Below are positions 1 through 64,000 of a stretch of DNA of 64,000 nucleotides, in pieces (position 1 is the first letter of the stretch; the number at the start of each line of letters is the position of its first letter). This DNA is from Tistrella mobilis (lineage in GTDB: Bacteria; Pseudomonadota; Alphaproteobacteria; Tistrellales; Tistrellaceae): contig NZ_JBBIAB010000006.1 of NCBI RefSeq assembly GCF_039634785.1, positions 124,001-188,000 of the forward strand, written 5' to 3'. Position numbers and translations under genes: made by a program. The notes beneath the pieces are model-generated. The model saw nothing but the letters and a program-made list of their open reading frames with translations. It was not told where the DNA came from and did not search any database.

Positions 1-977
1 TTGCCGGGCAGCAGCAGGCCGAAACCGGCGCCGAGCAGCACCATGGCGAGCTGCAGCCAGAGGATGGTGGGGGCAGCGGCGGCGGCCGTCATGGCCATCA
101 GGCCGAGCAGCGCGCCCGTCTGCACCAGGCGGGCGGGTGCCCAGGCCAGACGGCCGATCACCAGGCCCTGGGTTGCGACCATGGCGAGGGTGGTGAGGGC
201 GAGAAGCGCGCCGCCGCGCTCGATCGAGGCGGCGGCACCCAGGCCGAACTGGTCCTGGAGGCGAAGCGCCGTCACCTGCTGAAGCTGGGCATAGGCGGCA
301 AGCCCGGCGAAGGTGACGACAAGAAAGGGCAGAAGCCGCCCGAGCGGCGGGCGCTGCGCGGCGGGTGCGGTTGCAAGGGCAGGTGCCGGCCGCGGCGCCG
401 CCCGCAGCAGCAGCGCGACCAGAAGCGTGCCGGCGGCGATGGCGAGGCAGAGGATCAGCAGTGCCGCGACCGGCGAGGCGCCGCCCAGACGCCAGGCCGT
501 CATACCGCCCAGGATCGAGCCCAACCCGAAGGCGGCGCCCATCATCCCCATGCCCCCGGCGCGCCGGTCGCGGGCGGTGACATCGGCCAGGAACCCCTGG
601 GCTGCGGGCATGATCCCGGCCGACAGGGCGGCCTGAACCAGCCGGGCCGCGAGCAGCAGGACATAGGCGCGGCCGGCATCGAGCCGGCCGGCATCAAGGG
701 CGTCGAGAACCGCGGCGAGCAGGGCGGGGAAGAGCGCCGCGGCGGCGAGCCCCGCCACCAGCACCGGCCGGCGCCCGATCCGGTCGGCGACATGCCCCCA
801 GACGGGGCCTGCCACCACCATCAGCAGGGCGGAGAGGCCGAGCAGCAGCCCGGTTTCGACATCGCCGAAACCGCGGGCGCGGCCGAGCGGCGGCAGGGTG
901 ATCAGCAGAAAGGCATGGCCGGCGCCGTTGGCGGTGAGGGCGGCAAGCAGGGCGGCGATCGCGGGACGGGTCGACAT
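1..977 (-). CDS. MFS transporter, C-terminus cut by window edge
   Basis: This is a membrane exporter or importer of the major facilitator superfamily. The frame is open from an ATG at 977 to the window edge, giving about 325 residues of a protein that normally has about 400. The translation begins MSTRPAIAALLAALTANGAG and is a run of hydrophobic helices. The loop after helix 2 carries GHVADRIGRRP, the classic MFS motif A. It lies 89 nt downstream of the AraC gene on the same strand. That regulator looks PchR-like and sits behind a Fur-box-like site, so siderophore export is a reasonable guess, but the substrate cannot be read from the sequence. Confidence 0.85.
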   Translation of the reverse strand, partial: MSTRPAIAALLAALTANGAGHAFLLITLPPLGRARGFGDVETGLLLGLSALLMVVAGPVWGHVADRIGRRPVLVAGLAAAALFPALLAAVLDALDAGRLDAGRAYVLLLAARLVQAALSAGIMPAAQGFLADVTARDRRAGGMGMMGAAFGLGSILGGMTAWRLGGASPVAALLILCLAIAAGTLLVALLLRAAPRPAPALATAPAAQRPPLGRLLPFLVVTFAGLAAYAQLQQVTALRLQDQFGLGAAASIERGGALLALTTLAMVATQGLVIGRLAWAPARLVQTGALLGLMAMTAAAAAPTILWLQLAMVLLGAGFGLLLPG

Positions 978-1066
978 GGGGGCAGCGGGCTCCGGATGGG
1001 CGGTCTGCGGATGACCATGCCCGGTCCGGCGGCGGCGCGCCGTCATCTGGCGAAAGGGCGGGGGCG

Positions 1067-2059
1067 CTATCCGCGCCGGAACGCCGCCGGGCTGGTGCCG
1101 TGGCGGGCGCGGAAGGCGGCGGCGAAATGGCTGGAACTGCTGAAGCCGCAGAGAAAGGCGATCTCGGTGACGCTGGCCTCGCCCCGTTCCAGCGCGCGGC
1201 GGGCCTGATCCAGCCGGCGGTCGCGCAGCCAGGCGAAGACCGTGGCGCCATAGGCCTTGCGGAAACAGCGGTTGAGGCGGACATGGCTCATGCCGGCGAG
1301 CGCCGCCAGCTCGTCGAGCGAGGGCGGTTCGGCCATGTCGGCCAGCAGGCGGTCGGCGACCCGGGCGACGGCGCGGCGATCTTCGCGCGCGAGCAGGCCG
1401 GCGGCCGGCTCCGGCGCGGCGCCAGAGCCGGGCCGGTCGGACGCCAGCCAGTCGGCCAGCAGGCCGAGGGCGGCGCTTTCCGCCCTGAGCCGGTCGAGCG
1501 CCGAGACGAGCGGGTTGCCGGTGAGGGCGGAGAGGGCGGCGCGGTCGCCGATCCGTCCCAGGCGCCGCGCCCCGGTGCCCTGGCGCGCGATCCCCGCCTC
1601 GGCCAGCGCCGTGGCGATGCGGTCGAGGTCGAACTTGACCGCGAGCATCGAGGCCCGGTCCTGGGCCGGGGTGAGACGGGTGATCGGCGCATCGTCCAGC
1701 CGGAACAGCCAGACATCGCCTTCCTGGACCTTGTGGGCAGGATCGGGGTGGCCGCAGCCGAACAGGCTGCTGCCCGACAGCCCGAAGGCGAGCACGCCGA
1801 CCGCGCCGCCATGATCGATGCGGGACCGGTAATCCGCCGCCAGCCGGCAGCTGCTGGTGGTGAGGGTCAGACCGGGGCCGGGGCGTGCGGTCCGGAAGCG
1901 CACGGCGCCGACGCTTGTCCCGGGGCCCGAGCCCACCGCCAGCGCATGATCCTGCCAGCCGGGACGGCCGGTCGACAGCCGGTCGAGCAGGCGCGGCCCC
2001 ACGCGGAATTCATGGCGGTCGGGACCGGCGGGGCGAAGCAGGGCGGAATGGTCGGTCAT
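1067..2059 (-). CDS. AraC family regulator, PchR-like
   Basis: This is a 330-residue DNA-binding transcription factor. The last 100 residues hold the double helix-turn-helix: the segment with MSHVRLNRCFRKAYG and then ARRALERGEASVTEIAFLCGFSSSSHF. The pattern YGATVFAWLRDRRLDQARR resembles PchR-type regulators, which sense siderophores. The N-terminal 200 residues would be the ligand domain. A Fur-box-like site lies 54 bp upstream of the start codon, which supports iron control. The next gene downstream is an MFS transporter. The family call is firm; the siderophore role is inference. Confidence 0.88.
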   Translation of the reverse strand: MTDHSALLRPAGPDRHEFRVGPRLLDRLSTGRPGWQDHALAVGSGPGTSVGAVRFRTARPGPGLTLTTSSCRLAADYRSRIDHGGAVGVLAFGLSGSSLFGCGHPDPAHKVQEGDVWLFRLDDAPITRLTPAQDRASMLAVKFDLDRIATALAEAGIARQGTGARRLGRIGDRAALSALTGNPLVSALDRLRAESAALGLLADWLASDRPGSGAAPEPAAGLLAREDRRAVARVADRLLADMAEPPSLDELAALAGMSHVRLNRCFRKAYGATVFAWLRDRRLDQARRALERGEASVTEIAFLCGFSSSSHFAAAFRARHGTSPAAFRRG

Positions 2060-2112
2060 GGGCGGCGGGTCCGGCGGTGGCGCGATGACCCCAGACTAGC
2101 AGATCATGATTT

Positions 2113-2131
2113 GATAATGATAGTTATTCGC
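2113..2131 (-). promoter_or_regulatory. Fur-box-like operator upstream of the PchR-like gene
   Basis: GATAATGATAGTTATTCGC matches 15 of 19 positions of the classical Fur consensus GATAATGATAATCATTATC. It sits in an AT-rich patch of an otherwise GC-rich region, between the TetR stop (2155) and the AraC start (2059). It would repress the AraC-MFS pair when iron is plentiful. Alphaproteobacteria may use Fur, Mur or Irr; which one binds here cannot be told from sequence. Confidence 0.6.
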
Positions 2132-2154
2132 AGAACGTCGGGACCTGTGTGGAC

Positions 2155-2751
2155 TCAGGCCTCAGGCTGGGTCAGGCCGCGGGTGATCAGGTCGAAGATG
2201 TCGTCGAAGGCGCGGTCGACATCGGCTTCGGGCAGCGACCAGTGGCCGACATGGGCGGGGTGATGGAACACCATGGTGGTGCGCAGCACCGCCCAGGCCA
2301 TGGCGCGCGGGTCGCTGAACCGCACCTCGCCCGTGACCATGCCGTCGCTCAACATGCGCGAGATCTGGTCGACCAGCTTGCCGACATGCTCCTGAACCAC
2401 GGCATCAGCCTCGTCCGCCAGCGCGTGATAGACCGCGAACAGCTCGGGATCGTCGAGCACCTTGCCGCGCTTGATCCGGATCAGCCGTTCCAGCCAGCGG
2501 CGCAGGCGCGGCAGGGCCGGGCCGGTTTCGGCGGCAATCTCGCCCAGCGGTTCCGAGACCCGGGCGAGCCAGCGGCTGGCCACCGCCTCGCGCAGGGCGG
2601 TCTTGCTGGGGAAATGGCGGTAGATGCTGCCATGGCTGACGCCAAGCGCACGGGCCACGTCGACGACCGTGGTTTTCTGAAGCCCGAACCGGCGGAGGAC
2701 ATCCTCCGCCGTGTCCAGAATCTGTTCGGGCGTGAGCGCGCCGTCGGCCAA
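2155..2751 (-). CDS. TetR family transcriptional regulator
   Basis: A 198-residue one-domain repressor. Residues about 25-70 form the TetR helix-turn-helix, with VVDVARALGVSHGSIYRHFPSKTALREAV. The C-terminal ligand domain is not specific enough to name an inducer. It lies 27 nt behind an aldo/keto reductase gene on the same strand, so the two are probably one operon. Two inverted repeats upstream of the reductase are the natural candidates for its operator, which would make it an autoregulator. Confidence 0.9.
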   Translation of the reverse strand: MADGALTPEQILDTAEDVLRRFGLQKTTVVDVARALGVSHGSIYRHFPSKTALREAVASRWLARVSEPLGEIAAETGPALPRLRRWLERLIRIKRGKVLDDPELFAVYHALADEADAVVQEHVGKLVDQISRMLSDGMVTGEVRFSDPRAMAWAVLRTTMVFHHPAHVGHWSLPEADVDRAFDDIFDLITRGLTQPEA

Positions 2752-2778
2752 TCCATCTCTCCCCGGGGGGCCGGGGCG

Positions 2779-3813
2779 TCAGACGGCCCCGGTCTCGCTG
2801 TCCAGCATCCGCATCTGCTCGGGCGCGTAGCGCGTCCCGGCCGGGGCATCGGCCGGAATGGCATTGCGGATCCGGGCAAGATCGCCGGATGAGAGCCGGA
2901 TGTCGAGCGCCCCGATCGCTTCGGCCAGCTGGTGACGCCGGCGGGCACCGATCAGCGGCACGATATCCGGGCCCTGGGCCAGCACCCAGGCGATGGCGAT
3001 CTGGGTGGCGGTCACCTCGTATTCGGCCGCAATGTCGTGCAGCACGCCGGTGAGCGCCAGATTGCGTTCCAGATTGTCGCCCGAGAAGCGCGGCAGATGG
3101 GCGCGATAGTCGCCCACCGCCAGCGCCTTGCGCGCCGCCCAGTCGGTGGAAAGCAGGCCCCGGCCGAGCACGCCATAGGCGCTGATCACGGTGCCGAGCC
3201 GGCGGGCGGCGGGCAGGATCGAGGCTTCGATGCCCCGGTCGAGCACCGAATATTCGATCTGCAGCCAGCGCACTGGATGGACCGCTGCGGCGCGCTCCAG
3301 CGTCTGGGCGCTGACTTCCGAGAGGCCCAGATGGCGGACATAGCCGGCCTGGATCATCTCGGCGACGGCGCCGACCGTGTCCTCGATCGGCACGGCGGGA
3401 TCCAGCCGGGCCGGCTGATAGAGGTCGACATAATCGGTGCCGAGCCGCTTCAGGGTATAGGCGAGCGCATTCTTGACCGCGGCCGGGCGGCTGTCGAAGC
3501 CCAGGAAACGGCCCTCGGGGTCGCGCAGCGCGCCGAACTTGACCGCGATGAACACATCCTCGCGCCGCCGGCTCCACAGCGCCTCGCGGATCAGCAGTTC
3601 ATTGTGGCCCTGGCCATAGAAATCGCCGGTATCCAGCAGGAAGATGCCGGCATCGAGGGCGGCATGAACGGTCGCGATGCTTTCGTCGCGATCGGCCGGG
3701 CCATAGGCATCGGACATGCCCATGCAGCCGAGGCCGAGCGCCGGCAGGGTCATCGGGTCGTCGAGCCGGCCGGCGGTGCCGGTGAAGGTCTGGGCGGGAA
3801 CAGATACGGGCAT
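2779..3813 (-). CDS. aldo/keto reductase
   Basis: A 344-residue NAD(P)H-dependent oxidoreductase with the TIM-barrel of the aldo/keto reductase superfamily. The N-terminus has GLGCMGMSDAYGP. The catalytic tetrad is visible as Asp and Tyr in LLDTGDFYGQG, Lys in VFIAVKFG and His in YVRHLGLSEV. The C-terminal cofactor region contains IVPLIGARRRHQL. It is the first gene of a likely two-gene operon with the TetR regulator. Its ribosome-binding region is buried in one arm of a perfect 13-bp inverted repeat. The substrate is unknown. Confidence 0.9.
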   Translation of the reverse strand: MPVSVPAQTFTGTAGRLDDPMTLPALGLGCMGMSDAYGPADRDESIATVHAALDAGIFLLDTGDFYGQGHNELLIREALWSRRREDVFIAVKFGALRDPEGRFLGFDSRPAAVKNALAYTLKRLGTDYVDLYQPARLDPAVPIEDTVGAVAEMIQAGYVRHLGLSEVSAQTLERAAAVHPVRWLQIEYSVLDRGIEASILPAARRLGTVISAYGVLGRGLLSTDWAARKALAVGDYRAHLPRFSGDNLERNLALTGVLHDIAAEYEVTATQIAIAWVLAQGPDIVPLIGARRRHQLAEAIGALDIRLSSGDLARIRNAIPADAPAGTRYAPEQMRMLDSETGAV

Positions 3814-3818
3814 GACAC

Positions 3819-3852
3819 CATCCTCTCTTCATCGGGGTGTGAAGAGAGGATG
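3819..3852 (-). promoter_or_regulatory. perfect 13-bp inverted repeat over the AKR ribosome-binding site
   Basis: CATCCTCTCTTCA (3819-3831) and its exact complement TGAAGAGAGGATG (3840-3852) are separated by 8 nt. On the minus strand the second-read arm ends 5 nt before the ATG at 3813 and contains the purine-rich GAAGAGAGG that should act as Shine-Dalgarno. A hairpin in the mRNA would hide it; as DNA it could equally be a repressor operator. Confidence 0.6.
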
Positions 3853-3862
3853 CGCCTTGTGA

Positions 3863-3884
3863 TGACAGATTTCAATATCTGTCA
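3863..3884 (-). promoter_or_regulatory. 8-bp inverted repeat, candidate TetR operator
   Basis: TGACAGAT (3863-3870) and ATCTGTCA (3877-3884) are exact complements with a 6-nt AT-rich centre. The size and symmetry fit a TetR-family operator. It lies about 50 bp upstream of the aldo/keto reductase start, where the promoter should be. The TetR gene sits at the end of that operon. Confidence 0.5.
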
Positions 3885-3916
3885 GTGAGATTCTTTAAGC
3901 GGTCATCTCACGGCTG

Positions 3917-4876
3917 TCAGGTGGCGCTTTCCTCCCGCGCCGGTTCGTCGAAAAAGGCGGTGGCTGCCGCGGCGATGAAGGCGGAGCGTTCCATCGGCAG
4001 CATATGGGTGATGTCGGCCAGCTGAAGCAGGTCGAAACCGCCGGCGCGGGCGGCCACCGGGGTGATGGCGGCGGTGAAGGGATCGGCGGTGATGCCGGCG
4101 GGGCGGCGGCCGGCGATCATCAGGCTGGGGGCGACCAGCCCAGGCGCGCGCTTCGCCCGGGCGAGCAGATCCCAGAGCCCTTCGGGGGTGTTGCCGCTGT
4201 AGAAGCCGCTTTCGACGGCGGGGGCGCAGGCGAGGCGGAAGCCGCCCTCTTCGGCCGGCACCAACACGGCGGCGGCCAGATCGTCGGGGGCGCCCGGCTC
4301 CATCCAGGCGAATTCCGGCCGCTCGCGGAAGATGCGGGCGAAATCTTCGCGGCTGTCGAAACGGTCGCGGCGGCGCTTCATCCGCTCGGCCATGAAATCG
4401 CGCCCGGCGGCGGCCTCTGTCGCCCCCTCCATCTCGCCGGCCGGGATCAGCGGCGGTTCCATGAAGACCCGGCGATGATAGAGCCGGCCTTCGGCCTGTT
4501 CGGCATGCAGCGACAGCACGCCGGAATAGGAATGGAACAGGGCATCGGGCGGCGTGCCGGCCTCGGCCGCAAGATGGCGGGCGATGGCGGCCTGGTCGGC
4601 GGCAAGCCGGGCCTGGGGCGGGGTCGCGTCGATGCCGGCGGCGTTCAGGCCGTGGCCGCGCAGATCCACCGCCACCACCTCGCGATCCCGCGACAGCGTC
4701 TGCCAGAGGCCGCGATAGGCCAGGGTGGCGAAGCCGACGCCATGGCCCAGGATCACCGGCCGGCGGCCGCTTTCGGCGTAACGCGGGCCGATCCGGGCGA
4801 GGGTGAGGGCGACGCCGTCATCCATCACCAGACGCTCGACCGTGAAGCCGGCATCGGCGAAGGCGTCGGGGATCAC
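3917..4876 (-). CDS. alpha/beta hydrolase
   Basis: A 319-residue alpha/beta-fold hydrolase. I chose the GTG at 4876 because it overlaps the upstream stop codon in a GTGA arrangement; longer versions would run through the upstream gene. HGVGF forms the oxyanion region, DLRGHG follows strand 4, and the nucleophile is probably the first Ser in FHSYSG, where the usual leading Gly is Phe. The catalytic His lies in DITHMLPMER near the C-terminus. It is translationally coupled to the hydrolase/OsmC fusion. The substrate is unknown. Confidence 0.8.
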   Translation of the reverse strand: MIPDAFADAGFTVERLVMDDGVALTLARIGPRYAESGRRPVILGHGVGFATLAYRGLWQTLSRDREVVAVDLRGHGLNAAGIDATPPQARLAADQAAIARHLAAEAGTPPDALFHSYSGVLSLHAEQAEGRLYHRRVFMEPPLIPAGEMEGATEAAAGRDFMAERMKRRRDRFDSREDFARIFRERPEFAWMEPGAPDDLAAAVLVPAEEGGFRLACAPAVESGFYSGNTPEGLWDLLARAKRAPGLVAPSLMIAGRRPAGITADPFTAAITPVAARAGGFDLLQLADITHMLPMERSAFIAAAATAFFDEPAREESAT

Positions 4877-6162
4877 GCCGTCACCGCGCGTGTCCGAACC
4901 AGAATCTCTGAATGCAGCGTCCGATGAACCGGGCATTTGTCGGCAATCTCCATCAGCTTTGCGCGCTGGTCGTCGTCGAGCGGACCGTCGAGAAGGATCT
5001 CCCGGTCGATCACGTCGATCTTGCCCTCGCGGGTTTCGCACTCGGCGCAGTCTCGGGCATGGACCTTGGCATGCGCAAGGGTGACGGTCACACGGGCAAG
5101 CGGCCAGCCCTTGCGATCGGCATACATGCGGATGGTCATCGAGGTGCAGGCGCCAAGTCCGGCCAGCAGATAGTCGTAAGGTGCCGGGCCGCCATCCTGG
5201 CCGCCGACCGCCACCGGCTCGTCGGCGAGCTGGATATGCCGGCCGACCCGGACGGTGTTGCCGAGCCTGCCCCGGCCGTTTTCCGCCACCACCACCCGGC
5301 CTTCGGGCGGCGGCGCGCCGGCCGCGGTGGCGGCATCGACCGCCGCTTCATCGGGTGCACCGGCGCCGGCGCCGTGACGCCGGCCGGCCTGGTCGTCGCG
5401 GGTGTAGCGCGCGGCCCAGGCGGCGATGACGCCGGCGGCATAGGACGCGTCGGCGGCGCCGTTCAGCAGATGGTCGGCGGTGTCGAGCGACACGAAGCTC
5501 TTGGGATGGCGGGCGGCGACGAAGATCCGTGTCGCCTCGTCGATGCCGACGGTCTGGTCGAGGGGCGCATGCATCACCAGCAGCGCCTTGTGCAGCCGGC
5601 CAAGGCCGCGCAGCACATCGGTCTCGCGCACGCCCTGAACGAAATCGCGGGTGACGGTGATGGTGCCCGACCCCAGCGGCAGCACGGCGCGGCCGTCTTC
5701 GAGCGCGTCATCGGCGGCGCGGCCCAGATGGTGCAGAATGTGTTCGGGGGCGGAGGGCGCGCCGATGGTGGCGACGGCGCGCACGGCGGCGAGCCTGGGG
5801 GCCGCCGCCAGTACGGCGGTGCCGCCCAGGCTGTGGCCGATCAGCAGGACCGGCGCTGCATGGCTCCGCTCCAGCCAGCCGGCGGCCAGGATGATGTCTT
5901 CGACATCGGCGGCAAAATCGGGTGCCGGCGGCTCGCAACCTTCACCGCTGCCGGTGAAATCCACCCGAAGCACGCCGAAGCCTTCCGCCGCCAGCCCCCG
6001 CGCGATGCGGGTGGCCGCGGTGCTGGCGGCAGAGCAGGTGAAGCAATGGGCGAAAATCGCCCAGCCGGCCGTGACCGCCCCGCCCTCGGGCAGGTCGACC
6101 AGAACCGGCAGCGGCCGGCCGTCACGGCCGGCAATCTCAGGGCGGAGCGGCGGGGAGGCCAT
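4873..6162 (-). CDS. bifunctional alpha/beta hydrolase / OsmC family protein
   Basis: A 429-residue fusion. Residues about 1-260 are an alpha/beta hydrolase with the nucleophile Ser111 in GHSLGG and a His in DTADHLLNG. Residues about 285-429 are an OsmC/Ohr-type domain, with one Cys in GLGACTSMTIRMYADRKG and the second in DKCPVHRTLHSE, the redox pair used to reduce organic peroxides. This fusion architecture is widespread in proteobacteria. It is followed with a 4-nt overlap by a second hydrolase gene. The physiological substrate is not established from this sequence. Confidence 0.9.
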   Translation of the reverse strand: MASPPLRPEIAGRDGRPLPVLVDLPEGGAVTAGWAIFAHCFTCSAASTAATRIARGLAAEGFGVLRVDFTGSGEGCEPPAPDFAADVEDIILAAGWLERSHAAPVLLIGHSLGGTAVLAAAPRLAAVRAVATIGAPSAPEHILHHLGRAADDALEDGRAVLPLGSGTITVTRDFVQGVRETDVLRGLGRLHKALLVMHAPLDQTVGIDEATRIFVAARHPKSFVSLDTADHLLNGAADASYAAGVIAAWAARYTRDDQAGRRHGAGAGAPDEAAVDAATAAGAPPPEGRVVVAENGRGRLGNTVRVGRHIQLADEPVAVGGQDGGPAPYDYLLAGLGACTSMTIRMYADRKGWPLARVTVTLAHAKVHARDCAECETREGKIDVIDREILLDGPLDDDQRAKLMEIADKCPVHRTLHSEILVRTRAVTA

Positions 6163-6301
6163 GGGCGCGCATCCTTGGGCCAGGTGGACGGGATGCCTGC
6201 CATGCTACCGCCCGGTATGGGGGACCGCCAGTCATGCGACTTTGGGGCGCGGGCCTGCTATAGCTCCGACAGGCACGGCCAAAGGATCGGCGCTCATGCG
6301 T

Positions 6302-6652
6302 TTATGCGCCATATTGCGGCTCTTCCGCCGCTTCCCGAAGCGCACCGACGACCCATTCATTCAGGCTTTTGCCCGCAGCAGCCGCAGCAATGACTGCCGC
6401 CGCATGATCCTTTGGGTCAAGGCGAACATTGAACTTGCCCGAGAATTTGCGGCGCGGCTCGATGCCTTTTTCCCGACACATGTCGAGATAGATGGCGAGC
6501 GACTTTCGACCTTCCTCAATCAGCTCGTTGACGCTTTCCGCATAGAAATCGGCTCCACCGCTCAGGCCGATAAATTCACCGCGCAGCATCCGGATCTCGG
6601 GGTCGAAGGCGATAATTGCCTTTTCGCCATTGATTTCGAGGACATTGTTCAT
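6302..6652 (-). CDS. hicB: HicB-family antitoxin
   Basis: A 116-residue antitoxin of a type II toxin-antitoxin pair. The N-terminal half (MNNVLEINGEKAIIAFDPEI, then FYAESVNELIEEGRKSLAIYLDMCREKG) is the degenerate RNase-H-like HicB fold. The C-terminal half (FNVRLDPKDHAAAVIAAAAAGKSLNEWVVGAL) is a ribbon-helix-helix DNA-binding domain. I take the ATG at 6652, which overlaps the toxin stop as ATGA, rather than the longer frame from 6679. It should neutralise the HicA-like product and repress the pair. Confidence 0.85.
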   Translation of the reverse strand: MNNVLEINGEKAIIAFDPEIRMLRGEFIGLSGGADFYAESVNELIEEGRKSLAIYLDMCREKGIEPRRKFSGKFNVRLDPKDHAAAVIAAAAAGKSLNEWVVGALREAAEEPQYGA

Positions 6653-6903
6653 GGCTTTACTCCGTGCTCTTCCAGCCACTTACGGATGCTGGCAACAGCG
6701 CCTTTGTCAGTGTCAGGAGAAGGATGTGGCCGATGAAAGACGCGCACCTCGTCAAACAGGAACACACCCACCCGCGAACCTTCCCGCTCACTGATTTCTG
6801 CCCCAAGAGCCGTGAACAGCAATTCGATGTCGGTCCAGCGGATGGAGCCGCTGACCGGGCGGGCGAAGATCAGTTCCAGCGTGGCTCTATGGCGCTTTTT
6901 CAT
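6649..6903 (-). CDS. hicA: HicA-family toxin
   Basis: An 84-residue mRNA-interferase-type toxin. The sequence shows RWTDIELLFTALGAEI, then VFHRPHP with the candidate catalytic His, and ends RKWLEEHGVKP. This is the dsRNA-binding-like HicA fold. It precedes and overlaps hicB by 4 nt. The promoter region at 6904-6935 is unusually AT-rich for this genome and contains a 10-bp palindrome that could be the HicB operator. Confidence 0.82.
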   Translation of the reverse strand: MKKRHRATLELIFARPVSGSIRWTDIELLFTALGAEISEREGSRVGVFLFDEVRVFHRPHPSPDTDKGAVASIRKWLEEHGVKP

Positions 6904-6909
6904 GTGAGA

Positions 6910-6919
6910 ATAGTACTAT
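6910..6919. promoter_or_regulatory. ATAGTACTAT palindrome upstream of hicA
   Basis: A perfect 10-bp palindrome 7 bp upstream of the hicA start, inside the AT-rich promoter patch. The C-terminal ribbon-helix-helix of HicB would bind such a site. Position and symmetry only. Confidence 0.35.
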
Positions 6920-7127
6920 AATTTAATACCAATTCAAGCCGAAACGGGGGCAGGGTGCAAAGGTGAAATCTCTCCACACTTAGTGATGGGGGCCGGTCCG
7001 AGGCGGCCGCGTATGGTGAACGGAGGTCTGGCGTTCCGCTCCCTGCCCCGTCTTATCGCCCAAAAGGACGGGGACCCGCCGCCGCGGGGGCGGCGTGGTG
7101 GTCCCCGCCGGGGTGGGGCGGGTGGGG

Positions 7128-7445
7128 TCAGCGGGCCGGGTCGGGCGGCGGGGCCGGTTTGCGGTTGCGGGTCACACCGGAATTGGGGTCCGAATGCGAG
7201 GGCGGGTCGCTGGCCGGGAAGGTCTCTTCCAGGGCTTCGTCGACCCGTTCCTCCTCGTGCTCTTCGGCTTCGGTCTCCGCATCTTCGGCGGGGTCGTCGT
7301 CGATGCGGGCGTTGCCGGGCTCGGTCTGGGACGGCGGGTCGCTGGCGGGGAAGCTCTCCTCAAGCGCCTCGTCCAGGCGCTCGTCGGTATGGGCCCGGGC
7401 GGCTGTCTCGTCAGCCTCGTCGGCGGGGGATTTCCGGTTGGTCAT
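7128..7445 (-). CDS. small acidic protein with duplicated DEALEESFPASDPPS motif
   Basis: A 105-residue, strongly acidic, Pro-rich protein with no signal peptide and no predicted membrane segment. It contains two near-identical copies of the motif: ERLDEALEESFPASDPPS (about residues 22-39) and ERVDEALEETFPASDPPS (about 70-87), separated by an Asp/Glu-rich linker. FPASDP-type motifs recur in small uncharacterised proteobacterial proteins, so the frame is real, but no function is known to me. It has its own position between hicA and amn with no operon partner. The function is unassigned. Confidence 0.75.
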   Translation of the reverse strand: MTNRKSPADEADETAARAHTDERLDEALEESFPASDPPSQTEPGNARIDDDPAEDAETEAEEHEEERVDEALEETFPASDPPSHSDPNSGVTRNRKPAPPPDPAR

Positions 7446-7527
7446 AGGGTCCTCCTGTTCGGGGGCGCACCTCTCATATGTCGATGCATGCCCGGAGGTA
7501 CAACCCGCGAAACCCCGATCTGGTGCC

Positions 7528-9060
7528 CTATTGAAATGCGGTTTCGGTGAAGCTGCGCAGCTTGCGGGAATGCAGACGTTCGCGTGGCATGGCGCGGAGC
7601 GCCTCCATGGCCCGGATGCCGATTTCCAGATGCTGGGCCACCTGGCGCTTGTAGAAATCGGTGGCCATGCCCGGCAGCTTCAGCTCGCCATGCAAGGGTT
7701 TGTCCGAAACGCAGAGCAGGGTGCCGTAGGGCACGCGGAAGCGGAAGCCGTTGGCGGCGATGGTGGCCGATTCCATGTCGAGGGCGATGGCGCGCGACTG
7801 CGAGAAGCGCTGGACCAGCGCGCTCTGGTTCCAGAGTTCCCAGTTGCGGTTGTCGATCGAGGCGACGGTGCCGGTGCGCATCACCTGCTTCAGATCATAG
7901 CCGTCGAGGCCGGTGACGTCGGCCACGGCGTGCTCCAGGGCCACCTGAACCTCGGCCAGCGGCGGGATCGGCACCCAGACCGGCAGGTCGTGATCCAGAA
8001 CGTGATCGTCGCGGACATAGCCATGGGCGAGCACGTAATCGCCCAGCCGCTGGCTGTTCCTGAGGCCGGCGCAATGGCCCAGCATCAGCCAGGCATGGGG
8101 GCGCAGCACCGCCACATGGTCGGTGATGGTTTTGGCGTTGGAGGGGCCGACGCCGATATTGACCAGGGTGATGCCCGACTGGTCGGCACGGGTGAGGTGA
8201 TAGGCCGGCATCTGCGGCAGCTTGCCGTCGGGCAGGGCAAGGCCGCGGCCGGTTTCGCCCGCGCGGGTGACCAGGTTGCCGGGGGCCACGAAGCTTTCAT
8301 AGCCGCTGCTGCCGTCGGCCAGCAGCTCCGAGGCCATGCGGCAGAATTCCTCGACATAGAACTGGTAGTTGGTGAAGACGATGAAATTCTGGAAATGCTC
8401 GGCGGCGGTGGCGGAATAGTGCTGCAGGCGGTGCAGGGAATAGTCGACCCGGGGTGCCGTGAACGGGGCCAGCGGCAGCACGCCGTCGGGCGCTTCATAG
8501 GTGCCGTTGGCGATGGCGTCGTCCATCAGCTTCAGATCGGGCAGGTCGAAGATGTCGGCCAGCGGCCGGTCGATGCGCAGCGCCGCCGCGCCTTCGACAT
8601 GGGTGCCGTCCCAGAAGGCGAAGTGCAGCGGGACGGGCACGTCGGAATCGCCGATCAGCACCGGCACGTCGTGATTGCGGATCAGCAGCGAGATCTGCTC
8701 GGTGAGATAGCGGCGGAACAGGTCGGGGCGGGTGACGGTGGTGGCATGGATGCCAGGCCCCGAGACGAAGCCATAGGACAGCCGGCTGTCCACGCGGGTG
8801 TGGCTGTCGGTGACCAGGCGGATCTGTGGGTAGAAGGCGCGCACCCGGATATCGGGCAGGCTGTCGTCCAGCAGACGGGCAAAGGCGTCGCGCAGCCAGC
8901 GGGTGTTGCGCTCGAACAGCTCCACCAGCCGGTCCACCGCCGCCACCGGATCGCGGAAGGGCTGGAGCGGCGCTGCCGGTGCCAGCTCCAGCGGGCGGCT
9001 GCCGGTTGCCCGGCCGGTGGTCTCAGGGTAGGGCACTGCGGTCGTCTCCGTTCTCGCCAT
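7528..9060 (-). CDS. amn: AMP nucleosidase
   Basis: About 510 residues, the usual length. It hydrolyses AMP to adenine and ribose 5-phosphate in purine salvage. The N-terminal domain includes RVRAFYPQIRLVTDSHTRVDSRLSYGFV. The C-terminal nucleoside-phosphorylase-like domain includes GVGPSNAKTITDHVAVLRPH, MLGHCAGLR and ALDMESATIAANGFRFRVPY, where the Glu of DMES is the ribose-binding residue. I prefer the ATG at 9060 to an upstream TTG at 9099. It follows 67 nt behind a nucleoside-type ABC permease, so it may be the last gene of that cluster and process imported purines. Confidence 0.93.
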   Translation of the reverse strand: MARTETTAVPYPETTGRATGSRPLELAPAAPLQPFRDPVAAVDRLVELFERNTRWLRDAFARLLDDSLPDIRVRAFYPQIRLVTDSHTRVDSRLSYGFVSGPGIHATTVTRPDLFRRYLTEQISLLIRNHDVPVLIGDSDVPVPLHFAFWDGTHVEGAAALRIDRPLADIFDLPDLKLMDDAIANGTYEAPDGVLPLAPFTAPRVDYSLHRLQHYSATAAEHFQNFIVFTNYQFYVEEFCRMASELLADGSSGYESFVAPGNLVTRAGETGRGLALPDGKLPQMPAYHLTRADQSGITLVNIGVGPSNAKTITDHVAVLRPHAWLMLGHCAGLRNSQRLGDYVLAHGYVRDDHVLDHDLPVWVPIPPLAEVQVALEHAVADVTGLDGYDLKQVMRTGTVASIDNRNWELWNQSALVQRFSQSRAIALDMESATIAANGFRFRVPYGTLLCVSDKPLHGELKLPGMATDFYKRQVAQHLEIGIRAMEALRAMPRERLHSRKLRSFTETAFQ

Positions 9061-9127
9061 ATGATCAGGCAAGATCGGGTGCGATGGCGCCGGTATCAAG
9101 GGAAGAGCCTGTGACGCCCCCCTTGTG

Positions 9128-10060
9128 TCAGTGCCGGTCCTCGCGCGAATAGGGGCGGCCCAGGGCGGCCGGGCCCATGGCGCCGTCGCGGCGCAGGATG
9201 GCGGTGGCCACCAGCACCGCCAGGGCGGCGAGATAGGGCGTCATGAACAGGATGAAGGTGGGCACCGCCACGCCGGCGGCCTGCAGCCGGGGCACCAGCG
9301 CATCGACCGCGCCGAACAGCAGCGCGCCGCCGATCGCCGCGACCGGGTTCCAGCGCGCCAGGATGACCACGGCGATCGCGATCCAGCCACGGCCGTTGGT
9401 CATGCCCTCGATCCACATCCGGCTGCCGGCCAGTGCCAGATAGCCGCCGGCCAGGCCCGACAGCGCGCCGCCGGCCAGAACCGCACCCATGCGGGTGGCG
9501 GTGACCGGCACACCCGCCGCATCGGCGGCATCCGGCGCCTCGCCCACCGCCCGCAGCTTCAGCCCGCCATCGGTGCGGGCGAGATACCACCAGACCAGCG
9601 CCGCCAGCGGCAGGCAGGCATAGAGCAGGGCGTCCTGGGCGAAGAAAACAGGGCCGATGCCGGGCAGATGGGCGAGGGCGTCGTCTTCCAGCCGCGGGAA
9701 GCCGGGCACGCCCTTCTGGGCATAGTCGCGGCCCAGAAGCCCGGTGATGCCGGCACCCAGCGCTGCGAGGGTGAGGCCGGTCACCACCTGATCGGCCTTG
9801 AAGATCAGGCAGGCGATGCCGAAGACCAGGGCGAGGCCGGCCCCGGCCAGGATCGCGGCCGCGACACCGGCGACCGGGCTGCCCGTGGCGAGCGACGCGA
9901 CGGCGCCGGCAAGCGCGCCGCACATCATCATGCCTTCGGTGCCGAGATTGAGCACGCCCGCCCGCCCGGCGAGGATGGTGCCGAGGGCGGCCAGCAGCAG
10001 CGGCATGGTCATCGGCAGCGCCGCCGCCGCCCAGTTGGTCAGGAAGATGGCGTCGGTCAT
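9128..10060 (-). CDS. BMP-type ABC transporter permease (second)
   Basis: A 310-residue integral membrane permease of the BPD_transp_2 family, like YufQ/NupQ of nucleoside importers. It starts MTDAIFLTNWAAAALPMTMP and is mostly hydrophobic. GRAGVLNLGTEGMMMCGA and SRMWIEGMTNGRGWIAIAVVILARWNP are the conserved family stretches. Its start overlaps the stop of the preceding permease (ATGA). With the upstream permease, ATPase and BMP binding protein it forms a full importer in the inner membrane. Confidence 0.92.
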   Translation of the reverse strand: MTDAIFLTNWAAAALPMTMPLLLAALGTILAGRAGVLNLGTEGMMMCGALAGAVASLATGSPVAGVAAAILAGAGLALVFGIACLIFKADQVVTGLTLAALGAGITGLLGRDYAQKGVPGFPRLEDDALAHLPGIGPVFFAQDALLYACLPLAALVWWYLARTDGGLKLRAVGEAPDAADAAGVPVTATRMGAVLAGGALSGLAGGYLALAGSRMWIEGMTNGRGWIAIAVVILARWNPVAAIGGALLFGAVDALVPRLQAAGVAVPTFILFMTPYLAALAVLVATAILRRDGAMGPAALGRPYSREDRH

Positions 10061-11179
10061 GGCCGGTCCCCCCTTGCGGGATGGGGGCCTGCGCGGTGCA
10101 GCCGGATGCCATAGCGGGCGAGCATGTCGGCCGAGACCACCGAGACCAGGATCACGCCCTGGATCAGCAGCACCACCGCCCGCGGCAGCTGATAGAAGAC
10201 CTGGGCGGTATCGCCCGCGACATAGAGACCGGCGGTCAGGATCGCCACGATCACCACCGGGATGACGCCGAAGCGGGCGAGGAAGGCGATCACGATCGCC
10301 GAGAAGCCGGTGCCGGTGGCCAGCGCCTGGGTCAGGCGGTATTCCTGGCCGGCGGCGATCATGAAGCCGCCGAGGCCGGCAAGCGCGCCCGAGAGCAGCA
10401 CGGCGCCCGCGATCACGCCCGCGACCGGCAGGCCGCAGGCGAAGGCGACCCGGGCATCGGCCCCGACCGCGGCCACCCAGGCGCCGATGCGCGAGCGTTC
10501 CGCCACCAGCCAGAGCAGGGCGGCAAGCGCCAGCGCCACGATCAGCCCGACATGAACCTTGCCCCAGCCCAGCCCGGCCAGACGCTCCACGCCCGGCTCG
10601 AAGCTTTCGGAATAGGGAAAGCTGGAGGCGGGATCCTTCCAGACGCCGAAGACCAGATGCTGCACGAACAGGGCCGCCACATAATTCAGCAGCAGGGTGG
10701 TGATGATCTCGTTGACGCCCAGCCGGCGCTTCAGGATCAGCGGCGGCAGGGCCATCAGCGCCCCGCCGGCCATGGCGGCCAGGGCCATCAGCAGCAGGCG
10801 TGCGCCCGGGGTGCCGATATCGGCGACGGCGACCCAGGTTGCGCAGATCGCACCCATCCAGGCCTGGCCTTCGATGCCGATGTTCCAGAAGCCGATGCGC
10901 AGCGCCGCTGCGGCGGCGAGCCCGACCACGATCAGCGGCGTGGCGGCCACCATGGTCAGCGCCAGACCTTCGCTGCTGAAGAAGGTGTAGATCACGAATT
11001 CGTTCAACACGTCACGCGGCGGCACGCCGGCGGCGGCGAGCATGGCGACGGTCGCTCCCAGCCCCACCCCCAGCCCGACGGCGAGGGCGAGCAGGGTGTG
11101 GCGGGGCCGGACATCGCGGCGGGGCGTGGCGATCAGCCGGACGGGCAGGCGCGGCCGGCGGCCGGCGGGAACGGTCAGG

Positions 11180-11187
<8 letters not shown>
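10057..11187 (-). CDS. BMP-type ABC transporter permease (first)
   Basis: A 376-residue permease of the same family, like YufP/NupP. After a short basic cytoplasmic N-terminus (residues 1-27) it has about ten hydrophobic segments, including IGFWNIGIEGQAWMGAI and RRLGVNEIITTLLLNYVAALFVQH. It overlaps the ATPase gene by 8 nt and the second permease by 4 nt, showing tight translational coupling. It would form the heterodimeric channel with the second permease for a nucleoside-like substrate. Confidence 0.92.
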
Positions 11188-12777
<1,590 letters not shown>

Positions 12778-12781
<4 letters not shown>

Positions 12782-13872
12782 TTCGGCAGCGTGCCCGAGG
12801 TGCCCTCGACCAGGAAATCCATGCCGAAGAGCTGGGCGGTATCGAGGGTGGCACCGTCTGCGACCACGACCTTGCCGGTCTGGTCCTTGATCGGGCCCTT
12901 CCAGATGTCGAGCCTGCCCTCTGCGATGGCGGTTTTGGTCTCCAGGATCTTCGCCTTCTGGTCGTCGGTCAGCGCCGTGCCGGTGAAGGCGGAGATGTCG
13001 ACCAGGCCGGTTTCCAGCCCCTCGAAATAAGTGCCGCCCTCGAAGGTGCCGGCGATCGCCTTTTTGATCTGCGGCACCACGAAGGCGCCCCAGTTCCAGG
13101 TGGCGGCCATGATATGGGCGTTGGGGGCGGAGGAGGACATGTCGGCGTTGTAGCCGATCGACTTCACGCCGGCGCGTTCGGCCGCGATCTGCGGTCCGGG
13201 GGTGTCCTGGTGCTGGCCGATGACGTCGGCGCCCTGTTCGATCAGCGCCTTGGCGGCGGCCTCTTCCCGCACCGGATCATACCAGGTGTTGGTGAAGGAG
13301 ACGGCGACCTCGGCGGCGGGGTTGACCGATCGCGCGCCCAGTGCGAAGGCATTGGCGTTCCACAGCACCAGGCCCAGCGGATAGGCGGCGACGAAGCCCA
13401 GCTTGTTGGATTTCGTGGCATAGCCCGCCGCCATGCCGGCCAGATAGAGCGACTCGTAGGACTTGCCGTAATAGGAGGCGAGGTTGGGCGCCGAGGTGTA
13501 GCCGGCGGCGTTCATGAACACCACCTCGGGATGGCGAGCGGCGGCTTCCTTGAAGGCGTCGGAATAGCCGAAGGCGGTGCCGACGATGATGTTGAAACCG
13601 CGCCCGACATAGCGGTCGATCACCTGCGACACCCGCTCGGTGACCTCGGGGATGCTCTCGGTATAGGCGGTCTGGACGCCGAGTTCCTTTTCGACCGCCT
13701 TGCGCGACTGGTCGTGGGCCCAGGTCCAGCCCAGATCCCCGACCGGGGCGATATAGATGAAGGCAACCTTGGGGTCGCCCTTGATGCCCATCGCCGCATC
13801 GGCCGGCGCCGGCACCGCCGACATCAGGCCGAGCGCCATCATCGCCGCCGTCAGGGCTGCGCGTATCCGCAT
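12778..13872 (-). CDS. BMP family ABC transporter substrate-binding protein
   Basis: A 364-residue periplasmic binding protein of the BMP/PnrA family, which captures nucleosides or related compounds for the downstream ATPase and permeases. Residues 1-26 are a signal peptide ending at ADAAMG, without a lipobox Cys. Mature-protein features include KVAFIYIAPVGDLGWTWAHD, IIVGTAFGYSDAF and SNKLGFVAAYPLGLVLWNANA. It is 74 nt downstream of a VOC gene and overlaps the ATPase start. Ligand identity is inferred from family and context (nucleoside or base), not shown. Confidence 0.92.
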
Positions 13873-13946
13873 GTGTCCGGATCCTCGGAAAGATCGTGGA
13901 AGAGGAAAAGGTCGTGGAGGAGGGGGATGGGAGAGAGGGCTGCCGG

Positions 13947-14336
13947 TCAGTCGAGCATCTTGTTGATCCGGAAGACATTGCCTTCGGGATCGAGCAGCAC
14001 CGCCTGATACCAGTCGTAATAGGTGCGATAGGGCGCCTTGATCAGCGTGGCACCCTTTTCGACGGCCTTCGGGACCATGGCATCGACCTCGTCGACCGTG
14101 TCGACATCGATGTTGAGCAGGAATTTGACGCCCTTGGTCTCGGCGAAATCCTGCAGTTTCAGCAGCTCGTAGGCGTCGAGCGCATTGAAGCCGATCGCGG
14201 TGCCGCCGGCATCAATCCCCCGGAAGATCGGCGAGCGGATCGCCTCGATTTCGGGGAAGCCGAAGACCTCGGAATAGAAGCCCGACAACGCGACCACGTC
14301 GCGGGCGAAGACGTTCACATAGCTCAGATGCGCCAT
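13947..14336 (-). CDS. VOC (glyoxalase-like) family protein
   Basis: About 129 residues, a single vicinal-oxygen-chelate domain. The start MAHLSYVNVFARDVVALSGF supplies the first metal-ligand His; the end AVLLDPEGNVFRI supplies the Glu. These are typical metal-binding positions of glyoxalase and dioxygenase relatives. I use the ATG at 14336 rather than an upstream in-frame start. It sits between the 2-oxoglutarate oxygenase (46 nt gap) and the BMP binding protein, so it probably acts on the imported compound or its oxidised product. The reaction is unknown. Confidence 0.82.
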   Translation of the reverse strand: MAHLSYVNVFARDVVALSGFYSEVFGFPEIEAIRSPIFRGIDAGGTAIGFNALDAYELLKLQDFAETKGVKFLLNIDVDTVDEVDAMVPKAVEKGATLIKAPYRTYYDWYQAVLLDPEGNVFRINKMLD

Positions 14337-14382
14337 CGGGCGTCGCTCCAACTCGGGACGAATGCGGGAGGGGCGGCGCCGC

Positions 14383-15393
14383 TCAGGCGGCGTCGCGGCC
14401 CTGGGCGGTCTGCTTGGTGAACTTCATGTAGAGATGATCGCCGGACGAGACCGGCGCGTATTTCGCCGGATTGCCGGGGCCTTCGCAGCTTTCCAGGCAC
14501 GACACCATCGCGTCGTAATTCGGCTGGTGGAAGAAGACCAGCGAGATGCGCCGGCTGTCGAGCGCCCGGTCGCGCGGCGGATTGATCACCCGGTGCATGG
14601 TCGAAATCCAGGTGTCGTTGGTCCACTGCATCATCAGATCGCCGATATTGACGACGAAGGAGCCGGGGATGAAGGGCACGTCGACCCATTCGCCCAGCTT
14701 GTTGCGCACCTGCAGCCCGCCCGGCCGGTCTTCCTGACGCACGATCGTCAGGCTGCCATAGTCGGAATGGGCACCGGCGCGCATCTGGCCGGGCAGCGGC
14801 TCGTCTTTCTGATCGGGATAGTTCAGCACCCGGAACATGCTGATATGACGGTCGATCTTGTCGTCGAAGAAGCTCTCGGGCAGGTCGAGCGCCAGCGCGA
14901 ACAGCCGCATCAGATCGGCGGCCAGCGTCTCCTGGCTCTTGAAATAGGCCTCCCAGATCGGGCGCAGCGCCGGCAGATCCTGATCGGGCCAGAGATTGGG
15001 CGCGAAATGCACCGCCGCCGATCCCTCGGTGAAATAGGGATCATCCCGGGGCACGTCGATCGGGCCGACCGAGAAACTCTCTTTCAGGTCGGGCGGGGTG
15101 GGATCGTCCAGGCTGTAGGACAGCCCCTCTTCGCAGAGCCCGCTATAGCCGCGGACCTGATCGGGCGAGGGCTGGGCGACCTTGCGCTTCACCGGTTCGG
15201 GCAGGTCGAAGAACTGCCGCGAGATGTCGTAGGTCGAGGCGACCAGATCCGCCGGCACCTGATGGCCGGTGACGACCATGAAGCCGATATCGCGGCAGGC
15301 GCGGCCGACCTCGGCGGCGACCTTCGCCTTGCCGTCGGGCGTGCCGTCGTAATAGCCCGCAAGATCGATGATGGGAACGTTCTCGAGTGGCAT
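14383..15393 (-). CDS. isopenicillin-N-synthase-like 2-oxoglutarate/Fe(II) oxygenase
   Basis: A 336-residue non-heme iron oxygenase. I take the ATG at 15393, which has a perfect GGAGG five bases upstream. The N-terminal DIOX_N part includes VPIIDLAGYYDG and CRDIGFMVVTGHQVP. The catalytic core has the iron triad HSD (in GAHSDYGSLTI) and the His of STMHRV, and the 2-oxoglutarate-binding Arg-x-Ser in RRISLVFF. It heads the cluster that also encodes a nucleoside-type ABC importer and AMP nucleosidase. Thymine 7-hydroxylase and pyrimidine deoxynucleoside dioxygenases belong to this same superfamily, so a base or nucleoside substrate is plausible but unproven. Confidence 0.88.
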   Translation of the reverse strand: MPLENVPIIDLAGYYDGTPDGKAKVAAEVGRACRDIGFMVVTGHQVPADLVASTYDISRQFFDLPEPVKRKVAQPSPDQVRGYSGLCEEGLSYSLDDPTPPDLKESFSVGPIDVPRDDPYFTEGSAAVHFAPNLWPDQDLPALRPIWEAYFKSQETLAADLMRLFALALDLPESFFDDKIDRHISMFRVLNYPDQKDEPLPGQMRAGAHSDYGSLTIVRQEDRPGGLQVRNKLGEWVDVPFIPGSFVVNIGDLMMQWTNDTWISTMHRVINPPRDRALDSRRISLVFFHQPNYDAMVSCLESCEGPGNPAKYAPVSSGDHLYMKFTKQTAQGRDAA

Positions 15394-15588
15394 GACTGCC
15401 TCCACAACGCGGGGACCACCGTCCGGCATCGTTCGTCGCGCGCCGGCGCTGTCTTTGCTTGGCGTTTGCGGCGACGTCTCACCGGCCCCGGCTGGGCCCC
15501 GGGTCCGGATCGTCATCGCCGTGTGCGCATGCGGGGGCATTGCATCACCACCCCCGTCTCCCCGGGGGCACTGGCACCTGGCAAGGCT

Positions 15589-15604
15589 AGCAAAAGCCAT
15601 GCCA
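15589..15604 (-). promoter_or_regulatory. sigma-54-like -24/-12 promoter of the oxygenase-transporter cluster
   Basis: On the minus strand the sequence reads TGGCATGGCTTTTGCT, matching TGGCAY-N5-TTGCW with the obligatory GG-N10-GC spacing. Transcription would start near 15578, leaving a leader of about 185 nt. A sigma-54 promoter would tie the cluster to nitrogen status or another enhancer-binding protein. The site overlaps one of the TGCCATGGCA palindromes. Confidence 0.4.
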
Positions 15605-15634
15605 TGGCACGGGCGCGACCCTGCCATGGCATGG
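15597..15634. repeat. perfect 13-bp inverted repeat / tandem TGCCATGGCA palindromes
   Basis: CCATGCCATGGCA (15597-15609) is exactly complementary to 15622-15634, with a 12-nt spacer. Each arm contains the self-complementary decamer TGCCATGGCA (15600-15609 and 15622-15631). Their centres are 22 bp apart, two helical turns, as expected for two repressor or activator dimers bound on one face of the DNA. It lies between the oxygenase start and the RutR-like box. Confidence 0.55.
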
Positions 15635-15645
15635 TGGCGGAAACC

Positions 15646-15661
15646 CTGACCAACTGGTCAG
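15646..15661. promoter_or_regulatory. RutR-like operator upstream of the oxygenase-transporter cluster
   Basis: CTGACCAACTGGTCAG is a perfect 16-bp inverted repeat and matches the E. coli RutR consensus TTGACCANNTGGTCAA at 12 of 14 defined positions, including the whole TGACCA-NN-TGGTCA core. A RutR-like gene is present at 38.4 kb in this window. RutR releases DNA on binding uracil or thymine, so this cluster would respond to pyrimidines. Confidence 0.6.
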
Positions 15662-15774
15662 AAAATGCGGCCGGAACCGGGGATGACTGCATAAAAATTA
15701 TGCGCTTGCCCGATTCCTCGTCATTTTGCCTGTTTTTCGTTCAGATCCTGGTCATGAGGCTTCCGCGGCCGCGC

Positions 15775-15788
15775 TGCAACATGTTGCA
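15775..15788. promoter_or_regulatory. 14-bp palindrome TGCAACATGTTGCA
   Basis: A perfect 14-bp palindrome 92 bp upstream of the beta-helix gene start and about 380 bp upstream of the divergent oxygenase gene. It looks like an operator by symmetry, but I cannot name the protein. Confidence 0.35.
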
Positions 15789-15879
15789 ACAGATGATCGC
15801 GTGCCGACGACAGAACCCGCGGGGCATTCTCGCTGCGTGATTTCGGATGGATCGGCATCCGGAAAGATGGAGCGAAGAC

Positions 15880-17412
15880 ATGGCTGACATGATCGTGGTC
15901 GATACGCTGGCGGATCTTCTGGCGATTCCTGCAGGTTGGCGGGGGCCCGCGCAGATTCTGGGGCGCAATGTGGTGAATGACGGGGGCGGCGGTGTGTTTC
16001 AGTGGGATGCCGCCAGCACGGCGACGCCCGACCGTGGCACCGTCTTTCAGCCGACGGCGGGCGGGACCGGGCGCTGGATCCGGATCTGGTCGGCGATCGC
16101 CGACCTGCCGTGGTTCATCCGTTCGGCGGACGGCAGCGCCAGCCCCGGCCTTGCCGCGGCGCTGGAGGTGGCCGATGTGGTCCGCATCCCCGTGGGCAGC
16201 TGGAGCCTGGCCGACATGCATGTTCTGGAAGGCAAGCGCCTGATCGGCGACGGCATGGGGCTTTCGGTCCTGACGCTTGCGAATACGGCTGCCGGCGTGA
16301 CGCTGTCGGGCCAGGTCGACGGCACCGGTATCTCGGGGCTGACGATCGACGGCGGCCAGCTGACCGATACCACCGGCGCCTCGGGTCTGGTCTTCCGCAA
16401 TGCCCGCCACAGCCGGGTCGAGAATGTCGAGACCCGCGCGCTGCCCGCCGGCACCGGCTTCGACTTCGTCAATGTCGACGGCGGTTTCAACGAGAGCAAC
16501 ATCCTGATCGGCATCCGCGCGACCGATTGCGGCTGGGGTCTGCGCTTCCGCCGCGCGGCCGGCTCGACCGCCGACAGCTTCTACTACAACACCATCATCG
16601 GCACCGTGAGCCGGATGCCCGAAGGCGGCACCGGTCTTGCGGTGGAAAGCGTCACCGATGGTGGCACCACCCGCTTCAGCGTGCTGTCCGGGGCTTTCGT
16701 GCGCCTGAACGTCTACGGCAATGTCGCCGCCGGCTCGCGCATCGTGGACATCGGCGGGCGGGTGACCTCTTCGGCGCTGTTCGTGACCGGCGAGGCGGCG
16801 GGCGGATCGACCGCACATACCACGCTGCGGCTTGGCCCCACGGCCTGGTTCCGCGAGAACACCGGCCAGATCACCTATGTCAACGGCAGCTTCGACATCG
16901 ATGCCGGGGCGACCATCGCCAACAACAAGATCCTGCTGCAGGCGGGGGAAGACATCCGGGTGTTCGAGACAGCCACGGGCGGCGCCGAGCGGCTCAGCGC
17001 GGCCTTCACCCTGTCGACCGGCAGCTGGATCGCGCTCGACACGGCAAGCTGGACGCGGATCTACGACCGGCCGAGCCCCTGGACCTCGGGCGAGCAGATG
17101 AATGGCGGCCGCTTCGTCACCGTGGTGACGGCGCGCTACCAGATCGCGGCCGCCCTGCTGCTGTCGGGCGTGTCGGCCGGCCAGACGGTGGAGCTGGAGG
17201 CGGTGCTCGACGACGGCACCCGGCTGATGATCGACACCCGCACGGCCGGCGCGGCCGGTGACCTCGCCATCGGCGGCATCGTCGCCACCACGCTCGCCGC
17301 CGGTGTCACGGCGACGCTGGAAGTGCGGGTGACCGGCGGCAGTTCCGTGCAGATCGTGCCGGGGTCGGGCGTTCAGGCATCGACCTGGTCGGTCACCAGC
17401 ATCGGCACCTGA
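15880..17412 (+). CDS. beta-helix / tail-spike-like protein
   Basis: A 510-residue protein beginning at the ATG at 15880, preceded by GGAG. Residues 1-70 carry a head region of the kind seen in phage tail spikes and pectate-lyase-fold proteins: VVNDGGGGVFQWDAAS and TVFQPTAGGTGRWIRIWSA. The middle has repeated short strands such as GTGISGLTIDGG and SRVENVETR, typical of a right-handed parallel beta-helix. No catalytic motif or signal peptide is evident. No phage gene lies nearby, so it is either a cargo or remnant gene or a host surface polysaccharide-binding protein. The substrate is unknown. Confidence 0.7.
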   Translation: MADMIVVDTLADLLAIPAGWRGPAQILGRNVVNDGGGGVFQWDAASTATPDRGTVFQPTAGGTGRWIRIWSAIADLPWFIRSADGSASPGLAAALEVADVVRIPVGSWSLADMHVLEGKRLIGDGMGLSVLTLANTAAGVTLSGQVDGTGISGLTIDGGQLTDTTGASGLVFRNARHSRVENVETRALPAGTGFDFVNVDGGFNESNILIGIRATDCGWGLRFRRAAGSTADSFYYNTIIGTVSRMPEGGTGLAVESVTDGGTTRFSVLSGAFVRLNVYGNVAAGSRIVDIGGRVTSSALFVTGEAAGGSTAHTTLRLGPTAWFRENTGQITYVNGSFDIDAGATIANNKILLQAGEDIRVFETATGGAERLSAAFTLSTGSWIALDTASWTRIYDRPSPWTSGEQMNGGRFVTVVTARYQIAAALLLSGVSAGQTVELEAVLDDGTRLMIDTRTAGAAGDLAIGGIVATTLAAGVTATLEVRVTGGSSVQIVPGSGVQASTWSVTSIGT

Positions 17413-17431
17413 ACCGCCGTTCCGGCCTGCA

Positions 17432-18394
17432 TCACCCCACCCGCGGCTGCACCGGATGCAGGATCGCCTCGCCCGCCTGAAGGCGGGCGAGGTTGGTCAT
17501 GGTGACGGCGGCCAGGCGCTCGTCGATGGCGCCCGATCCGCCGCCCGCGACATGGGGGGTGATGATCAGGTTGGGCGCGCGCCAGAGGGGGGCATCGGCG
17601 GGCAGCGGTTCGGGGTCGGCGACATCGATGCCGGCGCCGGCGATCGAGCCCGAGAGCAGGGCTTCGAGCAGGGCGGTCTGGTCGATGACGGGGCCGCGGG
17701 CGACATTGATCACCAGGGCATGACGGGGCAGCGCGGCCAGCACCTGGCGCCCGATCAGCCCGCGGGTGGCATCGCCCAGCGGCAGGCAGGCATAGAGCAC
17801 GTCGCTGCGGGGCAGAACCGTTGCCAGATCGTCGATCCGCACGGCCTCGTCGGCCAGATCATGCGGCCGGGCGCTGCGGGTGACCGCGATGATGCGGGCG
17901 CCGAACGGCTTCAGCCGCTTCGCCGTCTCTTCGCCGATCGAGCCGAAGCCGAGCATGGTGACGGTGCGGCCTTCCAGCGACCCCATCTCGCGCAGGATGC
18001 CCCGATCCCAGTTCTGATGCGCCTGGGCGATGCCGGCCTGCGGCAGGCGGCGGAGCAGGGCGAGCATCATGGCGACGGCATGTTCGGCGACGGTCGGCGA
18101 ATACGAGCCGCCGGCATTGGCGACCATCAGCCCGGCGGGCACGCCATGGGCATCCAGCGGGTCGAAACCGGCCGTCAGCAGCTGAACCAGTTTCAGCCGC
18201 GGCATCGCCGCCGCGGCCAGATCGCGCACCTTGGGCGACCAGAATTGCGAGATCATCGCCACCATGTCGACGCCCTCGGCCAGGATGCGGGCGAAATCCT
18301 CGCCGTTCTGGGCCACCGCCGGCTCGTGTCCGGCCGCGGCGACGCGGTCGGCGATCAGGTCGCGGGCATTCGGGGTCCAGATGGCGATGCGCAT
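17432..18394 (-). CDS. D-2-hydroxyacid dehydrogenase
   Basis: A 320-residue NAD(P)-dependent dehydrogenase of the D-isomer-specific 2-hydroxyacid family (phosphoglycerate/glyoxylate reductase-like). The start at 18394 is supported by GAGGAG 9 nt upstream; a longer form begins at 18418. The Rossmann motif is MLGFGSIGEETAKRL. Catalytic residues fit Arg in GDATRGLIG, Glu in DVADPEPLP and His in NLIITPHVAGG. VINVARGPVIDQTALLEAL is the usual family signature. It stands alone. The substrate is not determinable. Confidence 0.9.
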   Translation of the reverse strand: MRIAIWTPNARDLIADRVAAAGHEPAVAQNGEDFARILAEGVDMVAMISQFWSPKVRDLAAAAMPRLKLVQLLTAGFDPLDAHGVPAGLMVANAGGSYSPTVAEHAVAMMLALLRRLPQAGIAQAHQNWDRGILREMGSLEGRTVTMLGFGSIGEETAKRLKPFGARIIAVTRSARPHDLADEAVRIDDLATVLPRSDVLYACLPLGDATRGLIGRQVLAALPRHALVINVARGPVIDQTALLEALLSGSIAGAGIDVADPEPLPADAPLWRAPNLIITPHVAGGGSGAIDERLAAVTMTNLARLQAGEAILHPVQPRVG

Positions 18395-18613
18395 GCGGGC
18401 CGTCTCCTCGGGCTTCATCGACAGGGTAGAGTGACTGCTCGCAGACTACCCGTGCCCGCGGTTTCCCGGTACCCCCTTCAGAGGGTCACGTTTCGGGTGA
18501 TGCTGCATGGAGATTTCCTCTGGCGACGCGGCGCCCCGGACGGCATATCCTTGACACTCAAAGAATGGCGACCGGCGGGGCAACCGCGGGCGGCAGTGGA
18601 GGAGGCAGTTGCA

Positions 18614-19180
18614 ATGTACAACATTGAGCCCGCAGCGCCGCGGGGTCTGGAACGGCTGGTCGACCGGCTGGCCGGCTATGGCGCCTATCACCGTGATGCC
18701 CGCAATCTGATCACCCATCTCATCGGCATTCCGATGATCGTGGTCGCGGTCGCGATCCTGCTGTCGCGGCCGACGCTGGATCTGGGGGCGGTCCATCTCA
18801 ATCCGGCCATGGTGGTGGCGGGGCTGGCTGCCGCCTGGTATCTGGGCCTGGATCTGCGCTTCGGCGCGGTGATGACCGTGCTGCTGACGGCGGCCGTGGT
18901 CACCGGCGATGCGCTGGCCGATCGCAGCACCGGCGTCTGGCTGGGCTGGGGGTTGGGCCTGTTCGTCGTGGGCTGGATCTTCCAGGCGGTGGGCCATGTT
19001 TTCGAAGGCCGCAAGCCCGCCTTTCTGGACGATGTGGCCGGGCTGCTGATCGGCCCGCTCTTCGTGGTCTCGGAAACCGCTTTCATGATCGGCCTGCGCC
19101 GCGAGGTCGCAGCCGCGATCGAGGCGCGGGTCGGCCCGCTGCGGGTGCGCGAACGCCGTCGGCCGGTGAGGCCGCACTGA
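18614..19180 (+). CDS. DUF962 / Mpo1-like membrane protein
   Basis: A 188-residue membrane protein. The start ATG has GGAGG 8 nt upstream. It carries the family hallmarks YHRDARNLITHLIGIPMI near the N-terminus and VGHVFEGRKPAF near the C-terminus, around four hydrophobic segments. The yeast relative Mpo1 is an Fe-dependent dioxygenase that shortens 2-hydroxy fatty acids; the conserved His residues are present here. The stop codon lies inside the first copy of a 29-bp tandem duplication. No operon partner is evident. Confidence 0.85.
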   Translation: MYNIEPAAPRGLERLVDRLAGYGAYHRDARNLITHLIGIPMIVVAVAILLSRPTLDLGAVHLNPAMVVAGLAAAWYLGLDLRFGAVMTVLLTAAVVTGDALADRSTGVWLGWGLGLFVVGWIFQAVGHVFEGRKPAFLDDVAGLLIGPLFVVSETAFMIGLRREVAAAIEARVGPLRVRERRRPVRPH

Positions 19181-19220
19181 CATTACAGCATCCGGTGAGG
19201 CCGCACTGACGTCATAGCAT
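19163..19220. repeat. 29-bp tandem duplication over the DUF962 stop codon
   Basis: CCGGTGAGGCCGCACTGAC occurs at 19163-19181 and again at 19192-19210, each followed by a similar 10-nt tail ending AGCAT and then CCGG. The first copy spans the last codons and stop of the DUF962 gene, so the second copy is non-coding. It looks like a recent slippage duplication. Confidence 0.7.
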
Positions 19221-19248
19221 CCGGCATGTCTGCCCGACGGGGCGGTGG

Positions 19249-19806
19249 TCAGTCCACCGCCCCGTCGTCGTTGGTGGGGGTGGGGCGCGGATGTGCCGGC
19301 AGGGCGCCCGACGAGCCGTGGCGGCCGAAGGTGAAATAGCGCAGCGCCGCCTCGTCGGTGATGCCGGGGCCGGGTTCGGGAGAGACGCGGCGCGGATCCA
19401 GCGGCTCGCCGCATTCCGAGCACGAGACCACCGGGCGGAAGTGGTGGCCGCAGTCCAGATGGCGGTGCAGCACCGGCACGCCCTCGCTGTCGGTGCGCCA
19501 GCGATCGCCCCAGCTCAGGATCGACATCAGCACCGGATAGATGTCGAGCCCCTTTTCCGTCAGCCGGTATTCCTCGCGCAGCGGCCGTTCCTGATAGGGC
19601 ACGCGCACCAGCAACCCCGCCTCGACCAGCTTGCGCAGCCGGTCGGCGAGGACATGGCGGGTGATGCCCAGCCGGTTCTGGAAATACTCGAACCGGCGCA
19701 CGCGCATGAAGCATTCCCTCAGGATCAGCAGCGTCCAGCGATCGCCGATGATCGAGAGGGTGCGCGCGATCGAGCAATGCTCCTCGTCCAACTCGTTCCA
19801 CCGCAT
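19249..19806 (-). CDS. HxlR-type transcriptional regulator
   Basis: About 185 residues. The HxlR winged helix is at MRWNELDEEHCSIARTLSII and continues through ILRECFMRVRRFEYFQNRLGITRHVLADRLRKLVEAGLLVR, including the N-terminal Cys typical of the family. The C-terminal third has a CxxC-like region (LDCGHHF and SCSECGEPL) that may bind zinc. I take Met at 19806; a longer frame from 19905 would run into the operators. It is divergent from a nitronate monooxygenase-like gene, and two identical-spaced palindromes lie between them. Confidence 0.88.
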   Translation of the reverse strand: MRWNELDEEHCSIARTLSIIGDRWTLLILRECFMRVRRFEYFQNRLGITRHVLADRLRKLVEAGLLVRVPYQERPLREEYRLTEKGLDIYPVLMSILSWGDRWRTDSEGVPVLHRHLDCGHHFRPVVSCSECGEPLDPRRVSPEPGPGITDEAALRYFTFGRHGSSGALPAHPRPTPTNDDGAVD

Positions 19807-19878
19807 CGGGCGGGCTCTCCCAGGGTCTTCGGGGGGTGCATCGGGGCCAGGCGATCCCGACCTTGATGCGCTTGACAG

Positions 19879-19926
19879 GTTCCGATTTGGAACGCACTCT
19901 GTCAATACAGGGTTCCGATAAGGAAC
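19879..19926. promoter_or_regulatory. two GTTCC-N5-GGAAC operators between hxlR-type gene and nitronate monooxygenase
   Basis: GTTCCGATTTGGAAC (19879-19893) and GTTCCGATAAGGAAC (19912-19926) are two palindromes with identical half-sites and centres 33 bp apart, three helical turns. Face-to-face TTGACA hexamers (19872-19877 on plus, 19900-19905 on minus) flank the first one. This is a classic layout for a self-regulating repressor controlling a divergent gene. Confidence 0.65.
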
Positions 19927-20007
19927 GGACTACCTGAACCGACAGGACGGGCGCCCGCATCGAACGACGGTCGCCCTTGGGGGACAACGCCTGGGAGACG
20001 CTTCGAG

Positions 20008-20988
20008 ATGAGCCTGCCCGACAGCCTCGCACGCCGCCTGCAATTGCCGGTGATCGGCTCGCCGCTGTTCATCGTGTCGAACCCCGATCTGGTGATCGCC
20101 CAGTGCAAGGCGGGCATCGTCGGCTCGTTCCCGGCGCTCAACGCCCGGCCCGGCCCGGTGCTGGAAGACTGGCTGAAGCGGATCCGCGACGAACTCGGCC
20201 AGTGGGACGAGGAAAACCCCGACCGTCCCTCGGCCCCCTATGCGGTGAACCAGATCGTTCATCGCTCCAATGACCGCCTCAATCACGACATCGACATGTG
20301 CGTGAAATACGAGGTGCCGGTGGTGATCTCGTCGCTGGGCGCGCGGGAAGAGCTGAACCAGGCGATCCATTCCTATGGCGGCGTGGTGCTGCACGACATC
20401 ATCAACGACACCTTCGCCCGCAAGGCGATCGAGAAGGGCGCCGACGGGCTGATCGCGGTGTCGGCCGGCGCCGGCGGCCATGCCGGTACCTGGTCGCCCT
20501 TTGCGCTGATCCAGGAAATCCGCAAATGGTTCGACGGGCCGCTGGCGCTGTCGGGCTCGATCGCGAACGGCGCCTCGATCCTGGCGGCGCAGGCGATGGG
20601 CGCCGACCTCGCCTATATCGGCTCGGCCTTCATCGCCACGAAGGAAGCCAATGCGACCGAGGCCTATAAGCAGGCGATCGTCGATCATGGTGCGGGCGAT
20701 ATCGTCTACACCAACCTTTTCACCGGCGTGCACGGCAACTATCTGAAGCCCAGCATCGTCAATGCCGGTCTCGACCCCGACAATCTGCCGGTCAGCGACC
20801 CGTCCAAGATGAATTTCGGCTCGGGCGGCAACAGCAAGTCCAAGGCCTGGCGCGACATCTGGGGCTGCGGCCAGGGCATCGGCGCGATCGATGCCGTGCT
20901 GTCGGCGGGCGACCTGGTCGACCGCTTCAAGCGCGAATATGCCGCGGCCCGCGACAGCCTTGCCGCCCGGTCGGCGCCCTATGTCTGA
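20008..20988 (+). CDS. nitronate monooxygenase / NAD(P)H-dependent flavin oxidoreductase
   Basis: A 326-residue FMN-dependent TIM-barrel enzyme of the 2-nitropropane dioxygenase family. It begins MSLPDSLARRLQLPVIGSPL, has the FMN-phosphate loop in VSAGAGGHAGTWSPFALIQEIR and ADLAYIGSAFIATKEA, and ends soon after CGQGIGAIDAVLSAGDLVDRFK. Such enzymes oxidise nitroalkanes or act as quinone or enoyl reductases. It is divergently transcribed from the HxlR regulator, which probably controls it through the two intergenic palindromes. A strong terminator follows at 21116. Confidence 0.9.
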   Translation: MSLPDSLARRLQLPVIGSPLFIVSNPDLVIAQCKAGIVGSFPALNARPGPVLEDWLKRIRDELGQWDEENPDRPSAPYAVNQIVHRSNDRLNHDIDMCVKYEVPVVISSLGAREELNQAIHSYGGVVLHDIINDTFARKAIEKGADGLIAVSAGAGGHAGTWSPFALIQEIRKWFDGPLALSGSIANGASILAAQAMGADLAYIGSAFIATKEANATEAYKQAIVDHGAGDIVYTNLFTGVHGNYLKPSIVNAGLDPDNLPVSDPSKMNFGSGGNSKSKAWRDIWGCGQGIGAIDAVLSAGDLVDRFKREYAAARDSLAARSAPYV

Positions 20989-21115
20989 TTTCTGAAACCT
21001 GTGGGCCCGGGCGTTCCGCCCCGGCCCCGGATCCCGCACCCTCCCGGTGCAGACGCCTGGTTGCGGGCGCGGGCCGGCCGCCTTCCATCCCCTCCGGCCG
21101 CCCGTTCCGCACACC

Positions 21116-21146
21116 GCCCCCGGTCGCAAGACCGGGGGCTTTTTTT
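21116..21146 (+). terminator. rho-independent terminator after the nitronate monooxygenase gene
   Basis: A perfect 10-bp stem GCCCCCGGTC / GACCGGGGGC around a GCAA tetraloop is followed directly by seven T residues. It stops plus-strand transcripts and separates them from the convergent PaiB gene. Confidence 0.92.
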
Positions 21147-21164
21147 ATGGAGGGAGGGCATCTT

Positions 21165-21800
21165 TCAAGAGCGGGCGGCCGCCACCAGCGCCGCCATCTC
21201 GTGATCCGCCGGGCGGTCGCTTGCGGCCAGCCCGGCCGCAACGCCGTCACGATCGGCGGCGGGCCGGTTCTGGCTCGCCTTGCACTTGCCCTCGATCCGG
21301 CTGATCTGAAGCCGCAGCCCCACGATGCCGCGCAGCTGGGCGCGGATGAAATCCTCCGGCGCATCCGCCACCGACCAGGGCACCTCGCGGCCGGCCTCGT
21401 GGCGTTCGGTCAGGCGGCGGACCACCTCCAGAAGCCGGCCGGGATCGTCGAACACCTCCAGCGGTCCATAAGCGTGGACGGCGACATAATTCCAGGTGGG
21501 CACCACCCGGCCGGTCTCCTGCTTGGTGGCATAGAAGGCGGGTGTGACATAGGCGTCGGGGCCGGTGAACATCGCCAGCGCCTCGCCGCCGATGGCGGGC
21601 AGCCGCCCTTGTGGATTTGCGCGGGCCAGATGGCCGTAGAGCGTGCCATGGGGCCCCTCGGTCTCGTCCAGCAACAGCGGCAGCGGGGTCGCCATCAACC
21701 CTTCGGCCGTGGCGGTGACCAGGGTCGCAAGACCGGCGTCACGGATGGTGGCGACAAGCCTCTGCCGGTCGTCGATGCGGAAGGCGGGTGGGGTGTACAT
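21165..21800 (-). CDS. PaiB-like FMN-binding regulatory protein
   Basis: A 211-residue FMN_bind_2 family protein. It begins MYTPPAFRIDDRQRLVATIR and has GHLARANPQ, VPTWNYVAVHAYGPLEVFDD, typical of the split-barrel flavin-binding fold. Relatives in Bacillus are described as transcriptional repressors of sporulation and protease genes, but many may be flavoenzymes. It is divergent from a MocR-type regulator with only 77 bp between starts, an arrangement often seen, suggesting control by that regulator. Confidence 0.88.
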   Translation of the reverse strand: MYTPPAFRIDDRQRLVATIRDAGLATLVTATAEGLMATPLPLLLDETEGPHGTLYGHLARANPQGRLPAIGGEALAMFTGPDAYVTPAFYATKQETGRVVPTWNYVAVHAYGPLEVFDDPGRLLEVVRRLTERHEAGREVPWSVADAPEDFIRAQLRGIVGLRLQISRIEGKCKASQNRPAADRDGVAAGLAASDRPADHEMAALVAAARS

Positions 21801-21877
21801 GGCGAAACTCCCTTGCGTGCCCCCCCAGAATGCCGCGAGTCTGGACCGGCAGGAATGTCCGGTTCCGGAGAAAACAG

Positions 21878-23290
21878 GTGGGCCAGTTTGACGAGGACGG
21901 CATCGCCCGCCGGATCGTGGCGGCGATCCGGGCGCGGATCGACGAGGGGGTCTGGCAGCCGGGTGAGCGCCTGCCGTCGACCCGCAGTTTTGCGGCCGAA
22001 TGGGGGGCGTCGCGCACCACCGTGACCGCCGCCTACGGCCAGCTGGTGGCCGAGGGCTACATCACCACCCGGCCGGGGGCGCGGGCCGAAGTGGCCGCGG
22101 GTCTGGGCCGGGACGTGGTGCCGGCGGCGCCCGAACCGACCCCGCCGCGGCGGCTGTCGGCCTTTGCCCGCCGGCTTGCCGACATGCCGCCCCCGGCACC
22201 GGCACCGGCGTTCCGGATTGCGGATTTCCGCTATGGCGATCTGGCGGGGCGAGATTTTCCGGTGCTGGCCTGGCGGCGGGCGATGACCGCGGTGCTGCTG
22301 CGCCGCCCCGACCGGCTGGCCTATGGCGACCCGCAAGGGTCGCCGGCGCTGCGCCGGGTGCTGGCCGGGTATCTGTGGCGGGCCCGCGGCATCCGCTGCG
22401 GCCCCGACCGGATCATCGTGGTCAACGGTTCGCAACAGGCGCTGGATCTTGCGGCGCGGCTGCTGCTGGACCCGGGCGACCGCGTGGTGATCGAAAACCC
22501 GGGCTATCTGCTCGCCCGCCGCGCCTTTGCGGCGGCGGGCGGATCGGCCGTGCCGGTGCCGGTGGATGCCGAGGGGCTGAACACCGACCATCTGCCGCCC
22601 GCGCGTCTCGCCTATGTCACGCCCTCGCATCAGTTCCCTTTGGGGGGCGTGCTGTCGGTGGCACGGCGGCGGGCGCTGCTCGCCTGGGCCCGCGCGCAGA
22701 CGGCGCTGATCATCGAGGACGACTATGACGGCGAATACCGCCACGACGTCGCGCCCGTGCCCGCCCTGCAGACGGCCGATCCGGCGCGGGTGATCTATGT
22801 CGGCACCCTGTCGAAAACGCTCTCGCCCACCCTGCGCCTGGGCTATCTGGTCGTGCCGGCCGATCTTGCCCCGGCCTTTGCCGAGGCCAAGCGGGTGACC
22901 GACCGGCACACCGCCCTGATCGAGCAGGAGGCCCTGGCCCAGCTGATGGAAAGCGGCGCCTACGAGGCCCATGTCCGGGCGATCCGCCGCCGCAATGCCG
23001 CCCGGCGCGCCGTGCTGCTGGATGCGCTGGCGGGGCTGCCGGTGCGGGTGGTGGGCGCCGCCACCGGCCTGCATCTGGTGGCCTGGCTGGACGGCGTGCC
23101 GGCCGGCCGCGAAGCCGCCGTGATTGCGGCCGCGGCGGCGGCCGGGGTGGGGCTCTACCCGGTCTCGGCCCTGTATGATCCGGCAGCCCCCCGGCCGGAG
23201 ACGGTCGGGCTGATCCTCGGCTATGCCGGGCTCGACCCGGCGGCGATCCGGCGCGGGGTGGCGGTGCTGGCCCGGGTGCTGGGGTGCTGA
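21878..23290 (+). CDS. MocR/PdxR-type GntR regulator with aminotransferase domain
   Basis: About 470 residues. Residues 1-75 are a GntR winged helix (GEGRLPSTRSFAAEWGASRTTV-like region, seen as RLPSTRSFAAEWGASRTTV). Residues about 110-470 are a class I aminotransferase fold with the PLP lysine in VGTLSKTLSPTLRLGY and DDYDGEYRHD before it. I take the GTG at 21878 with GGAG 7 nt upstream; an earlier in-frame start would overlap the PaiB start. It probably senses PLP or an amino compound and controls the divergent PaiB gene. Confidence 0.88.
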   Translation: MGQFDEDGIARRIVAAIRARIDEGVWQPGERLPSTRSFAAEWGASRTTVTAAYGQLVAEGYITTRPGARAEVAAGLGRDVVPAAPEPTPPRRLSAFARRLADMPPPAPAPAFRIADFRYGDLAGRDFPVLAWRRAMTAVLLRRPDRLAYGDPQGSPALRRVLAGYLWRARGIRCGPDRIIVVNGSQQALDLAARLLLDPGDRVVIENPGYLLARRAFAAAGGSAVPVPVDAEGLNTDHLPPARLAYVTPSHQFPLGGVLSVARRRALLAWARAQTALIIEDDYDGEYRHDVAPVPALQTADPARVIYVGTLSKTLSPTLRLGYLVVPADLAPAFAEAKRVTDRHTALIEQEALAQLMESGAYEAHVRAIRRRNAARRAVLLDALAGLPVRVVGAATGLHLVAWLDGVPAGREAAVIAAAAAAGVGLYPVSALYDPAAPRPETVGLILGYAGLDPAAIRRGVAVLARVLGC

Positions 23291-23299
23291 AGGCGGCCC

Positions 23300-24475
23300 T
23301 CAGCCGAGGGCGGCATCCAGATCGGCGATGATCGCCGCCGGATCCTCGAAACCCAGGCCCAGGCGGATCAACCCGTGGGGCAGGCCCGTCAGGGTCAGTT
23401 GGTCCGGCGTCATCATCGCCGACCACATCGCCGCCGGATGGACCGCGACCGTCATCGGCGTGCCGAAACTGGCCGAGCGGCGGATCAGCCGCAGCCGGGA
23501 CATCATGGCCTCTGCGGCATCCAGCCCGCCGGCCACCTCGAAGGAGAGCAGGCCGCCGGCACCGTCGGGCATCTGCCGTCGGGCCAGATCGCGCTGCGGG
23601 TGGCCGTCGAGGCCCGGGTAATGAACGGCGGTGATCCGGGGATGCGCCGCCAGATGGCGGGCGACCGCAAGCGCCGTGGCGGTCTGGCGGGCGACCCGCA
23701 TCGGCAGGGTGCGCAGGCCCCGGAGCACCAGCCAGGCGGCGAAGGGATCGGGCGTCGCCCCCAGCAGATGCGCCTCGTGCCAGACCCGTTCGACCAGCTC
23801 GGCGCGGCCGGTGACGATGCCGGCCGAGACGTCGCCATGGCCCGACAGATATTTGGTGGCGCTGTGCATCACCAGATCGATGCCGAAGCCGAGCGGCCGC
23901 TGGTTGAGCGGGGTGGCGATGGTGTTGTCGATCATGGTCAGGATGCCGCGGTCGCGCGCGAAGGTCGCCACACCGGCCAGATCGGTCAGCCGGAGCAGGG
24001 GGTTGGAGGGGCTTTCCAGCAGGATCAGCTTCGTGTTCGGACGGGCCGCCCGGGCGAAGGCGGCGGTGTCGTCCTGATCGACCAGATCGACGGTGATGCC
24101 GAGCCGTGGCGCCAGCCGGGTGAGCAGGCCGGTGGTGCCGCCATAGAGCAGACGCTGCGCCACGATGTGATCGCCCGCGCCTGCGAAGGCGAGCAGCACG
24201 GCCGTGATCGCCCCCATGCCCGAGGCGGTGGCGACCGCCGCCGTGCCGCCTTCGAGGGCGGCCACCGCCTGTTCCAGGGCGCGGGTGGTGGGGTTGCCGT
24301 AGCGGGTGTAGAAGCCCTCATGCATCGGCGTCGTCGCCATACGCGCGAAGCCCCCGGCATCCTCGGCAGAGAAGGCCGCCGTCTGATAGAGTGGCGGGGC
24401 GATCGGCACCGAGCCCTCGGGCAGGGTGACGGCGGCCTGCGACAGCAGGGTCCAGGGATCGGAATGCGGGAACAT
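23300..24475 (-). CDS. PLP-dependent trans-sulfuration family enzyme
   Basis: A 391-residue Cys/Met-metabolism PLP enzyme, such as cystathionine gamma-synthase, cystathionine gamma-lyase or methionine gamma-lyase. YTRYGNPTTRALEQAVAALEGG is the active-site entry loop, DNTIATPLNQRPL holds the cofactor Asp, and SATKYLSGHGDVSAGIV contains the PLP lysine. The sequence does not decide between synthase and lyase. Its ATG overlaps the possible start of a divergent AraC-type gene, which may regulate it. Confidence 0.9.
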   Translation of the reverse strand: MFPHSDPWTLLSQAAVTLPEGSVPIAPPLYQTAAFSAEDAGGFARMATTPMHEGFYTRYGNPTTRALEQAVAALEGGTAAVATASGMGAITAVLLAFAGAGDHIVAQRLLYGGTTGLLTRLAPRLGITVDLVDQDDTAAFARAARPNTKLILLESPSNPLLRLTDLAGVATFARDRGILTMIDNTIATPLNQRPLGFGIDLVMHSATKYLSGHGDVSAGIVTGRAELVERVWHEAHLLGATPDPFAAWLVLRGLRTLPMRVARQTATALAVARHLAAHPRITAVHYPGLDGHPQRDLARRQMPDGAGGLLSFEVAGGLDAAEAMMSRLRLIRRSASFGTPMTVAVHPAAMWSAMMTPDQLTLTGLPHGLIRLGLGFEDPAAIIADLDAALG

Positions 24476-25424
24476 GGGCCAGAACCTCGATCGACAGCGG
24501 AAGACCTCTGCCGAGCCTAGCGATCCGGCGGGCCGGGTCTTGTCCGATCCTGCGCAGGGTTATGCCGGGCTGACCGACGGCGTGCGGCTGGTCGCCGCCG
24601 GGACGACCGGGGTGGAGGCCACCTTCGCCCGCCTGCGCCGGCACCGCTTTCGCCCCCATACCCATGACACGCTGATGCTGGGGCTGATCGAGGCCGGGGT
24701 GAAGGAATTCCGCCGCGAACGGACCACCCATGCCGCCGCCCCCGGGCGGATCTCGGTGGTCGATCCGGGCGATCTGCACACCGGCAGCCGGGTGGTGGGC
24801 GACGAGCTGCGCTATCGCGCGCTCTATCTGCCCATGGCGCTGCTGACCGAGGCGGCGGCCGCGGCCGGCTTCGGCCCCGGCGGCGGCGTTGCCGGCGGCG
24901 ATGCGCCCGAGGTGGGGTTCCGCTCTGCGGTGATCGAGGATGCCGGGCTGCATGCCCGGCTGATCGCCACCCATCAGGCGCTGTGCCGGCCCGAAACCCG
25001 GCTCGCCCGCGACGTGCTGCTGCGCGAGGCGGCGGTGATGCTGGTCGCCCGCCATGGCAGCGGCCGTGCGGCAAGGCGGGTGGCCACGGCCGCCACGCCC
25101 GAAATCGCCCGCGCACGGGCGCTGATCGAGGCCCGCTTCGCCGAAGACCTGCCGGTGGCCGAGATCGCCGCCGCGGCCGGCCTCAGCCCCTGGCATCTGA
25201 TGCGCCAGTTCCGCCGGCTGGTGGGCCTGCCGATCCACGCCTATCAGATCCAGCTCAGGGTCGAGGCGGCGAAGCGGCTGCTGGCGGCGGGCTGCCCCAC
25301 GGTTCAGGCGGCGCTGGAGACCGGCTTCGCCGACCAGGCCCATTTCAGCCGCCGTTTCAAGGATCTGGTCGGCGTGTCGCCGGCCGCCTGGGCGCGCGAC
25401 CGGCGGGGGGCCACCGGTGCCTGA
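24474..25424 (+). CDS. AraC family regulator
   Basis: About 316 residues. The N-terminal 170 residues form a cupin-like AraC ligand domain (RHRFRPHTHDTLMLGLIEAG). The C-terminal 100 residues carry the two helix-turn-helix units: LPVAEIAAAAGLSPWHLMRQFRRLVG and CPTVQAALETGFADQAHFSRRFKDLVGVSPAAW. The start is uncertain: the ATG at 24474 overlaps the start codon of the divergent PLP enzyme, leaving no promoter space, so translation may begin further in. It likely controls that neighbour. Confidence 0.85.
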   Translation: MGQNLDRQRKTSAEPSDPAGRVLSDPAQGYAGLTDGVRLVAAGTTGVEATFARLRRHRFRPHTHDTLMLGLIEAGVKEFRRERTTHAAAPGRISVVDPGDLHTGSRVVGDELRYRALYLPMALLTEAAAAAGFGPGGGVAGGDAPEVGFRSAVIEDAGLHARLIATHQALCRPETRLARDVLLREAAVMLVARHGSGRAARRVATAATPEIARARALIEARFAEDLPVAEIAAAAGLSPWHLMRQFRRLVGLPIHAYQIQLRVEAAKRLLAAGCPTVQAALETGFADQAHFSRRFKDLVGVSPAAWARDRRGATGA

Positions 25425-25540
25425 GCGTTGGCGTTTGGTGCCCGCGCGTTGACACTGCGTCACCGCCGCCGGGACTATCGCGGCCGGGAGCTGCGGGCTA
25501 GCCTCAAGGCAATAACGGGCTTTGAGCGAGGACGGATCCC

Positions 25541-26470
25541 ATGAGCAGGTTCGAGGACGAGATGGCCGGCGAGGCCGCCCCCGGCGGGTGCCCGGCGGTG
25601 GAGATGGTGATCCGCGGGCGGGTGCGCGATATCGGCGGGCTGAACGTCGCCCGGCTGCTGCCCTATGCGAAGCGGCGCGCGATCGGGCCCTTCGTGTTCT
25701 TCGACCGGATGGGGCCGGTCGGCTTTGCGCCCGGCACCGGGCTCGACGTGCCGCCGCATCCCCATATCGGCCTCGCCACGCTCACCTATCTGTTTCAGGG
25801 TGCCATCGTCCATCGCGACAGCCTGGGCACGGTCGCGACCATCCGGCCGGGGGCGGTGAACCTGATGACCGCCGGCCACGGCGTCGCCCATTCGGAACGC
25901 ACCGCGCCCGAAGACCGCCCCGGGGGATCGGTGCTCGACGGGGTGCAGATCTGGCTGGCCCAGCCGAAGCCCGAAGAGCAGGGCGCGCCCGGTTTCGCCC
26001 ATCATGCCGCGGAAGACCTGCCCGAGCTGCGCATCGGCACCGGCATCACCCTGCGTGTGGTGGCGGGGGAGGCCTATGGCGCGCGCTCGCCGGTCGCGGC
26101 GCCGGGCGGCGCGCTCTGCCTGGATCTGGCGCTGGACGACGGCACGGCATTTGAGGTACCGGATGCCGCACCGGAACGCGGGCTGGTGGTGATCGACGGC
26201 GCGGTTCTGATCGACGGCGAACCCCATGAGGCGGGCATGCTGGCGGTGCTGCGCGCGGGCAGCCGGCCGCGGCTTCAGGCGAGTGGCGGTCTGGCGCGGG
26301 TGATGCTGATCGGCGGCCCGCCGCTGGATGGGCCGCGGTCGATGTGGTGGAACTTCGTCGCCAGCGACCCGGCGCTGATCGAGGAGGCCAAACGCGACTG
26401 GGCCTCGGGCGATCCGCGCTTCCCGGCCGTGGCCGAAGAGGATAGCCGCCTGCCTCTGCCGCAGTCCTGA
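25541..26470 (+). CDS. pirin family protein
   Basis: A 309-residue bicupin. The metal-binding motif is in the N-terminal cupin: PPHPHIGLATLTYLFQG followed by HRDSLG and GHGVAHSERT, giving three His and a Glu. The C-terminal Pirin_C domain includes LIGGPPLDGPRSMWWNFVAS. Bacterial pirins act as quercetinase-like dioxygenases or bind other enzymes; which applies is unknown. It stands alone, about 120 bp before a small membrane protein gene. Confidence 0.9.
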   Translation: MSRFEDEMAGEAAPGGCPAVEMVIRGRVRDIGGLNVARLLPYAKRRAIGPFVFFDRMGPVGFAPGTGLDVPPHPHIGLATLTYLFQGAIVHRDSLGTVATIRPGAVNLMTAGHGVAHSERTAPEDRPGGSVLDGVQIWLAQPKPEEQGAPGFAHHAAEDLPELRIGTGITLRVVAGEAYGARSPVAAPGGALCLDLALDDGTAFEVPDAAPERGLVVIDGAVLIDGEPHEAGMLAVLRAGSRPRLQASGGLARVMLIGGPPLDGPRSMWWNFVASDPALIEEAKRDWASGDPRFPAVAEEDSRLPLPQS

Positions 26471-26591
26471 CCCATCATCCGACCCATGGTGACACCGGCT
26501 TGCTCCCGGATGCTCGCAGAGGATCCGGGCGGCCCGGCCCATATCAGACCAGGAGAGACCGATCCAGCAGAACAACGGATGAGAGGCCGCC

Positions 26592-27032
26592 ATGATCGAT
26601 GCCCCCGGACTGATCGATGCACCAGGACTTGTGGCGCTCTATCTCTCGGCCGTCATGCTGGGGGCGATGGTGTTCTTCTCCGGGATCGTGGCGCCGACCG
26701 TGTTCACCACGCTGGAGCCGCAGCCGGCGGCGCGGCTGATCCGGCGGATCTTTCCGCGCTATTACCTGCTGATCATCCTGACCGGTTTCGTCACCGCCCT
26801 TGCCGCCGCCTTCGCCGCACGCTGGCTGCCGGCGCTGCTCTTCACCCTGGTGGCGGCGCTTGGGCTGATCGCCCGCCACGGCATTCTGCCCGCGGTGAAC
26901 CGCGCCCGCGATGCGGAGCTTGCCGGCGACCTTGCCGCCGGCCGCCGCTTCGCGCGGCTGCACCGGGCAAGCGTGATCCTGAACGTCGTCCAACTGGTGA
27001 TCGCGGCGGTGGGGTTCGGGCAACTGGCCTGA
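26592..27032 (+). CDS. DUF4149-like membrane protein
   Basis: A 146-residue protein with four hydrophobic segments. Typical family features are GAMVFFSGIVAPTVFTTL near the N-terminus, RRIFPRYYLL after it, and FARLHRASVILNVVQLVIA near the end. The function of this family is unknown. The last 190 bp are overlapped on the other strand by the C-terminal extension of the DCC-family reading frame. Confidence 0.82.
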   Translation: MIDAPGLIDAPGLVALYLSAVMLGAMVFFSGIVAPTVFTTLEPQPAARLIRRIFPRYYLLIILTGFVTALAAAFAARWLPALLFTLVAALGLIARHGILPAVNRARDAELAGDLAAGRRFARLHRASVILNVVQLVIAAVGFGQLA

Positions 27033-27432
27033 TGCCGCCCCGGGCCAGCCATTGCAGCTGTGGCCGGACCACCAGGAAGCCGCGATAACCGATCTCCAGC
27101 AGCCAGGGCCGCGGCGGGATCCGCAGCAGCCGGGCCAGCCTGCGAAACCCCGGCAGCTGCTGCCAGAGGGTGAGCATGGCCCGGGCGCCCGTTTCCACCC
27201 GGCCATCGGCGGTGACCAGATGCAGCCGCGCCATCGCCCGGCGCCGGTCGATGCCGGCGGGCAAAGGGCGGCCGTCTTCCGCCGAGACGTCCAGAAAGCC
27301 GACCTGGCCGTCTGATGCGAGGCGCCGGTAGAGCGCCACCTCGCGCGCGCAAAGCGGGCAGCTGCCGTCATGCAGCAGGGTGCAGGCGGGGGAAGGGGAA
27401 GGGGAAGGGACGGGGACAGGGTACTCGGTCAT
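26842..27432 (-). CDS. DCC-family thiol-disulfide oxidoreductase-like protein (DUF393)
   Basis: A 196-residue reading frame whose residues about 16-135 are a DCC domain: CTLLHDGSCPLCAREVALYRR with the CPLC redox-like motif, then VDVSAEDG-like and WLLEIGYRGF. The family is usually about 130-150 residues. Here no stop follows, and the frame runs another 60 Arg/Pro/Gly-rich residues antisense to the DUF4149 gene. Its ATG overlaps the photolyase-like stop (ATGA), so the two are co-translated. Three GGGGAA hexamers at 27389-27406 encode a Pro-Ser run at the N-terminus. Confidence 0.75.
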   Translation of the reverse strand: MTEYPVPVPSPSPSPACTLLHDGSCPLCAREVALYRRLASDGQVGFLDVSAEDGRPLPAGIDRRRAMARLHLVTADGRVETGARAMLTLWQQLPGFRRLARLLRIPPRPWLLEIGYRGFLVVRPQLQWLARGGIRPVARTPPPRSPVGRRSGSRLPGAAARSGGRRQGRRQAPHRGRGSPRAECRGGRSAQAPPPG

Positions 27433-28715
27433 CGGCGGCTCTCGTCGGTGAGGCAGAGCTCTTCCGCCCCGCCTGAGAGGGCCAGCTCCACCAGCGGCGG
27501 CAGGCCCTTGCGGAAGCGGAAATAGCCATGGGATGCGCCGGCCGCGGTCGCGGCATCCCAGCGGCGCAGGCGGGTGGCGAGGTGCAGACCCGCCGCCTGC
27601 AGCCGCGGGATCAGCTGATCCACCACCATGGCGGCATGGCCGGCGGCCGGGTGCGGCAGCACGATCTGGCGGGCGCCGGCGGCGCGGGCATCGTCGATCA
27701 GCGTCGCGGCCAGCGCCTCGGCCGTGGGCGCGCCGACCGGCAGCGCCGCGGGCCCGCCGGCCGCCACCAGCCGGGCGGCGGCATCGGCCAGCGCATCCCG
27801 GGCGAAAGCCGCGGCCGGCTCTGCGACCGGGCCGGCGACGGCGCGGAAGGGGGTGAGATCCAGCGCCACCGCGCCGCGCATCTCCAGCCCGTCGAACAGG
27901 GTTTCGGGCCGGCCGTCATCCTCGGTCAGCACCAGCAGGGCGGGCAGGCGCGGATCGGCCGGGCGCGGCCGCGGCACCGGACCGGCCGGCGGCGGGGGCG
28001 CCTCGTCCAGCGGCTCGGGGGTTTCGTTCAGTTGGCCGGCGGGGTTGAACCGCCCGTCCGTGAAGCCGTGAATGTTGGCGGCGCGGGCGGCATAGGCCTT
28101 GCCCCGGCTGTGCAGCCCCGCAACCTGACGCCAGGACAGGGTGTTGGAGGCCGGATCGGCATCGATCAGCCGGCGCATGAACAGATCCGCCCCCAGCCGC
28201 CAGGGCAGGTTCAGCGTGAAGATCCAGATGCTGGCGAACCACATCCGGGCGTGATTGTGCAGATAGCCGGTCCGGGCCAGTTCCTGCGCCCAATGGTCGA
28301 AGCCGTCGATGCCGGTCCGCCCGGCCTCTGCCGCCTCCACCGCCGCCGCAAGCGCCGGATTGCGCACCAGCCCGGCCAGATCCTGCGCCACCCCCTGCCG
28401 CCAGGCCGCCCAGACCCCCGGCCGGCGCGCCAGCCAGCCCTTCCAGTAGCTGCGCCAGCCCACCTCCTCGACGAACTTCCCCGCCGCCACCCCGTGCCGC
28501 CCGACCGCGGCGGCGATCACCTCGGCCTCGCTGACCAGGCGGTGGCGCAGAAAGGGCGAGAGCATCGACACATTGCCCCGCACCACCGCCGCGCCCCGAT
28601 CGTGATTGCGATCGCGGGCATAGGCGGTGCCGGCGCGCGGCAGAAACCCGTCCAGCCGCTGCAACCCGGCAGCCCGGCTGGCCTCGGGGAAAAGCGGCAA
28701 CAGGGGAAGATCCAT
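27429..28715 (-). CDS. photolyase/cryptochrome-like FAD-binding protein
   Basis: About 428 residues from the ATG at 28715. Unlike a normal photolyase, the helical FAD-binding domain comes first: VGWRSYWKGWLARRPG, GYLHNHARMWFASIWIF, ADPASNTLSWRQVAGLHSRG. The Rossmann-like half comes last: LPALLVLTEDDGRPETLFDGL and LIDDARAAGARQIVLPHP. It would bind FAD and may repair UV lesions or act as a light sensor. It is coupled by a 4-nt overlap to the DCC-family gene and divergent from cas3. Longer in-frame starts would run into cas3. Confidence 0.78.
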   Translation of the reverse strand: MDLPLLPLFPEASRAAGLQRLDGFLPRAGTAYARDRNHDRGAAVVRGNVSMLSPFLRHRLVSEAEVIAAAVGRHGVAAGKFVEEVGWRSYWKGWLARRPGVWAAWRQGVAQDLAGLVRNPALAAAVEAAEAGRTGIDGFDHWAQELARTGYLHNHARMWFASIWIFTLNLPWRLGADLFMRRLIDADPASNTLSWRQVAGLHSRGKAYAARAANIHGFTDGRFNPAGQLNETPEPLDEAPPPPAGPVPRPRPADPRLPALLVLTEDDGRPETLFDGLEMRGAVALDLTPFRAVAGPVAEPAAAFARDALADAAARLVAAGGPAALPVGAPTAEALAATLIDDARAAGARQIVLPHPAAGHAAMVVDQLIPRLQAAGLHLATRLRRWDAATAAGASHGYFRFRKGLPPLVELALSGGAEELCLTDESRR

Positions 28716-28918
28716 CCATCCGGCCTCGACATGTGGTCCCGGCGGTTCTACGTGGCCGGCGGCCGGTCGGATCCCCCGCCGCCGGCGGCCGGGGCCTGTG
28801 CGAGCCCTCATTCTCCACGGGAATAGAGGCGCGACCATCCGCCCCACATCTCCGCCTTGCACGTGTGGTGATCGCATCGTAACCTGATGCCGTCCCATTC
28901 CCCGCATGCGGTCGCCAC

Positions 28919-31330
28919 ATGCCGTTTTATGCCCATTCGCTGAAGGACCGGCCCGAGACCGCGTGGCATCTGCTGGCCGATCATCTGCGGGCGGTGGGGG
29001 CTGGGGCGGGGGGGAGTGCCGCGCGGTTCGGGCAGGAGAGCATCGCCCGGGCGGCCGGGCTGCTGCATGACAGCGGCAAGTACTCTCCGGAATTTCAGGC
29101 GCGGCTGCGCGGGGATGTCTCCAAGGTCGATCATGCGACCTGGGGCGCACGGGTGATGTCCGACATGATCCGCGACCGCGCCGGCGGGCTGGCCGGGCGT
29201 CTGCCCGGGGCGCAGGCGGTGCTCTATGCCGTGGCCGGGCATCATGCCGGGCTGGCGGATTTCGAGGATCAGGGCGATGGCGGCCGCGGCAGCCTGCGGG
29301 AGCGGGTGGAGAAGAAGCCGCTCGACGATGCCTCGGCCTGGAAAGACGAGATCACGCCGCCCGAGCCCGATGAGAGCTGGCTCCGTCTGCCGCCGCCGCG
29401 GCCGGGGGAGGCGCCGGACGACCGCGCCGGGTTCCGCTTCGCGGTGATGACCCGGATGGTGTTCTCGTGCCTGGTGGATGCCGATTACGCCGACACCGCC
29501 GCCTTTCATGCCGCCGCCGAGGGCCGGGAAGATCCGGAGGCGGGGTTCGAGGCCGCGCCCATGGCGGTGCTGCGGGGGCGGGTGGACGGGTTCATCGACG
29601 GTCTTGCCGCCCGGGCCGCGGCCATGGCCGCCGGGCAGGCGGGGGCGGAGCGGGTGGTGGCCGCCCGCGCCGGGGTGCTGGCCGATTGCCGGGCGGCGGC
29701 ATCGGCGGGGCAGGGCGTGTTCTCGCTTTCGGTGCCAACCGGCGGCGGCAAGACGCTGGCCTCGCTCGCCTTCGCGCTGGCCCATGCCGAGGCGTATGGG
29801 CTCGACCGGGTGATCATCGTCATCCCCTATACCTCGATCATCGAGCAGACCGCCGGGGTGATCCGCCAGGCGCTGGGGGCCGATCTGGCCGATCAGGTGC
29901 TGGAACATCACAGCGCCTTCGACACCGAAGCCGATCTGGACCGCCGCAACATCCCGCCGGAGGGCCGGGAGCGCTGGCAGGGCCGCGACAAGCTGCGCCG
30001 GGCGATGGAGCGCTGGAACCGGCCGATCATCGTCACCACCGCCGTGCAGTTCCTGGAAAGCCTGTTTTCGGACCGCCCGGCGCGCTGCCGCAAATTGCAG
30101 GCGATCCCGCGATCCGTGGTGATCCTGGACGAGGCCCATATGATGCCCCGCGGCCTGCTGCGCCCGACGGTCGCGATGCTCGACGAGCTGGCGGCGAATT
30201 ACCGGGTGACGGTGGTGCTGGCGACGGCGACGCAGCCGGTGCTGGTGGCGCCCGACGACACTGCGGAGGTCGTGGACGAATACGCCCAGGTGTTCGGGCT
30301 GGAGGGCGGGTTCCGGGCGGTGCGCGAGATCGTCTCCGACGCCTCTGCCCTGCATCAGCGGCTGGCGCGGGTGCGCGTGCAGGATGCGGGCAGTCTGGAC
30401 GATGCCGGCGTGATCGCGCGACTTATGACCGCACCCCAGGCGCTGGCGGTGGTCGACACCCGCCTTCATGCCCGGCGGCTTTACGAGGCACTGGCCGCAT
30501 CGGCGCCCGAGGGCGCGTTCCACCTGTCGGCGCTGATGACCGCCGCCCATCGCAGCCGGCGGCTGGACGAGATTCGCGCCCGGCTGGCGGCGGGCGGGGC
30601 CTGCCGGATCATTTCCACCACCGTCATCGAATGCGGCGTGGATATCGACCTGCCGATGGTGCTGCGCGCGGCGGCGGGTTTCGATTCGATCGCCCAGGCC
30701 GCGGGGCGCTGCAACCGCGAGGGCCGGCTGGGCCGGGGCGGGATCGTCGAGGTCTTCACGCCCGCCGACCCGGCGGACCAGCCGAAACGCCTGGCCCAGG
30801 CGCTGGCGGCAGCGGCGACGGCGCGGACATCGATGGCCGAGCAGGGCATCGCCGACCCGCTCTCGCCCGAGGCGATGCGGCTCTATTTCGATGCCCTGTT
30901 CTGGCAGATGCTCGACAGGCTGGATAGCGCAAACATCATGGCGCTGCACGACAGCCCGCGGCGCCTCGCCATCCCCTTCGCCACCATCGCCGCCCTCTAC
31001 CGGATCATCGAGGACGGCATGCTGCCGCTGATCATCCCGACCACGCCCGAGGCCGAAGCCTGCGTGGCGGCGCTGGATGCCGCCGACCCGTCCGCCCTCG
31101 ACCGCTTCGGTGGTGCTGGCGGGGCCGCAAGGCTGCTGCAACGCCATGTCGTGACCCTGCCGCCGCGGATCCGGAAGATGCTGGTGGAGGCAAGTGCGGC
31201 GCATGTGGTGGGTGGGGAGCGGTATGGGGAGCAGTTCATGGTTCTGACCAATACCAGCCTGTACCGCGAGGATGTGGGGTTGGTTTGGGAGGAGCCGGCG
31301 TTCGTCGCGGTGGAGAGATTGGTTTTCTAA
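28919..31330 (+). CDS. cas3: CRISPR-associated helicase/nuclease Cas3 (type I-C)
   Basis: An 803-residue fusion of an HD nuclease and a DExH helicase, recruited by Cascade to degrade target DNA. The HD part has His6, then His50-Asp51 in LLHDSGKYSPEF and GHHAGLADF. The helicase has Walker A VPTGGGKTLASLAFAL (about residues 271-285), DEAH in VVILDEAHMM (about 403), TATQPVL, and motif VI-like VIECGVDIDLP and QAAGRCNREGR. All key residues look intact. It is the first gene of the type I-C operon, separated from cas5c by 201 bp that hold a crRNA-like element. Confidence 0.96.
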   Translation: MPFYAHSLKDRPETAWHLLADHLRAVGAGAGGSAARFGQESIARAAGLLHDSGKYSPEFQARLRGDVSKVDHATWGARVMSDMIRDRAGGLAGRLPGAQAVLYAVAGHHAGLADFEDQGDGGRGSLRERVEKKPLDDASAWKDEITPPEPDESWLRLPPPRPGEAPDDRAGFRFAVMTRMVFSCLVDADYADTAAFHAAAEGREDPEAGFEAAPMAVLRGRVDGFIDGLAARAAAMAAGQAGAERVVAARAGVLADCRAAASAGQGVFSLSVPTGGGKTLASLAFALAHAEAYGLDRVIIVIPYTSIIEQTAGVIRQALGADLADQVLEHHSAFDTEADLDRRNIPPEGRERWQGRDKLRRAMERWNRPIIVTTAVQFLESLFSDRPARCRKLQAIPRSVVILDEAHMMPRGLLRPTVAMLDELAANYRVTVVLATATQPVLVAPDDTAEVVDEYAQVFGLEGGFRAVREIVSDASALHQRLARVRVQDAGSLDDAGVIARLMTAPQALAVVDTRLHARRLYEALAASAPEGAFHLSALMTAAHRSRRLDEIRARLAAGGACRIISTTVIECGVDIDLPMVLRAAAGFDSIAQAAGRCNREGRLGRGGIVEVFTPADPADQPKRLAQALAAAATARTSMAEQGIADPLSPEAMRLYFDALFWQMLDRLDSANIMALHDSPRRLAIPFATIAALYRIIEDGMLPLIIPTTPEAEACVAALDAADPSALDRFGGAGGAARLLQRHVVTLPPRIRKMLVEASAAHVVGGERYGEQFMVLTNTSLYREDVGLVWEEPAFVAVERLVF

Positions 31331-31336
31331 CAGTTT

Positions 31337-31350
31337 CAAGATTGCCAGAA
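31337..31350 (-). promoter_or_regulatory. self-target with TTC PAM upstream of the cas5c promoter
   Basis: Read on the minus strand this is TTC (31350-31348) followed by TGGCAATCTTG, then A and two more matching bases reaching 31334. It equals the first 11 bases of the spacer-like sequence at 31444, plus positions 13 and 14; only position 12 differs. TTC is the known PAM of type I-C systems. The PAM ends 7 bp before the predicted -35 of the cas5c promoter. Confidence 0.6.
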
Positions 31351-31357
31351 ATAGCGC

Positions 31358-31386
31358 TTGACGATCATCAGGCGGATAAGAAAAAT
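31358..31386 (+). promoter_or_regulatory. predicted promoter for the crRNA-like RNA and cas5c
   Basis: TTGACG (31358-31363) and AAAAAT (31381-31386) are 17 bp apart, matching sigma-70 consensus at 5 of 6 and 4 of 6 positions. Transcription would start near 31393, just before the repeat-like hairpin. An internal promoter here would explain the long gap after cas3. Confidence 0.5.
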
Positions 31387-31392
31387 TGTGAA

Positions 31393-31491
31393 CACGAAAT
31401 GATTGTGTCGACCGGTGCGGCTATGCCGGTCGCGGATTGAAACTGGCAATCTTGGAAGACGGTCACCCGGGGGCCGGCCGCGTCGGCCCCC
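31393..31491 (+). ncRNA. candidate crRNA-like regulatory RNA (CreR/CreA type)
   Basis: From the predicted start the transcript would contain the repeat-like hairpin (31409-31432), the conserved handle ending GATTGAAAC (31435-31443), a spacer-like sequence from 31444, and a second strong hairpin at 31469-31491 (8-bp stem GGGGGCCG/CGGCCCCC). Cas5c, encoded next, is the enzyme that cuts type I-C repeats. The spacer start matches the self-target at 31334-31347. By analogy with crRNA-like RNAs known in other CRISPR subtypes, it would guide Cascade to repress this operon. Prediction only. Confidence 0.55.
31407..31443 (+). CRISPR. solitary degenerate type I-C repeat
   Basis: The 37-nt element starts GTCG and ends CGGATTGAAAC, the start and 3-prime end of typical type I-C repeats (usually 32 nt). 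Its middle is a perfect 7-bp stem CGACCGG/CCGGTCG with a 10-nt loop, larger than usual. It occurs once and is not part of an array. Confidence 0.65.
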
Positions 31492-31531
31492 AACGACCCT
31501 TCATGTCTTCTCCCTCTGAAAGGTGAGGACG

Positions 31532-32197
31532 ATGGCTTTTGGCGTTCGGCTCCACGTCACCGGGCCGCGGGCGCTCTACACACGCCCGGAAATGAAGGTG
31601 GAGCGTGTGTCATATGATGTCCTGACACCTTCTGCCGCCCGCGGAATCGTCGAAGCGATCCACTGGAAGCCGGCAGTCCGCTGGCAGATCGACCGGATCA
31701 TTGTGCTCAACCCGATCCGCTTCGAGACCATAAGGCGCAACGAGGTCGGCTCGAAGATCGCGGCCGGGGTGGTCAAGCGGGCGCGGGCGGCCGGGAGTAC
31801 CGCGGGCGTCTATACCATCGTCGAGGAAGACCGCCAGCAGCGCGCCTCGGTGGTGCTGCGCGATGTCGCCTATATCATCGAGGCCCATTTCGAGCTGACG
31901 GCGGCGGCGGGGCCGTCGGATAACGAGGGCAAGCATCTCGACATCTTCAACCGGCGGCTGGCGCGCGGGCAGTGCTATCAGCAGCCTTGCCTGGGCACGC
32001 GCGAATTCGCCGCCGATTTCGGGCCGGTGGAGGGCGATCCGGTGCCGCATGCGGATCTGGCCGGCACGCGGGATCTGGGCTGGATGCTTTATGACATCGA
32101 CTATGCCCATGGCATGCAGCCGCGTTTCTTCCGGGCGCGGATGGTTGATGGCGTGATCACGGTGCCGCCGCCGCAGTCGGATGAGGTGGTGTCGTGA
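31532..32197 (+). CDS. cas5c: type I-C Cas5 (Cas5c/Cas5d), crRNA-processing endoribonuclease
   Basis: A 221-residue Cascade subunit. In type I-C this protein replaces Cas6 and cuts precursor crRNA at the repeat hairpin. I take the ATG at 31532, with AGGTGAGG just upstream; an in-frame GTG at 31523 lies inside that ribosome-binding site. Family features include LHVTGPRALYTRPEMKVERVSYDVLTPSAARGI near the N-terminus (shown here in two parts) and WKPAVRWQIDRIIVLNPI. It overlaps cas8c by 4 nt. Confidence 0.95.
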   Translation: MAFGVRLHVTGPRALYTRPEMKVERVSYDVLTPSAARGIVEAIHWKPAVRWQIDRIIVLNPIRFETIRRNEVGSKIAAGVVKRARAAGSTAGVYTIVEEDRQQRASVVLRDVAYIIEAHFELTAAAGPSDNEGKHLDIFNRRLARGQCYQQPCLGTREFAADFGPVEGDPVPHADLAGTRDLGWMLYDIDYAHGMQPRFFRARMVDGVITVPPPQSDEVVS

Positions 32198-34104
32198 TCC
32201 TGCAGCAGCTGGCCGAGTATTACGATCGTCGGATCGAGGGCGGGGATACCGATCTTCCCGAAGAGGGGATGTCGGAACAGGCGATCGACGCCGCGGTCGA
32301 TCTGGAGCGGTTTCAGCCGGGTGGTGTGCCGCCGGTGCTGCTGCTGGGCGACCGCAGCGGCAAGAAACCGAAACCGCTGCGCATGACCGTGCCGGCGGCG
32401 ATCAAGCGTACCTCGGGCGTGGCGGCCAATTTCCTCTGGGACAAATCCGCCTATGTGCTGGGCGTGAAGCGCGCCGGCAAGACGCCGGATGCCGGTGTGG
32501 TGGCGGCCGAGAAGGAGTTCGAGGCCTTCCGGCAGCTGCATACCGAGGCGCTGGCGGGAACCGAGGACCGCGCCCTGCTCAAGCTGCTGGAATTCCTGGA
32601 GGACTGGACACCGGAACGGGCGGTGGCGGCGGTCGAGGCCGGCGAAATTCCGATCGAAGCCGTGGACGGCAATCTCATTTTCCGCTTCGGCCGCGGCACC
32701 GTGCGCGATCTGCACCGCTTCCGGGCGGCCCGGGCCGCCTGGGCCGCGCGACGCGAAGCGGTGGCGGGGGCGGCCGGGCGTTGCCTGGTCAGCGGCATTG
32801 TGGCCCCGATCGCTAAGCTGCATCCCTCGATCAAGGGCGTGCGGGGTGCGCAGAGTTCCGGCGCGTCGCTGGTCTCGTTCAATCTGAGTGCCTTCACCTC
32901 CTTCGGCAAGGAACAGGGGGCGAATGCGCCGATCTCGGAACGGGTCGCCTTCGCCTATGGCGCGGTGCTGAACAAGCTGCTGGCGCCCGATGGCGCACAC
33001 CGGGTGCAGATCGGCGATGCGACCACGGTGTTCTGGACCGACGCCCCCAACCCCGCCGACGACACCGCAAGCCGCGTGCTCGCCAATGCCGTTTCCCCCG
33101 CTTATGGGCTGATGGACCAGGACGAGGGTGCAGAGGCCGACGAGGCGGGCGAGGACGGCACCGCAAAAAAGCCCAAAATCGACCTGAAGATGAGCGACGA
33201 GGAGGCGAAGCGGGTTCGCACCGCGCTCTCGGCGCTCGCCCGCGGGCGGACGATGGGCGAGGCGATCTCGGCGGATCTTGACCCCGACACCCGGCTCTGG
33301 GTGCTGGGGCTGGCGCCCAACGCCGCCCGGCTGGCGCTGCGCTTCTGGTACGAAGACCGGCTGGGCGATGCGGTCGATCATGTCCGCCAGCACTGGCACG
33401 ACCTCCGCCTCGACCCCGGCATCGATGCCGGGCGACCGGTGTCGGTTTACGCGCTGCTGAAGGCCCTGGCGCCGCAGGGCAAGCTCGACAATCTGCCGCC
33501 GAAGCTTGGCGGCGACATCATGCGGGCGGTGCTGAGCGGCCGCCCGTACCCCGCCAATATGGCGGCACTGGCGCTGATGCGCATCCGTGCCGACGGAGAG
33601 ATTTCCGCCCTCAGGGTCGCCATGCTCAAGGCCTGGCTGCTCCGGCGGTCGGGAAAGGAACCCCTGGAGAGGGAGGGCGATCTCGTGAGTCTGGATCCTG
33701 CCGAAACCAATGCCGGCTACCGGCTGGGGCGGCTGTTTGCCGTGCTGGAGAACCTTCAGCGGGCGGCGCTGCCGGGGCTGAACGCCACCATCCGCGACCG
33801 GTTCTATGGCGCGGCCTCGGCAACGCCCGGGTCGATCTTCCCGGTGCTGATGCGCGGCAGCACCCATCATGCGGCGAAGCTGCGCAAGGATCGCGGTGGT
33901 CTCGCCCACTGGTACGACACCACCATCGCCGAGGTCGTGGACGGCCTGCCCTCGAACCTGCCACGCCATCTGGGGGTGGAGGATCAGGGCCGGTTCGCGA
34001 TCGGCTATTTCCATCAGCGCCAGGCGATGATGACCCGCGCCCCGGCCGAGGTGAAGGCTGCGGAGGCCGGCGAGCCGGCCGTGGTCGGCGACGACGACGC
34101 CTGA
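32194..34104 (+). CDS. cas8c: type I-C Cascade large subunit Cas8c (Csd1)
   Basis: A 636-residue large subunit that recognises the PAM and holds the Cascade complex. It starts at a GTG that overlaps the cas5c stop. The N-terminus MILQQLAEYYDR and MSEQAIDAAVDLERFQPGGV are typical of Csd1. Further landmarks are SAYVLGVKR, CLVSGIVAPIAKLHPSIKGV and VGDATTVFWTD-like (seen as IGDATTVFWTDA). Length and order fit the family. An acidic Glu/Asp-rich loop lies near residue 310-325. Confidence 0.95.
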   Translation: MILQQLAEYYDRRIEGGDTDLPEEGMSEQAIDAAVDLERFQPGGVPPVLLLGDRSGKKPKPLRMTVPAAIKRTSGVAANFLWDKSAYVLGVKRAGKTPDAGVVAAEKEFEAFRQLHTEALAGTEDRALLKLLEFLEDWTPERAVAAVEAGEIPIEAVDGNLIFRFGRGTVRDLHRFRAARAAWAARREAVAGAAGRCLVSGIVAPIAKLHPSIKGVRGAQSSGASLVSFNLSAFTSFGKEQGANAPISERVAFAYGAVLNKLLAPDGAHRVQIGDATTVFWTDAPNPADDTASRVLANAVSPAYGLMDQDEGAEADEAGEDGTAKKPKIDLKMSDEEAKRVRTALSALARGRTMGEAISADLDPDTRLWVLGLAPNAARLALRFWYEDRLGDAVDHVRQHWHDLRLDPGIDAGRPVSVYALLKALAPQGKLDNLPPKLGGDIMRAVLSGRPYPANMAALALMRIRADGEISALRVAMLKAWLLRRSGKEPLEREGDLVSLDPAETNAGYRLGRLFAVLENLQRAALPGLNATIRDRFYGAASATPGSIFPVLMRGSTHHAAKLRKDRGGLAHWYDTTIAEVVDGLPSNLPRHLGVEDQGRFAIGYFHQRQAMMTRAPAEVKAAEAGEPAVVGDDDA

Positions 34105-34161
34105 TCGCCGCATCACCCTGTTTCATGATGTGAGCCCCTTCTTCGAAAGCGCCCGTTTCCC

Positions 34162-35034
34162 ATGACCGCGATCAGCAACCGCTATGATTTCGTCTATCTC
34201 TTCGACGTCACCAACGGCAACCCGAACGGCGACCCGGATGCCGGCAACCTGCCGCGGCTCGACCCCGAGACCAATCAGGGGCTGGTGACCGATGTCAGCC
34301 TGAAGCGCAAGGTGCGCAATTTCGTCGACATGGTCGCCGGCAGCACGCCCGGCCACGAGATTTACATGCGGGAGCGCTCGTACCTGAACGAGCAGCACGA
34401 GAGGGCCTACAAGGCGCTCGACATCAAGCCTGAGCCGAAGAAGCTGCCCAAGAAGGAGGAAGAGGCGCGCGCGGTGACCGCCTGGATGTGCGCCAATTTC
34501 TTCGACATCCGCACCTTCGGCGCGGTGATGACCACCGAGACGAACACCGGCCAGGTCCGCGGCCCGGTGCAGCTGACCTTCGCGACCTCGATCGACCCGA
34601 TCATGCCGCTCGAAATCTCGATCACCCGCATGGCCGCGACCAAGGAAGAGCCGGGCAAGAACGACATCCGCACCATGGGCCGCAAGCATATCGTGCCCTA
34701 CGGTCTCTATCGTGCCCATGGCTTCATCAGTGCCCATCTGGCGGGGCGGACCGGCTTTTCGGACGACGACCTCGCCTTGTTCTGGGCGGCGCTGCAGAAC
34801 ATGTTCGACCACGACCGCTCGGCCGCCCGCGGGGAGATGACCGCGCGCGAACTGGTGGTGTTCCGGCATGACAGCGCCATCGGCAACGCCCCGGCGCACA
34901 AGCTGTTCAAGCGCGTGACCGTCACCCGCGCCACCCCCGACGAGGCCCGCCCGCCGCGCAGCTTCGACGACTACCGCGTGGAGGTGGACACCGACGGGCT
35001 GCCCGAGGGGATTACGGTGGAGCGGATGATCTGA
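34162..35034 (+). CDS. cas7c: type I-C Cascade backbone subunit Cas7c (Csd2)
   Basis: A 290-residue RAMP protein that polymerises along the crRNA spacer. The N-terminus [20 protein letters not shown] is the family signature. Others are [36 protein letters not shown] and [18 protein letters not shown]. It lies 57 nt after cas8c and 33 nt before cas4. No defect is seen. Confidence 0.96.
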
Positions 35035-35067
35035 TCCGCCGACATGATCCGGGGGGAGGGCACAGCG

Positions 35068-35730
35068 ATGACGGACGAGGCCGACGCGCCCTCCCTGCCC
35101 ATCTCGGGGCTTCAGCACTGGATGGTCTGCCCGCGCCAGTTCGCCCTGATCCATGTCGAGCGGATCTGGGCGGAGAACGCGCTCACCGCCGAGGGCCGGG
35201 TGGCGCATGAGGCGGTGGACCGCGGCACCGCCGAGGCGCGCAAGGGCGTGAAGCGGGTGACGTCGCTGGCGCTGGTCTGTCGCGATCCGCCGCTGCACGG
35301 TGTGGCCGATGTGGTCGAGTTGACCATCGAGCGGCGCAGGGTGGTGGCGGCCCTGCCGGTGGAACACAAGCTCGGCCGGCCCAAGGCCCATCGGGCCGAC
35401 GAGGTTCAGCTCTGCGCCCAGGCGCTGGCGCTGGAGGATATGTTCGGCCTTCAGGTGCCCGAGGGCGCGCTGTTCTATGGCCGCACCCGGCGGCGGATGG
35501 CGGTGATGTTCGACGACGACTTGCGCGCGCTGACCCGCCGCATCGCCGCCGAGGCCGCCGCCTGCCTGGCCGCGGGGCAGACACCGCCCGCGGTCTATGA
35601 CCGGAAGCGCTGCGATGCCTGCTCGCTGATCGACACCTGCCGGCCGAAGGCACTCGCCCGCGGTCGGGCGGTCGCCGGCTGGATCGATGCCCGGCTGGGC
35701 AGCCATGCGGATGGGGAGGGGGAGCCGTGA
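35068..35730 (+). CDS. cas4: Cas4 exonuclease, spacer-acquisition factor
   Basis: About 220 residues, RecB-like fold with a 4Fe-4S cluster. The cluster cysteines are one in WMVCPRQFALIH and three in RKRCDACSLIDTC. RecB motifs appear as GVADVVEL (Asp), LPVEHKLGRPK (Glu, Lys) and VQLCAQALALEDMFG (Gln). In type I-C, Cas4 trims prespacers and enforces PAM selection with Cas1-Cas2. I use the ATG at 35068, with GGAGG 9 nt upstream, rather than 35044. It overlaps cas1 (GTGA). Confidence 0.95.
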   Translation: MTDEADAPSLPISGLQHWMVCPRQFALIHVERIWAENALTAEGRVAHEAVDRGTAEARKGVKRVTSLALVCRDPPLHGVADVVELTIERRRVVAALPVEHKLGRPKAHRADEVQLCAQALALEDMFGLQVPEGALFYGRTRRRMAVMFDDDLRALTRRIAAEAAACLAAGQTPPAVYDRKRCDACSLIDTCRPKALARGRAVAGWIDARLGSHADGEGEP

Positions 35731-36803
35731 AGCGTTATCTCAACACGCTCTATGTCACCACCCAGGACGCCTGGGTGGTGAAGGACGGCGCCAATCTCGT
35801 GGTCCGGCTCGATCAGGCGGAAATCGGCCGGGTGCCGATGCATCTGCTGGGGGCCGTGGTCGGGATCGGCCTGGTCAGCTTCACCGCGCCGCTGCTCGCC
35901 GCCTGCGCCGAGGCCGGGATCACGGTCAGCATGCTCGACCGCAACGGCCGGTTTCAGGCGCGGGTGGAAGGGCCGGTTTCGGGCAATGTGCTGCTGCGCC
36001 GCGCCCAGTATCGCGCGGCCGACGACCCCGACCGCGCGGCGGATCTGGCCGCCTCTCTGCTCACCGCCAAGCTCGACGGTCAGCGGGCGGTGCTGAAGCG
36101 CGGCCTGCGCGACCATGGCGAGACCATGGACGCGGCCGCCCGCGACCGGCTGACGGCGGGCGAGGCGGCGATCGGCGATGCGCTGCGCCGGGTGCGGGCG
36201 CTGGCTGCCCCCACCTCCGATCCCAACCCCGCCGCCATGATCCGGCTCGACCGGCTGCGCGGCATCGAAGGCGAGGCGGCGGCGCGCTATTTCGAGGCTT
36301 TCGGCGCGCTGATCCGGAGCGACGAGCCCGCCATGCAGTTCGATGGGCGCAATCGCCGGCCGCCGCGCGACCCGGTGAATGCGCTGCTCTCTTTCCTTTA
36401 TGTGCTGCTGACCCATGATTGCCGCTCGGCACTGGAAAGCGTGGGGCTGGATCCGGCGGTGGGCTTCCTGCACCGCGACCGGCCCGGCCGGCCGGGGCTG
36501 GCGCTGGACCTGATGGAGGAATTCCGCCCGCGCCTCGCCGATCGGCTGGCGCTCACCCTGATCAACCGGCGGGAACTCGGGGCGAAGGATTTCGTCCGCG
36601 ACGCGGCCGGCGGTGTCACCATCCGCGACGAGGCCCGCAAGCGCGTGCTGGTCGCCTGGACCGACCGCAAGCGCGAAACCGCCACCCATCCCTATCTGGG
36701 CGAAAGCGCCGCCCTGGGGCTGATGCCGCATCTTCAGGCCCTGCTGCTGGCCCGCACCCTGCGCGGCGACCTGGATGCCTATCCGCCCTGGCTGCCGCGC
36801 TGA
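35727..36803 (+). CDS. cas1: Cas1 integrase, type I-C
   Basis: A 358-residue spacer integrase that starts at a GTG overlapping the cas4 stop. MKRYLNTLYVTTQDAWVVKDG is the usual type I-C N-terminus. The metal ligands fit Glu in RGIEGEAAARYF, His in GFLHRDRPGRPGLALDLME and the acidic residue of that segment. The frame is intact, so adaptation should be possible if a leader and repeat exist elsewhere. Confidence 0.96.
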   Translation: MKRYLNTLYVTTQDAWVVKDGANLVVRLDQAEIGRVPMHLLGAVVGIGLVSFTAPLLAACAEAGITVSMLDRNGRFQARVEGPVSGNVLLRRAQYRAADDPDRAADLAASLLTAKLDGQRAVLKRGLRDHGETMDAAARDRLTAGEAAIGDALRRVRALAAPTSDPNPAAMIRLDRLRGIEGEAAARYFEAFGALIRSDEPAMQFDGRNRRPPRDPVNALLSFLYVLLTHDCRSALESVGLDPAVGFLHRDRPGRPGLALDLMEEFRPRLADRLALTLINRRELGAKDFVRDAAGGVTIRDEARKRVLVAWTDRKRETATHPYLGESAALGLMPHLQALLLARTLRGDLDAYPPWLPR

Positions 36804-36848
36804 CCGTCTCCGCCGCTCCACGCCGCCCGTATCAGGGAGACCCCGCCG

Positions 36849-37139
36849 ATGATGGTCCTGGTCAGCTACGACGTCCGCACCGACACGGCCGCCGGCCGCC
36901 GCCGCCTGCGCCGCGTGGCCCGGGCGGTGAAGGATTTCGGCCAGCGCGTCCAGTATTCGGTGTTCGAATGCGATGTCGACCCGGCCCAGTGGACCCTGCT
37001 CCGCGCCCGCCTGATCGCGGAAATCGACCCCGACCACGACAGCCTGCGCTTCTATCGCCTGGGCGCCAACTGGCGCCCCAAGGTCGAACATGTCGGCGCC
37101 AAACCCGCCACCGATTTCGACGCGCCGCTGATCATCTGA
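36849..37139 (+). CDS. cas2: Cas2, type I-C
   Basis: A 96-residue ferredoxin-fold protein that bridges Cas1 dimers during spacer integration. MMVLVSYDVRTDTAAGRRRLRRVA contains the conserved Asp (shown here up to the basic helix), and GQRVQYSVFECDVD follows. It is the last cas gene, 45 nt after cas1. A CRISPR array is expected right after it but is absent from the window. Confidence 0.96.
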   Translation: MMVLVSYDVRTDTAAGRRRLRRVARAVKDFGQRVQYSVFECDVDPAQWTLLRARLIAEIDPDHDSLRFYRLGANWRPKVEHVGAKPATDFDAPLII

Positions 37140-37583
37140 ACGGCCCGTGGGTCCGATGCGTGGCTCAAGTTTCTATTATGTATTAAATCGTTAAATTTCG
37201 GAGAGACAAAGTTGCCATACCCGGGCGTCGCGCGGGCCGGTTTTTCCGACGGGGACCAGGGGGATTGAAAGGGGATGGAATCGCCCCCTTCCTGGCTGCA
37301 TGAACTGAAGCATCCGCAGCGTGTTCAGATATCGAAGCAGAATGCGGGCGCACGTCCGACGAGGTGGCGTCGGGCGTCTGGCTGTCAGCTGGGGTGATCA
37401 TGGGGCCGGGCTCACCTGATCGGGGGCCGGCGTGCTGTTTCTTGCTCCGACCGTGTTCAGCCAGAATTCGATCAGGCGAGTATTCGATCAGAAGGGGGCG
37501 ATTCATAGCACCAAGGTGGTTCATCGTGCCCGGTTCCGCACCATTGCGGTGCATCTTTACCGTAACGGCCAGTAAGGACAGGA
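37140..37583 (+). other. AT-rich leader-like stretch and degenerate repeat remnant after cas2
   Basis: No gene. At 37170-37210 the sequence is AT-rich (TTTCTATTATGTATTAAATC), as CRISPR leaders are. From 37227 (GTCG) to 37271 (GGGGGATTGAAAG) a stretch resembles the ends of a type I-C repeat, but it is about 45 nt long, the stem is poor and the last base is G. Nothing repeats after it. A direct repeat ATTCGATCAG occurs at 37466-37475 and 37482-37491. This looks like a leader whose array has been lost, or a second solitary repeat. Confidence 0.4.
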
Positions 37584-38003
37584 TCAGCTCTGCCAGGGAT
37601 CGATCACAGTCAGGCCGGCGGCATTGAATGGAGCGGTGTCGCGGGTTGCGACGCTCAGACCGCGGGCCCGGGCAATTGCTGCGATGTAGCCGTCTGTGGG
37701 TGCGATTGCCTTTCCCTGGCGACGGGCTTCGGCGCGCAGATCAGCATAGGCTCCGGCGGCGGCCGTGTCGAAGGGCAGAATACGCCCAGCGAAGAGTGGC
37801 AGAATTCTCTGTTCAAGATTGCTATGGAGACTGGTTCTGCGTCGTCCTTCTGGAAGGACAGCGATGCCGAAGCGCAACTCGGCAAGAGTGATTGTCGAGA
37901 TGTGCAGGGCTTTGATATCCTGTTTGTCCAGCCAGACAAGTACGACCGGATCGCCCGCAGGCCGAAGTGGTTCTGATATCACGTTGGTGTCGAGCAATAT
38001 CAT
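37584..38003 (-). CDS. vapC: VapC/FitB-type PIN-domain toxin
   Basis: A 139-residue PIN ribonuclease. MILLDTNVISEPLRPAGDP gives the first Asp, TITLAELRFGIAVLPEG the Glu, and IAPTDGYIAAIARARGLSVATRDTAPF (in two parts) the C-terminal acidic residues. The pattern is that of FitB-like VapC proteins. It would cleave tRNA or other RNA when released from its antitoxin. Its ATG overlaps the antitoxin stop by 4 nt. All catalytic acidic residues seem present. Confidence 0.92.
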   Translation of the reverse strand: MILLDTNVISEPLRPAGDPVVLVWLDKQDIKALHISTITLAELRFGIAVLPEGRRRTSLHSNLEQRILPLFAGRILPFDTAAAGAYADLRAEARRQGKAIAPTDGYIAAIARARGLSVATRDTAPFNAAGLTVIDPWQS

Positions 38004-38257
38004 CCGAGATCAATCGGCTCTGCAGGTGTGCGATCCCGCTCGACATCAATATCCACACCGCCGGCTTCGCGACCGATCGCGGCAAGCAGGGAGCCGAGCC
38101 GCACCGGCTGATCTTCGGCAGCCTGGCGTTCGGGCCGCACGGCTTCTTCCAGAATCACCCGCAATTCGGCTTCAGCGCTCCGTCCGTTCATGGCGGCCCT
38201 GACGCGCAGCGCATGATCGGTTTCGTGAGAAACATCCCTGACCGTAATCGACGGCAT
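38000..38257 (-). CDS. FitA-like ribbon-helix-helix antitoxin
   Basis: An 85-residue antitoxin. MPSITVRDVSHETDHALRVR is a ribbon-helix-helix DNA-binding segment, followed by AAMNGRSAEAELRVILEEAV, as in FitA/StbC proteins. The C-terminal tail would wrap the toxin. I take the ATG at 38257 rather than an upstream in-frame start at 38320. It pairs with the PIN toxin and probably represses their promoter. The pair sits directly beside the CRISPR locus, a common place for toxin-antitoxin modules. Confidence 0.88.
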   Translation of the reverse strand: MPSITVRDVSHETDHALRVRAAMNGRSAEAELRVILEEAVRPERQAAEDQPVRLGSLLAAIGREAGGVDIDVERDRTPAEPIDLG

Positions 38258-38417
38258 GCCGGTCTCCTCGGGCTGCGGGCGCTGTAGACCCAATGTGGGG
38301 GACGGGGGCGCGCAAGGCAAGCCTGTGTGGCACGTGCCCCGTCAGCCCGACCCCTCCCGATCAGCGCCTGGCTGAGCGCCAGCCACGGCGTCTCGTCCGG
38401 TGTGCGGATCATGCCGC

Positions 38418-39125
38418 TTATGCCGCCGTGCCCTTCGAGGCGCCGGCATCCGCCGCATCCCGACGGTCCAGCGCGCCGATGCCCTTGACGATGATCCGGG
38501 TGATCTGTTCGGCCGCGCGGTCGAATTCGGCGCGGGGCAGGCGGTCGCGGTCGAGCACCGCCTGGATCTGGCACGAGAAATCGGCGTAATGCTGGGTGAC
38601 CGCCCAGATCATGAACAGCAGGTGGTAGGGGTCGACCGGATCGATGCGGCCCTGGGCGACCCAGCGGTCGATATCGGCCGCACGCGTGGCGGCCCAGTTG
38701 CGCAGCGTCGTGCGCAAATAGACCATCAGCTGCGGCGCGCCGTGGATGATCTCGTTCGCGAACACTTTCGAGGCGGCAGGCCGGGTGCGCGACAGCTCCA
38801 TCTTGGCGCGGACGTAATGGTCGATCGCCTCGACCGGGTCATCGCTGATGCCGAAGCGGTCGGCGGCCTCGAACCACTCGGTGACGATGCTCTCCAGCAC
38901 GCGGGCGTAGAGCTGGTTCTTGGTGCGGAAATAGTAGTGCAGATTGGCCTTGGGCACGCCGGCGCGTTCGGCGATCGCCGCCGTGCTGGCGCCGCGGAAG
39001 CCCATCTCGGCAAAAACCTCTTCCGCCGCCGCCAGGATGGCGACGGTGTTCTCCTCGCGGATCTGGGCCTTGCGCGGCAGGGGCTGCCGGGGGGATTCAG
39101 GGGCAGGTCCGGCGGGGTCGGGCAT
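38418..39125 (-). CDS. rutR: RutR-like TetR family regulator
   Basis: About 235 residues. The helix-turn-helix is IAERAGVPKANLHYYFRTKNQLYARVLESI. The C-terminal domain matches E. coli RutR in style: RAKMELSRTRPAASKVFANE, then DPYHLLFMIWAVTQHYADFS. RutR binds uracil or thymine and leaves DNA. It is divergent from the pyrimidine-degradation operon, with a RutR-like box in between. I take the ATG at 39125; a longer Pro-rich start is possible at 39224. Orthology is inferred from motif, context and operator, not tested. Confidence 0.82.
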   Translation of the reverse strand: MPDPAGPAPESPRQPLPRKAQIREENTVAILAAAEEVFAEMGFRGASTAAIAERAGVPKANLHYYFRTKNQLYARVLESIVTEWFEAADRFGISDDPVEAIDHYVRAKMELSRTRPAASKVFANEIIHGAPQLMVYLRTTLRNWAATRAADIDRWVAQGRIDPVDPYHLLFMIWAVTQHYADFSCQIQAVLDRDRLPRAEFDRAAEQITRIIVKGIGALDRRDAADAGASKGTAA

Positions 39126-39272
39126 CGATCGGGGGCGTCCTTGGGCAGAAGATGGAGGTGGGGCGGGGCGCAGAGGCATGGAGGCGGGCACGGGAGGCCG
39201 GGTTGGCATGAGAGGTAATGGCACACCGGTCGCGCGATGCGGACCGATCTGTCGAAACCCGTTCAGGACATC

Positions 39273-39288
39273 TTGACCGCTTGGTCAG
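39273..39288. promoter_or_regulatory. RutR-like operator over the pyrimidine operon promoter
   Basis: TTGACCGCTTGGTCAG matches TTGACCANNTGGTCAA at 12 of 14 defined positions, and TGACC-N4-GGTCA is perfectly symmetric. The first six bases TTGACC also serve as a -35, with TCTAAC 16 bp downstream as a -10. A repressor bound here would block RNA polymerase directly. Confidence 0.65.
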
Positions 39289-39851
39289 GATACGTCTAAC
39301 CTGTTCTTCAGGCGATGAAGATCGAGAACGATCACATTGCTCCCGGGACCGGTGAAGCGCCCCCCGCGCACATCGTTCCAGGATCAGGAAGACAGAGGCC
39401 GCGTCAAGCGGCCCGGTGAGGGCGAGCACCGGTGGGAGAGACCCGGCGCCGTCTGACAGTGGAGCAGTATGGCCGAGCCGAGCGGGCGTGTGGACACCCT
39501 CCACCCGTTTCGACCGATATGCCGGGAGGCCCTTTGAGAATGACCAGCTTCGACTGACCCATCTTCGGATGCCCCATGCCGGGTGATCCGCCTGCGGGAT
39601 GATCGTCACCCCTGACCCGTTCGGGCCGGGCCGTGTCGTCGTTTCCGGCAGTTGCCATCCGCCGCATGGCCCCTATGCCCCGACGCCCGATTTCCGTCTG
39701 CGGCCTGCCCGCGACGCGACGGGAGAGTCGTGCCCTGAGCCCCGAGAGCGGCCCGTGCCGGCCGGCCCGTCTTACGACAGCCCCCCCGCAAACATCCCGC
39801 CCGGCAGCGTTCAGCCGCCCGGGCGGCCCGCAGAGGACGAAAGACCACCCC
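39289..39851 (+). other. long untranslated leader before mmsA
   Basis: About 560 bp without a credible gene. The reading frames that cross it show no family resemblance and mmsA itself starts only at 39852. If the promoter at the RutR box is correct, the mRNA has an unusually long leader. I see no riboswitch or terminator that I recognise in it. Confidence 0.4.
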
Positions 39852-41351
<1,500 letters not shown>

Positions 41352-41450
41352 GCGGGCACGGCAGATCCGATGCCGCCGCCCATGCGGCACGGGTGTAGAC
41401 TCATCTCATCGCATCGTATTCGAGACACAGGATCAGGGGACGATCACACC

Positions 41451-42707
41451 ATGTCGAACATCCGGATCAACGGCGAACGGCTCTGGGACAGCCTGATGGA
41501 GATGGCCAAAATCGGTGCCACCGAAAAGGGCGGCGTCTGCCGCCTGGCGCTGACCGATCTGGACCGCCAGGGCCGCGATCTGTTCGTGAAATGGGCGAAG
41601 GAGGCGGGCTGCACCATCACGGTGGACAAGATGGGCAACATCTTCGCCCGCCGCGAAGGCCGCAACCCGTCGCTGCCGCCGGTGATGACCGGCAGCCATC
41701 TGGACAGCCAGCCGACCGGCGGCCGTTTCGACGGCGTCTATGGCGTGCTGGCGGGGCTGGAGGTGCTGCGCACGCTCAACGACCTCAATTACGAGACCGA
41801 GGCGCCGGTCGAGGTGGCGGTCTGGACCAATGAGGAAGGCTCGCGCTTCGCCCCGGCCATGGTGGCGTCGGGCGTGTTCGCGGGCGTGTTCGACCTGGAT
41901 TACGGCCTCAGCCGCGCCGATCTGGACGGCAAGACCATGGGCCAGGAGCTGGAGCGGATCGGCTATGCCGGCGATCAGCCGGTGGGCAAGCCGGTCGGCG
42001 CCTATTTCGAGGCCCATATCGAACAGGGCCCGATCCTGGAGGCCGAGGGCAAGACCATCGGCATCGTCACCCACGCCCAGGGCCAGCGCTGGTACGAGGT
42101 GGTGCTGACCGGCCAGGAGGCCCATGCCGGCCCGACCCCGATGCCGATCCGCCGCGACGCCCTGCTGGGGGCGGCGAAGATCGTTCAGGCGGTCAATAAG
42201 ATCGGTCTCGACAATGCACCGGTCGCCTGCGCGACGGTGGGGCTGATGCAGGTTCATCCCAACAGCCGCAACGTCATCCCGGGCCGGGTGTTCTTCACCA
42301 TCGACCTGCGCCACCCCGATGACGAGGTGCTCTCGAAGATGGATCGCGAACTGCGCGCCGCCATCGACGAGGTGGTGGCCGACGGCAGGCTGGAGGCGAA
42401 GGTCGAGCAGATCTTCTACTACGCGCCGGTGCCGTTTGAAGAGGGCTGCGTCAATGCCGTGCGCGCCGCCACCGCGGCGGCGGGCTTCAGCAACCGCGAC
42501 ATCGTCTCGGGCGCCGGCCACGACGCCTGCTATCTGGCGAAGGTCGCCCCCACGGGCATGATCTTCATCCCCTGCATCGACGGCATCAGCCACAACGAGA
42601 TCGAGGACGCCAAGCCCGAATGGGTCGCGGCCGGCGCCGAAGTGCTGCTGGGCGCAATGCTGGAACGGGCCAATGCCGGATCGGGGGCCACCGCCGACGC
42701 GGCCTGA
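41451..42707 (+). CDS. Zn-dependent amidase, probable beta-ureidopropionase
   Basis: A 418-residue M20/hydantoinase-carbamoylase family enzyme. Metal ligands are His and Asp in TGSHLDSQPTGGRFDGVYG, Glu in WTNEEGSRFAP, His in YFEAHIEQGPILE and His in DGISHNEIED. Substrate-binding residues fit SGAGHDACYLA. In this operon it should cleave N-carbamoyl-beta-alanine to beta-alanine, CO2 and ammonia, the third step of reductive pyrimidine degradation. An allantoate or L-carbamoylase role is possible but less likely given its neighbours. Confidence 0.9.
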   Translation: MSNIRINGERLWDSLMEMAKIGATEKGGVCRLALTDLDRQGRDLFVKWAKEAGCTITVDKMGNIFARREGRNPSLPPVMTGSHLDSQPTGGRFDGVYGVLAGLEVLRTLNDLNYETEAPVEVAVWTNEEGSRFAPAMVASGVFAGVFDLDYGLSRADLDGKTMGQELERIGYAGDQPVGKPVGAYFEAHIEQGPILEAEGKTIGIVTHAQGQRWYEVVLTGQEAHAGPTPMPIRRDALLGAAKIVQAVNKIGLDNAPVACATVGLMQVHPNSRNVIPGRVFFTIDLRHPDDEVLSKMDRELRAAIDEVVADGRLEAKVEQIFYYAPVPFEEGCVNAVRAATAAAGFSNRDIVSGAGHDACYLAKVAPTGMIFIPCIDGISHNEIEDAKPEWVAAGAEVLLGAMLERANAGSGATADAA

Positions 42708-42873
42708 TACGGCGCTTCTTCCCAGGACGTGACGACCCCCTGCGGCGCCCGCATGTGCCGCAGGGGCAACGGACCGGCGGACCCGCGAAGGGCGGGGGTG
42801 GTTCCACCATCTCCATCCTTGGTTGAGAGAGCCCCGGCCGACAACCAATGACAGACGAAGGACGAGCTTCATC

Positions 42874-44247
42874 ATGGACGAGACGGGTGACATCCGGGCC
42901 GGCCGTCTGCCGGCGGAAGACCTCGGCCGGAACTTCCTCGATGCCCATCCGCCGCTGCATGGGCGGGCGGCACTGGTCGAGGCGAGCCGCTGCCATTTCT
43001 GCTGGGACGCGCCCTGCGTGAAGGCGTGCCCCACCTCCATCGACATTCCGAGCTTCATCCGCAAGATCGCGACCGACAACATGAAGGGGGCCGCGACCGA
43101 TATCCTGTCGGCCAACATCATGGGCGGCATGTGCGCCCGGGTCTGCCCGACCGAAATCCTGTGCGAACAGGCCTGCGTGCGCCACGACCAGGACGACAAG
43201 CCGGTCGAGATCGGCCTGCTGCAGCGCCACGCCACCGAATGGGTCTATGGCAGCGACACCACGCCCGCAACCCGGCTGTTCCGGCGGGCCGCCCCCAGCG
43301 GCCGGCGGGTGGCTGTCGTGGGCGGCGGCCCGGCGGGGCTGTCCTGCGCCCATCGCCTGGCCATGCTGGGCCATGACGTCACGGTGTTCGAGGCGCGCGA
43401 GAAGGCGGGCGGGCTGAACGAATACGGCATCGCCGCCTATAAGACGGTCGATGATTTCGCCGCCCGCGAGGTGGCCTGGATCCTGTCGATCGGCGGCATC
43501 GAGGTGAAGACCGGCCAGATGCTGGGCCGCGACATCACCCTGGATCAGCTGCGCGCCGAGTATGACGCGGTGTTCCTGGGCCTGGGGCTTGGGGCGGTGC
43601 GCGCGCTGGGCGCCGAGGGCGAGACGCTGGCGGGGGTGGAACCCGCGGTCGATTTCATCGCCCGGCTGCGCCAGGCCGACGATCTGTCCGCCCTGCCGGT
43701 CGGCCGTCAGGTGGTGGTGATCGGTGGCGGCAACACCGCGGTCGATGCGGCGGTGCAGTCGAAGAAGCTGGGCGCCGAAGACGTGACCATGGTCTATCGC
43801 CGCGGCACCGAACAGATGAGCGCCACGCCGGTGGAGCAGGATTTTGCCCGGTCGAACGGCGTGGTGCTGCGCACCTGGATGCGGCCGGTGAAGGTTCATG
43901 GGACCGATGGCCGGGTGACGGGGGTGGAATTCGCCTATACCCGCGCCGGCGATGACGGCCGGGCGGTGGATACCGGCGAGACCCGGCTGATCGCCGCCGA
44001 TCAGGTGCTGCTGGCGATCGGCCAGGTGCTGCTGCCCGACGGCTTCGGCGGCGCGGCGGTGCTGGAGATGACCGGCGACCGCATCGCCGTCGATGCCGGC
44101 TTCGCCACCTCGCTTGCCGGCGTCTGGGCCGGTGGCGACTGCGTCGCCGGCGGCATCGACCTGACCGTTCAGGCGGTGGAGCACGGCAAGCAGGCGGCAC
44201 TGTCGATCGATGCCGCCTTCGCTGCCGCCCAGGGCCGCGCGGCCTGA
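42874..44247 (+). CDS. preT: dihydropyrimidine dehydrogenase subunit PreT
   Basis: About 457 residues, the NAD(P)H-oxidising, FAD and Fe-S subunit. The N-terminal Fe-S domain has RCHFCWDAPCVKACPTSID and CARVCPTEILCEQACVRHD. The FAD site is VAVVGGGPAGLSCAHRLAML; the pyridine nucleotide site is VVVIGGGNTAVDAAVQSKKL. It passes electrons to PreA, encoded 27 nt downstream, which reduces uracil or thymine. The start at 42874 matches the usual N-terminus; the longer frame from 42823 is not supported. Confidence 0.95.
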   Translation: MDETGDIRAGRLPAEDLGRNFLDAHPPLHGRAALVEASRCHFCWDAPCVKACPTSIDIPSFIRKIATDNMKGAATDILSANIMGGMCARVCPTEILCEQACVRHDQDDKPVEIGLLQRHATEWVYGSDTTPATRLFRRAAPSGRRVAVVGGGPAGLSCAHRLAMLGHDVTVFEAREKAGGLNEYGIAAYKTVDDFAAREVAWILSIGGIEVKTGQMLGRDITLDQLRAEYDAVFLGLGLGAVRALGAEGETLAGVEPAVDFIARLRQADDLSALPVGRQVVVIGGGNTAVDAAVQSKKLGAEDVTMVYRRGTEQMSATPVEQDFARSNGVVLRTWMRPVKVHGTDGRVTGVEFAYTRAGDDGRAVDTGETRLIAADQVLLAIGQVLLPDGFGGAAVLEMTGDRIAVDAGFATSLAGVWAGGDCVAGGIDLTVQAVEHGKQAALSIDAAFAAAQGRAA

Positions 44248-44274
44248 CCCCGAATTTCGGAAGGATATCCCGTC

Positions 44275-45579
44275 ATGGCCGACCTTTCCTGCGACATCGC
44301 CGGCATCCGCTCTCCCAATCCGTTCTGGCTGGCCTCGGCCCCGCCGACCGACAAGGAATACAACGTCGTCCGCGCCTTCGAGGCCGGCTGGGGCGGCGTG
44401 GTCTGGAAGACGCTGGGCATCGACCCGCCGGTGGTGAACGTGTCCTCGCGCTATGGCGCGGTGTCGTATAACGGCCAGCGCATCGCCGGCCTGAACAATA
44501 TCGAGCTGATCACCGACCGGCCGCTGGCGGTGAACCTGGAAGAGATTGCGCGGGTGAAGCGCAACTGGCCCGACCGGGCGGTCGTGGTCTCGCTGATGGT
44601 GCCCTGCAACGAGGCCGACTGGGCGTATATCCTGCCGATGGTCGAAGAGACCGGCTGCGACGGGCTGGAGCTGAATTTCGGCTGCCCCCACGGCATGTCG
44701 GAACGCGGCATGGGTGCGGCGGTCGGCCAGGTGCCGGAATATGTCGAGATGGTCACGCGCTGGGTGAAGAAGCATTCGCGCCTGCCGACCATCGTGAAGC
44801 TGACCCCCAACATCACCGATGTCCGCCAGTCGGCGCGGGCGGCGAAGAATGGCGGCGCCGATGCGGTGTCGCTGATCAACACCATCAATTCGATCGTCTC
44901 GGTCGATCTGGACGTGATGGCGCCGACGCCGACGGTGGACGGCAAGGGCACCCATGGCGGCTATTGCGGCCCGGCGGTGAAGCCGATCGCGCTCAACATG
45001 GTGGCCGAAATCGCCCGCGATGCCGCGACCCGCGGCCTGCCGATCTCGGGCATCGGCGGCGTGCAGTCCTGGCGGGATGCGGCGGAATTCATCGCACTCG
45101 GCTGCGGCGGGGTGCAGGTCTGCACCGCCGCGATGCATTACGGCTTCCGCATCGTCCGCGACATGATCGACGGGCTGAACAACTGGATGGACGAGAAGGG
45201 CTATGCCCGGATCGACGACTTCCGCGGCATGGCGGTGCCGAACGTCACCGACTGGCAGTTCCTGAACCTGAAATACGACATCAAGGCGCGGATCGACCAG
45301 GACAAGTGCATCAAATGCGGCCTCTGCCACATCGCCTGCGAGGATACCTCGCACCAGGCGATCACGGCGGAGAAGGACGGCGCGCGCTATTTCGACGTGG
45401 TCGACAGCGAATGCGTCGGCTGCAATCTGTGCATGCTGGCCTGCCCGGTGGACAACTGCATCACCATGGAACGGGTGGATGCCGGCACCGAATACCTGAA
45501 CTGGACCCAGCACCCCAACAACCCGATGGCGAAGCCCGCCGCCGCCGGCACGCCCGAGACGGTAGACGCCGCCGAATGA
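44275..45579 (+). CDS. preA: dihydropyrimidine dehydrogenase subunit PreA
   Basis: A 434-residue FMN TIM-barrel subunit with a C-terminal pair of 4Fe-4S clusters. It reduces uracil to dihydrouracil. LSCDIAGIRSPNPFWLASAP is the typical start; LELNFGCPHGMSERGMG and SLINTINSI are in the barrel; the clusters are CIKCGLCHIAC and CVGCNLCMLACPVDNC. With PreT it forms the first step of reductive pyrimidine catabolism. Confidence 0.96.
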   Translation: MADLSCDIAGIRSPNPFWLASAPPTDKEYNVVRAFEAGWGGVVWKTLGIDPPVVNVSSRYGAVSYNGQRIAGLNNIELITDRPLAVNLEEIARVKRNWPDRAVVVSLMVPCNEADWAYILPMVEETGCDGLELNFGCPHGMSERGMGAAVGQVPEYVEMVTRWVKKHSRLPTIVKLTPNITDVRQSARAAKNGGADAVSLINTINSIVSVDLDVMAPTPTVDGKGTHGGYCGPAVKPIALNMVAEIARDAATRGLPISGIGGVQSWRDAAEFIALGCGGVQVCTAAMHYGFRIVRDMIDGLNNWMDEKGYARIDDFRGMAVPNVTDWQFLNLKYDIKARIDQDKCIKCGLCHIACEDTSHQAITAEKDGARYFDVVDSECVGCNLCMLACPVDNCITMERVDAGTEYLNWTQHPNNPMAKPAAAGTPETVDAAE

Positions 45580-45762
45580 CGGCCGACAGACGGGGCCGGC
45601 TTCCCCGAAACCGGTGCAGATTATAAGAACAGGCAGGACGAACACGGGACCACCGGCAGCCATGCCCCCGCATCCCCGTCACACCCCCGCGTCCGCGCGC
45701 GACGGAGGATGGCAGGGGGGCGGGCTGCCGGCGATCCCATGCCCGGGAGGATGAGAGATCCC

Positions 45763-47292
45763 ATGTCGGATCGCATGGAGTACGGTGCTGCCGCGCGCGG
45801 TGCGGCCCCGAAACCGAGCGCGGCGCAGTCTGCCGCATCACGGCGTGCCGTCGCGCACGACCCCGCCCTCTGGAACGAGGATCTGGCGCCGACCACGGCC
45901 GAGCAGCGCAGCTGGGACTGGCCGTCGATCGCAGCCCTCTGGGTCGGCATGGTGGTCTGCGTGCCGACCTATATGATCGCCGCCGGCCTGGTGTCGGAAG
46001 GCATGAGCTGGTGGCAGGCGGTCACCACCGTGCTGGTCGGCAATCTGATCGTGCTGGCGCCGATGATGGCGGTGGGCCATGCCGGCGCGAAGCACGGCAT
46101 CCCCTTCCCGGTGCTGCTCAGGGCATCCTTCGGCACCCGCGGTGCCCGGCTGCCGGCGCTGATGCGCGGCCTGGTCGCCTGCGGCTGGTTCGGCATCAAC
46201 ACCTGGGTCGGCGGCCAGGCGATCTATGTGATCCTGAATGCCGTCACCGGCGGCGGCGTCACCGGCGCCCCCCTGCCGGGGCTGGGCATCGATATCGCCC
46301 AGCTGCTGTGCTTCCTGGCCTTCTGGGGCCTGCATCTCTGGTTCGTGGCCAAGGGCACCGAATCCATCCGCTGGCTGGAAAAGGCCGCGGCCCCGGTGCT
46401 GCTGGCCATGGGGCTGGCGCTGCTGGGCTGGGCCTATGTGAATGCCGGCGGCTTCGGCGCCATGTTCTCGCAGCCCTCGGCCTTCGGCCCCGGCGGTGCC
46501 AAAGAGGGCCAGTTCTGGTCGGTCTTCTGGCCCGGCCTCACCGCCATGGTCGGCTTCTGGGCGACGATGGCGCTGAACATCCCCGATTTCACCCGCTTCG
46601 CCCGCAGCCAGCGTGACCAGTTCCTGGGCCAGGCGATCGGCCTGCCGCTGCCGATGGCGCTGTTCGCCTTCATCGGCGTCGCCGTCACCTCGGCCACCGT
46701 GGTGATCTATGGCGAGGCGGTCTGGGACCCCGTGGCGCTGGCCGGCCGCATGGGCGGCATGGGCGTGGTGCTGGCGCTGTTCGCCCTGCTGGTGGCGACG
46801 CTGACCACCAACATCGCCGCCAATATGGTGGCGCCCGCCAACGGCTTTTCCAATCTGGCGCCGGCGAAGATTTCGTTCAGGATGGGTGGCTACATCACCG
46901 CCGCCATCGGCATCGCGATGTTTCCCTGGAAGCTGATGGAGAGCGCGGGCGATTATCTGTTCGTCTGGCTGGTGGGCTATTCGGCGCTGCTGGGCCCCAT
47001 CGCCGGGCTGCTGATCGCCGACTACTTCTTCCTGCGCCGCACGCGGCTGGACATCGACGGGCTGTTCTCGTCCGACGGCCCCTATACCTACAAGGGTGGC
47101 TGGAACCCGGCCGCCATCATCGCGCTGGTGCTGGGCATCCTGCCCAACCTGCCGGGCTTTCTGTCCAAGGCCGGCATCATCGGCGCGGTGGCCCCGTTCT
47201 GGACCGATCTTTACGGCTATGCCTGGTTCGTCGGGCTTGCCGTCTCGGCCGCGGTCTATCTGGTGCTGATGCGCGGCCGCACCGCAGACTGA
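45763..47292 (+). CDS. NCS1 family nucleobase/hydantoin permease
   Basis: About 509 residues with twelve hydrophobic segments. [20 protein letters not shown] and [17 protein letters not shown] mark the start of the fold, [19 protein letters not shown] is the conserved NCS1 loop, and [14 protein letters not shown] follows. In this operon it should import uracil, thymine or their dihydro forms. I start at 45763, with GGAGG 12 nt upstream; a start at 45751 is also possible. Confidence 0.92.
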
Positions 47293-48813
<1,521 letters not shown>

Positions 48814-48845
48814 TCAGCGCGCCGTAACGACTCCGGCTCCTCTTC

Positions 48846-48882
48846 GGCCCCGGCAGGGATGCACGCCCTGCCGGGGCCTTTT
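48846..48882 (+). terminator. rho-independent terminator of the pyrimidine operon
   Basis: A perfect 13-bp stem (GGCCCCGGCAGGG with its complement at 48866-48878) around a 7-nt loop is followed by four T residues. It lies 33 bp after the hydA stop. Confidence 0.88.
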
Positions 48883-48983
48883 CATCTGACGGTCCTGCAT
48901 GACGCGGGTGACCGGCCGGTGTATCGTTGGCACAAGAGGACGAGGGCGAAGCGCGGCCAGGGGCTGCGGGGCGGGAGTCTGGG

Positions 48984-51308
48984 ATGGCGATCGATCCGGT
49001 CGCGCTCAACCGAAGACTGTTGCATGCGGCTGCCGATGCCGGAGGGCCGGCGGCGGCCTTGGTGGCATGGACAGCCGCCCTGGGGGATGCCACCGGGGCG
49101 GTGAGGGTGACGCTCTGGCAGGCCGGCCGGAATGCGGCGGCCATCCGGATCCTTGTCGACTGGAAAGCGCCGGGTATCGATGCCGGGGCCGACGGTCCGC
49201 GCTGCGAGCAGGTGATCCGCCTGCTGATCCATCCGCGCCAGGTGCTGGCGACCCTGGTCCTGCCGGCCGCCATGATGCCCGGCGGTGCGGGCGAGGTGGT
49301 GCCGGCCGATCTGGTCCGCGATCTGGGCGCCCAGCTGAAGATCCTGCTGCAGGGCCTGGCCGCCGAGGAACGCGCCGCCACGCTGGCGGCGGCGCTGGAT
49401 GCCGGCCGCGACGGCGTGGTGGTGGTGGAGGCGCGGCCGGTGGACGGCCCGCCGGGCCGTCTGGTCCATGTCAGCCGCCATTTCGACCCGGCCGCGGCAC
49501 CGGCCGTGCTGCCGCCGCCGCTGGACCGGCCCGGCATGGCGCGGCCGCTGCGCGAGGCGGCGGCACGGGCCGCCGCCCAGGGGGAGGCGCAGGCGCTGGA
49601 GATGCTGCATCCCGGCGACGGCACGCCCCGGGTTCTGAAGATGAGCATCCAGGCCCTGCCGCCGGCGCGGCTGTTCGAGGGCGGCTGGCTGGGCGTGCTG
49701 CGCGATCCGGCAGCACCGCCGGGCGAGGCCGAGGTCATTGCCAGCCAGCGGAAGATGATCCAGGCGCTCTACGACGCCAACCCGCTGCCGATGTGGATCT
49801 ATGACGAGCAGGATTTCCGCCTGCTGTCGGTCAACGAGGCGATGGTCGGAAAATACGGCTATGACCGCGAGACCCTGCTGGGCATGACCCTGCTGGACCT
49901 GCGCCCGGCCGAGGATGTCCCGGCGCTGATGACCCGGCTGACCACCCGGGCCAGCGGCCACGAGGTGAGCGGCCCCTGGCGGCACCGGGCCGCCGATGGC
50001 CGGACCTTCTATGTCGAGATCGCCACCCATCGGCTGGATTGGGAGGGGCGGCCGGCGATCCTGACGGCTGCGATCGACATCACCGACCGCGAACTCGCCA
50101 ACCGCGTGCTGCGCAGCCGCCAGGGTGAGACCGACCGGCTGCTGCGCATGCAGGCCGCGATTATCGACACCATCCCCGCCCAGGTCTGGCTGCTGGATGT
50201 GGCCGGCAATGTGATGGCGGTGAACCGCGCCTGGAGCCGCTTCGCCGAAGAGATGGGCGAGACGGCACCGGATGTTCAGGTCGGCCGCGACTTCCGGGGC
50301 GCGGCCGGCGGCTATGGCGGCGCCGAACCCGCCGGCCCGGCCCGCATGGCGCCGCCGATCCAGGCCGATGCGGTGGCGGCGATCCTGTCGGTGGTGACCG
50401 GCCGGCTGCCCGAGATCAGCCATGAATACCGGCTGAAGGTGCGCGACCAGACCCGCTGGTTCCGGATGACGGCGGTGGGCGTTACCGACGAGGCCGGGCT
50501 GCCGAACGGTGCGGTGGTGATGTCGGTAGAGATCACCGACATGAAGCGGGCCCAGTTCGAAATCATGGCGGCGCAGAACCGGGCGATCGCCGCCAGCGCT
50601 GCCAAATCGCTGTTCCTGGCCCATATGAGCCACGAGCTGCGCACGCCGCTGAATGCAGTGATCGGCTTTGCCGACGTGATCGAGGGCCAGATGCTGGGCC
50701 CTGTGGGGGTCGGCACCTATCGCGACTATGCCGGCCATATCGCGGTGGCCGGGCGGCATCTGCTGCAGATCATCGACGGGCTTCTGGACCTGGCCAATAT
50801 CGAAAGCGGCCAGCTGTCGCCGGAACGGCGGGCGGCCGGGCTGGATGCGCTGGTGCGCGAGGCGGCGACATCCTGCGCCGCCGTGCTGCGCCGCTATGGC
50901 GCGACGCTCGATATCGGGGCCCGCGGCAACACCACCGCCGATGTCGATGCCCGCCTGACCCGGCGCATGATCGGCTTCCTGATCGACAATGCCATCCGCT
51001 ATGGCCATCGCGGCGGCCATGTCCAGATCCGCATCGACGGCAGCGCCGATGATCGCGTGTCGATCGACATCACCGACGACGGGCCGGGGGTTCCGGCCGA
51101 GCGGCTGCAGACCGTGACCGAGCCGTTCTCGATGCCGTCGGGGTCGGTGCGGCCCGAACGCGCCGGGGTGGGGCTGGGCCTGCCGCTTGCCCGCCATTAT
51201 GCCGAGCTGCATGGCGGGCGGCTGGAACTGACCGACCGGTGTGCGGCGGGGGAGGCGTCAAGCGGGCTGCGGGTCCGGATCACCCTGCCGCGGCATCCCG
51301 AGGCCTGA
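48984..51308 (+). CDS. PAS-domain sensor histidine kinase
   Basis: About 774 residues, apparently cytoplasmic since no clear membrane segment is seen. Residues about 1-245 are an unassigned sensory region. Two PAS domains follow: ALYDANPLPMWIYDEQDFRL and AAIIDTIPAQVWLLDVAGNV. The H-box is FLAHMSHELRTPLNAVIGFAD with the phospho-accepting His, the N-box is FLIDNAIRYGHRGG, and ATP-lid motifs are DDGPGVP and GVGLGLPLARHYAELHGG. No response regulator gene is adjacent, so it is an orphan kinase with unknown partner. Confidence 0.9.
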   Translation: MAIDPVALNRRLLHAAADAGGPAAALVAWTAALGDATGAVRVTLWQAGRNAAAIRILVDWKAPGIDAGADGPRCEQVIRLLIHPRQVLATLVLPAAMMPGGAGEVVPADLVRDLGAQLKILLQGLAAEERAATLAAALDAGRDGVVVVEARPVDGPPGRLVHVSRHFDPAAAPAVLPPPLDRPGMARPLREAAARAAAQGEAQALEMLHPGDGTPRVLKMSIQALPPARLFEGGWLGVLRDPAAPPGEAEVIASQRKMIQALYDANPLPMWIYDEQDFRLLSVNEAMVGKYGYDRETLLGMTLLDLRPAEDVPALMTRLTTRASGHEVSGPWRHRAADGRTFYVEIATHRLDWEGRPAILTAAIDITDRELANRVLRSRQGETDRLLRMQAAIIDTIPAQVWLLDVAGNVMAVNRAWSRFAEEMGETAPDVQVGRDFRGAAGGYGGAEPAGPARMAPPIQADAVAAILSVVTGRLPEISHEYRLKVRDQTRWFRMTAVGVTDEAGLPNGAVVMSVEITDMKRAQFEIMAAQNRAIAASAAKSLFLAHMSHELRTPLNAVIGFADVIEGQMLGPVGVGTYRDYAGHIAVAGRHLLQIIDGLLDLANIESGQLSPERRAAGLDALVREAATSCAAVLRRYGATLDIGARGNTTADVDARLTRRMIGFLIDNAIRYGHRGGHVQIRIDGSADDRVSIDITDDGPGVPAERLQTVTEPFSMPSGSVRPERAGVGLGLPLARHYAELHGGRLELTDRCAAGEASSGLRVRITLPRHPEA

Positions 51309-51316
51309 CCGCCCGA

Positions 51317-52357
51317 TCATCGCGGCCAGACCGTCGTCAGCGCCTCCAGAACCAGGGTCGTCGTCTCCGCATGCAGGGCCGGCCGGTCGCGGCCGTCGCC
51401 ATCCCGGCAGAGGATGCCGTCGCCCGGCTGCTCCCGGTCAAGGATCGCCGCGGCCCCGGGCTTGCAGAGGCCGATGAAGCTGAAATGGGCGGCATCGGGG
51501 AGTTCGTGGACGTCGGTCGACCGGTCCGGCAGCAGCCCGGCCAGGCGCCGGGCTTCGGTTTCGGCCGGCAGATGAATCCGGTCGATACCGGCGGCGATCA
51601 CCAGCACCGGGATCGTGATGCCCTTGAGGCTGGCTTGCGTGAAGCCGCCGATGCCGCCCGGATCCAGGGCGATGACCGCGCTCACGCGCGGATCCGCCAG
51701 ATCCGCCGCCATGTGCGACCGCCAGTCGGGATCGGACAGCCGGCCGATCCGGGCCAGGATGGTGCAGGCGATGCTGGTGGTCTCGGCGCAGTTTCGGGTG
51801 AAGGCGTCGGCATCGAACCGGCCGCCGGCGATTTCGACCGCCGTCCAGCCGCCGAGCGAATGGCCGATGACGGCGATGCGGGCCGGATCGACCATGGCGG
51901 AGAGATCGGCTGCGCCGGTCAGGTGATCGATCACCCGGCTGAGATCGGCCGGGCGCCGCCACAGCGCGGCCGCCTGATCGGGATCGTGGTCGAAGGTGGA
52001 GGTGCCGGGATGATCGGTCGCGGCAACCACATAGCCTGCGTCTGCAAGTTGTACGGCAAGCCAGGCCTGGTTGAAGCGGTTGCCGCCGAAGCCGTGGGAG
52101 AGCACGACCAGCGGGTGGCGGCCGGAGAGGGGGGTGGCGGCCTCGCGGACCGCGACGCCCTGGAAGACCGGGTTGTCGCCCACCAGCCGGGGCGTGCCGT
52201 CATCGGCCGCCGGGTACCAGATCGCGAGGGTGAGAGGGTGCGGCCGCTCCGGCGTCTCGATCGTGGCGGTCCGGAAACCGGGCGTGGCCGACGCGCCGGT
52301 GATGCCCAGCAGCAACCAGGCGAGGGCGAGCAGGAGGCGGGAGCGCAAACGGGGCAT
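51317..52357 (-). CDS. exported alpha/beta hydrolase (COG4188-like)
   Basis: A 346-residue hydrolase with a signal peptide at residues 1-25 (MPRLRSRLLLALAWLLLGIT, cleavage near SAT). The nucleophile Ser is in IAVIGHSLGGWTAVEIA, the acid probably in IAAGIDRI, and the His in ELPDAAHFSFIG. PLVVLSHGFGGNRFNQAWL is the oxyanion region. The closest families are dienelactone-hydrolase-like and PAF-acetylhydrolase-like periplasmic esterases. The substrate is unknown. Confidence 0.87.
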   Translation of the reverse strand: MPRLRSRLLLALAWLLLGITGASATPGFRTATIETPERPHPLTLAIWYPAADDGTPRLVGDNPVFQGVAVREAATPLSGRHPLVVLSHGFGGNRFNQAWLAVQLADAGYVVAATDHPGTSTFDHDPDQAAALWRRPADLSRVIDHLTGAADLSAMVDPARIAVIGHSLGGWTAVEIAGGRFDADAFTRNCAETTSIACTILARIGRLSDPDWRSHMAADLADPRVSAVIALDPGGIGGFTQASLKGITIPVLVIAAGIDRIHLPAETEARRLAGLLPDRSTDVHELPDAAHFSFIGLCKPGAAAILDREQPGDGILCRDGDGRDRPALHAETTTLVLEALTTVWPR

Positions 52358-52456
52358 GCAGAGAGCCTTCAGGTGATGGGAACCACCCGGCCGTCATGCC
52401 CGATCTGCCGCCGCGCGGCGTCCTCGATCACGATCGAGGACGTCCGGGATCGCGAT

Positions 52457-53302
52457 TCAGGTCAGCCGCTCCGCGAAAAAGGCCAGAATCTCGTCCCGCG
52501 CGGCCAGGGTCGGCTGGCCGGCCTCGTCGATCAGATGGGCGGTGACCACGCTGTGGGGGGTGGGGACATGGCGGGCGAAGAAGGGGGAAAGCCCCTCGCG
52601 CCGGGCGGCCGTGTCGGGCAGGGTGCGCGGCCGGAAGCGGTCGCCCAGCGCGCGTTCATAGGCGGCGAAGCGCTCGGCCCGGCAGACGGCATCGCCGGCG
52701 AAGCGATAGGCCAGCACCGTCAGATCCTCGCGCTCCAGCCGGGCGCGGACCGCGGCCAGTTCCTCGGGCGGGCTCTCTATCGCCGCGGGTGCATCCAGCG
52801 GCAGAGAGGGCTGGCAGAGCACCGGGGCGAGCACGGCCGGCTCCAGCATCATCGACAGCGCATAATTGCCGGTGAAGCACATGCCGATGGCCCCCACGCC
52901 CGGCCCGCCGCAGGCCTGGTGCGCGATCCGGGCCAGGCCGCGCAGCCAGTCGGTGACGGCACCGGGGCCGCCGGTCGCCACGGCGCGAAAGGTGGCGGCG
53001 ATGCAGGTGCGGCGGAAGATCGCGGCCCCCTCATCCGCCCCCGGCACCGCGCCGTCGCGGCCGAAGAGCGACGGCATCCAGACGGTGAAGCCGGCATCGC
53101 GCACCCAGCGGGCGAAGCGGGCGACCTCGGGGCTGATGCCCGGCATTTCGGTCATCACGATCACGGCGGGGCCCCCTGCTCCGGCTCCCGCTCCGGCTCC
53201 TGCTCCCTGGCCGCCCACCCAGACCCGGCGGGTGACGTCGTCGATGGTGATCTCGCGCGGCTCGAAATCCGCCAGATCGTCGTCCTGATCCAGTGCGTGC
53301 AT
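52457..53302 (-). CDS. dienelactone hydrolase family protein
   Basis: A 281-residue alpha/beta hydrolase from the ATG at 53302, with AGGAGA upstream; the longer frame to 53887 runs antisense to the GlxA-type gene. The nucleophile is Cys in VGAIGMCFTGNYAL, as in classical dienelactone hydrolase. The His is near the end in HVPTPHSVVTAHLIDE. An alternating Gly-Ala run (about residues 33-43) is coded by five tandem hexanucleotides. It is divergent from the GlxA-type regulator, which may control it. Confidence 0.87.
   Translation of the reverse strand: MHALDQDDDLADFEPREITIDDVTRRVWVGGQGAGAGAGAGAGGPAVIVMTEMPGISPEVARFARWVRDAGFTVWMPSLFGRDGAVPGADEGAAIFRRTCIAATFRAVATGGPGAVTDWLRGLARIAHQACGGPGVGAIGMCFTGNYALSMMLEPAVLAPVLCQPSLPLDAPAAIESPPEELAAVRARLEREDLTVLAYRFAGDAVCRAERFAAYERALGDRFRPRTLPDTAARREGLSPFFARHVPTPHSVVTAHLIDEAGQPTLAARDEILAFFAERLT
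53178..53207. repeat. five tandem GCTCCN hexamers inside the dienelactone hydrolase gene
   Basis: Five consecutive 6-bp units of the form GCTCC(G/C/T) encode the Gly-Ala run on the minus strand. A hexamer keeps the frame, so copy-number changes would only alter linker length. Confidence 0.75.
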
Positions 53303-53378
53303 GGGGGCGTCTCCTGGTGGGCTGGTCTTGCCCCCAGGATGGCGGGCGGGCATGCTGGTCGCCAGTGGCCGGATTGAC

Positions 53379-54344
53379 ATGTTTCGGGGATTTTTCGCCA
53401 GGATGATCATCGAGCTGATCGCCCTCGACGGCATGATGGCTTCGGGGCTCGCCATCACCGCCGATCTGGTCGAAACCGCCAACCGGCTGCGCGGGCAGGC
53501 GGGGCGGACGCGGCTTTTCAGCCTGCGCCTGTCCGGTGCCGGCGCCGGGGTGGCCGGTGCCTTTCTGAACCTGACGGTCGCCGAGGCAGATGCGCCGCCG
53601 GCCGATCTGCTGGTGGTGCCGGGGCTGGGCTTCGCGACGCCGGACGCGCTGGCGGCGGGGCTGGCCCGTCCCGATGTGCAGGCGGCGGGGGTGCGGCTGG
53701 CGGCGGCGGTGGCCGGCGGGGCCGAGGTGGCGGCGGCCTGTTCCTCGGTCTTTCTGCTGGCGGCGGCGGGGCTGCTCGACGGGCGGCGGGCGACGACCAG
53801 CTGGTGGCTGGCCCCGGTTTTCGCCCGGATGCATCCGCAGGTCCGGCTCGATCCGGATGCGCTGGTGGTGCGCGACGGGCCGGTCACAACCGCCGGTGCC
53901 GCGATGGCGCAGATGGATCTGATGCTGCAGGTGGTGGCGCGCCATGGCGGGCCGGGCCTGGCGCAGGATTGCGCGCGGCTGCTGCTGCTGGACCAGCGGT
54001 CATCCCAGGCACGCTATATGGCGCCGGGTTTCATGGCCGCGGCCGATGACCGCATCGCCCGCGCCGAGGCCTGGGCGCGGGCACGGCTGGGCCAGCCCTT
54101 CACGGCCGCGGAGATGGCGGCGGCGGCGGGGCTCGCGCCCCGAACCTTCGCCCGCCGGATGGCCCGCGCCACCGGCCTGTCGCCGGTGGGCTTCATCCAG
54201 CGCCTCAGGCTGGAGCGGGCGACGGAGCTGCGCGAGACGACCAGGCTGTCGATGGAAGAGATCGCAGCCCGGGTCGGCTATGCCGATGCCTCGACGCTCC
54301 GCCGGCTGATGCGGCGGGTGGGCGCTGTCGGCCGGCGGGTGTGA
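53379..54344 (+). CDS. GlxA-type AraC regulator with DJ-1/PfpI domain
   Basis: About 321 residues. The N-terminal 190 residues form a DJ-1/PfpI-like domain (IELIALDGMMASGLAITADL, then PADLLVVPGLGF and AAACSSVFLLAAAGLLDGR with the nucleophile-elbow Cys). The C-terminal AraC domain has PFTAAEMAAAAGLAPRTFARRM and LSMEEIAARVGYADASTLRRLM. The start may also be the ATG at 53403, just before the first beta strand. It is divergent from the dienelactone hydrolase gene, a probable target. Confidence 0.87.
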   Translation: MFRGFFARMIIELIALDGMMASGLAITADLVETANRLRGQAGRTRLFSLRLSGAGAGVAGAFLNLTVAEADAPPADLLVVPGLGFATPDALAAGLARPDVQAAGVRLAAAVAGGAEVAAACSSVFLLAAAGLLDGRRATTSWWLAPVFARMHPQVRLDPDALVVRDGPVTTAGAAMAQMDLMLQVVARHGGPGLAQDCARLLLLDQRSSQARYMAPGFMAAADDRIARAEAWARARLGQPFTAAEMAAAAGLAPRTFARRMARATGLSPVGFIQRLRLERATELRETTRLSMEEIAARVGYADASTLRRLMRRVGAVGRRV

Positions 54345-54354
54345 CCACGCCGGA

Positions 54355-55080
54355 TCAGCCCGGCTTCTGCCATGCCATGACCACGAAATAGGGCACGCGG
54401 GCATATCGCGCCGCCTGATCCGCGGGCCCGCCGGTGGGGGCCGGTTCGTCGAACCAGGTAAGGCGGAGGCCGGCCTTCAGGAACAGCTGCATATAGGTCG
54501 ACAGCGGCCGGTGCCAGTTCACGATCCGGATGCCGCGCCAGCCGACCTGCATCGGCCGGCTTTCCAGATAGCGGTCGAGGGCGAAGTGATCGGGCCGGCC
54601 ATCGGCATCATACTGCCAGCCACGATCTGCCGAGGCGCTGGTGAACCCGGTCAGGTTGGCGACCAGCAGGCTGCCGCCCGGCTTCAGCACCCGCGCCATT
54701 TCGGGGATCGCGGCCTCGATGTCGGGGATGTCGATCAGGGTCAGACAGCTGACCACCAGATCGAAGCTGGCCTCGGGGAAGTCGAGCGCTTCGGCGCGGC
54801 CCGGGCGGTAATCGCCGTCGGGATCGCGCGCGCGGGCGACGGCGAGCAGTTCCGGGGTGGGGTCGATGCCGGTCGCCCGGATGCCTTCCCGGGCGAGGAT
54901 CCGGCAGAAGCGGCCCTCGCCGCAGCCGACATCGAGGGCCGAGCGGAAACCCCGGCCGCGAAGCCAGGGGATCAGGACCGGATCGAGCACATGGGCGCGG
55001 CCGTAATCGCCGTGCTCACCCTGCTCGCGCACCCAGGCGTCGGCGGAAGCCCGCCAGCCGTCGTCGTCCTTGCCGGTCAT
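54355..55080 (-). CDS. class I SAM-dependent methyltransferase
   Basis: A 241-residue Rossmann-type methyltransferase. SALDVGCGEGRFCRILAREG is the SAM-binding motif I, TGIDPTPELLAVAR motif II, and FDLVVSCLTLIDIPD motif III. The acceptor substrate cannot be read. It ends 10 bp from the convergent GlxA-type gene and lies 21 nt downstream of the SDR gene on the same strand, so the two may be co-transcribed. Confidence 0.9.
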   Translation of the reverse strand: MTGKDDDGWRASADAWVREQGEHGDYGRAHVLDPVLIPWLRGRGFRSALDVGCGEGRFCRILAREGIRATGIDPTPELLAVARARDPDGDYRPGRAEALDFPEASFDLVVSCLTLIDIPDIEAAIPEMARVLKPGGSLLVANLTGFTSASADRGWQYDADGRPDHFALDRYLESRPMQVGWRGIRIVNWHRPLSTYMQLFLKAGLRLTWFDEPAPTGGPADQAARYARVPYFVVMAWQKPG

Positions 55081-55101
55081 GATCCCGTCTCCCGCAGGCG
55101 G

Positions 55102-55860
55102 TCAGCGTCCGCCGGCCACCCTGACGATGGTGCCCGACACGTAAGAGGAGGCGTCGGATAGCAGGAACAGGATCGTCTCGGCAACCTCTTCCGGGCTGCC
55201 GGCGCGGGCGAGGGGGATGTTGGGCGCCATGCGTTCCACCCGGTCGGGCATGCCGGCATCGGCATGAATGCCGGTCTCGATCAGCCCCGGCGCCACCGCA
55301 TTCACCCGGATGCCGTCGGCGGCGAGTTCGCGCGACAGGCCGATGGTCAGGCTGTCGATCGCGCCCTTGGAGGCGGCATACCAGACGAATTCCCCCGGGC
55401 TGCCGAGCGTGGCGGCTGCGGAAGAGACATTGACCATCACGCCGCCCCGGCCGCCGCGGCTGGTCGCCATGGCCTGCGCCGCCGCCCGGGCGACCATGAT
55501 CGCGCCGGTGACGTTCAGATCGATCACCCGGGTGATCACGGCCGGATCGGCATCGGCAAGCCGCGCACCGGTGCCGGTGATGCCGGCATTGTTGACCAGA
55601 TGGGTCAGGCCGCCGAAGCGTTCGACCACCGCCGCCACCAGCGCATCGGCGGCACCCGGCTCTCCCATGTCGCCGCGGAAGGCCGCTGCCCGGGCACCCG
55701 TGGCTTCCAGTTCGGCCACCAGCGCGGTTGCCGCGGCCTCGTCGCGGGCATAGTTGACCGCCACGCAATAGCCGGCGGCCGCCGCCAGCCGGCAGGTCGC
55801 GGCGCCGATGCCGCGCCCGCCGCCGGTCACCAGCAGGATCTTCTCCGCATCCCGGGTCAT
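55102..55860 (-). CDS. SDR family oxidoreductase
   Basis: A 252-residue classical short-chain dehydrogenase/reductase. The cofactor motif is VTGGGRGIGAATCRL with NYARDE after strand 2, suggesting NADPH. LVNNAGITG, the Ser in VNVSSAAATL and the YxxxK in WYAASKGA complete the active site. VNAVAPGLIETGIHAD is the usual downstream segment. It is close to glucose-dehydrogenase-like SDRs of the YgfF/FabG type; the substrate is unknown. It is divergent from an acyl-CoA ligase gene. Confidence 0.92.
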   Translation of the reverse strand: MTRDAEKILLVTGGGRGIGAATCRLAAAAGYCVAVNYARDEAAATALVAELEATGARAAAFRGDMGEPGAADALVAAVVERFGGLTHLVNNAGITGTGARLADADPAVITRVIDLNVTGAIMVARAAAQAMATSRGGRGGVMVNVSSAAATLGSPGEFVWYAASKGAIDSLTIGLSRELAADGIRVNAVAPGLIETGIHADAGMPDRVERMAPNIPLARAGSPEEVAETILFLLSDASSYVSGTIVRVAGGR

Positions 55861-55943
55861 CCCGTCTCTCCCTTGCCCATGGATATCGCCTCACGACCGC
55901 ACATCCGCGCATTGACCGCAAGGCCCGGAGGCGAGGATACTTG

Positions 55944-57689
55944 ATGATCTTTGATCAAACAATGCGGGCCGAGCGAGCGATGTCCACCGAGAGCATTCCT
56001 GCCACCGATCCTGCTCCCGTGACCGACCCCTGGCCGGTGGACGAGCCGCGCTCGCTCACCCTCGCCAACCGGACGATGGTCGAGGCGCTGGGGGCGACCG
56101 CGGCGCGCCTGCCCGACCGGACGGCGTTGTTCTATTACGGCGCGACGCTCGACTATGCCGGGCTCGCGGCGGCGGTGGAGCGGCTGGCGGCGGTGCTGGT
56201 CGGCCGTTTCGGGGTGCGGCGGGGCGACCGGGTGCTGATCGCGCTGCAGAACTCGCCGCAGTATGTGATCGCCTATCATGCCGTGCTCAGGGCCGATGCG
56301 GTCGGCGTGCCGGTGAACCCGATGTATCGAAGTGCGGAACTCTCTCACATCCTCGCCGACAGCGGCGCCCGGGTCGCGATCCTGGGCGACGAGCTGGTGG
56401 AGAGTTTTGCGCCGCTATCGGGTGCGGATGGCCCGCTGGAGACGGTGATCGCCGCGCATTACGACGACATGGCGGGCTGGGATCCGCGCTTTCCGAAACC
56501 GGCGGTCATGACCGCCGGCCGGGCGGCGCTGCCCGATGGCTGGTACGACTGGCGGCAGGTGATGGCGCAGGAGACGACGCCGCTGCCGCCGGCCGCGGGC
56601 GGGCCGGACGATCTCTGCCTGATGCCCTATACCTCGGGCTCGACCGGGCGGCCCAAGGCCTGCATGCACACCCATTTGTCGGTGCTGTTCACGGCGGAGG
56701 CGCAGCAGCGGCTTTATCGGATGACTGCCGAAGACGTCGTCACCGCCTTCCTGACCCTGTTCCATGTCGCGGGCATGCAGGCCTCGATGAACGCGGCCCT
56801 GGTTGCGGGCTGCGAAATCGTGCTGATGACCCGCTGGGACCGCGATCTGGTGCCGGTGCTGCTGGCCGGGCGGCGGGTGAGCTTCTGGAACGCGGCGCCT
56901 GCGATGGTGGTCGACGTGCTGGGATCGGACAATTTCGACCCGGCCTGTCTGGATCGGGTGCGGGTGCTGACCGGCGGCGGCGCCGCCATGCCCGAGGCGG
57001 TGGCGGCGGAGCTGAAACAGCGCTACGGCCTGACCTTCATCGAAGGCTATGGCATGACCGAGACCATGTCGCCCACCCATATGAACCCGATGCACGCGCC
57101 CCGGCCGCAATGCCTGGGCATCCCGATCCACGACACCGATGCCCGCATCGTCGACCCCGACACCCTGGCCGAGCTGCCGGTGGGGGAGACGGGCGAAATC
57201 GTGGTGGCCGGGCCGCAGATCCTGAAAGGCTACTGGCGACGCCCCGAGGCCGATGCCGAGGCCTTTTTCGAGCGAGACGGCAAGCGTTTCCTGCGCACCG
57301 GCGATCTGGGCCGGCGCGATGCGGCTGGCTATTTCTACGCCGTCGACCGGCTGAAGCGGATGATCAATGTCGGCGGCTTCAAGGCCTGGCCGGCGGAGAT
57401 CGAGACCACATTGTTCCGCCATCCCGCCATCCGCGACGCCTGCATCATCTCGGTGCCCGACGACCGCCGGGGCGAGGCGGTGAAGGCAGTGATCGTGCTG
57501 AAACCCGAGGCGAAGGGCCGGGTGACGGCAGAGGACATCATCACCTGGGCCCGCGGCGAGCTTGCCGCCTACAAGGTGCCCCGCTTCATCAGCTTCGCCG
57601 ACGACCTGCCGCGCACCGCCACCAACAAGGTCGACTGGCGCAGCCTGCAGGAGGCGGAGCGGGGGCGGCTCAGGCAGACCGGGCCATGA
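55944..57689 (+). CDS. AMP-dependent acyl-CoA ligase
   Basis: About 581 residues, an ANL-superfamily enzyme that activates a carboxylic acid with ATP and joins it to CoA. The P-loop is LMPYTSGSTGRPKACMHTH, the A5 motif FIEGYGMTETMSPTH, A7 FLRTGDLGRRDAAGYFY, A8 RLKRMINVGGFKAWPAEIE, and the catalytic A10 Lys is in LPRTATNKVDW. The start could be 55944, with GAGG upstream, or 55980. A TTTGATCAAA palindrome lies at 55950-55959. The chain-length preference cannot be read. Confidence 0.92.
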   Translation: MIFDQTMRAERAMSTESIPATDPAPVTDPWPVDEPRSLTLANRTMVEALGATAARLPDRTALFYYGATLDYAGLAAAVERLAAVLVGRFGVRRGDRVLIALQNSPQYVIAYHAVLRADAVGVPVNPMYRSAELSHILADSGARVAILGDELVESFAPLSGADGPLETVIAAHYDDMAGWDPRFPKPAVMTAGRAALPDGWYDWRQVMAQETTPLPPAAGGPDDLCLMPYTSGSTGRPKACMHTHLSVLFTAEAQQRLYRMTAEDVVTAFLTLFHVAGMQASMNAALVAGCEIVLMTRWDRDLVPVLLAGRRVSFWNAAPAMVVDVLGSDNFDPACLDRVRVLTGGGAAMPEAVAAELKQRYGLTFIEGYGMTETMSPTHMNPMHAPRPQCLGIPIHDTDARIVDPDTLAELPVGETGEIVVAGPQILKGYWRRPEADAEAFFERDGKRFLRTGDLGRRDAAGYFYAVDRLKRMINVGGFKAWPAEIETTLFRHPAIRDACIISVPDDRRGEAVKAVIVLKPEAKGRVTAEDIITWARGELAAYKVPRFISFADDLPRTATNKVDWRSLQEAERGRLRQTGP

Positions 57690-57867
57690 CCTGCCGCATC
57701 TCGTGCATCACCCGGTCGGTTTCCTCTGAGGCGGTCAGGGATTCGCCGCAGGCCGGGCAGTAATCTGCACGTACCTGCCGTATGACCGTCGTGGTGCCGT
57801 TGCAGGTGAACGTCTGATCGCGCGTGTCGGGTACAAGCTCCGCTGCACCACAAACCGGGCATTTCAT
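57670..57867 (-). CDS. MqsA-like zinc-ribbon protein lacking the HTH domain
   Basis: A 65-residue protein with GGAGG 7 nt before its ATG. MKCPVCGAAELVPDTRDQTF and RADYCPACGESLTASEETDR give the two CxxC pairs of the MqsA/YgiT zinc domain. Normal MqsA antitoxins continue with a 60-residue helix-turn-helix; here the frame stops after EMRQVMARSA. No MqsR toxin gene is next to it. Its end overlaps the convergent acyl-CoA ligase gene by 20 bp. It is either a remnant or a member of the stand-alone YgiT-type zinc finger group. Confidence 0.8.
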   Translation of the reverse strand: MKCPVCGAAELVPDTRDQTFTCNGTTTVIRQVRADYCPACGESLTASEETDRVMHEMRQVMARSA

Positions 57868-57913
57868 CCGGGGACCTCCTTGAACCAGGGGTGGGGGCAA
57901 GAGCGGCAATTCT

Positions 57914-59206
57914 TCACCCCCGCCGCCCGCCCATCAACCGCACTCCGATCACGGCGGCGGCGGCGCCGAAGCAGAGATACCAGGCCGGGGCATGCGGGTC
58001 GCCGGTGACGCCGATCGCCCAGGTGGCGATGAAGGGGGCGAAGCCGCCGAACAGGGTGACGGCGAAATTATAGGCGATGGACATGCCGGTGGCGCGGGTC
58101 TCAGGGGGGAACAGGCCGGCCATGGCGCCGCCGGCCGGGCCGGTGAACGCCGCGATCGGGATGGCCAGCGCCGCCTGGACCAGGATCAGCGTCGGCAGAT
58201 GGGGGAAGCTGGTGAGGGTGGCGAGCGCGGGCCAGCTGGCGGCGAGCAGCACCAGCGCCGCCGCGGTCATCACCGGCTTCGGGCCCCGGCGGTCGGCCAG
58301 GATGGCGAAGCCCGGCACGAAGAGGACGGCAACCGCCAGCGCCACGGCATTGGAGATCAGCGCCCCGTCGGCGGCGATGCCCAGTTCGCGGATGGCATAG
58401 GTCGGCATGTAGACCAGAAAGAAATAGGTGCAGATCGTCCAGAGGATGGTGATGCAGAACCCGGCGAGCGCCGCGCGTGGATGGGCGCGGATGACATGGC
58501 CCGGAGATATCCGGGGGGCCTGAGGATGGCGCGCCGCCTGGCGGGCGGCGAATTCCGGCGGCTCTTCGGTGTGGCGGCGGATGTACCAGCCGATCGGCCC
58601 GATGACCAGGCCGACCATGAACGGCACCCGCCAGCCCCAGGCCTCGACCTCGGCGGGGGAGAGCAGGCCGGTGACCAGCGCGCCGGTCAGCGAGCCGGCG
58701 AGCAGCGCCGTCAGCTGGGTCATCTGCTGGAAACTGGCCTGGACCATGCGGCGGCCGGGCCCGGCATATTCCACCAGCCAGGCGGTGGCGACCCCCATTT
58801 CACCCCCCGCCGAGAAGCCCTGGATCAGGCGGCCGATCACGATCAGCACCGGCGCCCAGAGGCCGATCTGGGCATGGGTGGGGGCGAAGGCGATGAGGGC
58901 GGTGCCGAAGACCATGGTGGTGATCGTCAGGCTGAGCGCCGCCTTGCGGCCGCGCCGGTCGGCCAGCGTGCCCAGCACCAGCGCACCCACCGGCCGCATG
59001 GCGAAGCCCACCCCGAAGGTCGCGACCGCCAGCAGCAGCGAGGTCCAGTCCGAGCCGGTCGGGAAGAACAGTTTCGCGATCACCACGGCGAAATAGCCGT
59101 AGACCGCGAAATCATACCATTCCAGCAGGCAGCCCACCGTCGCCGCGATGATCGGCCTGAGGCGCCGCCGCCGCGTGGCGGCGACCGGTAGTGGTATCGT
59201 GGACAT
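57914..59206 (-). CDS. MFS transporter, metabolite:H+ symporter type
   Basis: About 430 residues and twelve hydrophobic segments. IIAATVGCLLEWYDFAVYGY is the family N-terminus (ProP/ShiA/KgtP group), ADRRGRKAALS is motif A, and IQGFSAGGEMGVATAWLVEY is the conserved helix 4. Such proteins import dicarboxylates, osmolytes or aromatic acids; the substrate is unknown. I start at the ATG at 59206, which has GGAGAGGG upstream. Confidence 0.92.
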   Translation of the reverse strand: MSTIPLPVAATRRRRLRPIIAATVGCLLEWYDFAVYGYFAVVIAKLFFPTGSDWTSLLLAVATFGVGFAMRPVGALVLGTLADRRGRKAALSLTITTMVFGTALIAFAPTHAQIGLWAPVLIVIGRLIQGFSAGGEMGVATAWLVEYAGPGRRMVQASFQQMTQLTALLAGSLTGALVTGLLSPAEVEAWGWRVPFMVGLVIGPIGWYIRRHTEEPPEFAARQAARHPQAPRISPGHVIRAHPRAALAGFCITILWTICTYFFLVYMPTYAIRELGIAADGALISNAVALAVAVLFVPGFAILADRRGPKPVMTAAALVLLAASWPALATLTSFPHLPTLILVQAALAIPIAAFTGPAGGAMAGLFPPETRATGMSIAYNFAVTLFGGFAPFIATWAIGVTGDPHAPAWYLCFGAAAAVIGVRLMGGRRG

Positions 59207-59305
59207 GGGCGCGCCCTCTCCGCTGGTGCCCGTTATCAACCTATGATTATATGTCGGGCGAAAGGGCGCAAGCCCGTTGACCTGAGGCCTGGCAGTGCAT
59301 GTTGG

Positions 59306-59835
59306 TCAGGCGGAAGGCCGGCAAAAGAGGTCGGTGCGGGCCGGATGTATGCCGGGTTTGCAGATCGTGATCGGCTGCCCGCTTCTGGTGAGGAACTGTT
59401 TCGTCAGCTTGAGCAGACCGTTATCGAAGGTATGGAGTTCGGTGATGTTCCAGTCGACGGCCGTTGCCACGTAGACGGCATCTTTCGGGCGGCAGTAGGG
59501 CTTCCCCTTTGCGGGTCGCTTTTGGATAATGGCACGGGCCTGGTGCGCCAGAACCGTGTCCAGAGCTGCCACTTGTATGTAATCGTGGTCAAAATAGGCG
59601 CCGATTGTGTCCGACGTTACTTTGTCCGCACATCAGAGCGACCGCAAACCTCGACCAGGGCCAGAGCGGGGGTGACGATTTCAACCACACCACGCATGGC
59701 GGCCTTTTGCACATCACCGGCCATGGTTCCCCGATCTTCGATAACGTTTCCTGCCGTATCCCGGATTTTTTCATCGCTGATCAGTGCGATCCATGACGCA
59801 GCATCCCATACGACCTGCCTAGCGGAGACGGCCAT
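59306..59835 (-). pseudogene. PIN-domain toxin gene broken by a one-base frameshift
   Basis: The first part (59835 to about 59617) reads MAVSARQVVWDAASWIALIS and ends VEVCGRSDVRTK followed by TAA at 59612-59614 region. A second part, one frame away, reads VTSDTIGAYFDHDYIQVAAL and contains CRPKDAVYVATAVDWNITEL, the C-terminal half of a PIN domain with its acidic residue. Adding one A to the ACAAAG run near 59618 would restore a single protein of about 176 residues. The start overlaps the end of the upstream unknown gene by 17 bp. It is a pseudogene unless the deletion is a sequencing error. Confidence 0.75.
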
Positions 59836-60670
59836 TCCGTAGCGCCCTCAGATAGTCCTCGGTGCCGAGCCCGCCGGTGAAGTCGGGGTCGATGATCTGC
59901 TTAAGATCCGGCAGGTCCTGCCTGTCCGGCATGATACGAACATGTTCCGCCTGGATATGGTCGAGGTCATGAGGGCGCCTGTAATGCAGGGTCCCACGCA
60001 CCTGCAGGCGCCGTCCGGAGAAGACCTCCGCGATTTCACGCCGGGCAATGTCCCGGGCAGCCTCTGCCGTCAGGATGCATTTGATGCGCTGGCCGGTCCG
60101 GCGGCTGCGGATGAAGAGTTCATGCCGGCCTCGCGTGTGCGGATGAAGCCCGTCATGGTAACCCTCTACCGTCCCGCGCTCGGTATATGCTTCAACGCGT
60201 GGCCGGAGCAGCGTTGCCACGTGATCCGCCAGCTGCCCCGCCCCCTCGGCGGTGAGCTTGAACTCTCCGGCTTCATCTCCCCAGTCGATCACGGTCTCGG
60301 CCAGTCCACCGGACACCCGGTCAGCCAGGCGCCTGGCACAGGCAAGAACATCCTGATCGAAACAGACGGGTCGTTCAGCGCCGGTTTGAAGAGAGGCAAG
60401 GCCGGCTGCAGCCATCGCCTTCACGTTCAGGGCCCGCGCCTCGATATTGACGCCTGCCTTTCGGGGGAAGGGAGTTGCTTCAATAGCGATGGGACTGTTG
60501 GTTGTCGCCCGGGTCACCCGCCATTCAATGATGTTCTCCCCATCACCCGACGCGCGTTCTACGCCTTTGATGATGCCGATCAGATCGCGAAGTTGGCCCG
60601 CAAAGTCATCGACCGCGGGCGCCTCACCATCTTTGCTTCCTCTGATCCTGAACCTGACTGGCTGCACCAT
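59819..60670 (-). CDS. unknown protein, upstream partner of the PIN gene
   Basis: About 283 residues from the ATG at 60670; an in-frame GTG at 60721 gives a longer form. I recognise no family. It starts MVQPVRFRIRGSKDGEAPAV, has no membrane segment or signal peptide, and ends DYLRALRNGRLR. The middle contains VIDWGDEAGEFKLTAEGAG and SGRRLQVRGTLHYRRPHDLD. It overlaps the PIN-domain gene, the usual layout of a toxin-antitoxin pair, but it is much longer than a normal antitoxin. Base composition here is less GC-rich than in the neighbouring genes. Confidence 0.6.
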   Translation of the reverse strand: MVQPVRFRIRGSKDGEAPAVDDFAGQLRDLIGIIKGVERASGDGENIIEWRVTRATTNSPIAIEATPFPRKAGVNIEARALNVKAMAAAGLASLQTGAERPVCFDQDVLACARRLADRVSGGLAETVIDWGDEAGEFKLTAEGAGQLADHVATLLRPRVEAYTERGTVEGYHDGLHPHTRGRHELFIRSRRTGQRIKCILTAEAARDIARREIAEVFSGRRLQVRGTLHYRRPHDLDHIQAEHVRIMPDRQDLPDLKQIIDPDFTGGLGTEDYLRALRNGRLR

Positions 60671-60992
60671 GGCGGCTTTTCCAACGGCGGGATGACATCT
60701 GGCCAGGTCGTGGTACTTCACACCATGACGGGGTTATTTCGGAAGATCTTTCCGCAGCACTACCGCAAGGAGCAGGTTTTTCAAAACCTATGGTCGAATA
60801 CGATAGATTTATAAAATACGTCTTTATCGTGCCGACGTCAATTTCATCACTCGGCAGGCAATATCCCCCCATCAGGCCGTGGCCTTAGGCGAAGGGTCGC
60901 ATCCGCGGGAGACGGGAGGGGAGGAGATGCTGTCTCCCGCGGATGCAGGGGCGGTGGAGATCGGATCGGGAGCTACCGGGGAGGAGCCGTCC
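60671..60992. other. intergenic region with AT-rich promoter patch and long hairpin
   Basis: No gene is seen in about 320 bp. Around 60775-60830 the sequence is AT-rich (GATAGATTTATAAAATACG) and probably holds the promoter of the unknown gene. A 15-bp perfect inverted repeat lies at 60899-60946 next to the end of hyuB. Confidence 0.5.
60899..60946. repeat. perfect 15-bp inverted repeat downstream of hyuB
   Basis: GCATCCGCGGGAGAC (60899-60913) and its exact complement at 60932-60946 flank an 18-nt purine-rich loop. It is 47 bp after the hyuB stop and could fold in the 3-prime end of the hyuAB mRNA, but no T-run follows on either strand. It may stabilise the mRNA or aid rho-type termination. 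Confidence 0.6.
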
Positions 60993-62606
60993 TCATTCCG
61001 CCGCCGCAATCCCGGCGGCGGTGCCATAGCCGCCACCGCCGGGGGTTTCGAAGATGACCTTGTCGCCGCGCTTCAGCGCGATATTGGCCTTGCCGGGCAG
61101 GTCGGTCCGGCTGCCGTCGGGGCGCAGCAGGGTGGCACGGGCCGGGGCGCCGGGCTGGCCGCCTTTCAGGCCATAGGGCGGCACGATCCGGCGTTCGAAC
61201 ATGGTGGTCAGCGACATGCCGTCGGTCAGCACCTCGTAGATCCGGATCTGGCCTTCGCCACCCTTGTGCGCGCCGCCGCCGCCCGAGCCGCGGCGGAGGG
61301 TCTGGCGTTCCAGGCGGAGCAGGTATTCCGCCTCGATCACCTCGACGGGCGTGTTCATGACATTGGTCAGGTGGACGCGGACCACGCTCATGCCGTCGCG
61401 GTCGATGCGCGCACCCTCGCCGCCGCCATGGGGTTCGTAAAAGGTCGCCCAGCGGCCATGGGGGCCGGGGCCGCTGAAGATCAGCAGCCCGGCCGAGGTG
61501 TTGCCGCCGGCGGTCATCCGATCGCCCAGCACCGGTTCGAAGGCCATGAACAGGGCGTCGACGGCACGCTGCGAGGTTTCGTGATTGCCGCCGACCACCG
61601 GCTTGTCGGGGCCGGGGTCGAGCACCGAGCCCGGGCGGGTGACGATTTCAAGCGGCCGGTAGCAGCCGCCATTGGGCTGGATGGCCGCACCCGCCAGCGA
61701 TTTCACCACATAGAAGACCGCGGCGCCCGCGATCGAGGGCGTGGTGTTGAGCGGGCCTGCGATCGCATCATCGGTGCCCGACCAGTCGAAGCGGGCCCGA
61801 TCGCCCGAAATCTCGACCCGCACCCGGATCGCCACCGGCCGGTCGCCCGGCCCGCCATCGTCCAGATAGTCGACGCCTTCATAGACCCCGTCGGGCAGGG
61901 CCCGGATCGCGGCGCGCATCTGGGCTTCCGAGATGTCCTGAAGGGCGGCCATGGCGGCGGCGACCGTGTCGGCGCCGTGGCGTTCGACGATTTCCAGGAT
62001 CCGGCGCTCGGCGACCCGGGTTGCCGCCACCTGGGCCAGCAGGTCGCCCTCGCGTTCGGCGGCGCCGCGGACATTGGCCAGGATCAGGCCGATCTTCTCG
62101 TGGTCGGGCTGGTCGCCGGCGAAGATCCGGGTCGGCGGGATCCGCATGCCTTCCATCCAGGCATCGGTGGCGGCGGCGTAATAGCTGCCGGGCGCCGCCC
62201 CGCCGATATCGGCCCAATGGGCAAGCTGAACCGAGAAGGCGAGCAGACGATCGCCGGCGAAGACCGGGCGGATCACCTTGACGTCGGGCAGATGGTTGCC
62301 GCCGACATCGGGCAGGTTGAGGATCCAGACATCGCCGGGCGCCAGACGTTCGGCCGGCACCCTGTCCAGGAAGGCGCGGATGGTGAAGGCCATCACGCCC
62401 AGATGCACCGGCACGTCATGGCCCTGGGCGATCAGCCCGCCTTCGTGGTCGGTCAGGGCCGAGGACAGGTCCCCCGCCTCGCGCAGCAGCGGCGACCGGG
62501 CCGAGCGCATCACCACCAGCGACATCTCCTCGGCGGCCGAGGTGAGGGCGTTGCGGATGATCTCGACGACGAAGGGATCGACGGTGGTGGGGAGATCGGT
62601 GCTCAT
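60993..62606 (-). CDS. hyuB: hydantoinase B / oxoprolinase family subunit
   Basis: About 537 residues, the B subunit of ATP-dependent hydantoinase, 5-oxoprolinase or acetone-carboxylase-like enzymes. [21 protein letters not shown] is the start, with GGGAGC upstream. [16 protein letters not shown]-like (seen as [20 protein letters not shown]), [11 protein letters not shown], and [15 protein letters not shown] are typical. It begins 4 nt after the hyuA stop and works as a complex with it, hydrolysing a cyclic amide with ATP. The exact substrate is open. Confidence 0.92.
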
Positions 62607-62610
62607 GGGC

Positions 62611-64000
62611 TCAGCTCCCGGTCGCAAGGCGGATGTGCAGATGGCCGAACCGGTCGGTCCAGGCGGTGGCGCCGGGTTCGACCACCACGGTCGAGACCGC
62701 ATCCTCGATGATCGCCGGGCCTTGGACCTTCAGATCGACGGGCAGGCGGTCGCGGTCGATGCGCGGCGTGTCGACCGGGCCGGTGCCGTCGAACCAGCAG
62801 GTGTTGCGGGAATTGACCGGCAGGTCTGCCCCGGACCCGGCGGCGGTCACCGGGGCGGCGGCGATCCGGGTCGCCGGCACCGAGGCGCGCACGCGGATGG
62901 ATTCCACCTCCCAGGGCTCGTCGGTGGCATAGCCGTAGAGCCGGAGATGGGCCTGATGGAAGGCGCGGGTGATGTCGTCCGCCGCCCGCATGCCGGCGAC
63001 CGGCACCTCGACCGCGTCGGACTGGCCGACATAGCGCAGCAGGGCGGTTTCGGCGGCGGTGATCAGCCCGGCGTCGATCCCGGCCTCGACCAGCGGCTCG
63101 GCCGCCTGGGCGCGGAGTTCGGCGAGCGCCGCATCGAAACGGTCTTCCGACCAGTCGCTGCGTTTCAGGCGCACGGTGCGCTGAAGCGTGAAGGAGGGCT
63201 CGGCCGAAATGCAGCCATAGGCCGAGAAGCCGCCCGAGACGCCCGGCACCAGGATGCTGTCGATGCCGACCTCGCGGGCGAGGCCGCAGGCATGCATCGG
63301 GCCGGCGCCGCCGAAGGCGATCAGCGTGCAGCCGCGGATGTCGACACCGCGTTCCACCGTCACCCGGCGGAGCGCCCGGGCCATGACCGCATTGGCGACC
63401 TGGACCACGCCGAGGGCCGTGCCGTGGGTGTCGCGGCCCAGCGCCTCGCCGATCGGCGCCAGCACCTTCGCCGCCGCGTCGAGATCGAGCCGGATGGAGC
63501 CGCCCAGAACCCGGTCGGGATCCAGATAGCCCAGGATGGCATTGGCATCGGTGATGGTGGGCCGGGCACCGCCGCGGGCATAGACCGCGGGGCCCGGATC
63601 GGCACCGGCGCTGTCGGGGCCGATGGTCAGCCCGCCATGGGCGGCGCGCACGATCGAGCCGCCGCCGGCACCGATCGATTCGATCGCGACCATCGGCTGG
63701 CGCACCGGCCGGCCGGCGAGCCGGCGGTTGCTCGCGATCTCGACCACGCCGTCGACGATCAGCGAGACATCGGTGGTGGTGCCGCCCATGTCGAAGGCGA
63801 GGGCATGGGAGATGCCGGCTTCGGCCGCGGCCCCCGCGGCAGCGGCCGCCCCCGCTGCGGGACCCGACATCGCGAGCGAGAGCGGCCGTGCCCGCGCGGC
63901 GGCCAGAGAGGTCATGCCGCCCGCGGAGTGGAAGAGATGGACATGGGTGCCCGCCGGCACATGGCCGGCCAGCCGCTCGACATAGGTGGAGGCGAGCGGC
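62611..64000 (-). CDS. hyuA: hydantoinase A / oxoprolinase family subunit, N-terminus outside window
   Basis: The frame is open to the window edge, giving about 462 C-terminal residues of a protein normally near 680-700. HALAFDMGGTTTDVSLIVDG is the ASKHA-type nucleotide-binding motif, IESIGAGGGSIV and IAFGGAGPMHACGLAREVG are family signatures. The C-terminal domain ends VVVEPGATAWTDRFGHLHI. It pairs with hyuB 4 nt downstream. The missing part lies beyond 64000. Confidence 0.92.
   Translation of the reverse strand, partial: PLASTYVERLAGHVPAGTHVHLFHSAGGMTSLAAARARPLSLAMSGPAAGAAAAAGAAAEAGISHALAFDMGGTTTDVSLIVDGVVEIASNRRLAGRPVRQPMVAIESIGAGGGSIVRAAHGGLTIGPDSAGADPGPAVYARGGARPTITDANAILGYLDPDRVLGGSIRLDLDAAAKVLAPIGEALGRDTHGTALGVVQVANAVMARALRRVTVERGVDIRGCTLIAFGGAGPMHACGLAREVGIDSILVPGVSGGFSAYGCISAEPSFTLQRTVRLKRSDWSEDRFDAALAELRAQAAEPLVEAGIDAGLITAAETALLRYVGQSDAVEVPVAGMRAADDITRAFHQAHLRLYGYATDEPWEVESIRVRASVPATRIAAAPVTAAGSGADLPVNSRNTCWFDGTGPVDTPRIDRDRLPVDLKVQGPAIIEDAVSTVVVEPGATAWTDRFGHLHIRLATGS

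Follow-up and report, generated by a model that had tools for sequence, protein, structure and literature searches.

The window analysed here is a stretch of 64,000 nucleotides of a Tistrella genome (G000:C6:124001-188000) and contains a complete type I-C operon, in which cas3, cas5c, cas8c, cas7c, cas4, cas1 and cas2 were all recognised with NCBIfam. On the plus strand, the helicase-nuclease gene cas3 (28919-31330; NCBIfam cas3_HD and cas3_core) is followed by cas5c (31532-32197; NCBIfam TIGR01876), encoding the type I-C pre-crRNA endonuclease, and by cas8c, cas7c, cas4, cas1 and cas2 (32194-37139), which form the rest of the operon presumed to be repressed. Cas5c is present in a single copy in the genome, and cas5c is found at 98% on the pTM3 replicon of the nearest named genome, Tistrella mobilis KA081020-065. 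No CRISPR array adjoins the cas operon of G000, the arrays lying only on other parts of the genome. They are numerous, lie on other contigs and have repeats like GTCGCACCCCGCGGGGGTGCGTGGATTGAAAC; the same pattern was found in two further Tistrella genomes, G001 and G002. Scattered over the replicons (contigs C2, C4, C6, C8, C17 and C36 in G000; likewise in G001 and G002), these I-C arrays present three repeat variants of 31-32 nt, none of them beside the sole cas operon. Downstream of this operon, a possible repeat relic (GTCGCGCGGGCC...GGGGGATTGAAAG) lies at 37229-37271, 90-130 nt 3' of cas2, and has no counterpart at the same place in G001. Just beyond it, on the minus strand (37584-38320), a PIN-domain toxin-like ORF and a FitA-like antitoxin ORF were recognised by eye from their translations.

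The gap between cas3 and cas5c contains a degenerate type I-C repeat of 37 nt (psiR1; plus strand, 31407-31443), read directly from GTCG at 31407 to GATTGAAAC at 31443 and composed of a hairpin and a GGATTGAAAC handle. Its sequence differs from the array repeat of the genome (GTCGCACCC...GGGTGCGTGGATTGAAAC). Rfam independently assigned 31405-31443 to CRISPR-DR9, a CRISPR direct repeat, with a hit of 26.8 bits (E 0.017) that falls short of the gathering score, 45. The repeat is followed by a spacer-like guide segment (plus strand, 31444-31467), which starts with TGGCAATCTTGGAAG and whose seed is 31444-31454. Directly 3' of the spacer, and part of the same guide element, stands a stable GC-rich hairpin (plus strand, 31468-31492; about -23 kcal/mol), either the remnant of a second repeat or a 3' end signal of the guide. 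The original prediction covered this second hairpin in its span (31393-31491) without naming it. The hairpin lacks a U-tract, which leaves the 3' end formation of the guide unexplained. Among 24 such elements, the handle is followed by a hairpin of -14 kcal/mol or stronger in 22. An ordinary CRISPR array, with at least two near-identical repeats spaced by about 66 nt, was rejected, as the repeat at 31407-31443 is single and no second repeat occurs at array spacing.

On the minus strand, a TTC PAM (31350-31348; GAA on the plus strand) is followed by a protospacer-like target (31347-31334) that reads TGGCAATCTTGAAA. This inverted copy of the spacer starts 4 nt past the cas3 stop, about 100 nt from the spacer itself. 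Positions 1-11, 13 and 14 match and position 12 (at 31336) does not (G vs. A), giving an uninterrupted seed match of 11 nt, or 14 nt with one mismatch. At the full I-C length of 34 nt, the target footprint would extend to about 31314. The sequence TGGCAATCTTG occurs exactly twice in the window, and TTC followed by TGGCANTCTTG is matched exactly at a single site of the 6.16-Mb genome, the one upstream of cas5c. Elsewhere in the genome there are six sites with one mismatch to the PAM and seed and none exact, a control pattern giving two; a second target elsewhere in G000 was not retained. By simple counting, positions 1-5 and 7-11 would match next to a TTC somewhere in the 201-nt gap with a chance of about 6e-6. 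Seven bp from the PAM lies a predicted -35 box, TTGACG (31358-31363). It belongs to the only promoter called on the plus strand, a predicted sigma-70-like promoter of the guide RNA and cas5c operon (31358-31386; TTGACG, 17 nt, AAAAAT; 9/12 matches, 0.1 expected). Its -10 box (AAAAAT) is weak and its start site is predicted, not mapped. The original prediction had placed the repeat, the seed, the inverted copy, the PAM and the 7-bp spacing to the -35 box at these coordinates and had claimed a match over the first 14 positions except position 12; all of this held to the base.

No toxin ORF was found under the targeted promoter in Tistrella. A 32-aa ORF with a TTG start in G000 was rejected as a toxin, having no counterpart in G002, where no ORF of at least 22 aa lies between the target and the repeat. 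A 7-codon ATG...AGG TGA stretch upstream of cas5c was not counted either: it overlaps the ribosome-binding site of cas5c and itself lacks one. With no conserved ORF between the target and the repeat, the cas operon is therefore the only gene set downstream.

We then aligned the cas3-cas5c gap of the three Tistrella genomes. The spacer and target read TGGCAATCTTGG and TGGCAATCTTGA in G000, and TGATGTTTTTGG and TGATGATTTTGA in the congeneric G002. From G000 to G002, seed positions 3, 4, 5 and 8 are altered to the same bases in spacer and target, and the only mismatches of G002 are those of the flipped-out bases 6 and 12. If the two sides were independent, the probability that the same four of ten positions change to the same bases would be roughly 6e-5 by our own arithmetic. 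G001 carries the spacer of G002, but its target (TGTTGATTTTGA) shows one extra mismatch at position 3 (A vs. T), owing to which its operon may be only weakly repressed. Despite drift of the repeat, the TTC PAM, TTGACG, the handle and the repeat hairpin are conserved in all three genomes, the hairpin being preserved through compensating changes in G001 and G002. A looser PAM and seed pattern found the cas-adjacent site in G001 and G002, and in G002 one further site, differing at position 3. The pairing of spacer and target is under selection, as four identical seed changes in G002 show, with a single extra mismatch in G001. The identical changes at four seed positions, together with the kept PAM, handle and hairpin, therefore indicate selection in the toxin-free state. 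The comparison of this gap in related genomes had been named in advance as a test of the prediction, and it was passed: repeat, PAM and matched target are retained.

To broaden the search, we screened 80 named I-C loci for standalone handles (GGATTGAAAC-like, outside arrays; n = 49) and compared spacer positions 1-5 and 7-11 with TTC-flanked sites in the same locus. A perfect 10/10 seed match at a TTC site was found for 17 of the 49 standalone repeats. When TTC was swapped for each of the 63 other trinucleotides, the best gave 2 matches in these 80 loci; shuffled spacers gave none in 20 rounds, and none of the 939 true array spacers from the same loci showed such a match. Since the test had been devised after an initial inspection of these loci, it was run again under the same rule on 79 loci fetched separately. 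There, 3 of 20 matched at TTC vs. 3 summed over the 63 other trinucleotides, and shuffled spacers gave no match. A few of the 79 loci had already been read by eye, and L012 and L022 had been part of the initial inspection.

Each position was also scored only on pairs selected via the remaining positions. With this leave-one-out procedure, positions 1-5 and 7-11 match at 89-100%, position 6 at 25% and position 12 at 44%; beyond the seed, the values are 69-88% for positions 13-17, 44% for position 18 and 25% for positions 19-20. Pairing thus spans positions 1-17, with position 6 at about chance and positions 12 and 18 low, and this 6/12/18 periodicity corresponds to the pairing in a type I R-loop formed by Cascade. 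The original prediction had held that position 12 is flipped out and that its mismatch should be silent; this is supported by the G002 mismatches at 6 and 12 and by the periodicity in the I-C loci. Targets occur in either orientation across loci (direct in L033, L045, L096 and L160), and an RNA hairpin is therefore excluded as a general explanation. The cas3-cas5c gap measures at least 171 nt in all operons with both element and target, and mostly <120 nt where the element is absent; some long gaps contain no recognised handle. Upstream of cas5c in L095 and L124, an inverted repeat of 11-12 nt (GGTCCACTCTCC...GGAGAGTGGACC and GGGCTCACTCC...GGAGTGAGCCC, respectively) encloses the repeat and spacer and replaces the usual 3' hairpin. 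L112 and L120 are two plasmids of one strain, Acidisoma sp. PAMC 29798, that carry the same I-C operon and also share neighbouring toxin-antitoxin genes, with identical protein accessions.

Two layouts of the element can be distinguished. In most I-C relatives, 180-330 nt separate the target from the repeat, and a small ORF occupies this interval. A TM-like stretch was found in this ORF in 14 of 23 loci, vs. 1.8 expected in shuffles. Homologous small ORFs recur at the same place across genera (L027/L030/L031/L040; L058/L081; L062/L077/L078), L027 being from Delftia and L040 from Oleiagrimonas, and no Pfam match was found for these recurring ORFs. Lying between the targeted promoter and the standalone repeat, the small ORFs are about 30-62 aa long, usually with one hydrophobic segment (L027 at about 5754-5920, L030, L031, L040, L045, L057 and L058; further L061, L065, L066, L081, L082 and L124). 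A second family (MKRRxYALRIxIGSFxIxLELDLEPP) occurs on the minus strand of the gap in L062, L077 and L078, where the arrangement is reversed and the target lies beside cas5c. It is possible, though inferred from sequence alone, that the small ORFs encode Cascade-guarded toxins, often of membrane type. The small-ORF form has the layout of CreTA, so that the family is mainly CreTA-like. In Tistrella, L043 and L160, the target and the repeat are separated by 60-100 nt, and no ORF fits. The Tistrella form belongs to the toxin-free minority and has the layout of CreR, its promoter running straight into the guide and cas5c. In L066 (about 2540-2615), the guide's 3' hairpin can still be recognised as a second I-C repeat (GTCGCGCCCCATCTTGGGCGCGTGGATTAA), and it is apparently an intermediate between a mini-array and a single-repeat guide. 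Because of this remaining second repeat, the I-C guides are probably derived from a minimal array of two repeats, an origin also proposed for creA (PMC8501985).

We propose that the 5' leader of the cas5c-cas8c-cas7c-cas4-cas1-cas2 operon encodes, at 31407-31492, a crRNA-like regulatory guide of the CreR type. The guide would be transcribed from the predicted promoter at 31358-31386, and Cas5c would cut the repeat hairpin, leaving a handle of about 11 nt. At 31334-31350, Cascade loaded with this guide would read TTC together with bases 1-5 and 7-11 of the seed and, sitting beside the -35 box, would block the promoter shared by the guide and the Cascade genes. In Xanthomonas oryzae, TTC works as a PAM for I-C (PMC8406640), and I-C killing in Xanthomonas needs at least 27 bp (PMC8406640). 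As the match is far below this length, Cascade binding without Cas3 cutting is expected, in line with the original prediction; this also remains inferred. Repression would ease, and Cascade would be replenished, once Cascade is occupied by an anti-CRISPR or by canonical crRNAs of the many distant arrays; this competition step is borrowed from work on CreR (PMC12737573). The element anatomy, the PAM requirement, the seed, the matched changes, the R-loop periodicity and the recurrence are shown by sequence. Transcription, Cas5c processing, Cascade loading, promoter blocking and the competition step are inferred, there being no RNA or expression data.

With these reservations, we consider it very likely that the guide is a Cascade-mediated repressor of its own cas operon, although no RNA or repression data support this inference. 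The original prediction of a I-C autorepressor made by Cas5c cleavage is thus supported by the sequence, its transcription, processing and repression being inferred, and it has to be qualified, since in most relatives the targeted promoter drives a small toxin-like ORF. Several points speak against the repressor reading, among them the weak -10 box and the missing U-tract of the 3' hairpin. The position-3 mismatch of G001 might be disabling, if it acts as in haloarchaeal CreA. Cascade would sit just upstream of the -35 box, not over the promoter core. Read-through from cas3 could bypass the promoter.

Among the rival explanations, the one that survives best, although we consider it unlikely, is a relic of a CreTA addiction module that has lost its toxin, the remaining pairing decaying or touching the cas promoter incidentally. 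The small ORF between target and repeat in most relatives (14/23 TM-like vs. 1.8 expected), its absence from Tistrella and the seed mismatch of G001 are in its favour. However, the four identical seed changes in G002 and the conserved PAM, handle and hairpin argue against decay, and short forms without a toxin are also seen in L043 and L160. A long-range RNA stem or the operator of a dimeric protein, instead of a Cascade target, would agree with inverted copies about 100 nt apart in Tistrella. This was rejected as very unlikely on the mismatches at positions 6, 12 and 18 across lineages, the required TTC flank and the direct-orientation copies in L033, L045, L096 and L160; moreover, the predicted start site lies downstream of the target. 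An ordinary self-targeting spacer, or a chance match in a decaying solitary repeat, is also very improbable: solitary repeats exist and self-targeting spacers occur, but the array spacers of the same loci gave 0/939, changes are matched between genomes and the match ends after about 14 nt, not about 34, while chance is rejected by the PAM, shuffle and array controls. Finally, a Racr-like decoy RNA titrating Cas5c or Cas7 and inhibiting the system without base pairing is very unlikely, for although Racrs also take the form of solitary repeat mimics, a tested I-C case among them (PMC10651486), the element sits within the cas operon and its seed and target co-vary, which a decoy does not need.

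Beyond the autorepressor, a bolder reading can be formulated, which we lean slightly against as a whole. The cas3-cas5c gap of proteobacterial I-C systems would hold one ancestral RNA-guided module in two states. In one state, the module would serve addiction and guard a small membrane-protein toxin from undescribed families; in the other, that of Tistrella, it would be a toxin-free autorepressor whose guide is carved by Cas5c from the mRNA leader of Cascade itself. In the latter case, Cascade would therefore limit its own genes at two levels, through the promoter and through cleavage of the leader.

If the autorepressor is real, RNA-guided self-control of CRISPR extends to type I-C, with a crRNA cutter that is both a subunit of Cascade and a product of the repressed operon itself, and I-C Cascade expression should increase during heavy use of the arrays or on the arrival of anti-CRISPRs. 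If the small ORFs truly are Cascade-guarded membrane toxins, they would explain a possible lethality of anti-CRISPRs or of Cascade loss in the hosts concerned. The R-loop periodicity (6, 12, 18) is visible as an evolutionary signal in sequence data alone and therefore provides a homology-free search rule: handle, TTC and seed 1-5/7-11.

Several known systems resemble the Tistrella element. The Racrs of phages (PMC10651486) are likewise solitary repeat mimics and include a I-C example, but they are inhibitors encoded by phages or plasmids without a conserved promoter target. CreTA/CreA modules, known from haloarchaea and from I-F of Acinetobacter (PMC8501985, PMC10097628), share the degenerate repeat(s), the TTC PAM and the seed rule. 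In haloarchaeal CreA, a seed of 1-5 and 7-11 with TTC, 6 and 12 being free, was found experimentally (PMC8501985), and this pattern is met in Tistrella and lineage-wide. The CreTA module of Acinetobacter also lies between cas3 and the Cascade genes (PMC10097628). Unlike CreTA, the Tistrella element has no toxin gene, and the middle gene of its I-C relatives apparently encodes a small protein, often with a TM helix, whereas the described CreTA toxins are RNAs. CreR, the cas-regulating RNAs reported for I-B, I-E and V-A (PMC13131331), are the closest in design: like the Tistrella element, they are crRNA-like RNAs with limited complementarity to a cas promoter and no coupled toxin gene (PMC12737573), autorepression being inferred in our case. 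Tistrella has the standalone degenerate repeat of the cognate subtype beside cas genes (31407-31443), the limited PAM-flanked complementarity to the cas promoter (TTC and an 11-nt seed, unique in the genome) and the absence of coupling to a toxin gene. Shmakov et al. 2023 (NAR, doi 10.1093/nar/gkad495) reportedly described CRISPR-derived regulatory elements and mini-arrays, including standalone conserved repeats beside cas genes, whose spacers are reported to match cas promoters in part. RNA-guided autorepression in I-C was not found in the open-access literature that we searched, which did not include this survey. Unless Shmakov et al. 2023 lists I-C elements, the Tistrella element is new with respect to CreR in its subtype, I-C, in its expected processing enzyme, Cas5c instead of Cas6, and in its guide, which lies in the leader of the very operon that it targets and would repress.
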